Positions 1 through 64,000 of a stretch of DNA of 64,000 bases are shown here, piece by piece; the first letter of the stretch is position 1, and each line of letters opens with the position of its first letter. The DNA is taken from assembly GCF_030056815.1 (NCBI RefSeq), contig NZ_JASHKR010000006.1, positions 1 to 64,000 on the forward strand, in the 5' to 3' direction. Position numbers and translations under genes: made by a program. The notes under the pieces were generated by a model. It did no database searches. It worked only from the letters and a program-made list of their open reading frames with translations, and was not told the DNA's origin. The stretch is from Rhodococcus sp. IEGM 1379. GTDB lineage: Bacteria > Actinomycetota > Actinomycetes > Mycobacteriales > Mycobacteriaceae.

Positions 1-111
1 TCTGCCTTCCGTAAATGAAGTGCTGGTGTGCACGTCTGTACAAGGCATTCGGAGTCGGCGCCGCGATGGATGGGTGGAGTTCGATAGAAAGTTCGGGGCA
101 CTCGAACACGA

Positions 112-140
112 GAAAACCCCCGAGTTCATCGGGGGTTTTC
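112..140. terminator. Rho-independent terminator hairpin, bidirectional
   Basis: Perfect 11-bp arms AAAACCCCCGA and TCGGGGGTTTT enclose a GTTCA loop, so each strand ends in a T-run. It lies 67 bases beyond the stop of whiB3 (which reads leftwards) and could also end transcription entering from the left edge. I see no gene in bases 1-111. Confidence 0.8.
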
Positions 141-207
141 TGGTCTCGGTGTGTGCAGATCGTGCTGTGTGAGCCGACCTTGCTGTGCCGCTGGGCGCGC
201 CGCGTCT

Positions 208-504
208 TCAGGAGGCGAGGCGTCCGTTCCGGCGGTGACGCGCGAGAAGTTCACGTTCGGTCTCCGACATCCCGCCCCAGATTCCGTACGGCTCGGAAAC
301 GGTCAACGCGTGACTACGGCACTGAATGAGAACCGGGCACTGACGGCACATCTCCTTGGCTCGGGTTTCTCGTTGAGTTCGGGCTCGACCGCGTTCGCCA
401 TCCGGGTGAAAGAACATCGAGGAGTCGACTCCGCGGCACAGTCCGTGCATCTGCCAGTCCCAGATGTCTGCGTTCGGCCCGGGAAGATGATTCGGTGCAG
501 GCAT
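208..504 (-). CDS. whiB3: WhiB-family iron-sulfur redox regulator, WhiB3 type
   Basis: A 98-residue protein with the four WhiB cysteines C23, C53, C56 and C62 (C-x29-C-x2-C-x5-C), which in this family bind a redox- and NO-sensitive [4Fe-4S] cluster. The GIWGG turn follows at 74-78, with a basic C-terminal tail that would contact DNA. The N-terminus (PGPNADIWDWQ) and the run GLCRGVDSSMFFHPDGERG match my memory of M. tuberculosis WhiB3, which binds the primary sigma factor and tunes redox and lipid metabolism. The neighbourhood (whiB3, hypothetical gene, sigD, rsdA, guaB2) is the mycobacterial order, which supports WhiB3 over other paralogues. It is transcribed leftwards, away from sigD, from a long AT-rich upstream region. 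Confidence 0.93.
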   Translation of the reverse strand: MPAPNHLPGPNADIWDWQMHGLCRGVDSSMFFHPDGERGRARTQRETRAKEMCRQCPVLIQCRSHALTVSEPYGIWGGMSETERELLARHRRNGRLAS

Positions 505-1078
505 GTTGACTCCTTACTGCAAGCTCGTCTTGTTCAACGAGCGGATCAAGTCGCCCGAAGATTATCCGGGCCTTCTACATGTTCGCGCTCGCTAACCGTA
601 AGGGTGCTGAGTAAATCGCGTCAATAGGCTCGCTAGTGGGAATCGGCATATTTTGCCGGGCAAGAATTAACGAGGAAAATATTTACATTTCGGCCACTTC
701 GTGCGTGAGTGAGAATCCGGACAATGTTTTACAGTGTGATGTGATGTGTAAAGGATTTGTGAAGATGGAATATGAAATCGCAGTTCAAGTGCTACATTTT
801 TGTGGTGGTTCATGTCAAGGTTCGGTTTTGGGGCCTACCGCTTGGGTGCGCAGAACCACGTTCAGCGGGCATTATTCGGACTAACTTCCCATATTGGCAG
901 TCGAGCAAGCGTCCAGTAAGTAATGTGTAGTTAACGTAACAGATACGCATCTGTTAAATATCGTTGCAATCAGAATTCTGAATTTAGTTGAACATTTGGT
1001 GAACGCCGACGAAAATCGGCCGATTCCGCATCCCACCTTGTGGAACGTGCTTTTTGTGGTGCTTGCTTACCGGGTGCC
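505..1078. other. AT-rich intergenic region upstream of whiB3
   Basis: These 574 bases contain no credible gene; open frames here have atypical codon use and no family resemblance. The region is visibly richer in A and T than its surroundings, as expected of a long regulatory leader for whiB3 (leftward) and the hypothetical gene (rightward). The only discrete structure I can support is the palindrome at 938-955. Confidence 0.6.
938..955. promoter_or_regulatory. Palindrome, candidate operator
   Basis: AACAGAT-ACGC-ATCTGTT is a perfect 7-bp inverted repeat with a 4-base spacer in the whiB3 upstream region. Size and symmetry fit a dimeric regulator site; the binding protein is unknown. Confidence 0.4.
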
Positions 1079-1945
1079 ATGGAGTTCAGCTCCCGCAGCG
1101 GCTCCGATGGCAGTGACTGCAATGATCTGACGGTGTCGACAACTTTGCAGTCCGTGGCCTTTGGTGCGGAACCCCAACTCATCCTGCTTCCGGTCCCGGC
1201 TTCGGTCGAGAGTTGGTGGTTGACCGCGGTAGCGCTCGGCGGACAAGGGCGTTACGCGCAGGCCCGCGCAGCCCTGGACGTGGTGGACCGGAGAACTGCC
1301 GGCCCGGTCACGGATTACGAACGGAGGTACGCGTCGTTGGCGGCGAGTACGCGGGCGTCGTTTCGGCGGCAAACGGGCTGGCACGCAAAGGCCGCGCTTG
1401 ATGACGGTAGGGCGCTCGCGATAGTGGCCGGACTCGACTCATCGCCATCGGTGGACGCTGCTGTCTGTGACGCGCTTACCGGCCTTGCGGCCGACGCACT
1501 CGGCGTCGGACGACTTTCGCTGGGTTGGCGTCTTCTCGCAGAATGTGGTGAGCGTATCGGGGGCAGTTCTCCGGAAGGACTGTGGCGCCAGTCGATCAGG
1601 CTCGAATGGGTCTCGGCGGAGCTTGCGCTGGCGTCCGGAGACTTCAACCGCGCACTTCGACACGCTGATACTGCCGTCGAGCTGTCCGGCGATTGCGGCT
1701 CTGTCAGGCACAAGGTGAAATCGGACCTCTTGCATTGTGCCGCGATGACGGGTTTCGACGCGAGTGAAGCGGCGCAGCGTGCCCGTGCGGTGTTTGATCA
1801 GTGCATGACGTTCGGGTTGCTGCCCTTGGCCTGGGCTTCCTCGATGCTGATCGAGGGTGTGACCGGTACCACGGCGACGCCGAATTCGAGCGTCCTCGAT
1901 ACTGCGATCGCTATCGGTGGTGGCGTTTTCCGTAGCCCGTCGTAG
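1079..1945 (+). CDS. Conserved hypothetical protein between whiB3 and sigD (Rv3415c position)
   Basis: About 288 residues, rich in alanine and arginine, with helical stretches that look like tetratricopeptide-type repeats (for example SWWLTAVALGGQGRYAQAR and ELALASGDFNRALRHADTA). No signal peptide or membrane segment is evident. Gene order identifies it as the positional counterpart of M. tuberculosis Rv3415c, a protein without known function. The start is uncertain. ATG 1079 is used, ATG 1040 is also in frame, and the recognisable helical region begins near base 1200, so the first 40 residues may not be translated. It precedes sigD by 170 bases and may belong to the same regulatory locus. 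Confidence 0.6.
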   Translation: MEFSSRSGSDGSDCNDLTVSTTLQSVAFGAEPQLILLPVPASVESWWLTAVALGGQGRYAQARAALDVVDRRTAGPVTDYERRYASLAASTRASFRRQTGWHAKAALDDGRALAIVAGLDSSPSVDAAVCDALTGLAADALGVGRLSLGWRLLAECGERIGGSSPEGLWRQSIRLEWVSAELALASGDFNRALRHADTAVELSGDCGSVRHKVKSDLLHCAAMTGFDASEAAQRARAVFDQCMTFGLLPLAWASSMLIEGVTGTTATPNSSVLDTAIAIGGGVFRSPS

Positions 1946-2115
1946 TGCGGTGTGCCACGAAGTAGCGGACGAGTCTCGAACAGAGAAACGATGCCGCAGC
2001 GGGCCGGGGATGCGCGGACCAGTCGGTTCGGATGGTTACTCTTAGAGGGTTCCGCTGAGAGTGGAAGCACACCCACTCGGGAAGTGCCACTGTAACGCCA
2101 GGATTTTCGCTGACG

Positions 2116-2694
2116 ATGACTAATACGAGCGATGAGTTGGACTCCGCGGTCGCCGCTGCAGCGCAGGGCGACCGTACAGCTCTAGCTTTGGTTTTGGAAA
2201 ACATTCGACCAATGGTGGTTCGTTACTGCCGTGGTCGGGTGGGTGCGGCGGAGAGAGGCCACCTGTCTGCCGATGACGTCGCGCAGGAGGTGTGTCTGGC
2301 TGTGATGACCGCATTGCCGCGTTATCAGGACCAGGGACGACCCTTCATGGCTTTTGTGTACGGCATCGCTGCACACAAGGTTGCTGACGCGCATCGAAGC
2401 TCCGCCCGTAACAAGTCGGAGCCCGTAGCCGAAGTACCGGATGTAATCGCACTTGACGACGGACCCGAGCAACGAGCGCTCGATTCGGAATCCAGTAGAC
2501 AAATGCAAGAACTGCTCGGCACTTTGCCGGAGAAGCATCGAGAAATCTTGATTCTCCGTTTAGTTGTCGGGTTGTCGGCCGAAGAAACGGCCGCCGCCGT
2601 CGGGAGCACCGCCGGAGCTGTACGAGTCGCCCAGCATCGGGCGATTGCGAAACTGAAAAAAGTAGTAACGAAAGCGGGTGAGAGCTATGGCTAG
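2116..2694 (+). CDS. sigD: RNA polymerase sigma factor SigD (ECF family)
   Basis: A 192-residue ECF sigma factor. Region 2 lies at about 50-100 (HLSADDVAQEVCLAVMTALP, then FMAFVYGIAAHKVADAHR), where the -10 element is recognised. Region 4 with its helix-turn-helix lies at about 135-185 (LPEKHREILILRLVVGLS and VGSTAGAVRVAQHRAIAKL), which contacts the -35 element. The short spacer and order beside whiB3 and guaB2 match mycobacterial SigD, linked to stationary-phase and starvation responses. It overlaps the anti-sigma gene by 8 bases, so the two are translationally coupled, the usual arrangement for a sigma factor and its antagonist. Confidence 0.93.
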   Translation: MTNTSDELDSAVAAAAQGDRTALALVLENIRPMVVRYCRGRVGAAERGHLSADDVAQEVCLAVMTALPRYQDQGRPFMAFVYGIAAHKVADAHRSSARNKSEPVAEVPDVIALDDGPEQRALDSESSRQMQELLGTLPEKHREILILRLVVGLSAEETAAAVGSTAGAVRVAQHRAIAKLKKVVTKAGESYG

Positions 2695-3613
2695 AGACGA
2701 GAAACGTGATCCTTCCGATCTCGACGACCTCGCAGCCGGTCTCACCGATGACGGGGCACCGGTGGATCTGGCTGCGGTTCGGCGTGACGACGCGCTGATC
2801 GAAGCGATTTCGAGTGGTGGGCCGGTAACGACCGATAGCACCGAGCAATACGAATTGGCACTGATCCTATCGAAGTGGCGAGACGACGTCGTGTCGACTC
2901 CGATGCCGGAAGGCCCACTTCTCGAAGACGTGATTGCGGCTATCGAATCGGCTCCACCGAGTATTGCTGATAGAGAACGTTCACGTTCACGGCTACGCCT
3001 GGTGCGTCCGATAGCGGCTGCGGCAGCTGTGGCGGCAGTGGTGTTCGGTGGCGGTTCGATGCTTGCCTACGACGCGCAGCCCGGCGACGCACTGTGGGGT
3101 GTGAAGCAGGTTGTCTTCGCGGACGAAGCAAATTCGACTGTGGCAAAGATCGATACGACTTCCGAACTCGAGAAGGCTGAGCGGTTGTTGGCCGCCGGTG
3201 ACATTCCCGAAGCGAAGAAGGTCCTCGACAACGCTGCGCAGCGCGCCGGTGATGTGAAGGATTCGCAGGAGAAGACGGACCTCGTCGAACGATGGGGCAA
3301 GTTGATGACCCAGGCGCAGGAAACCGGAGCTCCGATCGCTCCGCCGCTTCCCAGCACAACCGGTGGGCAATCGAGCCTGCCGGCGACGTCGGTGACTTCG
3401 ATTCCGGCGCAGCCGAGTACGTCATCCAACGTGGAGATGCCGGGCACCGGTCCGGTGACGTCGACGTCCAACGCGGAACTTCCGCCGCCGTCGTCGACCA
3501 ACCCGAGTCCGTCGACGAGCGCACCGACATCCACGAGCGCTCCGTCGTCTTCAACGACGACTCCGTCGTCGAAGACGACAACGACGTCGCCGAATGTGAA
3601 CACGCCGTCCTGA
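2687..3613 (+). CDS. rsdA: Anti-sigma-D factor RsdA, single-pass membrane protein
   Basis: A 308-residue protein in three parts. The acidic cytoplasmic N-terminus (DLDDLAAGLTDDGAPVDLA near residue 15) is the sigma-binding segment in RsdA of M. tuberculosis. One membrane segment lies near residues 108-125 (IAAAAAVAAVVFGGGSML). A long extracytoplasmic region follows, whose last 110 residues are almost entirely Ser, Thr and Pro. ATG 2687 was chosen; GTG 2678 adds three residues. The overlap with sigD and the gene order support the assignment. RsdA is known to be released by regulated proteolysis; the Ser/Thr/Pro tail would place a sensor or spacer in the cell wall, which is an inference. Confidence 0.85.
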   Translation: MARDEKRDPSDLDDLAAGLTDDGAPVDLAAVRRDDALIEAISSGGPVTTDSTEQYELALILSKWRDDVVSTPMPEGPLLEDVIAAIESAPPSIADRERSRSRLRLVRPIAAAAAVAAVVFGGGSMLAYDAQPGDALWGVKQVVFADEANSTVAKIDTTSELEKAERLLAAGDIPEAKKVLDNAAQRAGDVKDSQEKTDLVERWGKLMTQAQETGAPIAPPLPSTTGGQSSLPATSVTSIPAQPSTSSNVEMPGTGPVTSTSNAELPPPSSTNPSPSTSAPTSTSAPSSSTTTPSSKTTTTSPNVNTPS

Positions 3614-3656
3614 TAGCAGTGAAACCTGTTCAGTAGCAATAGATTCAGCAGGCACA

Positions 3657-3698
3657 AAAGAGTGGGCCGACAAGCATCAGCTTGTCGGCCCACTCTTT
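3657..3698. terminator. Bidirectional terminator between rsdA and the DUF5319 gene
   Basis: Perfect arms of about 19 bp (AAAGAGTGGGCCGACAAGC and its complement) enclose an ATCA loop. The A-run on one side and T-run on the other give a termination signal for both convergent genes. Confidence 0.9.
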
Positions 3699-3712
3699 CT
3701 GCGTACTTGGGG

Positions 3713-5886
<2,174 letters not shown>

Positions 5887-5942
5887 TTCGGCCGCTCGTT
5901 AGTTCAGTTCGCTAGTTCATCTGTCACGAGAAAGGGGCGCGC

Positions 5943-7082
5943 GTGCGCGACCTCGTTGAAATCGGAATGGGTCGTACGGCCCGACGTACCTACGAACTGG
6001 ACGATGTGAATATCGTTCCCTCCCGGCGAACCCGTTCGTCCAAGGAGGTGTCGACTGCTTGGCAGATCGACGCGTACAGGTTCGACATTCCAGTCCTCGC
6101 TCATCCGACCGATGCCTTGGTCTCACCGACCTTCGCAATCGAATTGGGTAAGCGCGGCGGACTCGGCGTCATCAACGGTGAGGGCCTGTGGGGTCGTCAC
6201 GCGGATGTCGAGGCGAAGCTGGCTCGCCTTGTCGAGATCGCGGAAGCGGACGGTGGCGTCGACGCGGCCATCCGTTACCTGCAGGAGTTGCATGCGGCTC
6301 CGCTGCAGGCGGAGTTGTTGGCTGCTGCGGTTGCGCAGGTCAATGCTTCTGGTGTGACGACGGCGGTTCGAGTGAGCCCGCAGAACGCGCGTGCACTGAC
6401 GCCGGCATTGGTCAAGGCGGGAATCGACTTGTTGGTCGTTCACGGCACGATCATTTCGGCCGAACATGTTGATCACAACGAGCAGGAACCGCTCAACCTC
6501 AAGACCTTCATCTCGGAACTCGACGTTCCGGTGATCGCCGGTGGTGTGAGTGATCACCGCACTGCGCTTCACCTGATGCGTACCGGTGCGGCCGGCGTCA
6601 TCGTCGGTTATGGCTCCACCGAGGGTGCAACCACGACGGGTGAGGTTCTGGGTATCGGCGTGCCGATGGCGACGGCTATTGCCGACGCTGCTGCTGCTCG
6701 TCGCGACTACATGGACGAGACGGGTGGACGGTACGTCCATGTCATCGCGGACGGCGACATCGTGACGTCGGGTCACCTCGCGAAGGCCATCGCGTGTGGC
6801 GCGGACGCTGCTGTCCTCGGTGCGCCGCTGGCTGTGTCTGCGGAAGCTCCCGGCGGCGGTTGGTACTGGCCATCGGCTGCGGCGCATCCGTCGATGCCTC
6901 GTGGTGCGCTTCTGCCGGTGTCGTACGGCGACCGTCCGAGCCTGGATCAGGTTCTCAGCGGTCCTTCTGATGATCCGTACGGTTCGCTGAACTTCGTCGG
7001 CGGCCTGCGTCGGTCGATGGCAAAGTCCGGATATTCGGATCTCAAGGAATTCCAGCGCGTCGGGCTCACTGTTCGCGGGTAA
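5943..7082 (+). CDS. guaB3: GuaB3 family IMP dehydrogenase-like protein
   Basis: A 379-residue paralogue of GuaB2 without the CBS modules, matching Rv3410c in length and position. The barrel N-terminus (YELDDVNIVPSRRTR, residues 17-31) and the phosphate-binding part (HVIADGDIVTSGHLAKAIA) are clear. Where GuaB2 has the catalytic loop GPGSICTTR, this protein reads GYGSTEGATTTGE, with no cysteine. The only Cys, in AKAIACGADAAVL, is elsewhere. Either the reaction differs or another residue acts, so classical IMP dehydrogenase activity should not be assumed. GTG 5943 has GAAAGGGG upstream. It lies between guaB2 and a terminator at 7094. Confidence 0.9.
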   Translation: MRDLVEIGMGRTARRTYELDDVNIVPSRRTRSSKEVSTAWQIDAYRFDIPVLAHPTDALVSPTFAIELGKRGGLGVINGEGLWGRHADVEAKLARLVEIAEADGGVDAAIRYLQELHAAPLQAELLAAAVAQVNASGVTTAVRVSPQNARALTPALVKAGIDLLVVHGTIISAEHVDHNEQEPLNLKTFISELDVPVIAGGVSDHRTALHLMRTGAAGVIVGYGSTEGATTTGEVLGIGVPMATAIADAAAARRDYMDETGGRYVHVIADGDIVTSGHLAKAIACGADAAVLGAPLAVSAEAPGGGWYWPSAAAHPSMPRGALLPVSYGDRPSLDQVLSGPSDDPYGSLNFVGGLRRSMAKSGYSDLKEFQRVGLTVRG

Positions 7083-7093
7083 TTTGTACGTTT

Positions 7094-7128
7094 CTGTGGC
7101 CCCGGTTCCTCTGGAACCGGGGCCACAG
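7094..7128. terminator. Strong hairpin after guaB3
   Basis: A perfect 16-bp stem CTGTGGCCCCGGTTCC with a 3-base loop, starting 11 bases after the guaB3 stop. A long T-run is lacking, so it may act as a mycobacterial-type terminator without a U-tail or as an RNA-stabilising 3' end. Confidence 0.75.
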
Positions 7129-7254
7129 TTCGTTGTGCAGGACTTTCACCCGTTTCTGCTACCTGCGGTTACGCTTAGAGGCACCCTTGTGGTGGTAGTC
7201 ACAACAAGTGGGTGCATACTGGCCAGTAACTACGGTTCATGGTGGAGGTTCCTG

Positions 7255-8997
7255 ATGGGCAAACAACGGGCGACGGATTACGACGTACTGATCGTCGGGT
7301 CCGGGTTCGGCGGAAGCGTCAGTGCGCTTCGTCTCGTGGAAAAAGGCTACAAAGTCGGTGTCATCGAAGCTGGTCGACGGTTCGCCGATGCAGATTTCGC
7401 TAAGAACAGCTGGGATCTGAAGAAGTTCCTGTGGGCGCCCAAGCTGGGGTGCTTCGGTATTCAGCGGGTTCACCTGCTGCGCGACTGCCTGATTCTGGCG
7501 GGTGCCGGCGTCGGCGGCGGTTCGTTGAACTACGCGAACACGCTGTACCAGCCACCGGAACCGTTTTTCCAGGACAAGCAGTGGGCGCACATCACCGATT
7601 GGCGTAGTGAGCTCACGCCGTTCTATGAGCAGGCGCAGAAGATGCTCGGTGTGGTCCGGAATCCGCACATGACGCCGGCCGACGAGATCATGAAATCGGT
7701 CGCAGACGACATGGGCGTCGGCGACACGTTCATTCAGACTCCCGTCGGAGTCTATTTCGGAGAACCAGGCAAGAAGGCTGCCGATCCGTACTTCGGTGGT
7801 GTCGGTCCGGAACGCACCGGGTGCATCGAATGCGGTGAGTGCATGACAGGCTGCCGTCACGGCGCCAAGAACACTCTCCTCAAGAACTACCTCGGCCTCG
7901 CCGAGACGGCAGGCGCCGACATTATCCCGATGACCACGGTGTCCGGACTCCGTGAGTCGCGCGACGGTACGTGGGACGTGTTCACCGAGCGGACCGGCGC
8001 TTTCAAGCGCAAGAATCGTCGCACCTACACCGCTGCCAACGTGATTCTCGCGGCCGGCACCTGGGGCACTCAGCACCTGTTGTTCGACATGAAGGACACC
8101 GGAGCGCTGCCCAAGCTCTCCGACAAGCTCGGTGAGCTGACGCGTACGAACTCCGAATCCATAGTCGGTGCCGGCAAGTACAAGGTCGATCCCGCACTCG
8201 ACCTCACTCGCGGTGTGGCGATCACGTCGTCGTTCCATCCCAGCAAGGACACGCATATCGAGCCGGTTCGCTACGGCAAGGGTTCCAACGCGATGGGCCT
8301 GCTGCAGACGTTGATGACCGACGGCGGCGGAACCAAGCCGAGGTGGGTGACGTTCTTGGGCACTGTCGCCAGGAATCCGTTCCAGATGCTGCGCATGCTC
8401 ACGGTCAAGGACTGGAGCGAGCGCACCATCATCGCGCTGGTCATGCAGAATCTCGACAACTCCATCACGACGTACACGAAGAAGGGACTCTTCGGGCGTC
8501 GTAAGGTCACCAGCAAGCAGGGCCACGGCGAGCCGAATCCCACGTGGATTCCCGAGGGCAACGACGCCACTCGACGCGTGGCGGAAAAGATCGACGGCGT
8601 GGCCGGCGGCACGTGGGGAGAGATCTTCAACGTTCCGCTCACCGCGCACTTCCTCGGTGGCTGCGCTATCGCGTCCGATCCGGAACACGGTGTGATCGAT
8701 CCGTATCAGCGCGTCTACGGATACCCGACGCTCAGCGTCGTCGACGGTGCTGCGGTGTCCGCCAATCTCGGTGTGAACCCGTCGTTGACCATTGCGGCGC
8801 AGGCTGAGCGCGCGGCGTCGTTGTGGCCGAACAAGGGCGAGAAGGACCTGCGTCCGGCGCAGGGAGATGACTACGAGCGGTTGTCGCCGATTGCGCCCAA
8901 CTCGCCCGTCGTGCCGGCATCGGCTCCTGCGGCCCTGGTTCTTCCGATTGTGAAGATCACGGTTGGAAAGAAGCCGGTATCGCCTGAAGTGGCGTGA
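7255..8997 (+). CDS. choD: GMC-family FAD oxidoreductase annotated as cholesterol oxidase (ChoD/Rv3409c type)
   Basis: A 580-residue GMC flavoprotein, the same size as M. tuberculosis ChoD. An FAD-binding Rossmann motif lies at residues 8-22 (DYDVLIVGSGFGGS). The second GMC region contains AGAGVGGGSLNYANTL. The C-terminal GMC block reads HFLGGCAIA and GVNPSLTIAAQAERA. No signal peptide is seen. ATG 7255 follows GGTGGAGG. A C-x2-C-x2-C-x3-C group at bases 7822-7854 resembles a ferredoxin cluster site and is not part of secreted cholesterol oxidases, so the cholesterol oxidase name is doubtful; a sterol or alcohol dehydrogenase is equally likely. It sits between guaB3 and guaA, flanked by terminators, so it is its own transcription unit. 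Confidence 0.8.
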   Translation: MGKQRATDYDVLIVGSGFGGSVSALRLVEKGYKVGVIEAGRRFADADFAKNSWDLKKFLWAPKLGCFGIQRVHLLRDCLILAGAGVGGGSLNYANTLYQPPEPFFQDKQWAHITDWRSELTPFYEQAQKMLGVVRNPHMTPADEIMKSVADDMGVGDTFIQTPVGVYFGEPGKKAADPYFGGVGPERTGCIECGECMTGCRHGAKNTLLKNYLGLAETAGADIIPMTTVSGLRESRDGTWDVFTERTGAFKRKNRRTYTAANVILAAGTWGTQHLLFDMKDTGALPKLSDKLGELTRTNSESIVGAGKYKVDPALDLTRGVAITSSFHPSKDTHIEPVRYGKGSNAMGLLQTLMTDGGGTKPRWVTFLGTVARNPFQMLRMLTVKDWSERTIIALVMQNLDNSITTYTKKGLFGRRKVTSKQGHGEPNPTWIPEGNDATRRVAEKIDGVAGGTWGEIFNVPLTAHFLGGCAIASDPEHGVIDPYQRVYGYPTLSVVDGAAVSANLGVNPSLTIAAQAERAASLWPNKGEKDLRPAQGDDYERLSPIAPNSPVVPASAPAALVLPIVKITVGKKPVSPEVA

Positions 8998-9004
8998 TCT
9001 TCGT

Positions 9005-9044
9005 CGCCCCCGGACCCTCGTATGCTGCGTAGAGTCCGGGGGCG
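9005..9044. terminator. Hairpin terminator after choD-like gene
   Basis: Arms CGCCCCCGGAC and GTCCGGGGGCG (11 bp, perfect) with an 18-base loop lie 8 bases after the stop and just upstream of guaA. Confidence 0.65.
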
Positions 9045-9080
9045 CGCAGGTTCACTAGCTGGGCATATTAGACTGCACGT

Positions 9081-10652
9081 GTGGCAGATATCGAGCAGCA
9101 GAGACCAGTTCTTGTCGTCGACTTCGGTGCGCAGTACGCGCAGTTGATCGCACGGCGAGTTCGTGAGGCCAAGGTCTACTCGGAGGTGATTCCACATACC
9201 ATGACCGTCGAGGAAATCGTGGCCAAGAACCCCTTGGCTGTCGTGCTCTCCGGCGGCCCGTCCAGCGTGTATGCCGACGGCGCCCCGAAGCTTGATCCGG
9301 CGCTCTTCGACCACGACATCCCGGTGTTCGGAATCTGCTACGGATTCCAGGCCATGGCCGGTGCCCTCGGTGGCACCGTCGCCGAGACCGGAACCCGTGA
9401 GTACGGCCGCACCGACATCTCGGTGTCCGGTGGACTTCTTCACGACGGACTTCCCGCGACGCAGCCTGTCTGGATGAGCCACGGTGACGCTGTCACCGAA
9501 GCGCCGGCAGGTTTCGAGGTCACCGCGACCAGTGACGGCGCTCCCGTCGCTGCTTTCGAGGATCGCGCTCGCAAGTTGGCCGGCGTCCAATACCACCCCG
9601 AGGTTCTGCATTCCCCGCACGGCCAGCAGGTTCTGAGCCGCTTCCTACACGAGATCGCCGGTATCCCGGCAGCGTGGACGGCGTCCAACATCGCCGAGTC
9701 GCTCATCGAGCAGGTTCGCGAGCAGGTCGGCGACGGCCATGCCATCTGTGGTCTGTCCGGTGGAGTCGACTCCGCTGTTGCCGCTGCGTTGGTTCAGCGC
9801 GCAATCGGTGACCGGTTGACGTGTGTGTTCGTCGATCACGGTTTGATGCGCGCCGGTGAGCGCACGCAGGTCGAGAACGACTTCGTTGCCGCTACGGGTG
9901 CTCGTCTCATCACGGTTGATGCTGCTGACACCTTCATCGGAGAGTTGGCCGGTGTCACCGATCCCGAGACCAAGCGCAAGATCATCGGCCGCGAGTTCAT
10001 TCGCAGCTTCGAAGGCGCGGTCAGTGATGTCTTGGGCGAGAACGCTTCTCATGGCGCAACCGTTGACTTCCTCGTTCAGGGCACCCTGTACCCGGACGTC
10101 GTGGAATCCGGTGGCGGTACCGGAACCGCAAACATCAAGAGCCACCACAACGTTGGCGGACTGCCGGAAGATCTGCAGTTCAAGTTGGTCGAACCGCTGC
10201 GCTTGCTGTTCAAGGACGAGGTCCGCGCAGTCGGCCGCGAACTGGGCTTGCCGGAAGAGATCGTCGGACGCCAGCCGTTCCCCGGACCGGGTCTCGGTAT
10301 CCGCATCATCGGTGAGGTCACTCAGGAGCGTCTCGAGATTCTCCGTCACGCAGATTCCATTGCGCGCGAAGAACTTACGTCCGCTGGTCTCGACGGTGTG
10401 ATCTGGCAGTGCCCGGTTGTCCTCCTCGCCGACGTGCGCAGCGTGGGTGTCCAGGGCGACGGCCGCACCTACGGTCACCCGATCGTGCTGCGTCCCGTCT
10501 CGAGCGAAGATGCGATGACCGCAGACTGGACGCGTTTGCCGTACGAAACCCTCGAGCGTATTTCCACGCGCATCACCAACGAGGTTCCGGACGTCAACCG
10601 CGTTGTTCTCGACGTGACGAGCAAGCCGCCGGGAACCATCGAGTGGGAGTGA
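9081..10652 (+). CDS. guaA: GMP synthase (glutamine-hydrolysing)
   Basis: A 523-residue enzyme that converts XMP to GMP using glutamine and ATP. The class I glutamine amidotransferase domain occupies residues 9-195, with catalytic C86 in GICYGFQ and the H172/E174 pair in YHPEVLH. The ATP pyrophosphatase domain starts near 205 with the SGGVDS P-loop at 226-231. The C-terminal dimerisation domain ends in the conserved [12 protein letters not shown] 9081 gives the usual start ([15 protein letters not shown]). It is separated from guaB2-guaB3 only by choD and ends at a 20-bp hairpin terminator. Confidence 0.98.
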
Positions 10653-10672
10653 TCCCCAACTGAACGAAAACT

Positions 10673-10724
10673 GCTGTGTGCCTTTGTCAACCTTCCGCGG
10701 TTGACAAAGGCACACAGCTTTTTT
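10673..10724. terminator. Intrinsic terminator of guaA, shared with the convergent small gene
   Basis: A perfect 20-bp stem (GCTGTGTGCCTTTGTCAACC and complement) with a TTCCGC loop is followed by six T. It begins 20 bases after the guaA stop. The T-run touches the stop codon of the leftward gene at 10723. Confidence 0.95.
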
Positions 10725-10950
10725 ATTTCTTGCGATTCGGCAGGATTACCAGCAGTAGCCCCGCAACGACGGCTGCGCCGACGAAGATCCACCGGAATTG
10801 CATGTCGGCTGCCGGTGCGAGAGAGAACGGCCCGAGCAGAGCCCACACGCTGACCAGCATCGCCAAGACTCCTGCGATCAGCAGAAGTACGGACGGGCGC
10901 TTGGTCTTTCGAGCTTCTTCAGAGTCCGTGGTGTCGTCGTATTCGCTCAT
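10723..10950 (-). CDS. Small membrane protein, two predicted transmembrane segments
   Basis: A 75-residue protein with an acidic, charged first 18 residues, two hydrophobic segments (about 20-41, VLLLIAGVLAMLVSVWALLG, and 53-70, WIFVGAAVVAGLLLVILP) and a basic end. No family recognised. Its ATG overlaps the TGA of the PspC/LiaF-like gene upstream, so it is translationally coupled to it and probably belongs to the same envelope-stress operon. An accessory or stabilising subunit is possible but not shown. Confidence 0.75.
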   Translation of the reverse strand: MSEYDDTTDSEEARKTKRPSVLLLIAGVLAMLVSVWALLGPFSLAPAADMQFRWIFVGAAVVAGLLLVILPNRKK

Positions 10951-12326
10951 GACTGGTGTACCTCCAAGCTTCCGAACGTTGCTTTGGCGTTGATAGTCAC
11001 AGTGGGTGCATCAGGTCCGGCTTGGGATCCGTGGTGGGGATTGTCCGGGAGACAACCGGATCCATCACCGAATACGACGGTGCAATTATTCACGACGTTC
11101 ACGTTGTCCGGAACGGAGATGATGAATTCGCCGAAGGCCGCCGAGACGTCGATTGTCTTGTCCTCGGTGAATGCCACACCCTTGAGATCCAGTTGGAAGC
11201 TACCGAACCCGCCGGTGTACGACGGCTGAATCTCGGACGCGTTCATGGGAACCCATGTCTGTTCACCCGAGGCGTCGAATTTCAAGGGATCGACCAACGA
11301 CGCGAGTAGAACAAAGCCGACGAGCGGCGCTGTCACGACCAGCAATCCATATCCCTTGCGAAAGAACGCGCCCAGAATCAAACCGGCGGCGACGACGGCA
11401 AGTCCGACGGCACCGACGCGGCCCGGCGTGAACCAGTCGTTGCCGGTCGCAGCCCCGGCCGCGCCGGTGACGGATGTGGCGATGATCGCGAGTCCGAGGA
11501 CGGTCAGTGTCCAGCGGGAGCGTCGGGGCCGAGGGCGAAGGGGCAGCAGGGGAGTGTTCTTGACTGCCGGATCGGGAAGATCCCAGGCGAACGGTGCAAC
11601 TCCCAGGGGATCCCAGGACGGTGGGGTGACGGTTCGCTCTTGCTCGTCGACGGAACCGCTGGAGCTCTTGGAACCGCTGGGGCTCTTGGAACCACCGGGG
11701 CTTTTGGATAGATCGACAGCCGGCTCGGGGGCGATGTAGCTGTCCGGGAGTTTGGTGTACGGCGTGTAGACCGGCGGCTGGTCCGGGGTGAAATGTCCGG
11801 GGGCATAGTATCCGGGAGTGAACGGGCCGGGTGTGAATCCTGTTCCGGGATAGGCTGTTCCGGACCCGATGTACTGAGAGGTGCTCGGGGGCAACGCCGG
11901 TGGAACGGGTTGTCGTTGATAGAGAAGCCACAATCCGCCGAGCATCAGCATCAATCCGATCAGTCCAGCGCCGCCCTTTCCGGCCCCGATGGGCCCGATT
12001 GTGGTTGCGGCGATGGCGAGTGCCACCAACAGGACGATCGTTTTGGTGCCGGCTTCGGATCGCCGTCGACGATGGAACATCGACTCGGCCGAGGAGGGGC
12101 CGGTATCAGCGCGGGCGAGAACCAGCCATCCCGCGAGATACAGGAGGATGCCCGAACCCCCGAAGATGGTCGAGACGACAAAGGCGACGCGCACGAGGAT
12201 CGGGTCGACGCCGTAGCGGTATCCGATTCCGGCGCACACGCCGGCAACGTGGCCCTGGGCGGGTAGACGCACGGGGCGGGTCCGCCACAGATCTTGGATC
12301 TGTTCCTGGAAAGTCGGAGTGCTCAT
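10947..12326 (-). CDS. PspC/LiaF-like membrane protein, probable EsrI-type inhibitor
   Basis: About 459 residues. An N-terminal PspC domain (about 20-70, with HVAGVCAGIGYRYGVDP and a membrane segment) is followed by two further hydrophobic segments. A Pro/Gly/Tyr-rich linker with repeated FTPG and PGGSKSPSGSKSSSGS follows, then three more membrane segments near 280-350. The C-terminal all-beta region (FGSFQLDLKG, AAFGEFIISVPDNVNVV) resembles the LiaF C-terminal domain. In Corynebacterium glutamicum an EsrI protein of this type restrains the kinase EsrS. Here the gene is divergent from a PspC-kinase and its regulator, giving the same three components. ATG 12326 was chosen because it faces the operators; an in-frame ATG at 12362 would overlap them. 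Confidence 0.8.
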   Translation of the reverse strand: MSTPTFQEQIQDLWRTRPVRLPAQGHVAGVCAGIGYRYGVDPILVRVAFVVSTIFGGSGILLYLAGWLVLARADTGPSSAESMFHRRRRSEAGTKTIVLLVALAIAATTIGPIGAGKGGAGLIGLMLMLGGLWLLYQRQPVPPALPPSTSQYIGSGTAYPGTGFTPGPFTPGYYAPGHFTPDQPPVYTPYTKLPDSYIAPEPAVDLSKSPGGSKSPSGSKSSSGSVDEQERTVTPPSWDPLGVAPFAWDLPDPAVKNTPLLPLRPRPRRSRWTLTVLGLAIIATSVTGAAGAATGNDWFTPGRVGAVGLAVVAAGLILGAFFRKGYGLLVVTAPLVGFVLLASLVDPLKFDASGEQTWVPMNASEIQPSYTGGFGSFQLDLKGVAFTEDKTIDVSAAFGEFIISVPDNVNVVNNCTVVFGDGSGCLPDNPHHGSQAGPDAPTVTINAKATFGSLEVHQS

Positions 12327-12360
12327 GAATCCATCGTCGTGGGTCGGGTGGTGGTGGCGC

Positions 12361-12379
12361 ATCAGGGCTGGGCCCTGAT
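12361..12379. promoter_or_regulatory. Inverted repeat 1 between esrI-like and esrS-like genes
   Basis: ATCAGGGC-TGG-GCCCTGAT, perfect 8-bp arms. Its centre (12370) is 44 bases from the start codon of the leftward PspC/LiaF-like gene. It shares core and TGG spacer with a second copy 42 bases away. Confidence 0.7.
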
Positions 12380-12403
12380 CTTTGCCGTAGTCGAGCTACG
12401 ACC

Positions 12404-12420
12404 TCAGGGTTGGACCCTGA
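12404..12420. promoter_or_regulatory. Inverted repeat 2 between esrI-like and esrS-like genes
   Basis: TCAGGGT-TGG-ACCCTGA, perfect 7-bp arms. Its centre (12412) is 42 bases, about four helical turns, from repeat 1 and 44 bases from the GTG proposed as kinase start. It is the probable binding site of the LuxR-type regulator encoded downstream (autoregulation, inferred). Confidence 0.7.
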
Positions 12421-12455
12421 TGTGTGCGCCGGAGGTTCGTGCCAGTATCGACTAT

Positions 12456-13742
12456 GTGCAATCTGTGTCTGATCCCGCGCTCGTGAGTGCGCCGCTTCCA
12501 CTGCCGCTGCGAAAGCTGGAGCGCCGCTCCGGTGGTCGCATCGTCGGCGGTGTGGCCGGCGGAATCTCGGATCATCTCGGCGTCGACGTCCTGAAGGTTC
12601 GTGTTGCGTTCGCGATCCTGGCAGCGATGGCCGGTGCCGGAATAGTGGTGTACGGGCTTCTCTGGGCGTTCGTATCGGTGGGTACAGATACCGAGAAGGC
12701 GAGTGCTGCCGAGCGTCAACGTGCCTATGGATTGATCGCTCTCGGCCTGGGCGGAGCCGCGGCACTGTCCTGGCTGTTCAGCGGCACTGCCGGATCGGTG
12801 CTGGCGCCCTTCTTCGTCGTCGCCATCGGTGCGGCCCTGGTGTGGCGGGAGTTCGATTCCGAGGGCCCACGTACCGTCATCGGACTGCCGCAACGCCCTA
12901 CCGTCCTGACGTGGACCCGTGTGGTCGGCGGTGCGACGCTTATCGTTCTGGGCCTCGCGGTCGTGGTGTTGGCTCAGGTCGATATCGATGCCCTGCGGTC
13001 ATCCTTCTTGGCGGTGATCGTGACGTTGATCGGTGCCGGACTGTTGACGGTTCCGTTATGGCTGCGGATGTGGCGAGCTCTGGGCGCCGAGCGTGCTGCT
13101 CGAATCCGCAACGACGAGCGTGAGGAAATCGCGTCGCACCTGCATGATTCGGTGTTGCAGACCTTGGCGCTGATTCAGAAACAGTCCGAAAATCCTGCGG
13201 AAGTCGCGCGGCTCGCCCGGGGGCAGGAACGCGAGCTTCGGAAGTGGCTGTTCAGCGGCGGCGAGATCGACCACACCAGCCTGACCGAGGGGCTCAAGAT
13301 CATCGCGGGTGAGGTGGAGGATCAGCACGGCGTGACGGTTCGTCCGGTCACGGTCGGAGACGTGCAACTCGGCGGTGAGAACGGCCTGCCGAAGGAAGCA
13401 TTTACCGCCCTTCTCGGTGCGACCCGCGAGGCTCTGGTCAACTCGGCCAAGCATTCTGGAGAGAAGGAGATCAACTTGTTCGCCGAAGTCGAGGGCGATC
13501 AGGTCAGCATTTTTGTACGCGACCGCGGTGTGGGTTTCGACGTCGACGCGGTGCCCGAGGATCGTCAGGGATTGGCCAAGTCGATCCGGGGGCGCATCGA
13601 GCGTCGTGGGGGCCGCGTAGTGGTTCGGTCGAGTCCGGGCAAGGGGACCGAGATCCGGGTTCACATGCCGCTTGACGGCAAGGCTGACCTACAGTGGGAC
13701 GAGTCCGTAGACCATGCCCCGAACCCTGAGGAACAGTTCTAG
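12456..13742 (+). CDS. PspC-domain sensor histidine kinase, EsrS/LiaS-like
   Basis: About 428 residues. An N-terminal PspC domain (RRSGGRIVGGVAGGISDHLG) with its membrane segment is followed by further hydrophobic segments. The HisKA_3 dimerisation helix reads EEIASHLHDSVLQTLALIQ, whose first His is the phosphorylation site. The HATPase domain has the N-box ALVNSAKHSG and the G-box DRGVGFDVDAVP. The start is uncertain: GTG 12456 was chosen because ATG 12420 lies inside an operator, and TATCGA at 12446 could be a -10 box giving a nearly leaderless message. The stop overlaps the regulator's GTG by one base. The family senses envelope damage through membrane partners rather than a large outer domain. 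Confidence 0.85.
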   Translation: MQSVSDPALVSAPLPLPLRKLERRSGGRIVGGVAGGISDHLGVDVLKVRVAFAILAAMAGAGIVVYGLLWAFVSVGTDTEKASAAERQRAYGLIALGLGGAAALSWLFSGTAGSVLAPFFVVAIGAALVWREFDSEGPRTVIGLPQRPTVLTWTRVVGGATLIVLGLAVVVLAQVDIDALRSSFLAVIVTLIGAGLLTVPLWLRMWRALGAERAARIRNDEREEIASHLHDSVLQTLALIQKQSENPAEVARLARGQERELRKWLFSGGEIDHTSLTEGLKIIAGEVEDQHGVTVRPVTVGDVQLGGENGLPKEAFTALLGATREALVNSAKHSGEKEINLFAEVEGDQVSIFVRDRGVGFDVDAVPEDRQGLAKSIRGRIERRGGRVVVRSSPGKGTEIRVHMPLDGKADLQWDESVDHAPNPEEQF

Positions 13743-14401
13743 TGACCTTGCCGCCAGTGCCCCCGTATCGCGTTTTTCTCGTCGACGATCATGGGGTGTT
13801 CCGCTCCGGAGTTCGCGCCGAATTGTCTCGCGAGAACGACATGGAGATAGTCGGTGAAGCCGGCGGTGTGGCCGAGGCGATCGCCGGCATCAACAAGACC
13901 AAACCGCACGTCGTCTTGCTTGACGTGCACATGCCCGACGGCGGCGGGGTGGCCGTGCTTCGCGGGATAGATTCGGGCCCGGTGTGCTTGGCGCTCAGCG
14001 TGTCCGATGCGGCCGAGGATGTCATCGCGGTGATTCGCGGCGGCGCGCGGGGCTACGTGACCAAAACGATTTCAGGGTCGGAATTGGCAGACGGTGTGCG
14101 TCGGGTCGCGGGCGGCGACGCCGTGTTCGGGCCTCGGTTGGCGGGATTCGTGCTTGATTCCTTCACCGGCCGGTCTGCAGCTCCGGAACCGCAACTCGAT
14201 CCGGAACTGGACTCTCTGACACCGCGTGAACTCGAAGTCCTCCGGTTGCTCGCCCGGGGTTACACCTACCGTGAAATCGCGGAGGAACTGGTGATTTCCG
14301 TGAAGACGGTCGAGACCCATGCGTCGAATGTTCTGCGAAAGACTCAGCAGTCCAATCGCAATGCGCTGACGCGTTGGGCGCATCGCCGTCAGATCGACTG
14401 A
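13742..14401 (+). CDS. NarL/LuxR-family response regulator, EsrR/LiaR-like
   Basis: A 219-residue regulator. The receiver domain (9-125) has the acidic pair DD at 15-16, phosphoacceptor D61 (VVLLDVHMPD) and switch residues in ALSVSD and YVTKTI. The C-terminal LuxR helix-turn-helix reads LTPRELEVLRLLARGYTYRE and KTVETHASNVLRKTQ. It overlaps the kinase gene by one base, so the two are made together. It is the best candidate for binding the twin inverted repeats at 12361-12420. Confidence 0.92.
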   Translation: MTLPPVPPYRVFLVDDHGVFRSGVRAELSRENDMEIVGEAGGVAEAIAGINKTKPHVVLLDVHMPDGGGVAVLRGIDSGPVCLALSVSDAAEDVIAVIRGGARGYVTKTISGSELADGVRRVAGGDAVFGPRLAGFVLDSFTGRSAAPEPQLDPELDSLTPRELEVLRLLARGYTYREIAEELVISVKTVETHASNVLRKTQQSNRNALTRWAHRRQID

Positions 14402-14440
14402 GGTCTTTCGCGATACTCGGCGAAGGCGCACCATGGACCA

Positions 14441-15895
14441 ATGACGGAACCATTGGCGCTGGCGTCGAGACGAGGGCGCTGGGTTGTTGCCGCCACGGTT
14501 CTCGGTTCGAGTATGGCTCTCCTCGACGGCACTGTCGTCAACATCGCGTTGCCGCATATCGGCTCCGACCTGGGATCCGGTGTGGCGGGCCTGCAGTGGA
14601 CGCTCAGCGGGTACACCTTGGCGTTGGCGTCGTTGATCCTTCTCGGCGGTGCGCTCGGTGATCGGTGGGGCCGACGCAGGGTGTTCGTGTGGGGCACCGT
14701 GTGGTTCGCGGTGGCGTCGTTGCTGTGTGGAATTGCTCCTGACATCACGTTTCTGGTGGTGGCAAGGATTCTTCAAGGTGTCGGGGCGGCGCTGCTGACG
14801 CCCGGGAGTCTGGCCATCATCTCGGCTTCGTTGCGTGAGGAGGACCGGGGTGCGGCTATCGGATTGTGGTCGGGTCTCGGGGGAGTTGCGGGTGCCGTCG
14901 GCCCGCTGTTCGGCGGTTGGCTCGTGGAGGTTGCCGGGTGGCGTTCGGTGTTCTTCCTGAACCTTCCGTTGGCTGCTCTTGTGGTGTGGGCCTCTGTGCG
15001 TCATGTTCCGGAGAGTCGTGACCCGAACCCGCCGCAGCGCCTCGACGTACTCGGATCTGCCTGTGCTGTGGTCGGTCTCGGTGCATTGACGTACGGGCTG
15101 ATCGAGATGAGCGTGCTTGCCGGTGTTGTCGGCGGGCTCGCCCTGTGTCTTTTTGTTGTCGTGGAACGACGTTCGCCGAGTGCGCTGGTGCCGCCGTCGC
15201 TTTTCCGTTCGAGAATGTTCGTGGCGGCAAACTTGGTGACGCTGGCCGTGTACGCCGCGTTGGGCGGAGTGTTCTTCCTGTTGGTGCTGCAACTGCAACT
15301 TGTCGCCGGCTATTCGCCGGTGGCGGCAGGTGTAGCAACGATTCCGATTACGTTGGCGTTGTTGCTGTTCTCGTCGCGGGCAGGAAGATACGCGCAGACT
15401 CACGGACCGCGCTTGCCGATGACAGTCGGGCCGGTGTTGGCGGCAGCGGGATTGGTACTGATGACGCGCATCGGTGTGGATGCGTCGTATCTGACCGACG
15501 TGCTGCCCGGGGTGCTGGTCTTCGGTCTGGGTTTGTCGGTGATGGTGGCACCGTTGACTGCGGCGGTGCTGGGTTCGGTTCCGGTGGAGCAGTCGGGAAT
15601 TGCGTCCGGTGTGAACAATGCTGTTGCCCGAACCAGCCAATTGCTGGCAGTTGCTGCGTTGCCGGGAATTGCGGGAATCAACACCGAAGCCCTGGTGGAC
15701 CCGGCACTGTTCGACGGCGGATTCACGGTAGCGATGTACGTCTGTGTTGGACTCTTGCTGCTCGGCGCAGGTATTGCCGCCGTGTTGATCCGAACTCCGG
15801 CAGTGGAGCCGGTGCCCGAAGAGGATTCGGTTGCCTGCAAACCGCATTGTGATCTGACAGGGCCTGCAGTGCAACCGAATCCGGCCGCGGACTAG
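14441..15895 (+). CDS. MFS drug exporter of the DHA2 (14-helix) family
   Basis: A 484-residue polytopic membrane protein. Motif LLDGTVVNIALPHIGSDL at residues 26-43 is the DHA2 signature in helix 1, and GDRWGRRRVF is the MFS loop 2-3 motif. About 14 hydrophobic segments fit the EmrB/QacA type of proton-driven exporter. The last 30 residues are polar and cytoplasmic. It starts 39 bases after the response regulator on the same strand, so read-through expression with the envelope-stress system is possible. It ends 4 bases inside the convergent MFS gene. The substrate cannot be told from sequence. Confidence 0.9.
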   Translation: MTEPLALASRRGRWVVAATVLGSSMALLDGTVVNIALPHIGSDLGSGVAGLQWTLSGYTLALASLILLGGALGDRWGRRRVFVWGTVWFAVASLLCGIAPDITFLVVARILQGVGAALLTPGSLAIISASLREEDRGAAIGLWSGLGGVAGAVGPLFGGWLVEVAGWRSVFFLNLPLAALVVWASVRHVPESRDPNPPQRLDVLGSACAVVGLGALTYGLIEMSVLAGVVGGLALCLFVVVERRSPSALVPPSLFRSRMFVAANLVTLAVYAALGGVFFLLVLQLQLVAGYSPVAAGVATIPITLALLLFSSRAGRYAQTHGPRLPMTVGPVLAAAGLVLMTRIGVDASYLTDVLPGVLVFGLGLSVMVAPLTAAVLGSVPVEQSGIASGVNNAVARTSQLLAVAALPGIAGINTEALVDPALFDGGFTVAMYVCVGLLLLGAGIAAVLIRTPAVEPVPEEDSVACKPHCDLTGPAVQPNPAAD

Positions 15896-17097
15896 GTGCT
15901 GATATCGCGATCGCGCTTGGGCACCAATGGGATTGCCGCAGCGGGGAATGCTGCCACAATCGCAAAAGCGATGGGATACCCGACCAGGCCGATCAGTGCG
16001 CCCACTACCGGACCCACCGCCGACGCGGCAATGAACTGCCCGGTGTTCTGGGCGCCCAAGGCTTTTCCCTGCCACTGGGGACCGGCAGCTTCGGCGACGG
16101 ACGTGAAGGCCAAGCCGTTGTCCGCCACACTGACGGTAGTGGCGAGCAGGAGTATCAGCGCCGGGATTCCACACGCGGTGGCGTCGGCCGCTGCCATGGC
16201 CAACATGACCACGACGGCCGATATCGAGACCAGTCGCAACGGGCCGACTCTGCTCCCGGCGTGGTCGCTCCACATACCCACGACGATGCGTCCCAGAGCG
16301 CCGACGAACTGCGAAACCCCGATCAGAATGCCGGCCGGAGCGGCATCCCACTGTTGCTCGCTGATCAGCCACACCAGTCCGAAGGTCGACAATGTGAACT
16401 GCGGGAACACCAGCAGCGCCGAGACGATGTGGATGCGCCACAGGAACCAGTTGGAGCGGTAGGGGTTGACTGCCGCGGGAGGTGTCTGGGCTGGGGACGC
16501 GGGCCGCGGGGGATTGACCAGTGCAACTGCACAGATCAGCGCGAGCAGGCCGTTGAGAGCTACGGACAGCGCGACCGCCGAACCGATTCCGGTGTGGGCC
16601 GCCAGCGTCGGGATGGTGACCGAAGCGATGGTCACGCCCAACGGTTGGGACATCTGCCGGATGCCCATGGCCAGTCCGCGTCGATCCTTCGGGAACCAGC
16701 CGACCACTACGCGTCCACTGGCGGCGTTGGTGCTGGCCGCCGCCATCCCGCCGAGCAGGAATGCACTACCCAGGAGCGCATAGTTGTCGGTGGTCGTGGC
16801 TGCCAGGGCAGCGAACGCGGTCAAGGCCAATCCGATGGAAATGACCCACTTTTCGCCGAATCTGTCGGCCAGGGCGCCCCAGGCGACCAGCGTCAGCACC
16901 ATGCCGAAAGTGGGTGCAGCAGCGAGTGTTCCGGCCTGAGTCAGTGAGAGACCGTGCTCGGAGTGCAGTAGTGGAATCAGGAAGGCGGGAGTGCTGACGA
17001 AGACGGTGCCTGCCGCCTGGGCTGCGACACCGATGCCGAGCATCGACCATGCCCGGGGTGAGACTGCTGATTTTTCCAGCCGCGACGGTGCGGTCAT
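15892..17097 (-). CDS. MFS transporter (12-helix)
   Basis: A 401-residue transporter with MFS motif WGALADRFGEKWV after helix 2 and a second half beginning near residue 215. The helix 4-5 stretch RGLAMGIRQMSQPLGVTIAS resembles MFS members of the cyanate or nitrate-nitrite type or uncharacterised actinobacterial permeases. No neighbouring enzyme indicates a substrate. It is convergent with the DHA2 exporter, with a 4-base overlap of the two stops. Confidence 0.85.
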   Translation of the reverse strand: MTAPSRLEKSAVSPRAWSMLGIGVAAQAAGTVFVSTPAFLIPLLHSEHGLSLTQAGTLAAAPTFGMVLTLVAWGALADRFGEKWVISIGLALTAFAALAATTTDNYALLGSAFLLGGMAAASTNAASGRVVVGWFPKDRRGLAMGIRQMSQPLGVTIASVTIPTLAAHTGIGSAVALSVALNGLLALICAVALVNPPRPASPAQTPPAAVNPYRSNWFLWRIHIVSALLVFPQFTLSTFGLVWLISEQQWDAAPAGILIGVSQFVGALGRIVVGMWSDHAGSRVGPLRLVSISAVVVMLAMAAADATACGIPALILLLATTVSVADNGLAFTSVAEAAGPQWQGKALGAQNTGQFIAASAVGPVVGALIGLVGYPIAFAIVAAFPAAAIPLVPKRDRDIST

Positions 17098-17364
17098 GTC
17101 TGCCTCCCAGTTCGCCGTGATTCAACGGGGTCGAGACTACTCTCACTGTTCCAAATGCTGATATCAACTTCCCGAATGATGGGATTTACGTGTGCTGGGG
17201 ATGGTGGTCTGCGGGTTTGCGGGCAGTCTCCGGCGCCTCCAGTGGTCCCCCCCTTCGATATGTTCACTCGATCCGGGATGGAGCGAACGGTATGCCCGTC
17301 GCCTCAGATGCGCCGAAAGGTACGTTCGCCCAGAAGGGGAAGCGGCAAATCGGGCACGACAGGG

Positions 17365-18759
17365 TTAGTTGAGAGGCAAGCGAACGGTGAAGATCGTTCT
17401 TCCGTTGACCTGATCGACGTCGATGCTGCCGCCGTGCAGGCGTACGTTCTCGACGGTCAGTGACAAGCCGAGTCCGCTGCCCTCACTGCGCCCGCGAGCG
17501 GTGTCTACCTTGAAGAATCGGCGGAAGATCGCTTGTCGGTACTCAGGTGAAACGCCGGGTCCGTGGTCGATGACGTGGATGACGGCGTAGCCGGGTTCAG
17601 TGCGTAGTTCGACGCGCACCGGGGGAGATCCGTGACGTAAGGCATTGCCGACGAGGTTGGCGAGGACGATATCGATTCTGCGTGAATCAACTCGGGCACT
17701 GATGTTTTCGGGTGTGGAGAGTTCTACGATGTCGGACCATCCTCGACTCTCCAGCGTGCGCTCGGTCAGGCTGACGAGGTCGATGTTGTCGAGTACCAGT
17801 CGTGCTTGTTGCGAGTCGTGGCGCGACATTTCGATGAGGTCTTCGACGAGTCGGGTGAGTTTTGTGATTTCACTGCTCACGATCCGGGCAGCGGTGGCGG
17901 CGTCGGGTGGCAGGTTCGGTATCTCTTCGGACAGGATCTCGCTGACGGGTACGAGTGCTGCCAGCGGAGTGCGCAGCTCGTGCGAGACGTCGGCGACAAA
18001 TCTCCGGGACTGTTCTTCGGATTCCCTGAGTTCGTTGATCACAGTTTCGTTGCTCGCGACCATGTTGTTGAATGTTGTTGTCAACTGAGCTAATTCGGCC
18101 ACGCCGTCTTCCGGTAGGCGGATGCTCAAGTCGCCGTCGGCGGCGCGCGATGCGGCTTCATCGAGGCGTTTGAGCGGCCGAACCAGTGTCGACGCGATCC
18201 AGAAGCCGAGTAATCCGCTGACGAGGACACCGAGGGCGAGGGTGAGCGCTACGACCCCGAGCAGATTGTCGAACTTGTCCTGTACTCCGACGAGCGGGCG
18301 GATGGCGATGGCGCTGACCAGTGTCTGATCTTCGCCACCGGGTGCGGAGGAAGTGTCGGTGAGATTGATCGACACTCCCAGCATGATGTGCTCGGAGTCG
18401 AGTCTCTCGAAACGGAGCAGTTTTGGGCTGACCAGCCCGTTCGAGAAGCTGGGCGGTATCTCCGACGGATTGGCGGATCCGAGCTGAACGACATCACCAT
18501 CCACGATCACTGTCATGTCGGTGGGAAATACCCTCGCCAGGCTTGTCGGGGTGATTCCGTCGACAGGTTCACCGTTGAGAGAGAGTACTTCGTCGCGAAA
18601 CTGCGCAGTCGCGACGTCTTGCGCATTGGAATAGATCCAGGATCGTGCCATCAGAGACACTGCTCCCGCTGTTGCTCCGGCGATGATCACCACGATGGCG
18701 ATGAACACGAGAACCAGTCGGGTGCGGAGGCCGTCGACGCGTAGCCAGGCCGGTTTCAT
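17365..18759 (-). CDS. Sensor histidine kinase (HAMP, HisKA, HATPase)
   Basis: A 464-residue membrane kinase. Transmembrane helix 1 lies at about 14-36, an extracytoplasmic sensor region at about 37-175, and helix 2 at about 176-198. A HAMP linker (STLVRPLKRLDEAASRAADG) follows. The HisKA box is FVADVSHELRTPLAAL with the phospho-His, then N-box VLANLVGNALRHG and G-boxes DHGPGVSPE and GSGLGLS. Its ATG overlaps the TGA of the response regulator gene. Upstream in the same operon are a PAP2 phosphatase and a VanY-like carboxypeptidase, so the likely signal is cell-wall stress or a wall precursor; this is inferred from context. Confidence 0.92.
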   Translation of the reverse strand: MKPAWLRVDGLRTRLVLVFIAIVVIIAGATAGAVSLMARSWIYSNAQDVATAQFRDEVLSLNGEPVDGITPTSLARVFPTDMTVIVDGDVVQLGSANPSEIPPSFSNGLVSPKLLRFERLDSEHIMLGVSINLTDTSSAPGGEDQTLVSAIAIRPLVGVQDKFDNLLGVVALTLALGVLVSGLLGFWIASTLVRPLKRLDEAASRAADGDLSIRLPEDGVAELAQLTTTFNNMVASNETVINELRESEEQSRRFVADVSHELRTPLAALVPVSEILSEEIPNLPPDAATAARIVSSEITKLTRLVEDLIEMSRHDSQQARLVLDNIDLVSLTERTLESRGWSDIVELSTPENISARVDSRRIDIVLANLVGNALRHGSPPVRVELRTEPGYAVIHVIDHGPGVSPEYRQAIFRRFFKVDTARGRSEGSGLGLSLTVENVRLHGGSIDVDQVNGRTIFTVRLPLN

Positions 18760-19451
18760 CGGGGTTGGTGGTTGAAGCGGTAGCCGAATCCACGAACCGT
18801 TTCGATGAACGTCGGTTCGGCTGGGTCGTCTTCGATCTTGCTTCGGAGGCGTTGCACTGCGGCGTCGACGATGCGTGAATCTCCGAGGTATTCCTGATCC
18901 CAGGCGGCGGACAGTAGTTGTTGACGGCTCAGGACCAGCCCGGGATTCTGGGTCAGCGCCAGAATTAAGCGAATCTCGGTCGGGGTGAGGGTCAATTGTG
19001 CTCCGGCTTTGTGGATTTTGAGTGACGCTCGATCCACCTCCAAGTCTCCGAAAGTTTCTGCGGCAGGGAGTGTTTCGGTGGACGGAGTGGTGGGGGCTGA
19101 GCGTCGTACGACGGCTTTGATCCGGGCGTCGAGTACTCGCGGACTGGCGGGCTTGACGACGTAATCGTCGGCACCGGCTTCCAATCCGGCGACGGTATCG
19201 ATGTCGTCGGATCGTGCGGTCAGGATGATGATGGGGATGGCGCTACGGGTGCGAATGCGTCGGCAGATTTCGTAGCCGTCGGCACCCGGAAGTCCGAGAT
19301 CGAGAAGTACCAGGTCTGCGGCGAGCAGAGCGTCGTCGAAATCGGTGTTGCCGTCGGGTCGATGGCTGACGATGTGCCCGAGTCGGTTCAGCCCCAACAT
19401 GATTGCCTCAGCGATGGCCGGATCGTCTTCTATGAAAAGGATGTTCACCAT
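18756..19451 (-). CDS. OmpR/PhoB-family response regulator
   Basis: A 231-residue regulator. The receiver has DD at 9-10, phosphoacceptor D51 (LVLLDLGLPGADGYE) and K near 101 (VVKPASPRVLDARI). The C-terminal winged helix ends with RLRSKIEDDPAEPTFIETV and GFGYRF. ATG 19451 gives the standard MVNILFIEDD start. It is coupled to the kinase by a 4-base overlap. Three 17-bp direct repeats lie 31-77 bases upstream, the arrangement OmpR-type dimers prefer, so autoregulation is plausible. Confidence 0.93.
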   Translation of the reverse strand: MVNILFIEDDPAIAEAIMLGLNRLGHIVSHRPDGNTDFDDALLAADLVLLDLGLPGADGYEICRRIRTRSAIPIIILTARSDDIDTVAGLEAGADDYVVKPASPRVLDARIKAVVRRSAPTTPSTETLPAAETFGDLEVDRASLKIHKAGAQLTLTPTEIRLILALTQNPGLVLSRQQLLSAAWDQEYLGDSRIVDAAVQRLRSKIEDDPAEPTFIETVRGFGYRFNHQPR

Positions 19452-19481
19452 GATCCGGTACCTTCTGCAGTCGGAGGAATC

Positions 19482-19528
19482 TCGGTAAGCCCAGTATTTC
19501 GGTAAGCCCAGTATTTCGGTAAGCCCAG
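19482..19528. repeat. Three tandem copies of a 17-bp repeat upstream of the response regulator
   Basis: Unit TCGGTAAGCCCAGTATT occurs at 19482, 19499 and 19516 (last copy 13 bases). It fills half of the gap between the PAP2 gene and the response regulator gene. It could be a direct-repeat operator or a replication-slippage product. Confidence 0.85.
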
Positions 19529-19540
19529 AGTACAGGTGCC

Positions 19541-20182
19541 TTACACCCTCGAGAGTCGTTCGTTCCCAGGGTCGGCCAGTGCCGAGTGCGGTGGAACCGT
19601 GGTGTTCAACGGGAATGCGGATACGGCGAGGGTGTAGCAGCCCACCAGAAGCAATGCGCCGATCACGTCGCTCGGCCGGTGCCATTGAAGGACGATCACG
19701 GAGATTGCGGTGCCGATGACGATCAATGCGCCGTTGATCGCAACTATGGCGCGCCATCGATGGGGAGTTGCGAACACGATCGCGCAGACCAGGGCGGTAA
19801 CAGCGGTCAGGGTGCCACTGGGGAAGGAATTGTGCATGACAAGGCCGTTGAGATCTGGTCGCTGAAGGGACTGTTTGAGTGCCCAGGCTGTGGCGATCGG
19901 TCCCAGTGTCACGACGGCAACGCGGAGTGCCAGTGCAATCGGGTTGTTGCGCAACGTGATCATGAGTACCACGAGTACTCCTCCCACTATCAGAATCGGG
20001 GTGACCAGACCGATGAATGCCGCGGCCAGGGAGCCGAGATCCTCCGAGTAGGCTGCGTCCCTCATGATCTGCTGATCGACTATCTGACCGCCGGCAGTGT
20101 TGACCGCCAACTCGAATTCGATGATTCCCAAGAACAGAAGTACCAGTGCGGCAAACAGTCTCGGTAGTTTGATACGTGTCAT
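19541..20182 (-). CDS. PAP2-superfamily membrane phosphatase
   Basis: About 213 residues with five or six hydrophobic segments. PAP2 motifs are present though modified: KQSLQRPDL (motif 1), the central NSFPSGTLTAVTALV (motif 2, PSGT where PSGH is usual) and LQWHRPSDVIGALL (motif 3, with the His and Asp). Such proteins dephosphorylate lipid pyrophosphates such as undecaprenyl pyrophosphate. Loss of the motif 2 His, a catalytic acid in the family, is odd and may reduce activity. ATG 20182 follows GGAAGG and lies 2 bases after the VanY-like stop, so the two are one transcription unit. Confidence 0.75.
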   Translation of the reverse strand: MTRIKLPRLFAALVLLFLGIIEFELAVNTAGGQIVDQQIMRDAAYSEDLGSLAAAFIGLVTPILIVGGVLVVLMITLRNNPIALALRVAVVTLGPIATAWALKQSLQRPDLNGLVMHNSFPSGTLTAVTALVCAIVFATPHRWRAIVAINGALIVIGTAISVIVLQWHRPSDVIGALLLVGCYTLAVSAFPLNTTVPPHSALADPGNERLSRV

Positions 20183-20184
20183 GG

Positions 20185-20754
20185 TCAGCCTTCCGCTCTC
20201 TCGTCCGAGGGGTTGCTCAGTTGTGGTGGACACTCGCCGCCGGGGGTGGTGGCCAATTCGAAATGCCACATTTCATTGGCGTAGGTCTGGCACAGTCCGT
20301 AGTCGCTGCCGTGCTGGATGAGCCAGTCGTCGGCATTTGTCGGTCCGATGTCGACGGCTTGTCCGCTGACGTGTTTCGAGAGGTTCGGTGGGTGCACCCA
20401 TTGTGCGGCTTCGCTTGCGCTGCCGTACTTTACGACGGCATTGTCCCAGAGGCGTTGTTGAAATGCTGCGGATCGCCAGCCTGACGTGACATGCATGGCA
20501 ACGCCGGATTTCTGTGCATCGGCGACGGCTGAGTGAAGTGCAGCGAGTAGTGCGGTGTCCAGGCGTGCCAACGCCGGCAAGTGTGTGTCGCTCGGGCTGA
20601 TGCCGTCCTCGATCTCGCCGCCGGCGGGGCCTGAATCAGGTTGAGTGGCAAGATAGTTTCCGCTCTTCGGCTGGGCATCGTCGGTATAAGAGCAGGCGGT
20701 GAGTCCGAGCACTCCGAGTGCGAGGAGGCAGAGTATTCCGCGGTGGCTGGGCAT
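20185..20754 (-). CDS. VanY-like D,D-carboxypeptidase lipoprotein (peptidase family M15)
   Basis: A 189-residue protein with a lipoprotein signal (LLALGVLGLTAC, lipid-modified C21), so it is anchored on the outer face of the membrane. The M15 zinc site is visible: SGWRSAAFQQRLW, then SKHVSGQAVDIG with His and Asp ligands, and WHFE with the catalytic Glu/His. Such enzymes remove the terminal D-Ala of stem peptides; in glycopeptide resistance VanY does this under VanRS control. It heads a unit with a PAP2 phosphatase and, 89 bases further, a two-component system. No vanH, vanA or vanX relative is present, so true vancomycin resistance is not implied. Confidence 0.85.
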   Translation of the reverse strand: MPSHRGILCLLALGVLGLTACSYTDDAQPKSGNYLATQPDSGPAGGEIEDGISPSDTHLPALARLDTALLAALHSAVADAQKSGVAMHVTSGWRSAAFQQRLWDNAVVKYGSASEAAQWVHPPNLSKHVSGQAVDIGPTNADDWLIQHGSDYGLCQTYANEMWHFELATTPGGECPPQLSNPSDERAEG

Positions 20755-20860
20755 GCAATTGAGAGTGCTCGGCTGCTGTCACGGTGAGATGGTGACATGT
20801 CGTCAACCGTGACACAGATTGCGACAACTCTGTAACAGCTTGGAACGGTGCTGGTAAGAG

Positions 20861-21538
20861 CTATACCGGGCGCGGGATGGTGGCGAAGGTGGACAGTTCG
20901 AACCAAGCCGGGAGGTCGCGACGCAGCGGTGCGGGCCCGGAAATGGTGATGTCTCCGGATCTGACGGCGTCGGCCCAGGTCAGATTGCCGCGCCAGACTT
21001 CCGTCATCGGTCGCAACCCCGCAGATATCGATACCGTGACGTCGAAACCCGGATCGTTGTCGCACACGTCGACTTCGCCGGAGTTGATGACCAGCCACCA
21101 GTTCCGGGAATGCCCGGGTACTCCGGAGAAGACGAAGTGGACCACAGCTTTTCCGTCGGGGACTACGGAATGGTCTACGCGGCGATGCATGTCCCAGAGC
21201 AGAAGTTTCGGATCCAGATCTCCGTCTCCGAGTTCGCCGATCCAACGGGTGCCCCAGATTCCGAGTGCTTCGACGACGGGGCGGAGTTCTCGGCCGGCAT
21301 CGGTGAGGCGGTAGGCGATGGCTCCGTTGCTGTCGTTTCGTTCCACGATGCCGGCGACGGTGAGTTGGTGCAGTCGTCTGGACAACAGTGTGGGGGACAT
21401 TCGGGGAAGCCCGCGTCGTAAGTCGTTGAAGTGTTCACTTCCCATCATGAGTTCGCGGAGCAGCAGTAGTGTCCAGCGCTCGTCCAAGAGCTCCATCGCC
21501 TTGGCGACGGGGCAGAACTGGTGGTACGACGACCCCAT
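20861..21538 (-). CDS. HxlR-family transcriptional regulator with C-terminal SCP2-like domain
   Basis: A 225-residue protein. The N-terminal winged helix (CPVAKAMELLDERWTLLLLR, residues 9-28, and FNDLRRGLPRMSPTLLSRRL) is the HxlR signature, with the usual early cysteine at C9. Residues 120-220 form an extra domain with sterol-carrier-like pattern (WWLVINSGEVDVCDNDPG), a known fusion in actinobacterial HxlR proteins that may bind a small ligand. It is divergent from a methyltransferase-oxidoreductase pair across 122 bases and is the likely regulator of that pair. Confidence 0.88.
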   Translation of the reverse strand: MGSSYHQFCPVAKAMELLDERWTLLLLRELMMGSEHFNDLRRGLPRMSPTLLSRRLHQLTVAGIVERNDSNGAIAYRLTDAGRELRPVVEALGIWGTRWIGELGDGDLDPKLLLWDMHRRVDHSVVPDGKAVVHFVFSGVPGHSRNWWLVINSGEVDVCDNDPGFDVTVSISAGLRPMTEVWRGNLTWADAVRSGDITISGPAPLRRDLPAWFELSTFATIPRPV

Positions 21539-21660
21539 GTATCGATCGTAGGCCGACGAGTTGCCGCGGTACAGATCTGGTACTGGAGGGGTTGCGAATC
21601 CCGTCGTAGCGTCAACTGTCAGAACGGAAGCTACTGCGAAAGCAGTTGGAGGAGAATGTA

Positions 21661-22500
21661 ATGACTGAATCAGTAGATACGGTGGTATCGGATCGGGTGC
21701 TCAAGTCCAAGCACCGGGTCATGTGGGGGTTGGGTGACTATCCTGCTGTGGCGTCGCAGGTTATCCCGGACCTCGGGCCCGTCCTGGTGCAGGGGTGCGA
21801 GGTCGGGGAAGGCGACCGTGTCCTTGACATAGCAGCGGGGGCGGGAAACGCGGCTGTTCCGGCTGCAGTGCGTGGGGCGGATGTGGTGGCAACCGATCTC
21901 ACGCCTGAACTGTTCGAGGCGGGAAAGCGTGCTGCGGCGCAGGCGGGTGTCGAACTGGTGTGGAAGGAAGCCGACGCCGAGAACCTGCCCTTTACCGATG
22001 GTGAATTCGATGTGGTGCTCTCGTGCGTCGGGGTCATGTTCGCGCCGCACCATCAACGGGCAGCCGACGAGCTACTGCGAGTGTGTCGCGTCGGCGGTCG
22101 GGTCGGTGTACTGAATTGGACTCCAGCAGGTTTCATCGGAGAAATGTTCAAAGTGATGAAACCGTATGCGCCGGCTCCGCCGCCCGGCGCGCAACCTGCG
22201 CCGCTGTGGGGTGACGAGAACCATGTGCGGCGGTTGTTCGGCGATTTGGTGGGTGAGTTCGATGCGCGTCGAAAGATCTTGCACGTGGACAGGTTTGGTG
22301 GACCGGAGGATTTCCGCGACTTCTTCAAGGCCAACTACGGTCCGACTATCGCCGTCTACCGCAACATCTCCGACGATCGCGACAGAACGGAAGCTCTGGA
22401 TCGGGAACTGGTGGAGTTGGCTCGTAAGTACGACGACGGCGACAGTTCCTTCGGCATGGACTGGGAGTATTTACTCGTAACCTGTGTGAGGGGTGTGTGA
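21661..22500 (+). CDS. SAM-dependent class I methyltransferase
   Basis: A 279-residue soluble enzyme. Motif I (VLDIAAGAGNAAVPAA), the acidic residue after strand 2 (VVATDLTP) and motif IV (EFDVVLSCVGVMFAPHHQ) define the SAM pocket. The C-terminal part matches the ubiquinone/menaquinone-methyltransferase-like group common in actinobacteria. ATG 21661 is preceded by GGAGGAG. It overlaps the following oxidoreductase gene (ATGA), so the two act in one pathway, probably modifying or detoxifying a small aromatic or polyketide-like compound under HxlR control (inferred). Confidence 0.85.
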   Translation: MTESVDTVVSDRVLKSKHRVMWGLGDYPAVASQVIPDLGPVLVQGCEVGEGDRVLDIAAGAGNAAVPAAVRGADVVATDLTPELFEAGKRAAAQAGVELVWKEADAENLPFTDGEFDVVLSCVGVMFAPHHQRAADELLRVCRVGGRVGVLNWTPAGFIGEMFKVMKPYAPAPPPGAQPAPLWGDENHVRRLFGDLVGEFDARRKILHVDRFGGPEDFRDFFKANYGPTIAVYRNISDDRDRTEALDRELVELARKYDDGDSSFGMDWEYLLVTCVRGV

Positions 22501-23888
22501 TGAGAACTATTGATGTCGAGGTGCTGAGATCCTCGATCACGGGCCCGGTGTTCGGCCGCGATGACGAGGGTTACGACGATGCTCGGTCGATCTGGAATGG
22601 TCAGATCGACCATCGGCCAAGGGTGATAGTGCGGTGCCGCGGATCAGCAGATGTAGTGCAAGCGTTGGGATTTGCCCGGGACAACTCGTTGGAAGTGTCG
22701 GTACGGGGCGGTGGACATTCCTACCGCGGCGCATCGGTGTGTGAGGACGGTCTGATGATCGATCTCAGTGGGCTCAACGAGGTGAAGGTTGATCCGAACC
22801 TGCGCCGAGCGTGGGCCGGCGGCGGGGCGACGATGGCGAACCTCGATTCTGCGACGCAGGAGCACGGTCTGGCTGTCACGGGTGGGGTGATCAGCGATAC
22901 CGGCATCGGTGGGTTGACGCTCGGCGGCGGGATGGGGTGGTTGACGCGATCGCTCGGATTGTCGATCGACAACCTGGCGTCGGCGGAGGTGGTGCTTGCC
23001 GACGGTCGGGTCGTACGCGCGTCCGAAGACGACCATCCCGACTTGTTCTGGGCGCTGCGCGGTGGCGGCGGCAATTTCGGGGTGGTGACGGAGTTCGAGT
23101 ATCGGGTGAGTGAGGTCGGTCCGGAGGTGCATCTGGGGTTGTTCTTCTGGGGCATGGACGACGGACCGGATGCGCTGCGTTTGTTCCGTGAGGTGGTGCC
23201 TGCGCTGCCGGGCAATGGCGGTGCGTTGGTGGCTGTCAGTTTGTCTGCGCCGCCGGCGCCGTTCGTTCCGGAGCAGTTTCATCTGCGTCCCGGATATGCC
23301 TTGCTGGTAGCGGGTTTCGGATCTGCGACGGAGCACGAGAAGGCGATTGCGCCGATTCGTGAGGGGTTGGAACCGCTGTTCGAGTTTGTCACGCCACTCC
23401 CGTACGTCGGGTTGCAGTCGATGCTCGACGAGTCCGAACCTTGGGGCGCATACGCATACGAGAAGGCCTTGGATCTCGAGGATTTCTCCGATGAGGTGAT
23501 CGACGTTCTGACCGAACACGCGGGGAAGAAATTGTCACCGATGTCTTTCATGCCGATTTTTCCGATGCAGGGTGCTTTCACCTCGGTCGGTGAGGACGAG
23601 ACGGCGTTCGGTGGCACGCGCACTCCGCACTACGTGTGCAACATGACGGCCACGGCCACCGATGAAGGAACGCTGGATCTGGATCGAGAGTGGGTGCGTG
23701 ATACCTGGGAAGCATTGCGTCCCTTGTCATCCAATCCTGGCGGGTACGTCAACTTCATGACCGATGCCGACGAAGATCGAGTCCGCAGTTCGTACGGGCC
23801 TGGCAAGTACGACCGTTTGGCTCGGATCAAAGCCGAATACGACCCGGGCAACGTCTTCCATCTCAATGCCAACATCAAACCGGCCTGA
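22500..23888 (+). CDS. FAD-linked oxidase, berberine-bridge-enzyme (BBE) type
   Basis: About 462 residues. The N-terminal FAD_binding_4 domain has SVRGGGHSYRGASV (the His that can bind FAD covalently) and GLTLGGGMGWLTRSLGLSID; the second cysteine attachment of bicovalent enzymes is absent there, so attachment is probably only through His. The C-terminal BBE segment reads YGPGKYDRLARIKAEYDP and NVFHLNANI. Such enzymes oxidise alcohols, sugars or phenolic compounds with oxygen. Its ATG overlaps the methyltransferase stop. Confidence 0.9.
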   Translation: MRTIDVEVLRSSITGPVFGRDDEGYDDARSIWNGQIDHRPRVIVRCRGSADVVQALGFARDNSLEVSVRGGGHSYRGASVCEDGLMIDLSGLNEVKVDPNLRRAWAGGGATMANLDSATQEHGLAVTGGVISDTGIGGLTLGGGMGWLTRSLGLSIDNLASAEVVLADGRVVRASEDDHPDLFWALRGGGGNFGVVTEFEYRVSEVGPEVHLGLFFWGMDDGPDALRLFREVVPALPGNGGALVAVSLSAPPAPFVPEQFHLRPGYALLVAGFGSATEHEKAIAPIREGLEPLFEFVTPLPYVGLQSMLDESEPWGAYAYEKALDLEDFSDEVIDVLTEHAGKKLSPMSFMPIFPMQGAFTSVGEDETAFGGTRTPHYVCNMTATATDEGTLDLDREWVRDTWEALRPLSSNPGGYVNFMTDADEDRVRSSYGPGKYDRLARIKAEYDPGNVFHLNANIKPA

Positions 23889-23998
23889 GAATTCCGGTTC
23901 GGGTGGGCTCGTTGGCGTAGGGGGAGGCTGATCTGCTTCCCAGGCTGTGCTGAGTGGTGTTTAACAGTGTTCTAATCTTGGTCACGCACAGTGCCGGT

Positions 23999-24115
23999 AT
24001 GACAAACGAACCGCGATCGACTCTTCGAGTCGCCATCGGAGCGGGTGGCACTGGTGGACATGTCTATCCTGGACTCGCCGTAGCCGAGGCCCTACGTGAG
24101 TTTCCCGATGCCGAC
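23999..24115 (+). pseudogene. 5' fragment of a GT28/MurG-like glycosyltransferase
   Basis: Reading from ATG 23999, about 37 residues look like the first beta-loop-helix of a family 28 glycosyltransferase (LRVAIGAGGTGGHVYPGLA then VAEALREFPDAD). Homology then stops and the frame runs into an unrelated sequence with a stop at 24166. A full enzyme needs about 370 residues, so this is a remnant. The 3' end given is approximate because the junction with the next fragment falls near 24100-24120. Confidence 0.6.
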
Positions 24116-25137
24116 CGACCTCGGTACCTCGTTGAACTTCACCTCGGAAGAGGGTCGGCTGCGTAGCACCGCAACACACGAGTTCAGTCGGGAGAAGGGC
24201 ACCGGCACTTACACGGTTGCCTTGTCAGTCACCGACGGATCCCCGGTGGCCCCGGCACTGGATTACCGCAGTCTGCTCGAGGAGCAGGGTGGCCTGCGTA
24301 CGCTGCAGCAGAAGATTGCCGAGAATCCGGATACGGCCAAGCTGCTCGGTGCCTTTCACGCCTATCTGTGGGGAGACGCGCGCACTCCCGAAGCGATACG
24401 TCAACTCCATGACCTCGGCATCACGAAGATGTGGCTCGGCTACGACTCCGACGACCAGCCGATGACCCGCGACGCCGTCGAAACCGCCACGAACTACGGC
24501 TTTCTCGTCGGGCCGTACGACACCTTCGCCAACGCGCAGGACCCATCTGGTGAGGTCGATAATCCCTCGTCTTCGTGGCCCGAAGGGATTTGGCCCGACG
24601 CCTGCGTCGTTGACAAAATGGGAGACTTTGAAGGGGGGTTCAGCGGCCGTGGCTGTTACCTGAGCTCGGAGACAGCCGGATCGTGGGCCAACAGCGTTGT
24701 GTCCTTCAGCCACGGATCGAGCACGCCGGTGATGAACGGCCTCTGGAAAGCGGAACGAGACAAGGCGAACTGGGGTGCTTACTGGGGGGAAAACGGCCCG
24801 GCCTTCTTCTTCAAGCCCGTCGAGCTTTCGTCAGAGCTGAAAACCGGCATGTTCGATCCGAAATACCTTGTGCCGCTGTAGGAGACGATGCTGCACGATT
24901 CGGTAGTAAGCACGGATCGATGGGAATTGTCCTTCAATAAACTGCCGGCCGAGCAAACCAATCGCGCATTGTTGGCAATGCTGTACAACACCCCACTGAA
25001 CTACACCCTGAACGCACAAACCATCGCGGAGGAAGGCCCGAGGATGGCGACCATGCAGAAGTTCTTCGCCACCCGGCACGAGGCGGCCGGAACTGAGCCG
25101 ATGACGGACTTCCAGTGGCTTTCCGACGACAGAATGG
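24096..25137 (+). pseudogene. Broken glycoside-hydrolase-like gene (both ends missing, internal stop)
   Basis: One frame encodes a coherent protein from about 24115 to 25137 except for TAG at 24879-24881. Upstream it reads FDPKYLVPL and downstream ETMLHDSVVSTDRWELSF, so a Tyr codon probably became a stop. Features include LLGAFHAYLWGD, LHDLGITKMWLGYDSDD, GFLVGPYDTFANAQ and LLAMLYNTPLNYTLNAQTI. The pattern recalls enzymes related to GH101/GH129 endo-glycosidases, but that is a memory-based guess. There is no signal peptide or natural start, and at 25137 it is cut off by a PAP2 fragment. It is not functional as it stands. Confidence 0.6.
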
Positions 25138-25434
25138 GGAAACACGTTTCCGAGCGGTCATGTTGCCGGCGCGATGGGTATTGCGCTCGGCCTGCTCCTG
25201 ATCGCGCCATCGTGGATGCGATTGGCCGGGATCGTGCCCTGTGCGGTGTGGGTGACGCTGGTCAGCCGCGACATCATGGGCGATGGATGGCATCGGTTCA
25301 GCGATGTCATGGGATCGGTACTGCTGGCCGCTGCGATCGTCAGCCTCGTTGCCGCGATGGTCGCGGTGGGTGGTCGCCGAATGGGAGGTTTGGCACTGGT
25401 AGCCACGCTGGTGGGCGGTCCGATGGCACGGTGA
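25138..25434 (+). pseudogene. 3' fragment of a PAP2-family phosphatase
   Basis: From 25141 the frame reads NTFPSGHVAGAMGIALGLLL, the PAP2 motif 2 with its His, then SRDIMGDGWHRFSDVMGS (motif 3) and a last membrane helix, stopping at 25434. Motif 1 and the N-terminal half are missing and the sequence joins directly to the hydrolase fragment. This remnant, unlike the intact PAP2 gene at 19541, keeps the PSGH motif. Bases 25435-25535, before the kinase end, can encode a short hydrophobic stretch but show no supported gene. Confidence 0.7.
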
Positions 25435-25535
25435 TGATCGCGCTTGTCCTCGATCCACATCCCTTCGGTGTGCTCACCGGTGTCCTCGCCGTAGGAGTGT
25501 CGGTACCGATGGCGGTGTTCGCGAGCGTGATTTCG

Positions 25536-26735
25536 TCAAGCAGTGAGCACCAGGATGACGACGATAATCGTGGCGAGAATGATGATCGCGACCATTGCGG
25601 TCATGGCGATGGGAGCCCAGACGACGACTTTGTCCCTGGTGCTCGCGTCTGCCGGTCCGGTGGGCATCCGAGGTGGCCACGAGAACAAATCCAGTGGGCT
25701 GGGTACGGAGCCGAGCGGCGTATTCTGTTGGACCGCAGGCAATCCGGTGACGGTGGGGCCGACCAGTCGGTTGCGTCGGTGTGGATCGGGGAGTTGCGTG
25801 GTGCGGTGTGCCCAGGCCGGAACGACGCCCTCGGCCGAGTACAGCGGTGTGCCGATCAGTTGATCGATGGAATCACCGTTGGTGGCGACGGCGGCGAGTG
25901 CGTCGCGGGCCTGCGCCATGGTAGGCCGACGCGTCGGATCCGGTGCGAGCAATTGGAGTAGGACGTCGGTGAGCGGCCCGGATTTGGTGGGGCGGTAAAT
26001 CTCGGCCTTGGCGACGCGGTGCAACAGAGCGATGGGATCGGAGTCGATTCCGAACGGCGGTTGACCTTCGATGACGGTGTAGAGCGTCGAGCCGAGGGAA
26101 AACACGTCACTGGCTTCGGTGGGGTCGTCGCCACGCGCAACTTCGGGGGCGAAGTACGCCGGTGTACCGGTGATGACTTCGTCCTGACGATCGGCTCCGT
26201 CGCTTTTGGCGCGTGCGATCCCGAAGTCGCTGATCTTGACGATGCCGAGAGAAGTACCGCGGTCGGCAATGAGAATGTTGCCGGGTTTGATGTCTCGATG
26301 GACGATGCCGGCGGCGTGAGCCTCGGTGAGTGCGTCGGCGATCTGTGCGCCGATCTGCGCGACTTCGAGGGGTGGCAGAGTATCGGCGAGGTTCATGGCC
26401 TGGGCCAGGCTGCGCGACGGGAAGTACTCCATGACGAGCCACGGTTCGCCGGCTTCGAGCGCGACGTCGTACATCCCGATGGAGTGGGGATGTGAGAGTT
26501 TGGCGGCGTTGCGGCCTTCGCGCATTGTGCGTTCGCGGATCTCTTCGGCGCTCTCGTCGTCGAGTCCGGCCGTAGTAGTGACCTGTTTCACCGCGACGTC
26601 GCGGCTGAGGAGGGTGTCGCGGGCAAGCCAGACGGCACCCATGCCGCCGCCGCCGATTTTGGAGCGGAGTCGGTACCGCCCCGCCAGCAGGTATTCGGGG
26701 CCGATGCCCCTCCCGGTCTGCTCTCGAACTGTCAC
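25536..26735 (-). CDS. Membrane-anchored Ser/Thr protein kinase (Pkn/Hanks type)
   Basis: A 399-residue kinase. The glycine loop IGGGGMGAVW lies at 27-36, ATP-binding K50 in DVAVK, the catalytic loop HRDIKPGN at 146-153, DFG at 170-172, and activation segment TGTPAYFAPE with likely autophosphorylated Thr residues. A linker of about 100 residues leads to one C-terminal membrane segment (about 375-397) with almost nothing outside, so it has no extracellular sensor domain. This sets it apart from PknB. It is divergent from imuA' and its 3' end borders the gene scar at 24-25.4 kb. Confidence 0.93.
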   Translation of the reverse strand: MTVREQTGRGIGPEYLLAGRYRLRSKIGGGGMGAVWLARDTLLSRDVAVKQVTTTAGLDDESAEEIRERTMREGRNAAKLSHPHSIGMYDVALEAGEPWLVMEYFPSRSLAQAMNLADTLPPLEVAQIGAQIADALTEAHAAGIVHRDIKPGNILIADRGTSLGIVKISDFGIARAKSDGADRQDEVITGTPAYFAPEVARGDDPTEASDVFSLGSTLYTVIEGQPPFGIDSDPIALLHRVAKAEIYRPTKSGPLTDVLLQLLAPDPTRRPTMAQARDALAAVATNGDSIDQLIGTPLYSAEGVVPAWAHRTTQLPDPHRRNRLVGPTVTGLPAVQQNTPLGSVPSPLDLFSWPPRMPTGPADASTRDKVVVWAPIAMTAMVAIIILATIIVVILVLTA

Positions 26736-26845
26736 AAGTTCAAGGTTAGTGGATTGATACGCCTGTGACCCTCGAGGTTGGTGTGAACTGGGCCCTTTGT
26801 CCCGCCTTGACGTGCCGTAAGTGACAGGCTTTACTGGAAAACGAT

Positions 26846-26861
26846 TCGAAAATATGTTCGA
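26846..26861. promoter_or_regulatory. LexA-binding SOS box upstream of imuA'
   Basis: TCGAAAATATGTTCGA matches the actinobacterial SOS consensus TCGAAC-N4-GTTCGA at 11 of 12 fixed positions. It lies 101 bases before the imuA' start. DNA-damage induction of imuA'-imuB through LexA is established in mycobacteria. Confidence 0.85.
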
Positions 26862-26961
26862 TTTGTTGTCTGTTCGACGCGTGTCAGACCTCGACTTCCC
26901 CGTGGTTTGCCGGCTGGCTATGGATCGCTTGCCGAGTTTTCCGGAGTTTCACAGGACGGGG

Positions 26962-27759
26962 ATGAAAAAAGAGGTGACCGAAGTAGTGGAGTCCGCGATC
27001 GGCGAGTCGGACTTGTCCCGTCAGGATCGGTTGGCGCAACTCCGCAATCGGATGGCATCCATTCCGGCCGGTGGCGACGGGAAGGCTGTTCTGTCGTTTC
27101 CTACTGGCGCTTCGGTGGGAGTGCCCGTGGACCGAGCGGCAAAAGCGGGCATCTTGCCCGTGCCTGCCGGTATCGCCGAGTTGCTGCCACAGGGCGGATT
27201 GGTGCGGGGCACCGTGGTGTCCGTGGAAGGGGCGGCGTCGCTGCTTGTGGGGCTCATGGCATCGGTGACCGCTTCGGGTGGGCATGTTGCCGTCATTGGC
27301 CAGCCTCGGTTGGGAGTGTTGGCCGCCTACGAGATGGGTGCGAAGTTGGAACGCCTGGCCTTCATACCGGCTCCCGGCCCCGATCCGGTCGAGGTCGCCG
27401 CCGTGCTGCTCGACGGTATGGACCTGGTGATTTTGGGATTGGCTGGGGCGTCGGTGCCGCCATCGCGGGCGCGGGCAGTGGTGGCGCGTGCTCGAAGTAA
27501 GGGTTCCACTCTTGTTGTGACGGATGGTCATTGGGATGGAGCGGAGATCCGGCTGGATGCGCGGGTCGAGGGGTACGGCGGCTTCGGCCAAGGGCGGGCG
27601 CTGGGGCGGGGGCGGCTCGAATCGCTCAGCCTTGCAGTGCGTGCCCGCGGACGTTCGTTCCAGCCGCGCACCACGCGTCTGGATATCTGCAGTGCGGCCG
27701 GACACGTGGAATGGCGGCCGACGCGCGAGGTAAGTGCAGCTCAGGTGGTGGCGCTGTGA
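26962..27759 (+). CDS. imuA': Mutasome protein ImuA' (RecA-like)
   Basis: About 265 residues with a RecA-like core lacking a proper Walker A ([20 protein letters not shown]). It matches Rv3395c in position and partner gene. In mycobacteria ImuA' interacts with ImuB and is needed for DnaE2-dependent damage mutagenesis. ATG 26962 is used; an upstream in-frame start at 26821 would run through the SOS box and is rejected. Its TGA overlaps the GTG of imuB. Confidence 0.87.
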
Positions 27760-29309
27760 GCAGGGTTCTGGCTCTTTGGTGCCCGGACTGGCCGGCAGTG
27801 GCAGCGGCTGCGCTGGCTGATCTTCCGGCTACACATCCTGTGGCTGTCACCTCCGGCAACCGGGTGATTGCGTGCAGTGCGACGGCACGGGCCGAAGGGG
27901 TTCGGCGAGGATTACGCAGACGCGAGTCGCAGGCGCGATGCCCGGAACTGTATGTGGCGGTTGCAGATCTGGAGCGTGATGCTCGGTTGTTCGAGCCGGT
28001 TGCGGCCGCGGTCGATGCGGCAGCGCCCGGTATCGAAGTGCTCCGTCCGGGGCTGTTGGTACTGAGTGCGCGTGGTGTCAGCCGGTATTTCGGCAGCGAG
28101 GAAGCCGCAGCGGAGCGGTTGGTGGATCAGGTTGCGGCGGTGGGCGTCGAATGTCAGGTGGGGGTGGCAGATCAGCTGTCGACGGCGGTGATTGCCGCGC
28201 GTAGAGCTGTGCTGGTTCCGCCAGGCTGCGGCGCGAGTTTCCTTGCACCACTGCCGATGTCGGAGTTGGCAGCTGAGCCCAGTTTGTCTGCGCAGCATCG
28301 CGGTGAGTTGGTGGACCTGCTGCATCGCCTCGGGATCAGAACCATCGGGGCGTTTGCCGACTTGCCTGCCGTCGATGTGGCGTCGAGGTTCGGTGCCGAT
28401 GCGGTACTGGCGCACCGGGCGGCCCGCGGTGAACCCGAGCGGCCACCGTCGGCGCGGACACTGCCGCCGGATCTCGAGGTGGAGCAGCAGTACGACCCGT
28501 CCATCGAGCGAGTGGACGCCGCAGCCTTCGCCGGACGTGCGTTGGCGAGTCTCCTGCATGACAAGTTGTCGGGAGCAGCAGTTGCTTGCACGAGGTTGCT
28601 GATCTCGGCGAGTACCGGGAACGGTGAGCATCTCTCTCGTACGTGGCGCTGCGCGGAGCCGTTGACGCCGGAGGGAACGGCAGATCGAGTGCGGTGGCAA
28701 CTCGACGGATGGCTGAGTGGGCGCAGCGAAGCCAAACCCACCGCCGGAATCGCGGTACTGCGTCTGGAACCGGTGGAAGTGGTCAGCGCCGGCGCTTTGC
28801 AATTGGGTCTGTGGGGTGGGGTGGGTGACGAGGACGAACGGGCCAGGCGCGCGTTGGTTCGAGTGCAGGGATTGTTGGGCGGTGAGTCGGTTCAGGTGGG
28901 AGTTCTCAGCGGAGGAAGGGGCCCGTTGGAGCGAATTACCTTGTTACCCTTGGGTGATGAACGTGTGGCGGTGCACGACCCGACGTCGCCGTGGCCGGGG
29001 CGACTGCCGCAGCCGGCCCCGGGATCGATCTTCGTCGACAATCCGAAGGTAGTGCTCCGGGATGCGTCGGGCACCGCGGTATACGTCACCGAACGAGGGG
29101 TGTTCAGTGCGAGGCCTGCGAGGCTGACGTGGGGAAGCAAGGAATGGGCGGTGCAGGGTTGGGCGGGGCCGTGGCCCGTCGATGAGAGATGGTGGGACAC
29201 GGCAGCGGTGCGGACGGCGGCGCGGGCGCAGGTGTTGTTGGAACAATCGCGGGCTCTGCTGGTGATCTGTGAAGGGGGAAGGTGGTCGGTGGAAGGCGTG
29301 TACGAGTGA
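27756..29309 (+). CDS. imuB: Mutasome protein ImuB (Y-family polymerase-like adaptor)
   Basis: A 517-residue Y-family polymerase relative. The N-terminal palm begins [20 protein letters not shown], where catalytic carboxylates of DinB-type polymerases are only partly kept, as known for ImuB, which is not itself a polymerase. A little-finger region follows (about 245-345). The beta-clamp motif QLGLWG at 349-354 corresponds to the QLPLWG motif I recall in M. tuberculosis. The C-terminal region (360-517) is thought to bind ImuA' and DnaE2. GTG 27756 gives the expected start and a 4-base overlap with imuA'. Confidence 0.92.
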
Positions 29310-29330
29310 GCGGGTCTACTCTGGGATCTC

Positions 29331-30086
29331 GTGAGTGTCGCTAACGTACGCAGTGCCGGTGGAATCGAAATCAGCTACCGAGATTCCGGTGCCAACTCGA
29401 GTGCTGCCGAACTTCCGCCCGTAGTCCTGATTCACGGGATGGGCGGTGACAGCCGAACCTGGGACAGGTTCGCCCGGGCATTACGGTCTCGCGATCGGCG
29501 GGTTGTGTCTGCAGATCTTCGTGGACACGGGCGGAGCGACAGGGCGTCGTCGTACCTGTTCGAGGAGTTCGCCGAGGACGTCATGGACGTGTGCGATCAC
29601 TTGGAATTAGACCAAGTCGATGTGGTGGGGCATTCTCTCGGCGGGCATGCAGCGTCGCTGATTGCGCAGAAACGACCCGCCGGAGTCCGCAAATTGGTCA
29701 TCGAGGAAGCTCCGCTCCCGCTACGCGCCGGCGATCCGGAACAGGTGTTCACGAAAAAGTTACCGAGCGTCCCTGAACTGTGGCATGCCACAACAAGTTT
29801 GGTCCGACATCCTCGTGCCGCATTTTCATTCGATCGGTCGATGACAGGGTCGGCGCTCGAGCAGTTTCGCAGACCGGATCAGCAATGGTGGGACAGGCTG
29901 CCGTTGATCGAAGCAGATACCTTGTTCTTGCGCGGTGGACTCGGCGGAATGGTCGATGCGGATCGCCTGCGCGAAGTTGCGGCCACGCTCAGACGCTGTG
30001 AGGTCGTGTCATTTCGTACCGGTCACAGTGTTCATCGGGACGGCTACCGCGAATTCGAGTCTGCAGTAGTGCCGTTCATTTCCTGA
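29331..30086 (+). CDS. Alpha/beta-hydrolase fold enzyme
   Basis: A 251-residue hydrolase. The oxyanion strand is VVLIHGMGGDSRTW, the nucleophile elbow GHSLGG (Ser near 103), the acid is probably Asp in GMVDADRLRE, and the catalytic His lies in RTGHSVHRD. No signal peptide. GTG 29331 lies 21 bases after imuB on the same strand, so SOS read-through is possible. The family covers esterases, lactonases and C-C hydrolases; nothing here fixes a substrate. Its stop codon falls inside a 15-bp tandem repeat. Confidence 0.88.
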   Translation: MSVANVRSAGGIEISYRDSGANSSAAELPPVVLIHGMGGDSRTWDRFARALRSRDRRVVSADLRGHGRSDRASSYLFEEFAEDVMDVCDHLELDQVDVVGHSLGGHAASLIAQKRPAGVRKLVIEEAPLPLRAGDPEQVFTKKLPSVPELWHATTSLVRHPRAAFSFDRSMTGSALEQFRRPDQQWWDRLPLIEADTLFLRGGLGGMVDADRLREVAATLRRCEVVSFRTGHSVHRDGYREFESAVVPFIS

Positions 30087-30126
30087 ATCGAACGAGCCTG
30101 AATCGAACGAGCCTGAATCGAAACGA
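30082..30126. repeat. Three tandem copies of a 15-bp repeat
   Basis: Unit CCTGAATCGAACGAG at 30082 and 30097, with a slightly changed third copy at 30112. The first copy includes the TGA stop of the hydrolase gene; the others lie in the gap before the sulfatase gene. Confidence 0.9.
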
Positions 30127-30188
30127 ATATGTGTAACAAGCGACAAAACGGTCAACTCTGAGGACACACTCTCGAGAGGACGCATTCC

Positions 30189-31850
30189 GTGAGCCCAGAA
30201 ACTGCGAACGTCCACCATCTCAGTCATGGAGTTCCCCGTCGGATGTTCTTGGGTGGTGTGGGCGCGGTGGTTCTCGCAGGTATGACGGATATCGGGTCGG
30301 CGACCGCCGCAGACACGCCGGCAAGGAAAGCGCCCAGCGATTCATTTCCGGCCCAGCCCAATATCGTGGTCATCATTACCGACCAGGAACGGCGGCCGAT
30401 GTACTGGCCGCAAGGATGGGTCGAGCGGAATCTGCCTAACCGACAACGGATTGCGGCTCACGGACTCACATTCGATCAAGCCGTGTGCAATACGGCGATG
30501 TGTTCGCCCAGTCGCAGCACATTCTTCACCGGCCTGTACCCGGCGCAGCATGGCGTGACCAGAACCCTTACCGAGGGCGGCACGGTATCTCCGACGGAAC
30601 CGCAATTGCAGACGTCGGAGCAGAACCTGGCGAAGATGTTGGCGTCGGCCGGCTACAACGTTCATTACCGTGGCAAATGGCATTTGAGTAAGGGTTCCGA
30701 CGGCGGAGATCCCACCAGCGACGACGTCGCGGCATTCGGTTTCGAGGGATGGGTTCCACCGGATGCCGGCCAGGACACCAATCCCGATCATTTCGGCGGG
30801 GGATGCGCCGATCATGATCGTCGCGCCGCGGAAGAAGCGGTAGAATTTCTTACCGGACCGGATGCGAAGGGAGGCAAACCTTTTGCGCTCATCGTCTCGT
30901 TCGTCAATCCACACGACGTACTTGCCTACCCACAATCGTGGAATGCCATGAACGGCACGTGCGACAACTACGGGTCGGACGCCCCCGGTTCGTTCGAGCA
31001 GGGTATCGAACTGCCGCCGACCTTCGACGAAATCCTGGCTTTCAATCACAAACCGAGCGCGCAGGTTCAATCCGAGTTGTTGCTTGCCGCCGGACTCGGA
31101 CCACTGCTCGGACCGGACCAGGCCAAGAACTACATCAACTTCTACGCCTACATGCACAAGGTGGTGGACGAGCACATCGGCAGCGTGCTCGATGCGTTGG
31201 AAGCCACCCCACAGATGCTCGATCAGACCGTCATCGTGCGCATGTCCGATCACGGCGAGATGGGGATGTCGCATGGAGGGCTCCGGCAGAAGGTGTTCAA
31301 TGCCTACGAGGAAACTTTGCGCGTCCCGCTTGTGATCAGCAATCCGTTGTTGTTCCCCAATCCGGTACAGACGGATGCTTTGGCGTCGTTGATCGATGTG
31401 GTGCCGACGCTCGCAACACTCGCCCAGGTGCCGGACCGAGGTGCGTGGAACTTTCTCGGAACGGATCTGACACCGGTGATTGTCGACGCGGCGGCCTATC
31501 CGAACGCGCCGAGTATGCAGGTCCAGGACACGATTCTCTTCACCTACGACGATCAGAACTGTGCGACACCGGACGGTCAGAGCATTGTTACGCAGCCGAA
31601 CCATATTCGCTGTATCCGGGACAGTCGCTGGAAGTACACGATGTACTTCGATCCGGCGGGAGTTGCTGCGCCCCAGTACGAGTTGTACGACATGGCGGCC
31701 GATCCGCTGGAGCTGAATAACCTTGCGAACCCGCTCAACTTTGCGTTCTATCAGCCGGCCAAAGCCGCCGAGATGAACACAAAACTCTTCGCGGTGATGC
31801 AATCGAAGGGTGTTTCCCTGGCCGAATCGAGCAATGTTCCGCAAAACTGA
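30189..31850 (+). CDS. Tat-exported type I sulfatase (formylglycine enzyme)
   Basis: A 553-residue alkaline-phosphatase-superfamily hydrolase. A twin-arginine signal (RRMFLGGVGAVVLAG, residues 17-31) with AxA-like cleavage near 42 indicates folded export. The sulfatase signature CSPSRS at 105-110 supplies C105, which a formylglycine-generating enzyme converts to the catalytic residue. The metal site begins at D65 (VIITDQE) and continues at MSDHGEMG. It may release sulfate from sulfate esters; a phosphonate or choline ester substrate cannot be excluded. No modifying enzyme gene is nearby. GTG 30189 has GAGAGGA upstream. Confidence 0.88.
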   Translation: MSPETANVHHLSHGVPRRMFLGGVGAVVLAGMTDIGSATAADTPARKAPSDSFPAQPNIVVIITDQERRPMYWPQGWVERNLPNRQRIAAHGLTFDQAVCNTAMCSPSRSTFFTGLYPAQHGVTRTLTEGGTVSPTEPQLQTSEQNLAKMLASAGYNVHYRGKWHLSKGSDGGDPTSDDVAAFGFEGWVPPDAGQDTNPDHFGGGCADHDRRAAEEAVEFLTGPDAKGGKPFALIVSFVNPHDVLAYPQSWNAMNGTCDNYGSDAPGSFEQGIELPPTFDEILAFNHKPSAQVQSELLLAAGLGPLLGPDQAKNYINFYAYMHKVVDEHIGSVLDALEATPQMLDQTVIVRMSDHGEMGMSHGGLRQKVFNAYEETLRVPLVISNPLLFPNPVQTDALASLIDVVPTLATLAQVPDRGAWNFLGTDLTPVIVDAAAYPNAPSMQVQDTILFTYDDQNCATPDGQSIVTQPNHIRCIRDSRWKYTMYFDPAGVAAPQYELYDMAADPLELNNLANPLNFAFYQPAKAAEMNTKLFAVMQSKGVSLAESSNVPQN

Positions 31851-31916
31851 TTCACGTTGTAGTTCAGCGGGCATTCTAGTGGGACATATGTCTTCGTTTC
31901 GGGAAGAAGGAATGTC

Positions 31917-32873
31917 ATGACGCTCACCTCTCCGGGGCGAGAAGGTTTCAGTACTCTCCGATCGGGAGGGCTGAACTGGGACTCCTTCCCGCTTCGTTTG
32001 TTCACCAAAGGAAATGCCAAATTTTGGAACCCCGCCGACTTGGATTTTTCGCAGGACGCCCAGGACTGGCAGGAATTGACCAGCGAGCAGCAACGTAGTG
32101 CCACATTTTTGTGTGCGCAGTTCATCGCCGGAGAAGAAGCCGTCACCGAGGACATTCAACCGTTCATGAAGGCAATGTCCACCGAGGGCAGGTTCGGCGA
32201 CGAGATGTACCTGACTCAGTTCTGTTTCGAGGAAGCCAAACACACTCAGGTTTTCCGACTCTGGATGGATGCGGTCGGACTCACCGACGATTTGCATTCT
32301 TACGTCGCCGACAATCCCTACTACCGCCAACTGTTCTACGAGGAGTTGCCGTCGTCGTTGCGGATCCTCGAGACCGATCCCAGTCCCGTCAATCAGGTAC
32401 GCGCAAGCGTCACCTACAACCACGTCATCGAAGGCAGCCTGGCATTGACGGGCTATTACGCCTGGCAGAAGGTATGTGCCACCCGCGGAATCCTGCCCGG
32501 AATGCAGCAACTGATCAAAAAGATCGGCGACGACGAACGACGCCACATGGCGTGGGGGACTTTCACCTGCCGTCGGCATGTGGCGGCGGACGACTCCAAC
32601 TGGGACGTCGTCCAGCAGAGGATGGGGGAGTTGATGCCCATGGCTCTCGGAATGATCAACTGGGTCAACGAACAATTCGAGGTGCAGCCTTTCGGCCTCG
32701 ACAACCAGGAATTCCTCGAGTACGCCGCAGATCGAGCGCAGCGACGCCTGTCTGCAATCGAGTCGGCACGTGGACGCGATGTAGCTGAAATCGACCTGGA
32801 CTACTCGCCCGAGACTCTCGAGGAGAAGTTCGGGGAAGAAGATGCAGCAGCGATGAGTGAGGCCGCAGGTTGA
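31917..32873 (+). CDS. R2-like ligand-binding oxidase (R2lox, Mn/Fe)
   Basis: A 318-residue ferritin-like protein aligning with M. tuberculosis Rv0233 with a constant offset of five residues. Metal ligands are E73, E106, H109, E172, E207 and H210 (in GEEAV, EEAKH, VIEGS and DDERRH). V76 and Y167 occupy the positions that form the unusual Val-Tyr ether crosslink of R2lox. It lacks the radical tyrosine chemistry of true ribonucleotide reductase R2 and is not beside an R1 gene, so the nrdB label often given is wrong. The physiological substrate, probably a long-chain lipid, is unknown. It follows the sulfatase by 66 bases. Confidence 0.93.
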
Positions 32874-32900
32874 ATCTGGTTCTCCAAACCGTAAGCAGCA

Positions 32901-33940
32901 GTGCCCATTACAAATATTCTGACTTTTCCGACCGATTTGACTGTGGCGGTTTTCTCCGAACATAGTTTCGAATCCGATTGCGCCCTCATCGATTTCATTG
33001 CCGAATTGCATGAGTGTGAAGCGAAGTTGGTGGAGCGTAAGTGTGCTGCGATTGCGGAGTTTTTCACCCGTCGTAGTGCCGAGCACACCGCTTCCGGGAC
33101 GTGGTTGTCCACCGCGCACGAGTTGGCGGAATCGGAGATCGGGGCGGCGAAAGACGATGGGCCGCGCCGGCGCCGGGAAGCTCATCGGACTGGGCATTGC
33201 GTTGAAAACGCGTCTGCATCGTACGCGGGCGGCGATGGCGCAGGGGGAGTTGGATCTCTATCGGGTCGGGTTGATCGAATCCGCGACCGCGAACGTTTCG
33301 GATGAGTTGATCGGCGAGGCGGAACGCCTTGTGCTGGAGCAGGTGTTGGTTCCGGCGGTTGGGGGTGGGACGGGGTTGACGGGTCGCCGGTTGCGGGAGT
33401 TGGCGTGCTTGGTGTGTCGGCATGATTCGCGGACGTAGGAGCAGCGGCGGGCTGATGCGTTGGGTGCTTTGTTAAGACGAGCCGGCGTATCTGGACGGGT
33501 ACGGGGTGATCGGTGCCGAGCATGCGCGAGAGATCGCGAAGGCTGTGATCGTCAAGGAAGTGCGGGCGCCTGAGCCTGCCCGCGAGGCTGCGTCGGCGTT
33601 CGTCTACCGCCCCGGCGCGGCATTGGATACGTGGTTGCGGGTTCGTGCGGGGAGTTGTCAGTGGTTGCACTGTGATGTTCCGGCGTGGAATTACGATCTC
33701 GACCATATGGTGTCGTTCGATCACGCTGATCCGGCTAGTGGCGGGCAGACTGCATTTCGGGCGTTGGTTGCATACCCCGAACCCGGATCGGACGGTCGGC
33801 TTGGTTTCTCCGACGGGGCATTGTTTCCGGACCCGGGCGGCGGGGTTGCTCGCGGGGATGGCGGATCCGGTTCTGTCGGAGGGTGGGTCGCGGCGGCGGA
33901 GTCGGTTGGAGAACAAGGGCTGCCCGGGTTCGGGGTGAAC
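32901..33940 (+). pseudogene. Decayed DUF222 (13E12-type) HNH endonuclease gene
   Basis: A recognisable DUF222/HNH protein is spread over several frames. GTG 32901 starts an intact-looking N-terminus (LIDFIAELHECEAKLVERKC and SAEHTASGTWLSTAHELAES). Near 33160 the homology shifts frame (GAGKLIGLGIALKTRLHRTR, LIGEAERLVLEQVLVPA) and meets a stop at 33438. From about 33500 a third stretch carries an HNH-like site (CQWLHCDVPAWNYDLDHMV). The 3' end is approximate. 13E12-type genes are repeated in actinobacterial genomes. Several frame changes and a stop rule out a working product. Confidence 0.8.
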
Positions 33941-33949
33941 GCCGGCGGA

Positions 33950-34798
33950 TTACGGGGACGACCCACCACCGTTCTGAGCGCCATGTCCGTTGGTCGGGCT
34001 CAGACCCTGTCGGTCTAACCAGGCCAAGCTGTAGTTCGCGATCTCGCGCCACCCGTGGTCGATGGTCAGTGAATGCCCACGGTCGTCAAAGATCTTGTAC
34101 TCGTTGACTGTTGGTGCGTTGTGGTACATCTTGAAAGAGCTGTCGGAGCTGGCTTTCGGGACCGTTCGATCTTTTCCGCCGCCGATCATCAGCAGTGGGC
34201 CGCGGTCTGCGTTGAAGTCGACTTTTGCTGGACTGTGGGGCGAGAAGTTGGCGAGAGCGGCTTCGAAGAGTGGTCGACCAGGCGCCGGAATGACGTATCT
34301 CTCGTACAGTGCGTCGGATTCGTCTTTCGTGATCGCGCTGGCGAAGGACTTGTGAAAGGACTTCTTGGTGTGGGAATACGCCTTCCGATAGTTGGTGGGG
34401 TTGGACAGGACCGGGAGCACGCTGCCGAGTTGCACGAGAGGCAATTTCAGGACACCTTTGGGTTGTGCGGGGTCGATAGCTACTGCGGCAGAAGCCAATT
34501 TCTGTCCCAGAAGTTTTTGGGCGATCAGTCCGCCGAAGGAATGGCCGACCACGATAGGCGGTGCATCAAGGTCGGCAATCACCCGTGCGTAATGGTTGGT
34601 GATTTCGTCGATCCCGTGATCGGCAATGTCCTCAGGATGTTCGCGAGACTCGCCGACGGTAGACGCGTCTCCGGGCCAGCCGGGTGCCATCGTGGCATAA
34701 CCGAGTTCGTTGAAAGCCTGTGTCCACGGTTCCCAGGTGCTCGGATGCATCCACAGTCCATGAATGAAAAGTACCGTCGGCTTGGTGGTGGTGGGCAT
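33950..34798 (-). CDS. Alpha/beta-hydrolase
   Basis: A 282-residue hydrolase. The oxyanion strand is VLFIHGLWMHPSTW, the nucleophile VVGHSFGGLIAQ (Ser near 87), the acid probably Asp in IGGGKDRTVP near 211, and the His in DDRGHSLTIDHGW near 243. No export signal. It resembles a group of actinobacterial lysophospholipase- or lactonase-like proteins; the substrate is unknown. Its last codons overlap the debris of the HNH gene, and it stands alone as a leftward unit, divergent from the small membrane-protein gene at 34887. Confidence 0.87.
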   Translation of the reverse strand: MPTTTKPTVLFIHGLWMHPSTWEPWTQAFNELGYATMAPGWPGDASTVGESREHPEDIADHGIDEITNHYARVIADLDAPPIVVGHSFGGLIAQKLLGQKLASAAVAIDPAQPKGVLKLPLVQLGSVLPVLSNPTNYRKAYSHTKKSFHKSFASAITKDESDALYERYVIPAPGRPLFEAALANFSPHSPAKVDFNADRGPLLMIGGGKDRTVPKASSDSSFKMYHNAPTVNEYKIFDDRGHSLTIDHGWREIANYSLAWLDRQGLSPTNGHGAQNGGGSSP

Positions 34799-34886
34799 GG
34801 GCTCTCCTGTGATCGATCGGGCCTGACCGGTAGGGATACCCGCATTCGTCTAACTCATTCATTTCGCAACTGGCAAGATTGCTGTC

Positions 34887-35390
34887 ATGTTCAGAATCTC
34901 GAATCAGCGATCCATGGCCGTATGGTCCGCGACTTTTGTTCTCTCACAAGCCAATATCGTCAGACTTCTGGGTCCGGCGGCTCCGCGGGTTCTGGAAGTG
35001 CAGACGGCATTCTCAGCTCGTCGATACCACGAGGTTCTGGCAAGAATGGATGACGCCGAAACCGCACGTTTCCGTAGCCACTACTTCCCGGACTTTGTGC
35101 ATCCGGCGGTCTACGCAATGGCATTACGCGCGGGTGCACAGCGACTGGGAGAGCACGTGCCCCTGTCGCCGGTAACGCAGAAAGCTCTGGCTGTAGCACC
35201 GGTACTTTCTGCTGTCGGTGACTACATCGAGAACATTGTCGGATTGCACCTGCTCGATCACCGCGATCACATCACCGATGGAGCGGTGCGAGTCACCTCG
35301 GCTGTCAGCATCGCGAAATGGGTATTGGCGCTGGGAACTCTGGGATACCTGTCGCAAGGATTTGTCAGAGTGTGGGCATCGAGACTGTAG
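34887..35390 (+). CDS. Hypothetical membrane protein
   Basis: A 167-residue protein with hydrophobic stretches near 8-30, 104-125 and 141-162 and a polar middle (residues 40-75). No family recognised with certainty; the pattern recalls small integral proteins of the DUF4149 or DoxX size class, which is only a guess. It is followed after 9 bases by the YdeI-like gene and then by a third gene on the same strand, so the three probably share a promoter. Confidence 0.65.
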   Translation: MFRISNQRSMAVWSATFVLSQANIVRLLGPAAPRVLEVQTAFSARRYHEVLARMDDAETARFRSHYFPDFVHPAVYAMALRAGAQRLGEHVPLSPVTQKALAVAPVLSAVGDYIENIVGLHLLDHRDHITDGAVRVTSAVSIAKWVLALGTLGYLSQGFVRVWASRL

Positions 35391-35399
35391 GGAGTGACG

Positions 35400-35972
35400 A
35401 TGGCGATAGAACTGGGCACCGAATATTTTGCCGATGGCGAGGAGTTTCGCCGCTGGCTGTCGCAAAATCATGAGTCTGTGCCGGGGGTGTGGCTGAAGAT
35501 GGCCAAGAAGACCTCATCGCATTCATCGATCGATTACGACCAAGCTCTCGATGTCGCTCTGTGCTTCGGTTGGATCGACAGTCAATCCAAGCGGGTGGAC
35601 GACAACTTTTTCGTGCAGAAGTTCTCCCCGCGCACGACGCGTAGTCCGTGGTCCACACGCAACGTGGAGATCGTCGCGAGATTGGCTGATGCTGGTCTGT
35701 TGGAACCGGCCGGCATTGCCGCGATCGAGAAGGCCAAGGCCGACGGTCGGTGGGAACGGGCGTACGCAGGATCGGCAAAAGCCGAGGTGCCGCAGGATTT
35801 CCTCGACGCGCTTGCCCAGAATCCTCAGGCGCAGGCGTTCTACGAGACTCTGAATTCCACGAACCGGTACACAATCTTCTACCGGTTGCAGGAGGCCAAG
35901 CGACCGGAGACCAGAACGCGCCGGATCGAGAAGTTCATCAGCCAACTCGCGGAGGGCAAAAAGTTTCATTGA
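35400..35972 (+). CDS. YdeI/OmpD-associated family protein
   Basis: A 190-residue soluble protein with the family blocks VWLKMAKKTS, DYDQALDVALCFGWIDSQ and FSPRTTRSPWSTRNVE, and the C-terminal part RLQEAKRPETRTRRIEKF. YdeI relatives are widespread; some are linked to resistance against cationic peptides and stress in enterobacteria, but their biochemical role is unknown. ATG 35400 is used because GGAG lies 6 bases before it; GTG 35394 is in frame. Confidence 0.88.
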   Translation: MAIELGTEYFADGEEFRRWLSQNHESVPGVWLKMAKKTSSHSSIDYDQALDVALCFGWIDSQSKRVDDNFFVQKFSPRTTRSPWSTRNVEIVARLADAGLLEPAGIAAIEKAKADGRWERAYAGSAKAEVPQDFLDALAQNPQAQAFYETLNSTNRYTIFYRLQEAKRPETRTRRIEKFISQLAEGKKFH

Positions 35973-35986
35973 GCGAAGCTGACACA

Positions 35987-36895
35987 ATGGGCATCGTGAT
36001 CGAAGCCATGACCTGCTCAGCACTCTCTGCCGTCGACGAGCCCTTGGAAGGTACAGCCGCGGAGGTGCGTGGTTGGGTGTGTCTCGAGTTCACCGCCGCG
36101 TGGGGCCGAGACGTGCTCGACGGCACCGCGTTGGGTGAGGAACTTGCCGCGGAGTTGATCCGTCGGGCTGATGCCGCAGATGTGCGCATCATGTTCATCA
36201 GGCATCCGGGTCGCAGTGAACCGCTGACCTCCGGCCACACGGTGTTGCTGGCTCGAACTCACCCCGACGATTCCTGGTGCGAGCGGGTGAAGATCGATTC
36301 ACCCGTCGATCTCCTCGAGATCGACTTTGCAGTGCTCGGTGGGCCGGCGCCAGGTCTGGGCGACCGCGTCGAGGAACCCATGGTGTTGGTGTGTGCACAC
36401 GGCAAGCGCGACCAATGCTGCGCAGTTTTCGGTAGACCTGTTGCAGCAGAGCTGGTTCGGTCATTCGGTGAGCATGTATGGGAATGTTCGCACACCGGTG
36501 GGCATCGCTTTGCACCGTCGATGATCCTGCTGCCCAGTGGCTATACCTACGGAAGACTGTCCGAAGCCGACAGCCTCGAAGCCGTCGAATCAGCAATGAG
36601 TGGCAGCGTCTACCTGTCGGGATTGCGTGGCCGAAGCACCTGGACTCCGCAGGGTCAGGTGTCGGAAATTTCTGTGCGGCAGCACATTAGTTGCGGTGTC
36701 GACGATCTGAGCGTGATCGATCTGGGTAGCGGAGTATCCATCGTTGAGCATGTAGACAGTCGGCGATGGGAAGTGGAGACCGAGACTTCAGAGCTGCCTC
36801 CGCGTCCACCGAGTTGTGGGGCGGCGCCCAAACCTGTTCGGTCCGTTACCGCCACGTCTGTTCGCGAACTGGGTTCGGGCCTGCTTCTCACTTAA
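35987..36895 (+). CDS. Sucrase/ferredoxin-like (thioredoxin-fold) protein
   Basis: About 302 residues, resembling the Suc_Fer-like family. The central part has a thioredoxin-like ferredoxin pattern VLVCAHGKRDQCCAVFGRPV, followed by ECSHTGGHRFAPSMILLPSG, the HTGGHRFA signature of this family. A [2Fe-2S] cluster is the family expectation. The biological role in actinobacteria is unknown. ATG 35987 was chosen; TTG 35969 is possible. The stop overlaps the 3' end of the convergent small gene by 8 bases. Confidence 0.8.
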   Translation: MGIVIEAMTCSALSAVDEPLEGTAAEVRGWVCLEFTAAWGRDVLDGTALGEELAAELIRRADAADVRIMFIRHPGRSEPLTSGHTVLLARTHPDDSWCERVKIDSPVDLLEIDFAVLGGPAPGLGDRVEEPMVLVCAHGKRDQCCAVFGRPVAAELVRSFGEHVWECSHTGGHRFAPSMILLPSGYTYGRLSEADSLEAVESAMSGSVYLSGLRGRSTWTPQGQVSEISVRQHISCGVDDLSVIDLGSGVSIVEHVDSRRWEVETETSELPPRPPSCGAAPKPVRSVTATSVRELGSGLLLT

Positions 36896-37118
36896 CGTGA
36901 CTCGGGCGGTCACCGAATATAAACCACGCCGCCGCGCCGAAGATCGGAAGAATGGCGATAATGGCGCACCAGCAGATCTTCGATTCCCATCGAAGCGTGG
37001 TCGATCTGAGAACAGAGAGAAGGGCTACGACGGTCAGCGCCAACCACAGGATTGCGGAAATGCCCCAGGCGATGTCGTAGCCGATAGGCACCGTCGGATT
37101 CGAGGTGTTGTTGTCCAT
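36888..37118 (-). CDS. Small membrane protein with PLDc_N-type domain
   Basis: A 76-residue protein with two membrane segments (about 14-38 and 47-68). The second ends WCAIIAILPIFGAAAWFIFG, which fits the N-terminal domain of cardiolipin synthases as a stand-alone protein; such small forms are common in actinobacteria and have no proven function. It lies 14 bases after the end of acrA1 on the other side and reads leftwards like acrA1, but starts beyond the acrA1 stop, so it can be transcribed together with it. Confidence 0.75.
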   Translation of the reverse strand: MDNNTSNPTVPIGYDIAWGISAILWLALTVVALLSVLRSTTLRWESKICWCAIIAILPIFGAAAWFIFGDRPSHVK

Positions 37119-37132
37119 GGTCGAACGCTACT

Positions 37133-39118
37133 TCACCAGTGTGTTCCGGGGACAAGGCGCGCAGCGCGCCGCCCGAGCTTACGCAATCGTGAGTGCGAGT
37201 GACGGCTGGGTGCGGGTGCCGGCGCCACAGTTTCGGCGTCGTCCTGTCCCTTGGACGCTGGGGAGTCCGGGAAGGCGCGGTACATCTGATGAAGGATCCG
37301 GTCTTTGGTGCGAGGAGCGAACATCGTGCCCAGATCACCCAGGGTGCCCAGCGGAACATCGATGCGTTTGGGCCGCTCGATCAGTGCGCGGATCACCATG
37401 GCGGCGGCCTTCTCAGGGCTGGTGACCGGGCCACTGTTGGAAGCGCCGGACGGCGCGATCATCGGGGTTTCGACCAATGGCATGTGAATTGTGGTGAAAG
37501 TGATTCCGTCCGTCAGTGTTTCGGAAGCGACAACATCCGAGAATGCATCGAGGGCGGCTTTGCTGGCCACGTATGCCGAAAATCGTGGTGACGCGGCCTG
37601 CACACCGGCGCTGCTGATGTTCACGATGTGGCCGAAGCGTCGCGCACGCATGGTCGGTAGGAGCGCCAATACCAACCGGACTGCGCCGAAGTAGTTGACG
37701 GCCATTGTCCGCTCGTAATCGTGGAAACGGTCGGTGGAGCGGTAGATGCTGCGCCTGATGGATCGGCCGGCATTGTTGACCAGCATGTCCACGTGATCAT
37801 GTTCGGCGAGAATACTTTTCATTGTGCGATCGACGGCTGCCTCGTCCGTGATGTCACACGGGTAGCCGTGAGCTGTGCCGCCGGCCACGCGGATTTCTCC
37901 GACCACAGTATCGAGTTCGTCTGCACGCCGCGCGATCAGGAGCACCGTGGCACTTTTAGCTGCAGCCGCGATGGCCGACGCGCGGCCGATGCCTGACGAG
38001 CCGCCGGTGATCAGGACGATCCGGCCCACGAGGGGACCGTCCGGATGCGTGTGACGGGCTCGATTCGGGTCAAGATTCTCCTGCCAGTATTGCCACAAAA
38101 CCTTTGCATAGGAGCCGAACTCGGGAACCGACAGGCCAGTTCCAGTCAGCGCCTCGACCGTCCTTTCGGAGGTGAAAGTTGTGGCCATCGTCAGGTTGTC
38201 GAGCAATGCGGCGGGTAGACCCAGTCGGTTGAGAACTGCCTTGCGCGCGGATTCTGCCGAAGCGATGGGGAGTCCCGAGACAAACGGTTTGGCAATGGCG
38301 CCAGGCAGACTCAGGAAAGGGCGCGGGGCGTCGGCAGCTTTGGACAGTCCCGCGTAGATTTCACGAACCGGTTGAGGCCTCGGATTGATCAGATGAAAAG
38401 CTTCGCCGTCACGACCGGGAAGATGCATCAACTCGACCAGAGCAGCGGCAACATAGTCGACTGGCACCACGTTGGTGGACCCGAGATCAGGGATCGGAAC
38501 CGGTAGCGCTGCCGGTAGTTTCGCGAGCAATGCCAATCCGGGAAACAGGAAGTACGGACCGTCGATCTTATCCATTTCCCCGGTGACGGAATTGCCGACC
38601 ACGGCAGACGGTCGATAGACACGCCAGGTGAGTCCGTCACGCTCCCGAACCAGCTTTTCGGCTTCGAACTTGGTGCGATGATAGGGCGTCGGAAAGGCTT
38701 GGCCGCAGTCGAAGTCGGTTTCGTCAAACGTTCCGGGATAACTGCCGGAAACCGCGACCGACGACACGTGATGGAGGGTTGCGTCGACTTGGACGGCGAG
38801 GTCGATCACCGATCGTGTGCCTTCGACATTGGTGGCGGCTTGCTCGTCGCCGGCTCGTAGGTCGTAGACGGCGCCGAGGTGGAGGATGTGATCGGCGGCC
38901 GGCGGTGCGTCGATGCCCAATCCGGGTACGGTCAGATCGCCAATCAACGGATGTACCCGATCGCGGCCGACGACATCAGACATCTGCGCCGCGAGCTTGT
39001 CCACGGAACTGGCTCTGACCAGCACATGTATCTGTGTGGTCGCATCACGTTCGAGCAGAATCGGTAACACCGCTCGACCGAGGAATCCAGTACCGCCCGT
39101 GACGATGTATGTGGCCAT
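37133..39118 (-). CDS. acrA1: Fatty acyl-CoA reductase-like multidomain SDR (AcrA1/Rv3391 type)
   Basis: A 661-residue fusion of two NAD(P)-binding domains. Residues 1-370 form an extended SDR/thioester-reductase-like part with TGGTGFLGRA at 7-16, catalytic YHRTK near 146 and a male-sterility-type C-terminal segment. Residues 375-610 form a classical SDR with TGGSSGIGRA and YVASK. This order is that of M. tuberculosis AcrA1 and of bacterial acyl-CoA reductases that make fatty alcohols for wax esters. The C-terminal tail is basic. It follows the MMPL gene on the same strand. A 17-bp-arm palindrome fills the leader and reaches the A of its ATG. Confidence 0.87.
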   Translation of the reverse strand: MATYIVTGGTGFLGRAVLPILLERDATTQIHVLVRASSVDKLAAQMSDVVGRDRVHPLIGDLTVPGLGIDAPPAADHILHLGAVYDLRAGDEQAATNVEGTRSVIDLAVQVDATLHHVSSVAVSGSYPGTFDETDFDCGQAFPTPYHRTKFEAEKLVRERDGLTWRVYRPSAVVGNSVTGEMDKIDGPYFLFPGLALLAKLPAALPVPIPDLGSTNVVPVDYVAAALVELMHLPGRDGEAFHLINPRPQPVREIYAGLSKAADAPRPFLSLPGAIAKPFVSGLPIASAESARKAVLNRLGLPAALLDNLTMATTFTSERTVEALTGTGLSVPEFGSYAKVLWQYWQENLDPNRARHTHPDGPLVGRIVLITGGSSGIGRASAIAAAAKSATVLLIARRADELDTVVGEIRVAGGTAHGYPCDITDEAAVDRTMKSILAEHDHVDMLVNNAGRSIRRSIYRSTDRFHDYERTMAVNYFGAVRLVLALLPTMRARRFGHIVNISSAGVQAASPRFSAYVASKAALDAFSDVVASETLTDGITFTTIHMPLVETPMIAPSGASNSGPVTSPEKAAAMVIRALIERPKRIDVPLGTLGDLGTMFAPRTKDRILHQMYRAFPDSPASKGQDDAETVAPAPAPSRHSHSRLRKLGRRAARLVPGTHW

Positions 39119-39155
39119 AGCCGATTAACTTACTCCAAAGTAAGTTAATCGGCTA
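39118..39155. promoter_or_regulatory. Long perfect palindrome in the acrA1 leader
   Basis: Two 17-bp arms (core GCCGATTAACTTACT) flank CCAA. On the minus strand the loop region holds TTTGGAG, the only ribosome-binding-like sequence before acrA1. The AT-rich core TTAACTTAC fits a TetR-type operator; as RNA it would hide the ribosome site; it could also end MMPL transcription. No T-run follows, so a pure terminator is least likely. Confidence 0.7.
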
Positions 39156-39169
39156 GAGCGAAGCAGTGA

Positions 39170-41290
39170 TCAGTGGCCAATGCCGACTGCTCCGTGCACT
39201 TTCTTCATCCACGCCGGCGCCCACCAGTTGGCATCGCCCATGAGTTTCACCAGAGACGGCACCAACAACATGCGGATGATGGTCGCGTCGACGATCAACG
39301 CCACGATCATTCCGACGCCGAGGAACTTCATCACGCCCAGTCCGGACATAGCGAAAGCACCTGTCACGACGATGAGAAGCAGTGCGGCGGCGGTCACGAT
39401 CCGGCCCGTTCGCTCGGTGCCGAACTTGACGGCTTCTTCCGTCGTCGCGCCGTCGTTCTTGGCTTCGACCATGCGGGACATGAGGAAAACTTCGTAGTCC
39501 GTGGACAATCCGAAGACGACGGCCAGGATCAACACGACGAAGGTAGCTTCGAGTGGTGTTTGGCTGGCCCCGAGCAATTCGACGCCGTGCCCGTCCTGGA
39601 ACACGAACGTGAGTACACCGAAGGTGGTGGCCAAACTCAAAGCCGCCATGAGGACCGCCTTGATCGGCAATACAACTGATCCGAATGCCAGGAACAACAG
39701 GACCAGGGTTGAACCGACCATGATCAACATCATGACTGGCAACCAGTGCAGGACAGCATTATTGCCGTCGTCGACCATGGCTTGACCGCCGCCTACCAGC
39801 AGTTCGGTGCCGTCCGGGGCGGGGATCGCCCGCAGATCTGTGACAGCGCTGCTTTGAGACTGCGACGTGGAACCTTCACTGTAGAACGCTTGGACCGCGA
39901 TCAACTTGTTCGTGGTCGCGACGACGGTTGCCTGCCCGATGCCCTCGACCTGGCCCGCAGCTTCGGCGATTATGGCGGCTTCTTCTGGGGTGAGCACGGT
40001 GTCGCCCTGCGCTTGCAGGATCAGCGTCGCGCCATTGCCGGTTTGCGGAAAATCGTTGACCAAGGTCTCCGTGGCGACGCGAGCTGGGTCGTCGGAAGGA
40101 AGTGCGGTGAACGAGAGTTCGCCAAGTCTCGCGCCCAGTAGCGGCGATGCGAGAACGAGAAGGATGGTGACGATCGTGACCGACACGGCCACTGGGCGTT
40201 TCATCACCCAGGTGACGACGCGTCCCCAGAATCTGCGCGAACGTTCTTCTCCGCGTTGGGCTGCGCCTTTGCGCCAGGTCCACGAATTGATGCGGTGGCC
40301 CAGAATGGCAAGCAGCGCCGGCACTGCGGTCAATGACAGGACGGCTGCGCTCAGGACCGCGGCAATGGCCCCGAATCCCAGTGAACGAATCACGGATTGG
40401 GGGAACACCAGCATGCCGCTGAACGCGCAGATGAGAAGTAGACCCGAGAACATGACGGTACGGCCTGCGGTCAGAACGGTGCGGGTTGCCGCTGCACCGG
40501 GTTCGGACCCGGATTCGAGTTCTTCACGGAACCTGCCGACAATAAACAGGCCGTAGTCGATGGCCAGTCCCAGTCCGAGGAGCGATGCCACGTTGATGGA
40601 GAACGAACTGACATCGGTGAAGTAGGTCAGAATCCGAAGAACAGCCAATGCGCTCATCACACTCAGGACACCGACAAAAATCGGTACGGCAGCGGCGACT
40701 ATGCCGCCGAAGATGAAGACCAGCAACACCAGGGTGATCGGGATGGCGATGGCTTCCGCGACTACCAGATCCTTCGCCAGGGTGTTGTTGAAGGCGACAC
40801 CGACCACGGTATTACCGGCGAATTGTGTTTGCGCACCTTCAACTTCGAGCGTCGGAAGGAGATCGGTGAAGGTTGCCGACGTGATCCCCGAGTCCGGTGC
40901 CAACGTGATGGCGACGGCACCCATCGCCCCGTCGTGGGACAGAAGGTTCGGACGTGTTGCGGCGTCGGCAGTCCAGTACGACTTCACCGACGCTGTCGAC
41001 ACTTCCGTCTTGAACTCATCGACGGCAGCGGTCACCGCGGGGCCGATGGCGTCGAGGCTCCGGCCGTCGGTCGGTGTGTAGATCGCGATGATGTCGGGTG
41101 TTTGAGGCCCGAGATTCTCCTCGATGATGTCCGCGACTTTTGCGGAGTCGCTTCCCGGATCGATGAACCCGCCCTGGCTGAGTTTGCCGAATACGCCGAG
41201 GCCCCAGACGCCGCTGATGAGCACGATGAGGATCGCGAGCGAGAGCACCCACCATTTTCGGTAGACGACGGTACGAGCCCAACGTGTCAT
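39170..41290 (-). CDS. MMPL-family (RND) transporter
   Basis: A 706-residue membrane protein with the MMPL pattern: helix 1 near 13-35, a large outer loop to about 170, a cluster of five helices at 175-350 (LLGLGLAIDYGLFIVGRFRE is the helix 4 proton-relay motif), a second loop at 380-540, and a second helix cluster with VFGLSTDYEVFLMSRMVEA. Such proteins export lipids or drugs across the inner membrane of mycolata. ATG 41290 (MTRWARTVVYRKWWV) is used because upstream in-frame sequence would run into the riboswitch region. It lies upstream of acrA1 on the same strand, suggesting a shared lipid theme. Confidence 0.92.
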   Translation of the reverse strand: MTRWARTVVYRKWWVLSLAILIVLISGVWGLGVFGKLSQGGFIDPGSDSAKVADIIEENLGPQTPDIIAIYTPTDGRSLDAIGPAVTAAVDEFKTEVSTASVKSYWTADAATRPNLLSHDGAMGAVAITLAPDSGITSATFTDLLPTLEVEGAQTQFAGNTVVGVAFNNTLAKDLVVAEAIAIPITLVLLVFIFGGIVAAAVPIFVGVLSVMSALAVLRILTYFTDVSSFSINVASLLGLGLAIDYGLFIVGRFREELESGSEPGAAATRTVLTAGRTVMFSGLLLICAFSGMLVFPQSVIRSLGFGAIAAVLSAAVLSLTAVPALLAILGHRINSWTWRKGAAQRGEERSRRFWGRVVTWVMKRPVAVSVTIVTILLVLASPLLGARLGELSFTALPSDDPARVATETLVNDFPQTGNGATLILQAQGDTVLTPEEAAIIAEAAGQVEGIGQATVVATTNKLIAVQAFYSEGSTSQSQSSAVTDLRAIPAPDGTELLVGGGQAMVDDGNNAVLHWLPVMMLIMVGSTLVLLFLAFGSVVLPIKAVLMAALSLATTFGVLTFVFQDGHGVELLGASQTPLEATFVVLILAVVFGLSTDYEVFLMSRMVEAKNDGATTEEAVKFGTERTGRIVTAAALLLIVVTGAFAMSGLGVMKFLGVGMIVALIVDATIIRMLLVPSLVKLMGDANWWAPAWMKKVHGAVGIGH

Positions 41291-41424
41291 TTCAACTCCG
41301 GTACTTACATTTTTCGGACATGGCCGTACCGACTGTAATGGTCGGGAATCCTGTTGCCCCCGGTTTGGTCGATGCGAGCATTCCTGGATCCGCGTGATCA
41401 GGTTCGGACGCATCGTGCATACTG

Positions 41425-41546
41425 CTTTCAAGCACTTGTAAGCCACACGAGTGGGGGAAGCCGGTCCAAATCCGGCACTGACCCGCAACGGTAGGTCGAA
41501 AGTCTCGGTAGTCGCCGAGCGTCGACGAGTCCGATTACCCACCGTG
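41425..41546 (+). ncRNA. Cobalamin (B12) riboswitch
   Basis: The conserved cobalamin aptamer core is readable: GGGGGAAGCCGG then TCCAAATCCGGCACTG and ACCCGCAACGGTA at 41453-41493, and the B12-box-like AGTCCGATTACCCACC at 41528-41543. Outer limits are approximate. It lies 130 bases before the GTG of the BtuF-like gene. Binding of cobalamin would reduce expression of the four-gene uptake operon downstream. No clear terminator follows, so control is probably at translation. Confidence 0.92.
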
Positions 41547-41677
41547 CGGTGTGCGACATCCCATTCGTCGTGGTCTACGAAACGGAAGTCCAGCAGGAGC
41601 TCTGGCCCGCGGATCCATGCGGGGAAGAGCCCACTGTCGGATTCTCATTCGTGGCTCTGAGCCCTTACGAGGTCCCC

Positions 41678-42688
41678 GTGTCACTTCAGATTTCCACCAC
41701 CCGCACCATAGCTGCGTTGATCGCAGTCGCGTTGGTGACCGCAGGTTGTTCGAAAGGCGATTCCGCCGAAAGTTCTACCGGGGCCGAGTCATTTGCCCAA
41801 CAGGTCAGTATCACCAACTGCGATCGCGAGCTGACTTTCGCTTCGCCGCCGCAGCGCATCGTGTCCCTGAACGGCCATGTCACCGAGGCTCTCATCGAGA
41901 TCGGTGCGGGTGACCGCATCGTCGGTCGGGCGTACAGCGACAATCCGCCCACCGCGGAGACCGCAGAACAGTTCAACACGATTCCCAGTCTGTCCGACAC
42001 CTTCCCGAGTGCGGAGCAGATCCTCGACGTGAATCCGGACTTCGTAGTGGGCGGAATGACCAGTGCCTTCAACGAGAAGCAGGGTCGATCACGGGATGCC
42101 CTCGCAGAGCACGGAATCAACACCTTCCTCTTCTCTGAATACTGCGGTACGGGGTTTCCCGACATCGGACTCCTGGTGAACGACTACACCCAACTCGGTC
42201 GTGTTTTGGGCGTCGAAGATTCCGCTCGCACGGTTGCCGAGCAGATCAGTACCGGCCTCGACGAGGTCCGTACTTCGGTCGATCATGCCGCTCCGGTGTC
42301 CTCATTCTTCTACGACAGCGGCGAGGACGTCCCGACAACTGTCGGCGGCACAGGCGTCGGCGACCTGGTAGCGGAGTACTCGGGTGTGACGAACATCTTC
42401 GCCGAAGGGCCCAAGCCCTATTTCAAGACAACCTGGGAGACGGTTGCCGAACGTGCACCCCAGACCATCGTCGTCATCGACTACGGTGACAAGACGGCCG
42501 ATCAGAAGATCGACTTCCTGCGGTCCCAGCCGTTGATGGCGACGACACCGGCAGTGCAGCAGAACCGATTCGTCGTGGTTCCTCTGGCGGATCTCTTCGA
42601 GAGTTCACGTCTGGTGCGTTCAGCGCAGACAATCGCCACGGCATTCCATCCGGGCGCTTCAACTGCAGGCTCTGACGCGGCAAAGTGA
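41678..42688 (+). CDS. ABC transporter substrate-binding lipoprotein, BtuF-like
   Basis: A 336-residue lipoprotein (lipobox LVTAGC, lipidated C24) of the periplasmic-binding type III fold. Blocks RIVSLNGHVTEALIEIGAGD and NPDFVVGGMTSAFNEKQG are typical of Fe3+-siderophore/cobalamin binders. GTG 41678 gives a proper signal peptide. Regulation by a B12 riboswitch and coupling to permease and ATPase genes make cobalamin or a corrinoid the probable ligand, although the fold alone would also allow a siderophore. Its stop overlaps the permease start (GTGA). Confidence 0.9.
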   Translation: MSLQISTTRTIAALIAVALVTAGCSKGDSAESSTGAESFAQQVSITNCDRELTFASPPQRIVSLNGHVTEALIEIGAGDRIVGRAYSDNPPTAETAEQFNTIPSLSDTFPSAEQILDVNPDFVVGGMTSAFNEKQGRSRDALAEHGINTFLFSEYCGTGFPDIGLLVNDYTQLGRVLGVEDSARTVAEQISTGLDEVRTSVDHAAPVSSFFYDSGEDVPTTVGGTGVGDLVAEYSGVTNIFAEGPKPYFKTTWETVAERAPQTIVVIDYGDKTADQKIDFLRSQPLMATTPAVQQNRFVVVPLADLFESSRLVRSAQTIATAFHPGASTAGSDAAK

Positions 42689-43725
42689 CTCGTTCGCGTG
42701 CCGGGTACGGCGCTCTGCTCGTTGGCCTACTGATCGCACTGGCAGTGGCGCTGGGGTTGGCGGTGTCCTTCGGATCGGTTCGTATTCCAGTCGGTGACGT
42801 GTGGGCGATAGTCGGAGCACGCTTGGCGCCAGGAACTTTCGAGACCTGGTGGTCGGCAGCGAGGGACTCGATAGTCATCGATTCCAGGCTCCCGCGCGCG
42901 CTCACCGCAGCTGTCGTGGGTGCATCGTTGGCGATGTCGGGTGCAGTGGCTCAGGCAGTCACTCGGAACCCGCTCGCAGACCCTTACCTGCTAGGGGTGT
43001 CGTCCGGCGCTGGTTTCATGGTTGTGTTGGTATCCGTGCTCGGAATCGGAGCCGGTGTACTGGGGGTCTTCACGATCCCGGCAGCGGCCTTCATCGGGGC
43101 GATGGCACCATTGTTCCTTGCATTGTTGATCGGTGGGCGATACCCGCAGCCGACTGCCATTATTCTGGTGGGAGTTGCACTCGCACAAATATTCTCGGCG
43201 CTCATCACTTTCTGCATTCTGGTTTTGGCAGACGATCAGCACGTGACCTCCGTGATGCACTGGTTGGCAGGCGGATTCGGTGACGCACGATGGTCGACAC
43301 TGATCTTCCCGACGGTTGCGCTCGTTGTCGTCGGAATAGCGCTGATGCTCAGCGCGCAATGGATGGACGTCCTGCAGACCGGTGACGACGGAGCTGCTGC
43401 CCTCGGTATGAACGTACGACGCTTTCGGGTGTTGTCGCTACTCGCGGTGTCCGTGCTCGCCGGCGCCGCAGTGAGCGTCGCCGGCGGCATTGGCTTCATC
43501 GGTTTGCTGATCCCGCATCTCGCCGGATTTATTGTGGGTACCAGAGCAATTCGTCTCCTTCCGGCAGCGGCACTGTTGGGTGCGGTCGCGATGGTAGCTG
43601 CTGACACAGTGGCTCGTTCGGTATCGGAATCGACCGAGGTTCCTGTCGGTGTGATCACCGCCTTGGTGGGTGCGCCCATCTTCGTCTGGATGCTTTCTCG
43701 ACAGTATCGGAGGTTGGAACAGTGA
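42685..43725 (+). CDS. FecCD-family ABC permease, BtuC-like
   Basis: A 346-residue protein with about 10 membrane helices. Family motifs are RLPRALTAAVVGASLAMSGA near 70-90, AVTRNPLADPYLLGVSSGAG (the conserved NPLADP loop) and the coupling-helix region GMNVRRFRVLSLLAVSVLAG; GFIGLLIPHLAGFIVG follows. It would form a homodimer with the ATPase encoded next. GTG 42685 overlaps the stop of the binding-protein gene and its own stop overlaps the next start, so the operon is translated as a coupled series. Confidence 0.95.
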   Translation: MTRSRAGYGALLVGLLIALAVALGLAVSFGSVRIPVGDVWAIVGARLAPGTFETWWSAARDSIVIDSRLPRALTAAVVGASLAMSGAVAQAVTRNPLADPYLLGVSSGAGFMVVLVSVLGIGAGVLGVFTIPAAAFIGAMAPLFLALLIGGRYPQPTAIILVGVALAQIFSALITFCILVLADDQHVTSVMHWLAGGFGDARWSTLIFPTVALVVVGIALMLSAQWMDVLQTGDDGAAALGMNVRRFRVLSLLAVSVLAGAAVSVAGGIGFIGLLIPHLAGFIVGTRAIRLLPAAALLGAVAMVAADTVARSVSESTEVPVGVITALVGAPIFVWMLSRQYRRLEQ

Positions 43726-44513
43726 CATTAGGGCTGGAGCCAGTGAAGCTGCTGGAACTCGTAGACGCCCGAGCCCGCCTGGGTAACCGGGAAGTGCTGC
43801 ACGGAATCAGCTTCGAGGTTGCAGCGGGTGAAGTTCTCGGTCTGGTCGGACCTAACGGCAGTGGCAAGACCACGGCACTGCGTTGTTGTTACAACGCCTT
43901 GACTCCCAGCGGCGGGGCGGTGCTGATCGATCAGGTGGACGCAACGTCGCTCTCGCGCCGAGACATTGCTCGAACCGTATCGGCGAGTGTCCAGGAACCT
44001 GCTGTGTCCGGCGGACTCTCGGTTCGCGAATCCGTGGCACTCGGTAGGACACCGCATCGGAACTGGTTGGATCGGATGACAGAGCGAGATTCCGACATCG
44101 TGGATCGCTGCATCGAACAGGTTGGCCTCGCGGCACTTTCCGGGCGCGATGTCGCCAGTCTCTCGGGCGGTGAAAGGCAACGCGTGTCGATTGCCCGTGC
44201 GTTGGCACAGGAGCCCAAGATTCTGTTGCTGGACGAGCCGACCAACCATCTCGATCTACGGCATCAGTTGATCGTGATGGAACTGCTCACCGAATTGGCG
44301 TCTCGAGGCTTGGCGATTGTGGTGACGATGCACGATCTACGGTTGGCTGTCGAGTACTGCGACAGACTGGCAGTCCTCGCCGATGGTGATGTGCGTGCAT
44401 GTGGGCCGACCGCCCTGGTGCTGGAAGAATCGTTGTTGGCCGAGGTGTTCGGGATCAAGGCTCGAGTGGAGCAAGGTGTGCGTCCACGGATGGAAATTGT
44501 GGGGTTGGCGTGA
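43722..44513 (+). CDS. ABC transporter ATP-binding protein, BtuD/FecE-like
   Basis: A 263-residue ATPase with Walker A GPNGSGKTT (about 45-53), Q-loop in VQEPAVSGGL, ABC signature LSGGERQRVSIARAL, Walker B ILLLDEPTNHLDL and switch His in VVTMHDLRLA. It pairs with the FecCD permease. GTG 43722 overlaps the permease stop. Its last codon overlaps the GTG of the FhuF-like gene, so that gene belongs to the operon. Confidence 0.96.
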   Translation: MTLGLEPVKLLELVDARARLGNREVLHGISFEVAAGEVLGLVGPNGSGKTTALRCCYNALTPSGGAVLIDQVDATSLSRRDIARTVSASVQEPAVSGGLSVRESVALGRTPHRNWLDRMTERDSDIVDRCIEQVGLAALSGRDVASLSGGERQRVSIARALAQEPKILLLDEPTNHLDLRHQLIVMELLTELASRGLAIVVTMHDLRLAVEYCDRLAVLADGDVRACGPTALVLEESLLAEVFGIKARVEQGVRPRMEIVGLA

Positions 44514-45280
44514 GCGAGAAGATTGCGGAGATCTATGCGCGGATGGCGGCCGCTGTACCGTTCTTCGAGGGCCTCGACGCGTATCCGGAAACTGTTCCGG
44601 CAGAGTTGATGACGGACGCGGATTGGATGTCGGCGCGCGTCGCCGATACTGCGCGACGCTGGGGGAGCGACGACGACCGTGTCAACGGAACCCTGTGGTG
44701 GTATTCGGCCAGTTCCACGTTGGCCGGTATTCCTCTCGGGACGGGGTTGGTCACCGGGTTCGCAGCTGATCCGTCATTGCATAGTGGTCGAATATTTTTG
44801 CGCGACAATGGATATCTCGGCGGATTCGCGGCGGGTGCGCTCATCCCCATTTCGGAAAGTATTGGCGACTTGGGTAGGGCGATATACGGAGCTATGGCTC
44901 CTGTCATCAAGGTGTTGGCCGAGGTGTCCGGAGTCCGTGAGAACGCGCTGTGGGCAATCACCACCGACTCTATTGCCAACCGCAGTCTGGATGCGGCCGG
45001 TGTGCGTCGGGAGCGCGGAAGTGCTTGCGCCACTGGATTGATCGATGTTCTACGCAGTGAAGGGGTGCCAATCCCTCAGTCTCGATTCGTCGACGTAGAT
45101 CGATCCGGAAATGCTGTGCCGGTGGAGAATCCGTTGACGCTGGTACTTCCGGGACGGCGGAGATTCACGCAACGGGCGTCGTGTTGCCTGATCTACGAGG
45201 TGCCGGGTGAGGGCAAGTGCACCAGTTGCCCGAAGCGCGCACCCGCAGATCGGGTGCGCGCCCTCACTGCTCTTGTTTGA
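44510..45280 (+). CDS. FhuF-like [2Fe-2S] reductase family protein
   Basis: A 256-residue protein with the C-terminal FhuF cluster signature CC-x10-C-x2-C at C225, C226, C237 and C240 (RASCCLIYEVPG...CTSCPKR). FhuF in E. coli reduces iron in ferric siderophores. The middle part (LWWYSASSTLAGIPLGTGL, FLRDNGYLGG) matches the FhuF-like ferric reductase group. It is the last gene of a B12-riboswitch operon and overlaps the ATPase gene, so a corrinoid, perhaps cob(III)alamin, is a more likely substrate than a siderophore; this is an inference. A 9-bp GC hairpin lies in its last codons (45237-45259). Confidence 0.85.
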   Translation: MSEKIAEIYARMAAAVPFFEGLDAYPETVPAELMTDADWMSARVADTARRWGSDDDRVNGTLWWYSASSTLAGIPLGTGLVTGFAADPSLHSGRIFLRDNGYLGGFAAGALIPISESIGDLGRAIYGAMAPVIKVLAEVSGVRENALWAITTDSIANRSLDAAGVRRERGSACATGLIDVLRSEGVPIPQSRFVDVDRSGNAVPVENPLTLVLPGRRRFTQRASCCLIYEVPGEGKCTSCPKRAPADRVRALTALV

Positions 45281-45313
45281 CGGAAAGCGGGCAACCTGCC
45301 AGAATTGAACGTA

Positions 45314-45329
45314 TCGAACATAAGTTCGA
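45314..45329. promoter_or_regulatory. LexA-binding SOS box upstream of dnaE2
   Basis: TCGAACATAAGTTCGA is a perfect match to the actinobacterial consensus TCGAAC-N4-GTTCGA, centred 66 bases before the dnaE2 start. Confidence 0.95.
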
Positions 45330-45387
45330 TACATGATGCGCCTTCCCTCCCAGCATCTCCGTAGATTGAGCGCGCGTGAGGCAAGTT

Positions 45388-48300
45388 ATGGGTTGGGGTA
45401 ATGGACCGCCGACGTGGTCCGAGATGGAGCGAGTGCTCTCGGGGCGAGCCGGCCGGGTCGGCCACATTCAACACGGCCGGGTCGAGCATGAAGACTTGTT
45501 TCCGGGCGACGGAAGCGACAGTCCTGCCTGGTCACGCAAGCGCGGGGAGTACCGCGCCGGTGAACTCATGCGTGGCATGAACACCGTGCCCTATGCAGAA
45601 CTTCACGCCCATTCGGCCTTCAGTTTCCTCGAAGGGGCGTCGCCTCCGGAAGAGTTGGTGGAAGAGGCGGTGCGGTTGGGTCTCGAAGCTATCGCTGTTA
45701 CCGACCACGACGGGTTTTACGGAGTAGTGCGGTTTGCGGAGGCCGCCCGTGAATGGGGGATGCGGACGGTATTCGGGGCCGAGTTGTCCTTGGATTCGGC
45801 ACCTCGTACCGGAACCCCGGACCCAGGCGGAACTCACCTGCTGGTGCTTGCGCGGGGGCAGGAAGGGTATCGACGACTCTCCCGTGAGATTGCCGCCGCG
45901 CACCTGGCGGGCGGTGAGAAGGGGAAGTTGCAATACAACATCGATACCTTGACCAAAGCTGCCGGCGGGCACTGGCATATTTTGACCGGTTGTCGGAAAG
46001 GTCATGTGCGGCAAGCACTCACAACAGGTGGGCGAGACGCTGCCGCAGAAGCGCTACGGGATCTGGTCCAGCGTTTCGGTGCCGAGCGGGTATCGGTCGA
46101 GCTTACCCATCACGGGCTGGCCGAGGACGACGAGCGTAATGCCGTTCTTGCCGAGCTTGCGCGCGAACAAGGTCTGCGGACAGTGGCTACTACGGCTGCA
46201 CATTTTGCGGCACCCGCGCGGCGCAGACTGGCGATGGCGATGGCCGCTGTCCGGTCGCGGCAGAGCCTGGACGACGCAGCCGGATGGTTGGCTCCGACGG
46301 GCGGGGCGCACCTACGTTCGGGTGAAGAGATGGCTCAACTTTTCTCGCTTTATCCCGAGGCTGTCAGTGGCTCAGCCGAGTTGGCGCGTGAGTGTGCCTT
46401 CGATCTCAAGCTCATCGCTCCGAAACTGCCACCGTTCGAGGTGCCGTCAGGCCACACCGAGGCGTCGTGGTTACGCGAATTGACTATGGAAGGTGCGCTG
46501 AAACGCTACGGCTCGCCCGCGGTAGCGCCGAAGGCCTACACGCAACTCGAACACGAACTGGCTGTTATTACGACCTTGAACTTTCCCGGGTACTTCCTGG
46601 TTGTCCACGACATCGTCTCGTTCTGCAAGAACAATGACATTCTTTGTCAGGGAAGAGGTTCCGCGGCAAACTCTGCCGTGTGTTACGCCATCGGCATTAC
46701 CAATGTCGACCCGGTGCGCAACGAATTGCTGTTCGAGCGGTTTCTGGCGCCCGAGCGTGATGGTCCACCGGATATCGACGTGGACATCGAATCCGACCGT
46801 CGTGAAGAAGCTATCCAGCATGTGTACACCAAGTACGGCCGCGGCTATGCCGCGCAGGTTGCCAACGTCATCACGTATCGAGGCAAGTCGTCGGTGCGGG
46901 ATATGGCTCGGGCACTGGGCTTTTCGCAAGGTCAGCAGGATGCGTGGAGCAAGCAGGTGGGTCGGTGGGGAGGTATCGACAAGAATGCCGAGACGGATAT
47001 CCCTCGCCCGGTGCTGGAATTGGCGGCGCAAATCGAAGGATTTCCGCGGCACCTGGGCATCCACTCCGGCGGCATGGTCATCTGCGACAGGCCCATCGCT
47101 GACGTCTGCCCGGTGGAATGGGCGCGCATGGCCAATCGCAGTGTCCTGCAGTGGGATAAGGATGATTGCGCCGCAGCCGGTTTGGTCAAGTTCGACCTCC
47201 TGGGGCTCGGCATGCTCTCAGCTTTGCACTACATGATGGATCTGGTGTCCGAACATAAAGGCGTCACAGTCGATTTGGCGCAACTCGACCTCTCGGAGAC
47301 TGCCGTGTACGAGATGCTGCAGCGGGCAGATTCGGTGGGAGTGTTCCAAGTGGAATCACGGGCGCAAATGGCGACATTGCCGCGTCTCAAGCCCCGCAAT
47401 TTCTACGATCTGGTAGTCGAGGTTGCGCTCATCCGCCCCGGCCCCATTCAGGGTGGATCAGTGCATCCATACATCCGTCGACGCAACAAACGCGAACCCG
47501 TAACCTACGACCACCCGTCACTCGAGAAGTCGCTGAAGCGCACGCTGGGTGTTCCGTTGTTTCAGGAACAGTTGATGCAGATGGCCGTCGACGTCGCGGG
47601 ATTCACGCCGTCCGAGGCGGATCAACTGCGTCGGGCCATGGGGTCAAAGCGGTCCAGCGAGAAGATGGAGCAACTGCGGGCGAGGCTGTATCAGGGAATG
47701 CGTGACCTCCACGGAATCGAGGACGCCGTAGCCGATCGCATCTACGAAAAGCTGCATGCTTTCGCCAATTTCGGCTTCCCGGAGAGTCATTCACAAAGTT
47801 TTGCCGCGTTGGTCTTCTACTCGTCGTGGTTCAAATTGCATCATCCGGCCGCATTCTGTGCCGGACTGCTGCGAGCGCAGCCGATGGGTTTCTACTCACC
47901 CCAGTCGCTCGTTGCCGATGCGCGTCGGCATGGGGTGCCGGTACACGGGGCCGACGTGAACATCAGCCTCGCCCACGCCACCGTTGAAGCGGAGGGACTC
48001 GAGGTTCGGTTGGGGCTGGGAGAGGTACGCAATATCGGTGATGCGCTCGCGGCGAGAATCGTCGAGCAGCGCGTCTCGGACGGTCCCTTCACCTCGTTTC
48101 TGGACCTGACCGGACGAGTGGAACTCACTACCGCACAAGCAGAATCGCTGGCAACAGCTGGTGCGCTCGCCAGCTTCGGGATTTCGCGTCGAGAAGCGCT
48201 GTGGGCTGCGGGCGCTGCGGCAGCGGAGCGTCCGGATCGTCTACCGGGAATCGGCGCTTCGGTGACGGCTCCCACCTTGCCGGGCATGAGCGACGTGGAA

Positions 48301-48699
48301 TTGGCGTCGGCGGATGTGTGGGCAACCGGCGTTTCTCCCGGCACCTTCCCGACGCAATTCCTTCGCGAGCAACTCGACGCCTTGGGGGTAGTGCCGGCCA
48401 ACGGTCTGCTCGACGTCCCGGACGGCGATCGAGTGCTGGTCGGAGGAGCGGTGACGCACCGCCAACGGCCGGCCACGGCGGGAGGTGTCACGTTCATCAA
48501 CCTCGAGGACGAAACCGGGATGGTCAACGTGGTGTGTTCGGTGGGGCTGTGGGCGAGGTATCGAAAGCTCGCAAACACGTCGCCGGCTCTCCTGATCCGG
48601 GGGAAAGTTCAAAACGCCGAGGGCGCCGTCACGGTTGTGGCAGATCGGATGCAGCGGATGGATCTGCGAGTCGCCGCCACTTCTCGGGATTTTCGTTGA
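45388..48699 (+). CDS. dnaE2: Error-prone DNA polymerase DnaE2
   Basis: A 1103-residue C-family polymerase. After a variable N-terminus that starts MGWGNGPPTWSEMERVL as in mycobacterial DnaE2, the PHP domain begins with YAELHAHSAFSFLEGAS (HAHS at 73-76). The polymerase core has PPDIDVDIESDRRE with catalytic aspartates and GRGSAANSAVCYAIGIT. The helix-hairpin-helix and OB regions (VLVGGAVTHRQRPATAGG, FINLEDETGMVNVV) complete it. ATG 45388 is preferred over GTG 45376. DnaE2 performs damage-induced mutagenesis with ImuA' and ImuB, encoded 16 kb upstream here; both loci have SOS boxes. Confidence 0.97.
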   Translation: MGWGNGPPTWSEMERVLSGRAGRVGHIQHGRVEHEDLFPGDGSDSPAWSRKRGEYRAGELMRGMNTVPYAELHAHSAFSFLEGASPPEELVEEAVRLGLEAIAVTDHDGFYGVVRFAEAAREWGMRTVFGAELSLDSAPRTGTPDPGGTHLLVLARGQEGYRRLSREIAAAHLAGGEKGKLQYNIDTLTKAAGGHWHILTGCRKGHVRQALTTGGRDAAAEALRDLVQRFGAERVSVELTHHGLAEDDERNAVLAELAREQGLRTVATTAAHFAAPARRRLAMAMAAVRSRQSLDDAAGWLAPTGGAHLRSGEEMAQLFSLYPEAVSGSAELARECAFDLKLIAPKLPPFEVPSGHTEASWLRELTMEGALKRYGSPAVAPKAYTQLEHELAVITTLNFPGYFLVVHDIVSFCKNNDILCQGRGSAANSAVCYAIGITNVDPVRNELLFERFLAPERDGPPDIDVDIESDRREEAIQHVYTKYGRGYAAQVANVITYRGKSSVRDMARALGFSQGQQDAWSKQVGRWGGIDKNAETDIPRPVLELAAQIEGFPRHLGIHSGGMVICDRPIADVCPVEWARMANRSVLQWDKDDCAAAGLVKFDLLGLGMLSALHYMMDLVSEHKGVTVDLAQLDLSETAVYEMLQRADSVGVFQVESRAQMATLPRLKPRNFYDLVVEVALIRPGPIQGGSVHPYIRRRNKREPVTYDHPSLEKSLKRTLGVPLFQEQLMQMAVDVAGFTPSEADQLRRAMGSKRSSEKMEQLRARLYQGMRDLHGIEDAVADRIYEKLHAFANFGFPESHSQSFAALVFYSSWFKLHHPAAFCAGLLRAQPMGFYSPQSLVADARRHGVPVHGADVNISLAHATVEAEGLEVRLGLGEVRNIGDALAARIVEQRVSDGPFTSFLDLTGRVELTTAQAESLATAGALASFGISRREALWAAGAAAAERPDRLPGIGASVTAPTLPGMSDVELASADVWATGVSPGTFPTQFLREQLDALGVVPANGLLDVPDGDRVLVGGAVTHRQRPATAGGVTFINLEDETGMVNVVCSVGLWARYRKLANTSPALLIRGKVQNAEGAVTVVADRMQRMDLRVAATSRDFR

Positions 48700-49320
48700 G
48701 AATTCCCGCTATTAGCGTATTCAGCATACTTTTGGCAAACAGGTAGACGAAATATCACCCCGTGTTTCACCCTTCGGATAAATGGCGTGCAATCTATTTT
48801 GGCCATTGTTGTCCATTTCTTGTCTCGACTGAGGGGTACATGAGACGTTTGGCATTTTGCGGGACCTTGGTCCGTGAGCTACACAGTGGAATGTTTCATC
48901 GGCCAGCGCTCAGTCGCGTGGCGATTGTGGCCATTTCGCTTCTGAACTGGGCATTTCTCCGAAGTGCATCCTTGAAATTTTTCAAAACTATGCCAGTTTG
49001 ATCGAAATCGCCGCAAAGGGCCACTTCCGAAATGGGACGAAAGTCACATGGGTGATTTTTGGGGTGAAGTGCGCGGCATCGCTAGGCCGTCCATTCTGTG
49101 AAGATTCTGCGAATGTGCTGGCAGTGCGCCTTTCCTGTGGGGGTGAGTCCGCGATTGGGGAAGCGGTATTGCCTTAATGGACTCTAAACATCGAAATTAG
49201 CCATCAAGTCGCTGGCATTTATTTTTGTAAAGACGTAGCGTCCGTGCAATCACTCAGCTAGTTGAGTAGTGAACTACAGCGGTGAACCAAGTTGGTGAAA
49301 TTTAACTCACGGGGGACGGG
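48700..49320. other. 621-base intergenic region before the NRPS-like gene
   Basis: I see no credible gene; the one short open frame (48762-49001) has low coding quality and no resemblance. The sequence is clearly richer in A and T than its surroundings and holds a short inverted repeat ACTCA-GCTAGT-TGAGT at 49252-49267, 54 bases before the NRPS-like start. Its length suggests a regulated promoter for the cluster. Confidence 0.5.
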
Positions 49321-52300
49321 ATGTCAGAGCGTAGGGGTCTGTCGGTCGATGCCTGGTCCGGGCTGGCCGTGCCGAAGGCCGGCCGGAGAACAGCACCTCG
49401 ACGTTTGAACCATGTGTTCGAGGCAACCGCAGACTCCGCGCCGGACGCAATCGCACTGGAATGCGACGGCTACGCCATCACCTACAGTCAGCTCGACCAG
49501 CGATCGAACCAATTGGCGCACTTGCTGATCGGACAAGGTATCGGTCTAGGTTCCCGTATTGCGATCTTCCTGAATCGTTCGGTTGACACTTACGTCAGTC
49601 TGCTCGGGGTGCTCAAAGCCGGCGCCACCTTCGTTCCCATCGACCCTGGCGCGCCGGCGGATCGTGTGGCGTATGTCGTCGACGACGCCGGAGTTCAACT
49701 TGTACTGACCTCGACGGATCTGATCGAGAGCACCGAACTGTGCAGTGTCGCGCGTCTGGCGATGGACACCTGCAGTGCAGCGATGGAAGAACAACCGTGG
49801 GATCGACCCATCGTGGATTCGAGTTCAGACACGGACCCCGCCTGCTATGTCCTGTACACATCGGGTTCGAGCGGGCGACCCAAAGGCGTTGAAGTCGCGC
49901 AGTCGAGTATCTGCAATTTCCTCGACGTGGTCCCCGAGATCTACGACGTGCGGCCGAGTGACCGTGTTTACCAGGGAATGACGATCTCCTTCGACTTCTC
50001 GATCGAAGAAATCTGGCCGACGTGGGCTCGGGGCGCCACCGTGGTAGCCGGCCCCACGGACAGTCGCAGACTGGGCGGTGAACTGGCCGATTTCCTCGAA
50101 GAACACACCATCACGACGCTGTACTGTGTTCCCACCCTGCTGGCCACGATCCCGCGGGACTTGCCGAAGATCCGAAACTTGCTGGTCGGTGGGGAGGCGT
50201 GCCCGCGTGAACTTGTCGAACGTTGGGCGCGCCCGGGACGCAAGATCCTCAACACGTACGGGCCGACCGAAGCAACCGTCACCGCCACCTGGGGTGAACT
50301 TCTTCCCGGTCGCCCCGTCACGATCGGTCGACCGTTGCCCACCTACTCCGTGGTGATTCTCGACGACGCCCGCGAGTTGGTTCCCCACGGTGAAGTGGGT
50401 GAAATCTGCATCGGCGGACGAGGCGTGGCGCGTGGATACGTCGGGCGACCGGACCTCACGGCAGACCGATTCATCGATCACTTCTCGGTAACGGCCGGTC
50501 AGAAGCTCTACCGGACAGGTGATCTGGGACGGTGGACACCGGACGGTGAGATCGAGTACTTGGGCCGGGCGGACGCCGAGGTCAAGATTCGCGGCCATCG
50601 TGTCGATCTCGGTGAGATCGAAAGTGTTCTCCTGGAACACCCGTTGGTATCGGAAGCTGTAGTGGCCTTGGTCGCGTCCGCGCCGGATGAGACGACACTA
50701 TCCGAATTGTGCGCCTACCTGGTGCTCGTCGATCCACGGGAAGAAGATCACCTTGTCGGCGAACTAGCGAACGCGGTATCTCAACGACTTCCCGCCTACA
50801 TGGCACCGGCTTTCGTCGACGTCATCGCCGCGCTACCCGTGATGCCAAGCGGAAAGGTTGATCGATCGAAGCTTCCCGAGTCGACCCGGCGACGCTTCTC
50901 GGCTCCGACGGGCCCAGTGGTCCCGCCACGGAATGAGCAGGAGGTGGCAGTTCGCGATATCTGGGCGCGTGCCTTTGGTTTACCTGCGGAAGAACTGTCG
51001 GTCGAAGCGAACTTCTTCGACGACCTCGGCGGGCATTCGCTACTTGCCGCAACCGTGGTGTCTGCTCTGCGTGAGAGTGGCATCGGAGCAAGCCCCTCGA
51101 TCCGAGACCTGTACAGCCACCCCACCGTACGGTCGATCTCGGAAGCCTTGGCCGCATCGGACTCTCAGCATCCGATTGCTGCGAATGTCGCTGTCAAACA
51201 TACGGATGCGCAAGTGGCCCGCGCCGGTGGTATTCAGTTGGCGGTGATCTATCTGTTCCTGCTCATCACGACGCTTCCGGTCTCGTACGTCTACACGAAA
51301 AATGACGGTTTTGTCTCCGTGCCGGTTCTGTTCGAGATGTTGGCCGCCATCATGCTCACCTATCTCTGTGTGCGCTGGTTCCTGCCGGTGGTCTGTGCGC
51401 GACCGCTTGCCGCCGGAATCAAACCAGGGCGATACAGACTCTGGGGCCCAACGTATCTGCGACTGTGGACGCTCGACTTGCTCCTCGCTGTCGGTGCGTT
51501 GCCTGTGGTCAGCGGATCGCCGTTGATGTCGATTTATCTCCGAATCCTCGGCGCACGCGTCGGGCATCGCACGACAATCGCGACGTCCTCTATATCCTTG
51601 CCGGGACTGGTCGAGATCGGTGACGGAGTATCGATCGGATACGGCGCGACCATCAGGCCGTGGCGCGTCGAGTCCGGTTCGGTGATCGTCGGAAAGATTG
51701 TCGTCGAAGCAGGTGCGTTTGTCGGTGCCAACGTGGTACTGGAACCCGGATCGACCGTCGGGGTGCGCGCCGCGCTCGGCGATCAGTCGTTGCTTCCGTC
51801 CGGGCACATCGTGCCGCAGGAGGCTCGGTGGGCGGGATCGCCCGCAGTTCCGGCAGAGTCTCTCGATCCGGCCGTCGAGATGATGATGCGCGCCGAAAGT
51901 GTTCGTGCCCGTTGGAAAGTGCGCCATATCGCGGCAGCGATCGCGGCATTGGCTGCACTCGAAGTGGGTGCCATCGCCTTGATGATTCCCGGTATCGCGC
52001 TGGTGTGGGGAGCACTGCTGGCCTGGGGTGTGTTGGCGGGGCTGGTGGCGACGTTGTTCACCGGACCGATTTTCGTGATCACCGTCTGCGTGTTCGTCGC
52101 CGTGAACAAACGACTTGTTCTTCGCAATGCTCCTGCCGGAATGCATCCCGTTCGATCAGGTTTGGGAATCCGCAAGTGGATGGTCGACAAACTGCTCGAA
52201 TTCAGTCTGTTGTTCACGAATTCGCTTTACGCCACGCTGTACACCGCACCATGGTTGCGGTTGCTCGGGGCGGACATCGGCCGCGGGGCAGAAGTGTCCA

Positions 52301-53394
52301 CCGTTTCGCATATCGACCCGGACATGCTCACCGTCGGGCAGGACAGCTTCATTGCCGACATGGCCAGCGTGGGTAGCGCGAGTTTCGCAAACGGACGGAT
52401 CATATTCCAGCCCACCAGAATCGGCGAGAGATCCTTTATCGGTAATGCCGCTGTGGTGCCATCGGGTATGGAGATCGGCGACAATTCTCTGATCGGTGTT
52501 GCGACGGTACCGCCGGTGAACGGTGTTCCGGCAGGGACGTCGTGGCTCGGTTCACCGGCCATTTACCTACCGCGCCGCCAAGACAGTGGAGACTACGATG
52601 ACGCACTCATCTACACGCCGGCGAAGGACGTGGTGCGTCACCGGTTGGTGATCGAGTTCTTCCGTGCCACATTGCCGCCCACCGTTCTGGGCGTGAGCTT
52701 CTATCTTTACCTATTGGTCTTGTCCTCCTTGGCGTTCAGGCGTGCACTCCCGGTTCCGGCGCTGGTGGCGCCATTGGTCGCAATGGCGTCAAGCCTTGCG
52801 GTCATCGGATTCTGCGCGGCAGTCAAGCGAAACACGGTGGGACGTTACCGACCGCGAGTGGAACCGCTGTGGAGTAAGTTCGTCCGCCGATCCGAATTCG
52901 CTACCGGACTCTACGAGAGCGCGGCTGTCCCGATCGGCGTCGGAATGCTGGTCGGCACCCCCTTCCTGCCGATGGTGTTGCGATGGTTCGGTACGACGAT
53001 CGGCAAGCGAGTGTGGTTCGGAACCACGTACCTCACCGAATTCGACCTCGTTCATGTCGGTGACGACGCCACTATCGGTACGGAGGCGTCATTGCAGACG
53101 CACCTGTTCGAGGACCGCGTCATGAAGATGTCCACGATCACCATCGGCGACGGCGCCAGCGTCGGAACGCGTTCGATCATCCTTTACGACACGATTGTCG
53201 GGGAGGAAGCATCGCTCAGTCCGCTGTCCCTGCTGATGAAGGGTGAGGAGCTGCCGCCGCGCACGAGTTGGCGCGGAATTCCGGCTGAGGGAATTCGCTC
53301 CGACGAGACACAAGCCCCTGCAGTCTTCAGCGTCGATGTTCCCCTCGATGAAGCTGCCACAGAAATTATCGTGACTGAAGGAGTGCCCGCATGA
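49321..53394 (+). CDS. NRPS-like synthetase with A, carrier and membrane/hexapeptide terminal regions (Pls architecture)
   Basis: A 1357-residue protein. The adenylation domain spans about 30-520: core A3 YVLYTSGSSGRPKG at 176-189, A5 NTYGPTE at 311-317, A7 YRTGDL at 397-402, A8 KIRGHRVDLGEIE near 422-434, A10 PSGKVDRSKLP at 509-519. A carrier domain has LGGHSLL with phosphopantetheine S573. Then come hydrophobic pairs near 638-690, 868-925 and 1118-1168 alternating with three left-handed-beta-helix, hexapeptide-like blocks near 735-845, 975-1085 and 1218-1320. No condensation or thioesterase domain exists. This order is that of epsilon-poly-L-lysine synthetase and of the NRPS terminal-domain family. 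It should activate one amino acid and polymerise or transfer it at the membrane. The next two genes overlap in ATGA junctions. Confidence 0.9.
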   Translation: MSERRGLSVDAWSGLAVPKAGRRTAPRRLNHVFEATADSAPDAIALECDGYAITYSQLDQRSNQLAHLLIGQGIGLGSRIAIFLNRSVDTYVSLLGVLKAGATFVPIDPGAPADRVAYVVDDAGVQLVLTSTDLIESTELCSVARLAMDTCSAAMEEQPWDRPIVDSSSDTDPACYVLYTSGSSGRPKGVEVAQSSICNFLDVVPEIYDVRPSDRVYQGMTISFDFSIEEIWPTWARGATVVAGPTDSRRLGGELADFLEEHTITTLYCVPTLLATIPRDLPKIRNLLVGGEACPRELVERWARPGRKILNTYGPTEATVTATWGELLPGRPVTIGRPLPTYSVVILDDARELVPHGEVGEICIGGRGVARGYVGRPDLTADRFIDHFSVTAGQKLYRTGDLGRWTPDGEIEYLGRADAEVKIRGHRVDLGEIESVLLEHPLVSEAVVALVASAPDETTLSELCAYLVLVDPREEDHLVGELANAVSQRLPAYMAPAFVDVIAALPVMPSGKVDRSKLPESTRRRFSAPTGPVVPPRNEQEVAVRDIWARAFGLPAEELSVEANFFDDLGGHSLLAATVVSALRESGIGASPSIRDLYSHPTVRSISEALAASDSQHPIAANVAVKHTDAQVARAGGIQLAVIYLFLLITTLPVSYVYTKNDGFVSVPVLFEMLAAIMLTYLCVRWFLPVVCARPLAAGIKPGRYRLWGPTYLRLWTLDLLLAVGALPVVSGSPLMSIYLRILGARVGHRTTIATSSISLPGLVEIGDGVSIGYGATIRPWRVESGSVIVGKIVVEAGAFVGANVVLEPGSTVGVRAALGDQSLLPSGHIVPQEARWAGSPAVPAESLDPAVEMMMRAESVRARWKVRHIAAAIAALAALEVGAIALMIPGIALVWGALLAWGVLAGLVATLFTGPIFVITVCVFVAVNKRLVLRNAPAGMHPVRSGLGIRKWMVDKLLEFSLLFTNSLYATLYTAPWLRLLGADIGRGAEVSTVSHIDPDMLTVGQDSFIADMASVGSASFANGRIIFQPTRIGERSFIGNAAVVPSGMEIGDNSLIGVATVPPVNGVPAGTSWLGSPAIYLPRRQDSGDYDDALIYTPAKDVVRHRLVIEFFRATLPPTVLGVSFYLYLLVLSSLAFRRALPVPALVAPLVAMASSLAVIGFCAAVKRNTVGRYRPRVEPLWSKFVRRSEFATGLYESAAVPIGVGMLVGTPFLPMVLRWFGTTIGKRVWFGTTYLTEFDLVHVGDDATIGTEASLQTHLFEDRVMKMSTITIGDGASVGTRSIILYDTIVGEEASLSPLSLLMKGEELPPRTSWRGIPAEGIRSDETQAPAVFSVDVPLDEAATEIIVTEGVPA

Positions 53395-54131
53395 AATGGG
53401 TATCGCTGTCTCGGAACATGACTCGTCGAAATATGCGCTCCGGTACGCGCCCGCACCCGCGGGCCCTCGTCTACCGAGGCCCGGCTTCATTGCCCGGTTG
53501 CTCGGAGGCCGTCGCGGACCTGTTGTCCTCTAGCGTCTGGAATTTCGACGTACATTTTGTCGGCCCCGACGAGGCGCTGCAGATCGACGATTCCACGCTC
53601 TATTCGGCTGCTGTGTACGCTCAACCCGGTGGCGGCGACCTGGACGGAGCCTTCACACATCTGCGCCGTCATGTTCCGGCGATCCAACAGTACGTGCGGT
53701 CCGGCGGGCGATACCTCGGGTTCTGCCTCGGCGGCTATCTTGCGGGCCGAAGTCCGGGTTTCGAACTGTTTCCCGGCGACGCGGACCAGTATGTCGCTTT
53801 GCAGAACTCCGAGGTGCAGGACACAAAAGGTGCTGTGCTCGAGGTGGACTGGCGCGGACAGGTCGAGGAAATGTATTTCCAGGACGGGCCGTACTTCTCA
53901 CTCGACCGCCACTACCGTGACTACTACGATGCCGAGGCGGAAATCCTTGCCCGATATCGGAACGGGCAGATTGCGGCACTGAAGATCGACTACGGGAAAG
54001 GCCGGGTTGCAATTGTCGGGCCGCATCCGGAAGCCGACGAATCTTGGTATCGGGGAGACGGATTGCGCGCTCCTGAGCGTCTGTCCACAGACCTGGGATA
54101 CCGCTTGATCAACGCGGTGATGACCCGATGA
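53391..54131 (+). CDS. BPL_N-domain (glutamine-amidotransferase-like) protein, cytoplasmic form
   Basis: A 246-residue protein of the fold seen at the N-terminus of yeast-type biotin protein ligases, related to class I glutamine amidotransferases. The likely nucleophile Cys sits in YLGFCLGGYLAG near residue 112, and GPHPEADESWY near 206 resembles the His-x-Glu pair of amidotransferases. No clear signal peptide; the first 25 residues are basic. Its ATG overlaps the NRPS-like stop and its TGA overlaps the next ATG, so it is a committed part of the cluster. Amidase, amidotransferase or peptidase action on the NRPS product is possible; nothing is established. Confidence 0.85.
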   Translation: MKWVSLSRNMTRRNMRSGTRPHPRALVYRGPASLPGCSEAVADLLSSSVWNFDVHFVGPDEALQIDDSTLYSAAVYAQPGGGDLDGAFTHLRRHVPAIQQYVRSGGRYLGFCLGGYLAGRSPGFELFPGDADQYVALQNSEVQDTKGAVLEVDWRGQVEEMYFQDGPYFSLDRHYRDYYDAEAEILARYRNGQIAALKIDYGKGRVAIVGPHPEADESWYRGDGLRAPERLSTDLGYRLINAVMTR

Positions 54132-55363
54132 CAGTAAGCTCGACCGCGCCGACGGAACAGATACCGGTTGTAGCGAAGAAGCGGCTTCTCGGAATCGACG
54201 CTGCCCGTGGAATCGCGCTACTGGGAATGATGGCCGTCCACTCCCTGATTGCTGTCGGCGATGATGGATCGCCGACGCTGTCCTACAGTATTGCGGCAGG
54301 ACGATCCTCGGCATTGTTCGCTGTTCTCGCCGGAGTCGGTATTGCATTTACGACGGGGCGGGCGCGGGTTCGACGCGAAAATCCCGGTGCCACTGCGGCT
54401 TCGCTGGCCGCCCGCGCCGCTGTGGTCGGCGCAATCGGATTGGCCATGGGATATGGCGAACCCGAATTGGCCGTGGTGATCCTGCCCTACTATGCGATCC
54501 TGTTCTTACTGGCGATTCCGTTGGTGTTCTTGCCGACACGGGTGGTCGCCGCTGTCGGTGTCGGCATCGCGCTTGCGGTGCCGGTGTTGATCGAATGGCT
54601 CAGTTCGGCGTTACCCGAACCAAGTCTGGACAACGTGACGTTTGTCGGAATCATCGAGAATCCAGTCGGATGGATGGTCGAACTGCTCTTCAACGGCGAG
54701 TTTCCGGCGCTTCCGTGGATGGCATACATGTGTGCCGGAATTGTCATCGGTCGATTGAGGCTGACGTCAGCCAATGTTGCCGGAGTCTTGTTGGTGATAG
54801 GGTCCGCACTCGCAGTTGGTGCTCGAATCCTCGCAGAGGTCTTGCTCTTTCATCTCGGCGGCCTTGAACAGATCATGGCTAGCGGAGACCTTTCGCGCGA
54901 AGAAGTTCGCGACATCATCGCTTACGGTGCCGATGGCTCGGTGTTCGGTTCGACGTGGTGGTGGCTTGCTGTCGACGGACCTCACAGCAGTACCCCGTTG
55001 GATCTTCTGGGCACGGTCGGTTCATCGATGGCAGTGATCGGAGCCGCGCTGTTCCTCGGCCATCTGACGGGAAACAGATTGGCTCGTATGGTCAACATCG
55101 TGATGGTTCCGCTGGCTGCGGCAGGTTCGATGACGTTGACGCTGTATGTACTTCACATTTGGTTCATCAATTCGAACTACGACATCTACTCGGCCTGGGC
55201 CGGGTACATCCTGCAGGTGCTTGCCGCACTCGGTATCGGACTCTTCGTGAGGCTGACTGCCGGACGTGGACCTTTGGAAGCGTTTGTGACGATGGTTGCG
55301 AATCGAAGTAGTCGGGCAGTAACGGATAGTGCGTCCAAAACTACTGCTGCGGAACGAGAGTGA
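54128..55363 (+). CDS. Multipass acyltransferase-like membrane protein (HGSNAT/DUF418 type)
   Basis: A 411-residue protein with about 10 membrane helices. The N-terminal signature RLLGIDAARGIALLGMMAVH near 19-38 matches the DUF418/heparan-alpha-glucosaminide N-acetyltransferase-catalytic-like family; the conserved His in helix 1 is the acyl-accepting candidate. A later block LTLYVLHIWFINSNY near 337 also has a His in a helix. Such proteins can carry acyl groups across a membrane. Coupled to the NRPS-like and BPL_N genes, it may acylate or export the product (inferred). The last 23 bases overlap the convergent BPL_N paralogue. Confidence 0.82.
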   Translation: MTVSSTAPTEQIPVVAKKRLLGIDAARGIALLGMMAVHSLIAVGDDGSPTLSYSIAAGRSSALFAVLAGVGIAFTTGRARVRRENPGATAASLAARAAVVGAIGLAMGYGEPELAVVILPYYAILFLLAIPLVFLPTRVVAAVGVGIALAVPVLIEWLSSALPEPSLDNVTFVGIIENPVGWMVELLFNGEFPALPWMAYMCAGIVIGRLRLTSANVAGVLLVIGSALAVGARILAEVLLFHLGGLEQIMASGDLSREEVRDIIAYGADGSVFGSTWWWLAVDGPHSSTPLDLLGTVGSSMAVIGAALFLGHLTGNRLARMVNIVMVPLAAAGSMTLTLYVLHIWFINSNYDIYSAWAGYILQVLAALGIGLFVRLTAGRGPLEAFVTMVANRSSRAVTDSASKTTAAERE

Positions 55364-56099
55364 CGGTTTCGATAAGATCGTGCCCGAGATCGGAACGGAT
55401 GCCGTCAGGGTTGGACAGGCCCCGTGTGTACCAGGAACGATCGGCTTCGGGATGCGGACCGACCACGCCGACGCGGCCCAATCCGAATTCGGTCACCACT
55501 GCTGCCACTTTTCCGTTGCGGTAGCGGGCCAAGACCTCGACTGGAGCGTCGTCGCGCAGCACGAAGATGGGGCCGTCCTGGAAGAACATCGAGCGAGGTT
55601 CGCCGCGCCACGACACCTCGACGATCGAGTTCTCGGTGGTGTCGATGTCTGATCCGCGAGACGAGATGTACCGTGCGGTGTCGCCGGGCAGTAGCCCGAA
55701 ACTCGGTGTGGCTCCGGCTAAATAGCCACCGAGACAGAATCCGAGGTAGTGTCCGCCGGTACGGACCCAGCCGCGGATCGGTTCCGCGTACTGCTCCATG
55801 TGGACCCACGCTGATAACAGGTCGCCGCCGCCGGGTTGTGCGTAGAGCGATGCACTTGCCAACGTCCGTGCGCTCAGCGGAACATCTTCGTCCGGACCGC
55901 AGAAGGTGACGTCGTACGGATCAGGCGCAGATTCGAGTAACCGAGCAACAGCTTCGGGGCATCCGGGCGAGGATGCCGGTCCGCGGTAGACCAGTGCACT
56001 GCGCGATCGGATTCGAGTGGAATCAGCCGACGCGGCAACAGTTCCGCCAATTGTCACCAGCGCGGTTGCCGAGATGAGAAATGTGCGTCGATTCAGCAT
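55341..56099 (-). CDS. BPL_N-domain protein, Tat-exported paralogue
   Basis: A 252-residue paralogue of the cytoplasmic BPL_N protein: both share ALVYRGPAS-PGC-EAVA-LL, YAQPGGGDL, YLGFCLGGYLAG, FFQDGP-type and VGPHPEAD motifs, including the Cys and the His-x-Glu. Here a twin-arginine signal (NRRTFLISATALVTIGG) is fused in front, so this copy works outside the membrane. ATG 56099 was chosen; ATG 56126 adds nine residues. It reads towards the cluster and overlaps its last gene by 23 bases. Confidence 0.85.
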   Translation of the reverse strand: MLNRRTFLISATALVTIGGTVAASADSTRIRSRSALVYRGPASSPGCPEAVARLLESAPDPYDVTFCGPDEDVPLSARTLASASLYAQPGGGDLLSAWVHMEQYAEPIRGWVRTGGHYLGFCLGGYLAGATPSFGLLPGDTARYISSRGSDIDTTENSIVEVSWRGEPRSMFFQDGPIFVLRDDAPVEVLARYRNGKVAAVVTEFGLGRVGVVGPHPEADRSWYTRGLSNPDGIRSDLGHDLIETVTLVPQQ

Positions 56100-56243
56100 T
56101 TCTTTGCGTTCAGCATCGTCGGGCAATCATGTACTTACTGTATCGAACTCGATGAGGTGGGCGGCGTTCCCTCCGAACCGAAGGCGCCGCGTACCGTTAC
56201 TTCCAACACCTGCGGCGCAAACTAGAAGGTAGGAAGAAGAGCA

Positions 56244-56555
56244 ATGTTGGAAGTCGACTTGAATTCACTGGAAGCGGCACTGGCGGCGGGTGCACCGTTG
56301 ATCGATGTTCGGGAGGCCGACGAGTTCGCTCAGGTGCGCGTTCCCGGTGCGGTGCTGATCCCGATGAGCGAGTTCGTTGCGCGACTGGGTGAGATTCCCG
56401 AAGCAGAAACCGTCTACGTGATCTGTGCGGTCGGCGGACGCAGTTTGCAGGTCGCCGAGTACCTGCAGGGCCGCGATATCAACGCTGTATCGGTGCGGGG
56501 CGGAACGATGGAGTGGTTCCAGTCCGGCCGTGAGGTCGAGACCGGCGAGGTCTGA
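56244..56555 (+). CDS. Rhodanese-domain protein (single domain)
   Basis: A 103-residue sulfurtransferase-type protein. It has the CH2A-like LIDVREADEFAQVRVPGAVL and the active loop VICAVGGRSLQVAEYL with catalytic Cys near residue 65. Single-domain rhodaneses move sulfane sulfur or act as adaptors. ATG 56244 is preceded by AGGAAGA. Its neighbours suggest no pathway; it converges with the TDT transporter gene 12 bases downstream. Confidence 0.92.
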   Translation: MLEVDLNSLEAALAAGAPLIDVREADEFAQVRVPGAVLIPMSEFVARLGEIPEAETVYVICAVGGRSLQVAEYLQGRDINAVSVRGGTMEWFQSGREVETGEV

Positions 56556-56567
56556 CCTGTTGTTCGG

Positions 56568-57653
56568 TTAGGCGGCGGCCGGCAGGACGCCACTGCGGAT
56601 CGAACCCACGGTGCGGCTTGCCACCGTTGCCCAGATAGGGATCAGTGCAACCAGCAGCGTGACGGCCACAGCGAGAACCAGTGGCGAACCGGTGGCGCCC
56701 CCGAAGGCGCTGGCGCCGACGGCGCAGGCGCCGATCGGGAAGGTGAAACTCCACCACCCGAGCGAGAAGGACAAGCCGCGTCGGAGTGCCTGAACGGTAA
56801 TCGTCGTGACGGTGATGAACGCGACCACACCGAGCGCTCCGACGACGGTGCCGTACACAAGTCCGAACGTGTGTAGGGCGGTAGCGGTGTGTGCGTCGAG
56901 AACATTGTGCGACGCTGCGGCCAGGAGGTTGGATGCGCCGATCGACTGGCCGATCACGCCGAGCGGGATCCACAGTGAGGGAATGGCATTGAACGGAATC
57001 GCATCAATTCCGCGAGCACGATTGTCTGCGAACTGGCGAGCGACAGCGATGATGATGACGATCGCGGCCGTCAGTGCCATCGCGAACAGGAGGTAACAGA
57101 ACACGAGAGCCGACGTGCGCAGCGCGCCTTCGGGCAGATGCGACGTGACTGCTGCTCCTGTCGTCGCGGAGACCATCGGCGGTACGACGGGCATGAGCCA
57201 GAACGGCATGGCCGTCGCCATGCCGGCGTCGCGGGCCAACCGAACCATCATGACGACGTACGTGCCGAGACCCAGCGCGGTGCCCAGAACCCACAGCGTC
57301 AGTGAGATGGCGATTGCGACGCCATGGCCGAGAAAGATTTGACCGGTGGTGCCGGTCGCTGAACCCACAGTCAGCAGTGCCATCGCCACGGCCCCGTAGA
57401 ACGGGAACATCGCGGGGCTACGCATGTACACCAGAGCTTGATCGCGATGCGATGTCCAATGCGCGGCAAAAGCGCCCACCAATGCGACCAAGATGGCAAC
57501 AGCCAGGAACCAGAAGACCTCCGCTACAACCTTCAGTGCTGCGACCTCGGGTTCGAGGGATGCCGCCGCCACCGACACGATTCCGGTTCCCATCGCAGCC
57601 GCGAACCAATTCGGGGTGATGTGCGCGAAGGCGGACTGTGGTGCGGTGTTCAT
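56568..57653 (-). CDS. TDT-family transporter (SLAC1/TehA-like)
   Basis: About 361 residues with ten hydrophobic segments. The N-terminal block ITPNWFAAAMGTGIVSVAAAS is typical of the tellurite-resistance/dicarboxylate transporter family, with the helix pairs of SLAC1-type anion channels. Substrates in the family include C4-dicarboxylates, sulfite and other anions. ATG 57653 is preferred; a start at 57713 would overlap the operator-like repeat. It is divergent from a LysR gene, the usual arrangement for a regulated exporter. Confidence 0.85.
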   Translation of the reverse strand: MNTAPQSAFAHITPNWFAAAMGTGIVSVAAASLEPEVAALKVVAEVFWFLAVAILVALVGAFAAHWTSHRDQALVYMRSPAMFPFYGAVAMALLTVGSATGTTGQIFLGHGVAIAISLTLWVLGTALGLGTYVVMMVRLARDAGMATAMPFWLMPVVPPMVSATTGAAVTSHLPEGALRTSALVFCYLLFAMALTAAIVIIIAVARQFADNRARGIDAIPFNAIPSLWIPLGVIGQSIGASNLLAAASHNVLDAHTATALHTFGLVYGTVVGALGVVAFITVTTITVQALRRGLSFSLGWWSFTFPIGACAVGASAFGGATGSPLVLAVAVTLLVALIPIWATVASRTVGSIRSGVLPAAA

Positions 57654-57708
57654 GGACTCAAGTCTGGCCGGAGCCGATTCGTGCCGGTAGACGGCTCGGT
57701 CTTGAATG

Positions 57709-57729
57709 CCCACAATTGGCGGTTGTGGG
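57709..57729. promoter_or_regulatory. Inverted repeat, candidate LysR operator
   Basis: CCCACAA-TTGGCGG-TTGTGGG, perfect 7-bp arms with 7-base spacer, between the TDT transporter and the LysR gene, 15 bases before the LysR ATG. Size and place fit a LysR recognition site. Confidence 0.65.
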
Positions 57730-57743
57730 TTTAATCTGAACCT

Positions 57744-58652
57744 ATGTTGTCTCCCCGGGTGCCGGAACTGAGTGCGCTGGACGTGCTGCGGTCAGTGGCG
57801 CGTCTGGGAAGCATGGGAGCAGCCGGTCGCGAGCACGGACTCAGTCAGCAGGCCGTCAGCGCACGGGTTCGGTCCGTTGAGCGGCAACTTGGAATCAAGG
57901 TGTTCGATCGAGCCGCCACTGGTGTGCGGCCGACGGCCGAAGGTGGGCTGATCCTCGAATGGGCCAGCCGCATACTCGTCACCGCCGAGGAAATGGCCTC
58001 CGGTGTCGCTGCCCTTCGTGGGGAGCGGGACGCAGCAGTCACGGTTGCCGCGAGCATGACCATCGCCGAGTATCTTGTCCCCGGTTGGACCGTCGCGATG
58101 CGTCACAAGTTCCCGAATGTCGTCGCATCGGTCAGTCTCCACAACTCTTCCGACGTGTCAGCTCAGGTCCAGGCCGGTAAAGCTGACATCGGCTTTGTCG
58201 AGGGACCGGACGTGCCGTCGGCGCTCGCGTCGTGTGAAGTGGCGCGAGATCATCTGGTGGTCGTGGTTCCGCCCGAACACGAGTGGGCGCGCGGCGCACC
58301 GGTTCCGATCGCCGAACTCGCGCGCACCCCGCTTATTCAACGCGAATCCGGATCAGGCACCCGCATGACCCTCGAGAATGCAGTGCCTGGCTGCGTACCG
58401 CCGATGCTCGAACTCACCTCGTGTACCGCCGTCAAAGCTGCCGTAGTCGCGGGCAATGCGCCGGCGGTGCTCTCGTCCCTTGCGGTCGCGGCAGATCTGA
58501 CCGACGGCCGGCTCGTTGCCGTCAACGTCGAAGGTCTTCGGATGCCTCGACGCCTCCAAGCCGTGTGGGATCCGGTGCGCGGATTGCGCGGCGCGGCAAG
58601 AGATTTCCTCGATATCGCGCTCGGCTCCAACGCTGCCGTTCACTCGCACTGA
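57744..58652 (+). CDS. LysR-family transcriptional regulator
   Basis: A 302-residue regulator. The N-terminal helix-turn-helix (SALDVLRSVARLGSMGAAGR, HGLSQQAVSARVRSVERQLG) spans about 9-60; the effector domain follows from 95 with the periplasmic-binding-like pattern VTVAASMTIAEYLVPGW. The divergent TDT transporter gene and the repeat at 57709 indicate local control, probably induced by the transported anion. It converges with trmL, 4 bases apart. Confidence 0.93.
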   Translation: MLSPRVPELSALDVLRSVARLGSMGAAGREHGLSQQAVSARVRSVERQLGIKVFDRAATGVRPTAEGGLILEWASRILVTAEEMASGVAALRGERDAAVTVAASMTIAEYLVPGWTVAMRHKFPNVVASVSLHNSSDVSAQVQAGKADIGFVEGPDVPSALASCEVARDHLVVVVPPEHEWARGAPVPIAELARTPLIQRESGSGTRMTLENAVPGCVPPMLELTSCTAVKAAVVAGNAPAVLSSLAVAADLTDGRLVAVNVEGLRMPRRLQAVWDPVRGLRGAARDFLDIALGSNAAVHSH

Positions 58653-58656
58653 CGGG

Positions 58657-59121
58657 TTAGACCGCACCCTTGAAGCCGTGCTGACGCCAGGCCTCATACG
58701 TCACGAGTGCTGCTGCGTTGGACAGGTTGAGTGACCGTCGGCCGGGAAGCATCGGAATCCGCAGGCATTCGGTGATGTGAGCATCCGCCAATACTTCCTC
58801 GGACAAACCCGTCGGCTCGGGACCGAACAGCAAGACATCGCCGGGCTGATAGGCGATATCGGCATACGAGGTAGTTGCGTGCGCAGTGAACGCGAACACC
58901 CGCGCCGGGAGGACTGCATCCCAGGCGGCCGCAAGATTCTCGTGAACGGTGACGGAGGCGAGATCGTGATAGTCCAAGCCGGCTCGTTTGAGTTTCGGCT
59001 CGGACAGGTCGAATCCCAGCGGGCCCACCAGGTGCAGTTCACAACCGGTTCCCGCGACCATGCGGATCGCGTTTCCGGTATTGGGTGGAATTCGGGGCTC
59101 GTGGAACATGACTCTGAACAC
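58657..59121 (-). CDS. trmL: tRNA (cytidine/uridine-34 2'-O)-methyltransferase, SpoU/TrmL type
   Basis: A 154-residue SPOUT methyltransferase, equal in length to M. tuberculosis Rv3366 (spoU). The N-terminal PRIPPNTGNAIRMVAGTGCE carries the conserved Asn and Arg. The C-terminal knot has LLFGPEPTGL, IPMLPGRRSLNLSNAAA and YEAWRQHGF. It should methylate the wobble ribose of certain leucine tRNAs. GTG 59121 was chosen because it gives the family start (VFRVMF); an upstream ATG adds 18 unrelated residues. Confidence 0.92.
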   Translation of the reverse strand: MFRVMFHEPRIPPNTGNAIRMVAGTGCELHLVGPLGFDLSEPKLKRAGLDYHDLASVTVHENLAAAWDAVLPARVFAFTAHATTSYADIAYQPGDVLLFGPEPTGLSEEVLADAHITECLRIPMLPGRRSLNLSNAAALVTYEAWRQHGFKGAV

Positions 59122-59240
59122 CACCGGAACCCTACCGTGCGGTGCTGTGCGGGCCACAGGTCGACATTTACCCATTATGACAACAAACCGGACAGTCTAT
59201 GAGAACCTATCGGCTGCACTCCTCTCAGAATGGACATTTC

Positions 59241-59906
59241 ATGAACCCTCCCGCCGGTTGGAACCCCGATCCCTTCGAGCCCAGCATCGACCGCTACTGG
59301 GACGGTCAGCAGTGGACGGGAGAGACCCGGCCCAATGGCGTCGGCGCGTCGACGAGGGTTCCCGGCGCACCGGGTGCACCGGTTCCGGATCCGGAGGCGC
59401 CGGCCGGGCAAAAGCGCAAGTGGCCATGGATTGCCGGTGCTGCGGGCGTGGCAATGGCCGGGTTTGTGGCGATCGGAGTTGCTGGCGGATCAGGGGAGTC
59501 CGAAGGGTCGACGAAGCCCGTAGTGACCTCTTCTGCGACAGTGGCCGCGACTACGACGAAAACGACGACTGCAACAACGACGAAGGCCACGACTACGGCG
59601 ACGGTTCCGCCGACCACGACGACTACAGTCCCGCCGACAACAACGACCGTCGCACCAATGCCGTTGGTCCCCCAGGTGCAAGCGACTACGACGACGCCTT
59701 ACGTTCCACCGGCACCTGCCTATGTGCCACCGCCGACTACCGAACCCGCGTACGTTCCGCCGCCTGCCAAAGCGCCGAATGCCGGAGTGAGCTACGCGAA
59801 CTGCACTGCGGTGAAAGCAGCTGGTGCCGCACCCATCTACCGGGGCGATCCGGGGTACTCGTCGAAGCTCGATCGTGACGGCGACGGCGTCGCCTGCGAA
59901 AAATAG
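59241..59906 (+). CDS. DUF2510 and excalibur-domain membrane protein
   Basis: A 221-residue protein in four parts. DUF2510 lies at residues 1-30 (PPAGWNPDPFEPSIDRYWDG, then QQWTGETR). One membrane segment lies near 60-80 (WIAGAAGVAMAGFVAIGVAG). A low-complexity Thr/Pro linker of about 90 residues follows. The C-terminal excalibur calcium-binding motif reads YANCTAVKAAGAAPIYRG and DRDGDGVACE with two cysteines. The C-terminus would lie in the cell wall. Function unknown; excalibur domains bind Ca2+ in extracellular proteins. ATG 59241 starts exactly at DUF2510. Confidence 0.88.
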   Translation: MNPPAGWNPDPFEPSIDRYWDGQQWTGETRPNGVGASTRVPGAPGAPVPDPEAPAGQKRKWPWIAGAAGVAMAGFVAIGVAGGSGESEGSTKPVVTSSATVAATTTKTTTATTTKATTTATVPPTTTTTVPPTTTTVAPMPLVPQVQATTTTPYVPPAPAYVPPPTTEPAYVPPPAKAPNAGVSYANCTAVKAAGAAPIYRGDPGYSSKLDRDGDGVACEK

Positions 59907-59939
59907 CCGGTTGCGGCGGTGTCGGTGCTTCGGTGCAGT

Positions 59940-60554
59940 ATGTATCTCATGCTCCCCGAAGAAACCGACGTCGTCGGCGAAGACTATTCCGATGCGCGTT
60001 TGTCCGGCCAGACCTGGAGTCAGCGCACATTCACCAATTGCAATTTCCGCGATGCAGACCTCACAGGCATCAAGACAGAGTCTGTGGTCTTCACCGATTG
60101 TGATTTCACCGGAACCGACCTGGGGGAGTCCGTTCACGTCGGAACGGCGTTTCGGTCCTGCAACTTTGCGCGGACAAGCCTGTGGCACAGCACTTTCCGC
60201 AATTGCAGTTTGATGGGTTCAACCTTCGAGGGGTGCCGGATCCGGCCACTGACCCTCGAAGAGGTCGACTTCTCGCTCACCGCTCTGGGCGGCGCCGACC
60301 TGCGCAAGATCGACTTCACGTCGTGCCGGTTCCGCGAAGCAAACCTCGTCCGCACGGATATGCGAGGCGCAATTCTTGCGTCGGCAGATCTCACCGGTGC
60401 TCGTACCGGCGGTCTCAAGCTCGAAGGTGCAGACCTGCGGGGCGCACGTATCGACGCGAGTCTGTGGACTTCCGCCACAGTCGGAAACGCCAAGATCGAA
60501 CTGATGCAGGCTGTGTCGTACGCGTCGGCACACGGACTGGTTGTCGATATCTAG
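59940..60554 (+). CDS. mfpA: Pentapeptide-repeat protein, MfpA type
   Basis: About 204 residues forming a right-handed quadrilateral beta-helix of A(D/N)LxX-like repeats (for example FTNCNFRDADLTGIK, FTDCDFTGTDLGES, SADLTGARTGGLKLEGADLR). A central run LWHSTFRNCSLMGSTFEGCR, then RPLTLEEVDF, matches M. tuberculosis MfpA (Rv3361c), a DNA-mimic that binds gyrase and lowers fluoroquinolone sensitivity. Synteny between spoU and folD agrees. The start may be ATG 59940 or 59949. In M. tuberculosis the gene follows a conservon of GTPase and roadblock genes; none is present here. Confidence 0.9.
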   Translation: MYLMLPEETDVVGEDYSDARLSGQTWSQRTFTNCNFRDADLTGIKTESVVFTDCDFTGTDLGESVHVGTAFRSCNFARTSLWHSTFRNCSLMGSTFEGCRIRPLTLEEVDFSLTALGGADLRKIDFTSCRFREANLVRTDMRGAILASADLTGARTGGLKLEGADLRGARIDASLWTSATVGNAKIELMQAVSYASAHGLVVDI

Positions 60555-60564
60555 CCGGTGTTGC

Positions 60565-61101
60565 CTAGCGAATGAACTCCCGCGCGAGTAGGTCCAGGAG
60601 TAGTCCGTCTTTCCAGACTCCGTGGCGATCGCGGGAGTATTCGCGCATCACTCCGACGTCCTTGAAACCCACGGATCGGTAGCAGGCGATCGCGATTGTG
60701 TTGTCGACTTCCGGATCGATGACCAACCGGTGGAATTTCAGGTCGTCAATGAGATGAGCGCACAGAATGCGGATGGTTTCACGGCCGAATCCTTGTCCGT
60801 GGACAGCTGGATCGAGGAACAGATCGAGTCCGGCGTGGCGGAAGTCCGGGTCGTCCTCGGCGTACCACTGAATGAATCCGATCAGCTGTTTGCCGTGGAA
60901 GACGCTGTATCGGATGGTGCCGGGTTCGGGTGTGCTCGGCCAGTCTGCGTCGACATCCCCTCGCTCCGCTCGACCGTCGGGATTCTGCCACCACTTCACC
61001 ACGTCGGGGTCCCGGTGAATGGCCCTCAACCGGGAATAATCGTCGGGCGCGATGGGGGTGAGGAGCACCCTCGGACCGCGTAGTTCCGGAGCCGTTGTCA
61101 C
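60565..61101 (-). CDS. GNAT acetyltransferase resembling aminoglycoside 6'-N-acetyltransferases
   Basis: A 178-residue GNAT enzyme. The acetyl-CoA loop is DPAVHGQGFGRETIRILCAH near 97-116, and the motif B part IDPEVDNTIAIACYRSVGF resembles the corresponding part of AAC(6')-type enzymes (TDP..N..AI.CY...GF). It begins RGPRVLLTPIAPDDYSRLR, a pattern shared with RimJ-like proteins, so a peptide or small-amine substrate is equally possible. It faces mfpA with 10 bases between stops and diverges from folD. Confidence 0.85.
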   Translation of the reverse strand: MTTAPELRGPRVLLTPIAPDDYSRLRAIHRDPDVVKWWQNPDGRAERGDVDADWPSTPEPGTIRYSVFHGKQLIGFIQWYAEDDPDFRHAGLDLFLDPAVHGQGFGRETIRILCAHLIDDLKFHRLVIDPEVDNTIAIACYRSVGFKDVGVMREYSRDRHGVWKDGLLLDLLAREFIR

Positions 61102-61123
61102 TCACCGACCTTAACCTGGAACA

Positions 61124-61990
61124 ATGGTCGCCGTGACTGCAACGATCCTCGACGGCAAAGCTACCCGCGACGAAATCTTCGAAGACCTGAAGGTGCGGGT
61201 GAGCGCGCTGAAAGCAGCGGGCATCACGCCCGGCTTGGGCACCATCCTCGTAGGAGACGATCCAGGATCTGCTGCCTACGTCCGCGGTAAGCACAACGAC
61301 TGCGCCAAGGTCGGCATCAATTCCTTGCGACGCGATCTGCCTGCGGACATCACGCAGGAACAGCTCAACGCCACCATCGACGAGCTCAACGCCAACCCCG
61401 AGTGCACCGGCTACATCGTGCAGTTACCGCTACCCAAGCACCTTGACGAGAACGCAGCCCTCGAGCGCATCGATCCCGACAAGGATGCCGACGGCCTGCA
61501 CCCCGTGAACCTCGGACGGTTGGTTCTGGGTAAGGAAGCTCCGCTGCCCTGCACTCCGCGCGGAATCCTGCACCTCCTGCGCCGCTACGAGGTCCCGATT
61601 GCCGGCGCCCACGTTGTTGTCGTCGGCCGCGGCATCACCGTCGGCCGCCCCATCGGCCTTCTCCTGACGCGCCGCAGCGAAAACGCCACAGTTACTCTCT
61701 GCCACACCGGAACTCGCGATCTGGCTGCCGAAGTTCGCCGCGCCGACATCATCGTCGCCGCCGCCGGTGTACCCGGACTGATCACGGCAGACATGGTCAA
61801 GCCCGGTGCCGCGATTCTCGACGTTGGTGTCAGTCGGACCGACGACGGATTGCGCGGCGACGTTGCCGCCGACGTCAACGAGGTTGCCGGCTTCGTCTCG
61901 CCCAATCCCGGTGGCGTGGGCCCGTTGACGCGTGCGTTCCTGATCACCAACGTGGTCGAGCGTGCCGAGCGAGTCCTGGCCGGAGCCTGA
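61124..61990 (+). CDS. folD: Bifunctional methylenetetrahydrofolate dehydrogenase/cyclohydrolase
   Basis: A 288-residue enzyme interconverting methylene-, methenyl- and formyl-tetrahydrofolate with NADP. Folate site: [14 protein letters not shown] with the catalytic Lys near 55, and [16 protein letters not shown] site: [20 protein letters not shown] near 165-184. The C-terminal [20 protein letters not shown] is typical. It is followed after 5 bases by the DUF3017 gene, the same pair as Rv3356c-Rv3355c. Confidence 0.98.
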
Positions 61991-61995
61991 ATCTC

Positions 61996-62280
61996 ATGAC
62001 CTCACCGGTCGGCCTCGTGAAGAAGAATCTGCCCATGATCGTGGTTCTCACCGTGATCGCAGCAGCTTTTGTTCTTGTCCTGGCCGATCGGTGGCGCCGT
62101 GGCTCTCTGGTCTTGGGAGTGGCGGTCATCATCGGTGCTATTGCGCGATGGTTTGTATCGCCGGAACGCGTCGGGCTTCTTGCCGTGCGCGGCAAGAAGT
62201 TCGACACCGCAGCGATGGGTGTGATGGGCGCATTGATCGTCCTGTTGGCGTTGACGATCGACCCGCTCGGGACAGACTGA
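61996..62280 (+). CDS. DUF3017 small membrane protein
   Basis: A 94-residue protein with three hydrophobic segments (about 10-28, 34-51 and 71-89) separated by short charged loops (ADRWRRGS, SPERVGLLAVRGKKFD). It corresponds to Rv3355c by its place directly after folD and by size. No function is known. The tight spacing shows co-transcription with folD. Confidence 0.87.
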   Translation: MTSPVGLVKKNLPMIVVLTVIAAAFVLVLADRWRRGSLVLGVAVIIGAIARWFVSPERVGLLAVRGKKFDTAAMGVMGALIVLLALTIDPLGTD

Positions 62281-62288
62281 GTGAGCTG

Positions 62289-63142
62289 TCAGCTTCCGTA
62301 GAACGTCGATCCATCTATCTCGTGTAGTGGAATCCACTCGCTCTGCGTCTTTGCGGCAGCAGATCGGCGCACACCGGGATTGGCTACTTGGAACAACGAC
62401 CACAGTTCTTCGAGACGGTTCTCGACAGGTGTTCCGGTCATCGCTACTTTCACGTCAGCGCTCAAGCGGGCCGCAGCCTGTGCTGCCAGCGACGACGGAT
62501 TCTTGACCTGCTGAGCCTCGTCGAAGATCGCCGAGGAAGGGTGAGATGCGGTGCAAATCGGTTGATCTCGCGTCGCCAGTTTCCGATTACCGAGGTGGGA
62601 CAGACAACGAGGTGGGGGCCGTGGGCGGCCCTGACCGCGATCATCGAAATGGCTTGCAATGTCTTGCCCCGGCCCATTTCGTCGGCGAGGATGCCACCTC
62701 CGGACTCGGTCAACGCTGTCAACCAGGCCACTCCCTGCATCTGATAGGGACGCAGAGTCGCCTGTACCTGGGCTCGATCGAGTTCGTCGCGGACGGTCAG
62801 TGCGTGAAGGAAGTGCGTCGCAGTCGACGTCGCACTCTTGATGACGGTGTCGTCGCGGTCGAGAGAGGCGTGCGCCGCCGTCGGCATGGACTGCAGTTCG
62901 CGGGTGTCGATCACCCGCTTCCAGGCGAGTACGGACTCGCCGATGCCGGCATGATCGTCGCGCAACGTCCGCAACGACTGCACTGCTTCGGCGAACTCGA
63001 TCACCTGAACCGCGACTACGGTCGGCGCGATGACATCGTCGATCGGAACTGCCATTCGGTAGGTGGCCGGCGTTCCGACCGGGAGTCCCAAAGTTTCGAG
63101 TTCACCAGTCGGATCAGCCACACCCCAGAACGCGAACGCCAT
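62289..63142 (-). pseudogene. Truncated SNF2-family helicase gene with deletion and frameshift
   Basis: Reading leftwards from 63142, the frame encodes a degenerate N-terminus and then the SNF2 start ([34 protein letters not shown] as Walker [21 protein letters not shown]). Near 62530 about 50 residues are missing and the frame changes. The second frame continues [20 protein letters not shown] and [20 protein letters not shown] to a stop at 62289. The whole helicase C-terminal lobe is absent. Walker A has Arg where Leu is usual. Not functional. Confidence 0.85.
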
Positions 63143-63387
63143 GTGTTCAGGCAGTTAGGTTGCCTGCAGTCGATCAGGGCGCGGTTGAGTTACGGGCGCC
63201 GATGTTAGCTGGGATCAGTGACCGGGCGCTAACGGATTCGCCGTGAAAAACGCTGATCACGTGTGGTTTTCCCGACATTGACGAAATGTGATAGATCCGC
63301 TCTGGCCGTATTGCGATGTTTCGGCTGGGTAACTGGCTAGCATTGTCCGCAGCGTCAGATGGCGCGCGGCTCGCGAACGAGGACAGT

Positions 63388-64000
63388 ATGAAACGATGGA
63401 AAGCTTTCTCAGGTCAACACTTTCGAAGTCTGGCTGCGGTTCTTGCGGTCGGTGTCTTGGCACTCACCACGGCCACCGTTGCTGTTGCTGCGCCGGTCGG
63501 AGTCCCGGTCAATAATGCCGGCCACATCGCAATGTGGGGTGGAACCACCGAAAGTCAGCGTGACGGACTCCCGACCGGTGGCGGTTTCACCGCAATCGCT
63601 GCCGGTGACCATCATTCGGTGGCCTTGACGGCCGACGGTTACATCGCCGTGTGGGGCCAGAGTGTCTGGGGTGAACGTGAGAACGTGCCGACCGGTGGTG
63701 GATTCACTGCAATCGCGGCGGGAGAGGATCATGCCGTGGCACTTACCGCCGATGGTCGCGTCGCCGCCTGGGGAAGCGACGAATTCGGGCAGCAGGACGA
63801 CTTGCCGGTACGCGGCGGTTTCACCAGGATCGCTGCCGGTACCTTCCATGCTCTGGCGTTGACCCCCGAAGGCAAGATCGTGACCTGGGGAAGTAAGGAA
63901 TTCGAGCAGCGTGACGGTATCCCGACTACGGTCGGGTTCCGTGCGATTGCCGCCGGCAACTTCCATTCGGTGGCATTGACTTCCGATGGCCACGTCACCA
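63388..64000 (+). CDS. Secreted RCC1-like beta-propeller protein (5' part, runs off the window)
   Basis: From ATG 63388 a frame without stop continues to the window end (204 codons seen). A Sec signal peptide (SLAAVLAVGVLALTTATVAV, cleavage near VAVAA-PVG) is followed by repeats of about 47-50 residues of the form FTAIAAGDHHSVALTADGYI then AVWG. Four repeats are visible (starting near codons 69, 117, 165 and, less perfectly, 42). The pattern resembles RCC1 propellers. Such proteins in actinobacteria are surface or secreted, with unknown partners. The DNA repeats are diverged, so the array is old. Confidence 0.85.
   Translation, partial: MKRWKAFSGQHFRSLAAVLAVGVLALTTATVAVAAPVGVPVNNAGHIAMWGGTTESQRDGLPTGGGFTAIAAGDHHSVALTADGYIAVWGQSVWGERENVPTGGGFTAIAAGEDHAVALTADGRVAAWGSDEFGQQDDLPVRGGFTRIAAGTFHALALTPEGKIVTWGSKEFEQRDGIPTTVGFRAIAAGNFHSVALTSDGHVT

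Follow-up and report, generated by a model that had tools for sequence, protein, structure and literature searches.

The window analysed here, a 64,000-nucleotide stretch of DNA from Rhodococcus sp. IEGM 1379, contains a three-gene locus in which two genes for PspC-domain proteins diverge from a 129 bp intergenic region, and within that region lie two inverted repeats, called boxes below, that mirror one another with respect to the two start codons. The features of the locus, in their order along the window, are as follows.

10947..12326, minus strand: esrI-like gene for a PspC domain membrane protein (Pfam PspC, 60.9 bits, over the cut-off)
12333..12338, minus strand: predicted -10 of esrI, GACGAT, 6 nt before the ATG
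12361..12379, no strand given: predicted EsrR operator (left box), ATCAGGGC-TGG-GCCCTGAT; its centre, 12370, lies 44 nt upstream of the esrI start codon
12404..12420, no strand given: predicted EsrR operator (right box), TCAGGGT-TGG-ACCCTGA; its centre, 12412, lies 44 nt upstream of the esrS start codon
12421..12422, plus strand: TG directly after the right box, part of a conserved CCCYGATG
12440..12448, plus strand: TGC-CAGTAT, predicted to be an extended -10 for esrS, at 7 nt from the GTG
12456..13742, plus strand: esrS-like gene for a histidine kinase that exceeds the Pfam cut-offs for PspC (55 bits) and HATPase_c (37.3 bits)
13742..14401, plus strand: esrR-like gene for a LuxR/NarL-type response regulator (REC and GerE over the cut-off)

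Judged by its domains and gene order, this is an EsrISR-type locus, and the kind of system is already known. The kinase carries an N-terminal PspC domain, a LuxR/NarL-type regulator directly follows it, and a second PspC gene runs divergently, its ATG at 12326 on the minus strand and the GTG of the esrS-like gene at 12456 on the plus strand. The first-pass annotation had named the two divergent genes EsrI- and EsrS-like and placed them with a LuxR-type regulator in a three-component system, a reading that the Pfam domains and the divergent arrangement bear out. The C-terminus of the EsrI-like protein has a weak similarity to LiaF-like_C (21.5 bits, below the Pfam cut-off of 29). For the EsrS-like kinase, the LiaS-family model Strep_LiaS scored 53.4 bits against a cut-off of 450, and the best NCBIfam model was MacS with 109.6 bits against a cut-off of 300; the kinase does not qualify as a LiaS-family member. 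Among solved structures the EsrR-like protein was matched best by DevR/DosR (3c3w, E 1.4e-31), with VraR also among the nearest. The nearest named relative among the matches was Rhodococcus globerulus NBRC 14531, whose DNA is 82-84% identical in the pieces that align, and its boxes lie at offsets of -94 and -52 from the EsrS match, identical to those of the window. More distant g3 relatives, which we call Corynebacterium-like because the best named matches of a g3-led query were Corynebacterium, share 36-44% identity in EsrS and 61-73% in EsrR with the window proteins.

The three-part envelope-stress logic of an inhibitor membrane protein, a kinase and a NarL-type regulator is known from the LiaFSR and VraSR systems of Firmicutes. 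The window locus shares this logic, and VraR is one of the structural neighbours of its regulator, whereas it differs in having PspC fused to the kinase, in its divergent genes and in a LiaF-like C-terminus that stays below the cut-off. In Corynebacterium glutamicum, EsrISR, as reportedly described by Kleine et al. in 2017, is said to consist of divergent esrI and esrSR with PspC in both EsrI and EsrS and a LuxR-type EsrR; EsrI reportedly inhibits EsrSR, lipid-II antibiotics reportedly induce the system, and its regulon reportedly includes an ABC transporter. Divergent PspC genes and a LuxR-type EsrR are common to that system and ours, and the membership of esrI in its own regulon and that of an ABC transporter have predicted counterparts here; the locus here, in contrast, is from Rhodococcus, and its operator, the placing of that operator at -44 and the pairing of two leaderless promoters are predictions from sequence. 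The C. glutamicum system is treated in PMC6975037, PMC9960051 and PMC9239133, each of which was covered in part. The covered part of PMC11237479 describes an actinobacterial Lia-like PspC system, in which a kinase with N-terminal PspC and a REC-HTH partner have their promoter region in common with a divergent PspC gene, sometimes with a Toastrack domain. This is the same gene set and the same promoter sharing as in the window, and no operator or promoter layout for the Lia-like PspC system was found in that part of the paper.

The twin repeats reported in the first-pass annotation are real, with centres 42 bp apart, and the distance of 44 nt that it had given between each centre and the proposed start of the adjacent gene proved correct on both sides. 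Exact matches to TCAGGGN5CCCTGA numbered two in the window against 0.01 expected, and none of 100 dinucleotide shuffles contained two such sites; with two mismatches allowed, two places were found against 3.16 expected, which is not unusual. Across the genome of 6,136,602 bases, TCAGGGN{4,6}CCCTGA occurs at these two places only. Conservation also extends past the inverted repeat itself, since at the positions directly after the box, which the search pattern left free, T and G are present in 93 and 77% of sequences on the esrS side (n=56) and in 100 and 91% on the esrI side (n=43). An ATG adjoins the outer edge of each box (12362 on the minus strand, 12420 on the plus strand), and in the window it is in frame with its own gene. 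Between the boxes, at 12386-12399, another short inverted stretch of the CGTAG/CTACG type was noticed by eye.

A site centred near -44, with no -35 and with an extended -10, occupies the usual place of a class-II activator. In the window each box reaches from about -52 to -36 relative to the predicted transcription start, and a promoter and terminator scan of 12300-12500 returned neither a sigma-70 consensus promoter nor a terminator. The conserved layout predicts that esrS is transcribed without a leader from the GTG at 12456, and the near-leaderless messages of the first-pass annotation survive as very short predicted leaders, for which leaderless transcription fits the sequence layout best. 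Such starts would be ordinary in this group, given that 33% of C. glutamicum mRNAs are leaderless; in the same organism 3-11 nt separate the -10 from the transcription start (both from the covered part of PMC3890552). Transcription starts that would place the repeats downstream of the promoters appear unlikely given the conserved -10-like hexamers.

This arrangement is widely conserved. Of the 151 genomes of the family, 133 have an EsrS match at E <= 1e-30; 130 EsrS regions were fetched, and the 126 with a clean divergent esrI were kept. A box with at most one mismatch to TCAGGG-N4/5-CCCYGA is present in 125 of the 126. To pass our layout test, such a box had to be followed at 26-45 nt by an in-frame start codon of the gene, and that codon had to be preceded at 5-8 nt by a NANNNT hexamer. 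The esrI side passed in 115 of 126 regions, the esrS side in 81 and both sides in 79, and to this extent the sequences on either side have the form expected of leaderless class-II promoters. Fully shuffled regions produced no layouts over 20 rounds, and when the box was kept and the following 48 nt were shuffled, 6.3 (esrI) and 5.9 (esrS) layouts were expected. Among the rows selected by this test, which spans only 34-54 nt from the box centre, the distance from centre to start is 42-46 nt in 190 of 196 layouts (114/115 for esrI, 76/81 for esrS), the gap from box to hexamer is 22-24 nt in 190 of 196, and the hexamer stands 6-7 nt before the start in 195 of 196. The same hexamer words recur, CAGTAT (23/81) and CAGGAT (20/81) being commonest before esrS and CAGGAT and CACGAT before esrI.

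Within the box the two halves are unequally kept. The promoter-distal half reads TCAGGG in 179 of the 196 layout-passing boxes, and the promoter-proximal half is CCCCGA in 72, CCCTGA in 69 and TCCCGA in 37, counts made with a pattern that tolerated one mismatch and allowed C or T in the proximal half. Most boxes in relatives are therefore imperfect palindromes, unlike the two of the window, which places the perfect palindromes of the window at the strong end of the range. The esrS-side layout is absent from 45 of the 126 regions, including 9/9 in g11, 9/9 in g30 and 6/7 in g23, and in g11 the esrI side passes in just 2/9. Outside the esr region, 80 named loci (1.12 Mb, both strands counted) contained 27 background boxes, of which 13 passed a loose hexamer-plus-start test in any frame; that test is thus weak taken alone, and the stronger evidence is the narrow distances together with the recurring hexamer words. 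In a separate check of 37 loci hand-picked from the 80, made with a looser box, a stricter hexamer and no frame test, a related layout was present on at least one side in 34, often on one side only. Loci from Corynebacterium, Amycolatopsis, Saccharopolyspora, Nocardioides and Kribbella are among the named loci with the layout; L184, L187 and L233 were those of the 37 in which this check returned none.

The box also recurs at other genes. The first-pass annotation had proposed a genome scan for the motif as a route to the regulon, and with the family pattern TCAGGGN{4,5}CCCYGA, or a model built from the promoters, such a scan does lead to further genes. In the window's own genome the pattern occurs at six places: the two esr boxes, one place before the gene of an ABC-transporter ATPase, one before a gene for a 58-aa membrane protein, and two others (C44:8002 and C185:125711) at which no convincing target gene was seen. 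Among the 30 best-scoring orthologs of the ABC gene, an exact box lies within 300 bp upstream in 19 and a box with at most one mismatch in 25; for the 30 best-scoring orthologs of the 58-aa protein the corresponding numbers are 11 and 28, and elsewhere in these 60 loci the exact box occurs once. A sequence-only model was trained on 47 esrI/esrS promoters, with no genus contributing more than one per side and with alignment rows chosen by the layout test, and applied to the window's own genome, where 150 of 4692 candidates received a score. The ABC promoter ranked third at 27.2 bits (E 2.9e-5), behind two training promoters, and the next match reached 19.9 bits. The fourth to sixth matches in this genome (on C94, C87 and C22) look like chance or coding places. 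At a threshold of at least 13 bits, the model found an upstream match at 24 of 30 ABC loci and at 23 of 30 loci of a stand-alone PspC gene.

That stand-alone gene completes the set of PspC-domain places in the genome, which are three in number: esrI, esrS and this gene. Its box, TCGGGGAAATTCCCGA, departs from the pattern at two positions, and a -10-like hexamer and then an ATG come after it; the model gives this box 13.6 bits in the window's own genome (E 0.55), which alone is not significant, and within 250 bp upstream of the orthologs an exact box is present in 2 of 30 and one with at most one mismatch in 10 of 30. In many loci of this gene (L407 with its orthologs L408-L436; C68:5382-5582 in its own genome) an extra GATCAGGG half lies about 12 bp farther upstream, possibly a two-dimer version of the operator. 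Two PspC loci have a further model match some 500 bp ahead of the gene, of 20.8 bits at L422:983-1032 and of 18.4 bits at L417:870-917. At the small-protein promoter the box lies farther from a plausible -10, and CCCTGATCTT is repeated beside the box in many loci. The 58-aa hydrophobic protein (L293-L322; C54:8981-9154) has no Pfam family over the cut-off, and by eye its gene is divergent from a BioY-like gene.

In g3/g4 genomes that have EsrS, an exact box precedes the best match to the ABC gene in 1 of 17 and a one-mismatch box in 3 of 17. Genomes that lack EsrSR have no box before this gene (0/6), which is weak evidence, since 13 of the 17 EsrSR-positive g3/g4 genomes are also without it. 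Loosening the search did not help: a pattern with two mismatches gave 227 matches per strand in the genome against 160 for its reversed counterpart and was rejected as too noisy a regulon finder, and on reading, 13 single-mismatch places (L153-L165) had no consistent gene.

EsrR is the obvious candidate for the protein that binds these boxes. Its helix-turn-helix is nearly invariant among the 18 sequences compared, and the gene accompanies its kinase closely, being found for all 49 EsrS loci checked, beside esrS in 45 and farther off in four. Where esrR stands away from esrS (about 6 kb in G134, 2.4 kb in G023 and about 8 kb in G002 and G114), the boxes are retained. Conversely, EsrR was undetected at E <= 1e-40 in 18 of 18 genomes lacking EsrS, two of which are incomplete (G035 at 85% and G093 at 81%); EsrS and EsrR were both undetected in 9/9 of the g29 genomes examined. 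Ten genomes from the genus of the window have 74 matches to the family pattern, esr boxes included, and 13 to its reversed form, as against 15 and 10 in nine genomes that lack both EsrS and EsrR, these EsrSR-negative controls being few and confounded by kinship.

Based on these observations, we consider it probable that the twin repeats are EsrR operators that activate two divergent leaderless promoters and, through further copies, a small regulon. Under envelope stress the PspC kinase EsrS would presumably phosphorylate EsrR, whose dimers would bind TCAGGG-N4/5-CCCYGATG centred at about -44 of both promoters. These promoters would use a -10-like hexamer, in the case of esrS the extended TGC-CAGTAT, without a sigma-70-type -35, and bound EsrR would recruit RNA polymerase in class-II fashion. 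With each box serving its own promoter, stress would raise EsrI, the inhibitor, along with EsrS and EsrR, and the same box would control the ABC-transporter ATPase, the stand-alone PspC protein and the 58-aa membrane protein. The boxes, their conservation, the near-fixed distance to the start, the hexamer and the recurrence at other genes are direct observations, from which we infer EsrR as the binder, activation as the effect and the transcription starts. The covered part of PMC6975037 places C. glutamicum esrI in the Esr regulon and reports that it rises 2.31-fold on AmyE secretion and not on cutinase secretion, and the activation reading fits this rise on AmyE secretion.

The layout could also be read as negative autoregulation, in which EsrR binds the same boxes, covers the -35 region and is released under stress. 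A box at about -52 to -36 is able to block polymerase in principle, whereas a fixed centre and an absent -35 are, as a matter of general knowledge, typical of class-II activation. The C. glutamicum literature, as far as covered, points both ways: EsrISR represses nlpC during envelope stress (PMC9960051), whereas Esr-regulon genes, esrI among them, are up on AmyE secretion (PMC6975037). On balance we regard repression at the esr promoters as unlikely. A different question is whether EsrR is merely a neighbour of boxes that belong to another regulator. DosR/DevR of mycobacteria, of the same NarL-type family, likewise uses a GGG...CCC palindrome, with 8 nt between GGG and CCC where the boxes here have 4-5 and with a different stimulus, and the family pattern does occur at 12 places in the nine genomes without EsrS and EsrR. 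The near-absence of pattern enrichment in those nine genomes compared with the window's genus, the presence of a box in all but one of the 126 esrI-esrS regions, its occurrence at genes of the same theme, the nearly invariant EsrR helix-turn-helix and the joint failure to detect EsrS and EsrR in 18/18 genomes, however, all speak for EsrR; we leave another binder only a small chance. Very improbable, finally, is the reading of the repeats as RNA hairpins of an attenuator or leader, or of the box-edge ATGs as the real start codons, a reading suggested by the fact that in the window both repeats could fold into short, fully paired stems and both have an adjoining ATG. The repeats lie upstream of the predicted starts, the region has no terminator-like site, and in relatives a proximal CCCCGA or TCCCGA (109/196) breaks the pairing with the retained TCAGGG. 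On reading, the right-hand ATG in L014 is out of frame with esrS, so this ATG more likely belongs to the box than serves as a start codon. The unpaired relatives, the frame in L014 and the lack of a terminator led us to reject both the hairpin and the alternative-ATG version.

The spacing between the boxes bears on whether the two act as one unit. The first-pass annotation had predicted cooperative, symmetric autoregulation; the symmetric layout stands on both arms, and cooperativity through a fixed 42-bp spacing does not, because in the 79 two-sided regions the distance between box centres ranges from 25 to 784 bp with an SD of 156 (one value of 0, at L111, included). The distance from box centre to start, by comparison, has an SD of 0.87 on the esrI side and 2.3 on the esrS side, against 5.8 for chance passes of the layout test, and in L025, L026 and L031 (g6) the boxes are some 780 bp apart, far enough to accommodate a gene, and each promoter keeps its own. 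A fixed distance to the start combined with a variable distance between boxes indicates that each box belongs to its own promoter, and the spread rules out fixed four-turn cooperativity as a conserved feature. Cooperation of the boxes as a looped or side-by-side unit, for which the 42-bp, four-turn spacing would be essential, might still be argued from the clustering of inter-box distances near 36, 42-46, 52-56 and 62-65.5 bp. A helical-phase test on distances of 20-110 bp, with one sample per genus, gave a mean R of 0.40 (P ~0.06), which weakly suggests a mild helical-phase preference between the boxes. Every box nevertheless stays fixed to its own gene over the whole 25-784 bp range, and the box before the ABC gene has no divergent twin; we accordingly rate a spacing-dependent unit as rather improbable.

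What the sequence analysis offers is a strong and testable prediction of an operator with a rigid promoter grammar. In the literature covered on EsrISR, EsrR and PspC kinases, parts of papers for the most part and with the original EsrISR paper outside its scope, the box was not recognised as reported. The covered part of PMC9960051 does mention EsrR sites at nlpC as known from the original EsrISR work, so that the motif may already have been published. If EsrR-driven activation is correct, EsrR-type responses would gain a recognisable operator and promoter grammar across many actinobacterial genera, and regulons could then be read from sequence. Feedback would act directly on the inhibitor and on the sensor/regulator pair alike, and the stand-alone PspC protein and the ABC transporter would be tied to the envelope-stress response. 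More tentatively, and as a conjecture we would not yet favour, the locus may represent an old, compact actinobacterial stress regulon whose promoters all follow a single rigid plan, with an EsrR box near -44 and a leaderless start, and which here takes in all three PspC-domain genes and the ABC transporter; its mirror geometry might then hold the ratio of inhibitor to sensor/regulator constant and so write the feedback set-point into the promoter geometry. Regions whose boxes lie 25 to 784 bp apart form a natural set for separating independent from cooperative control.

In two genomes (G049 and G066, loci L280 and L281), an exact family-pattern box was also seen at a distance of about 16 kb from esrS; by eye, the gene that follows it encodes a putative membrane protein.
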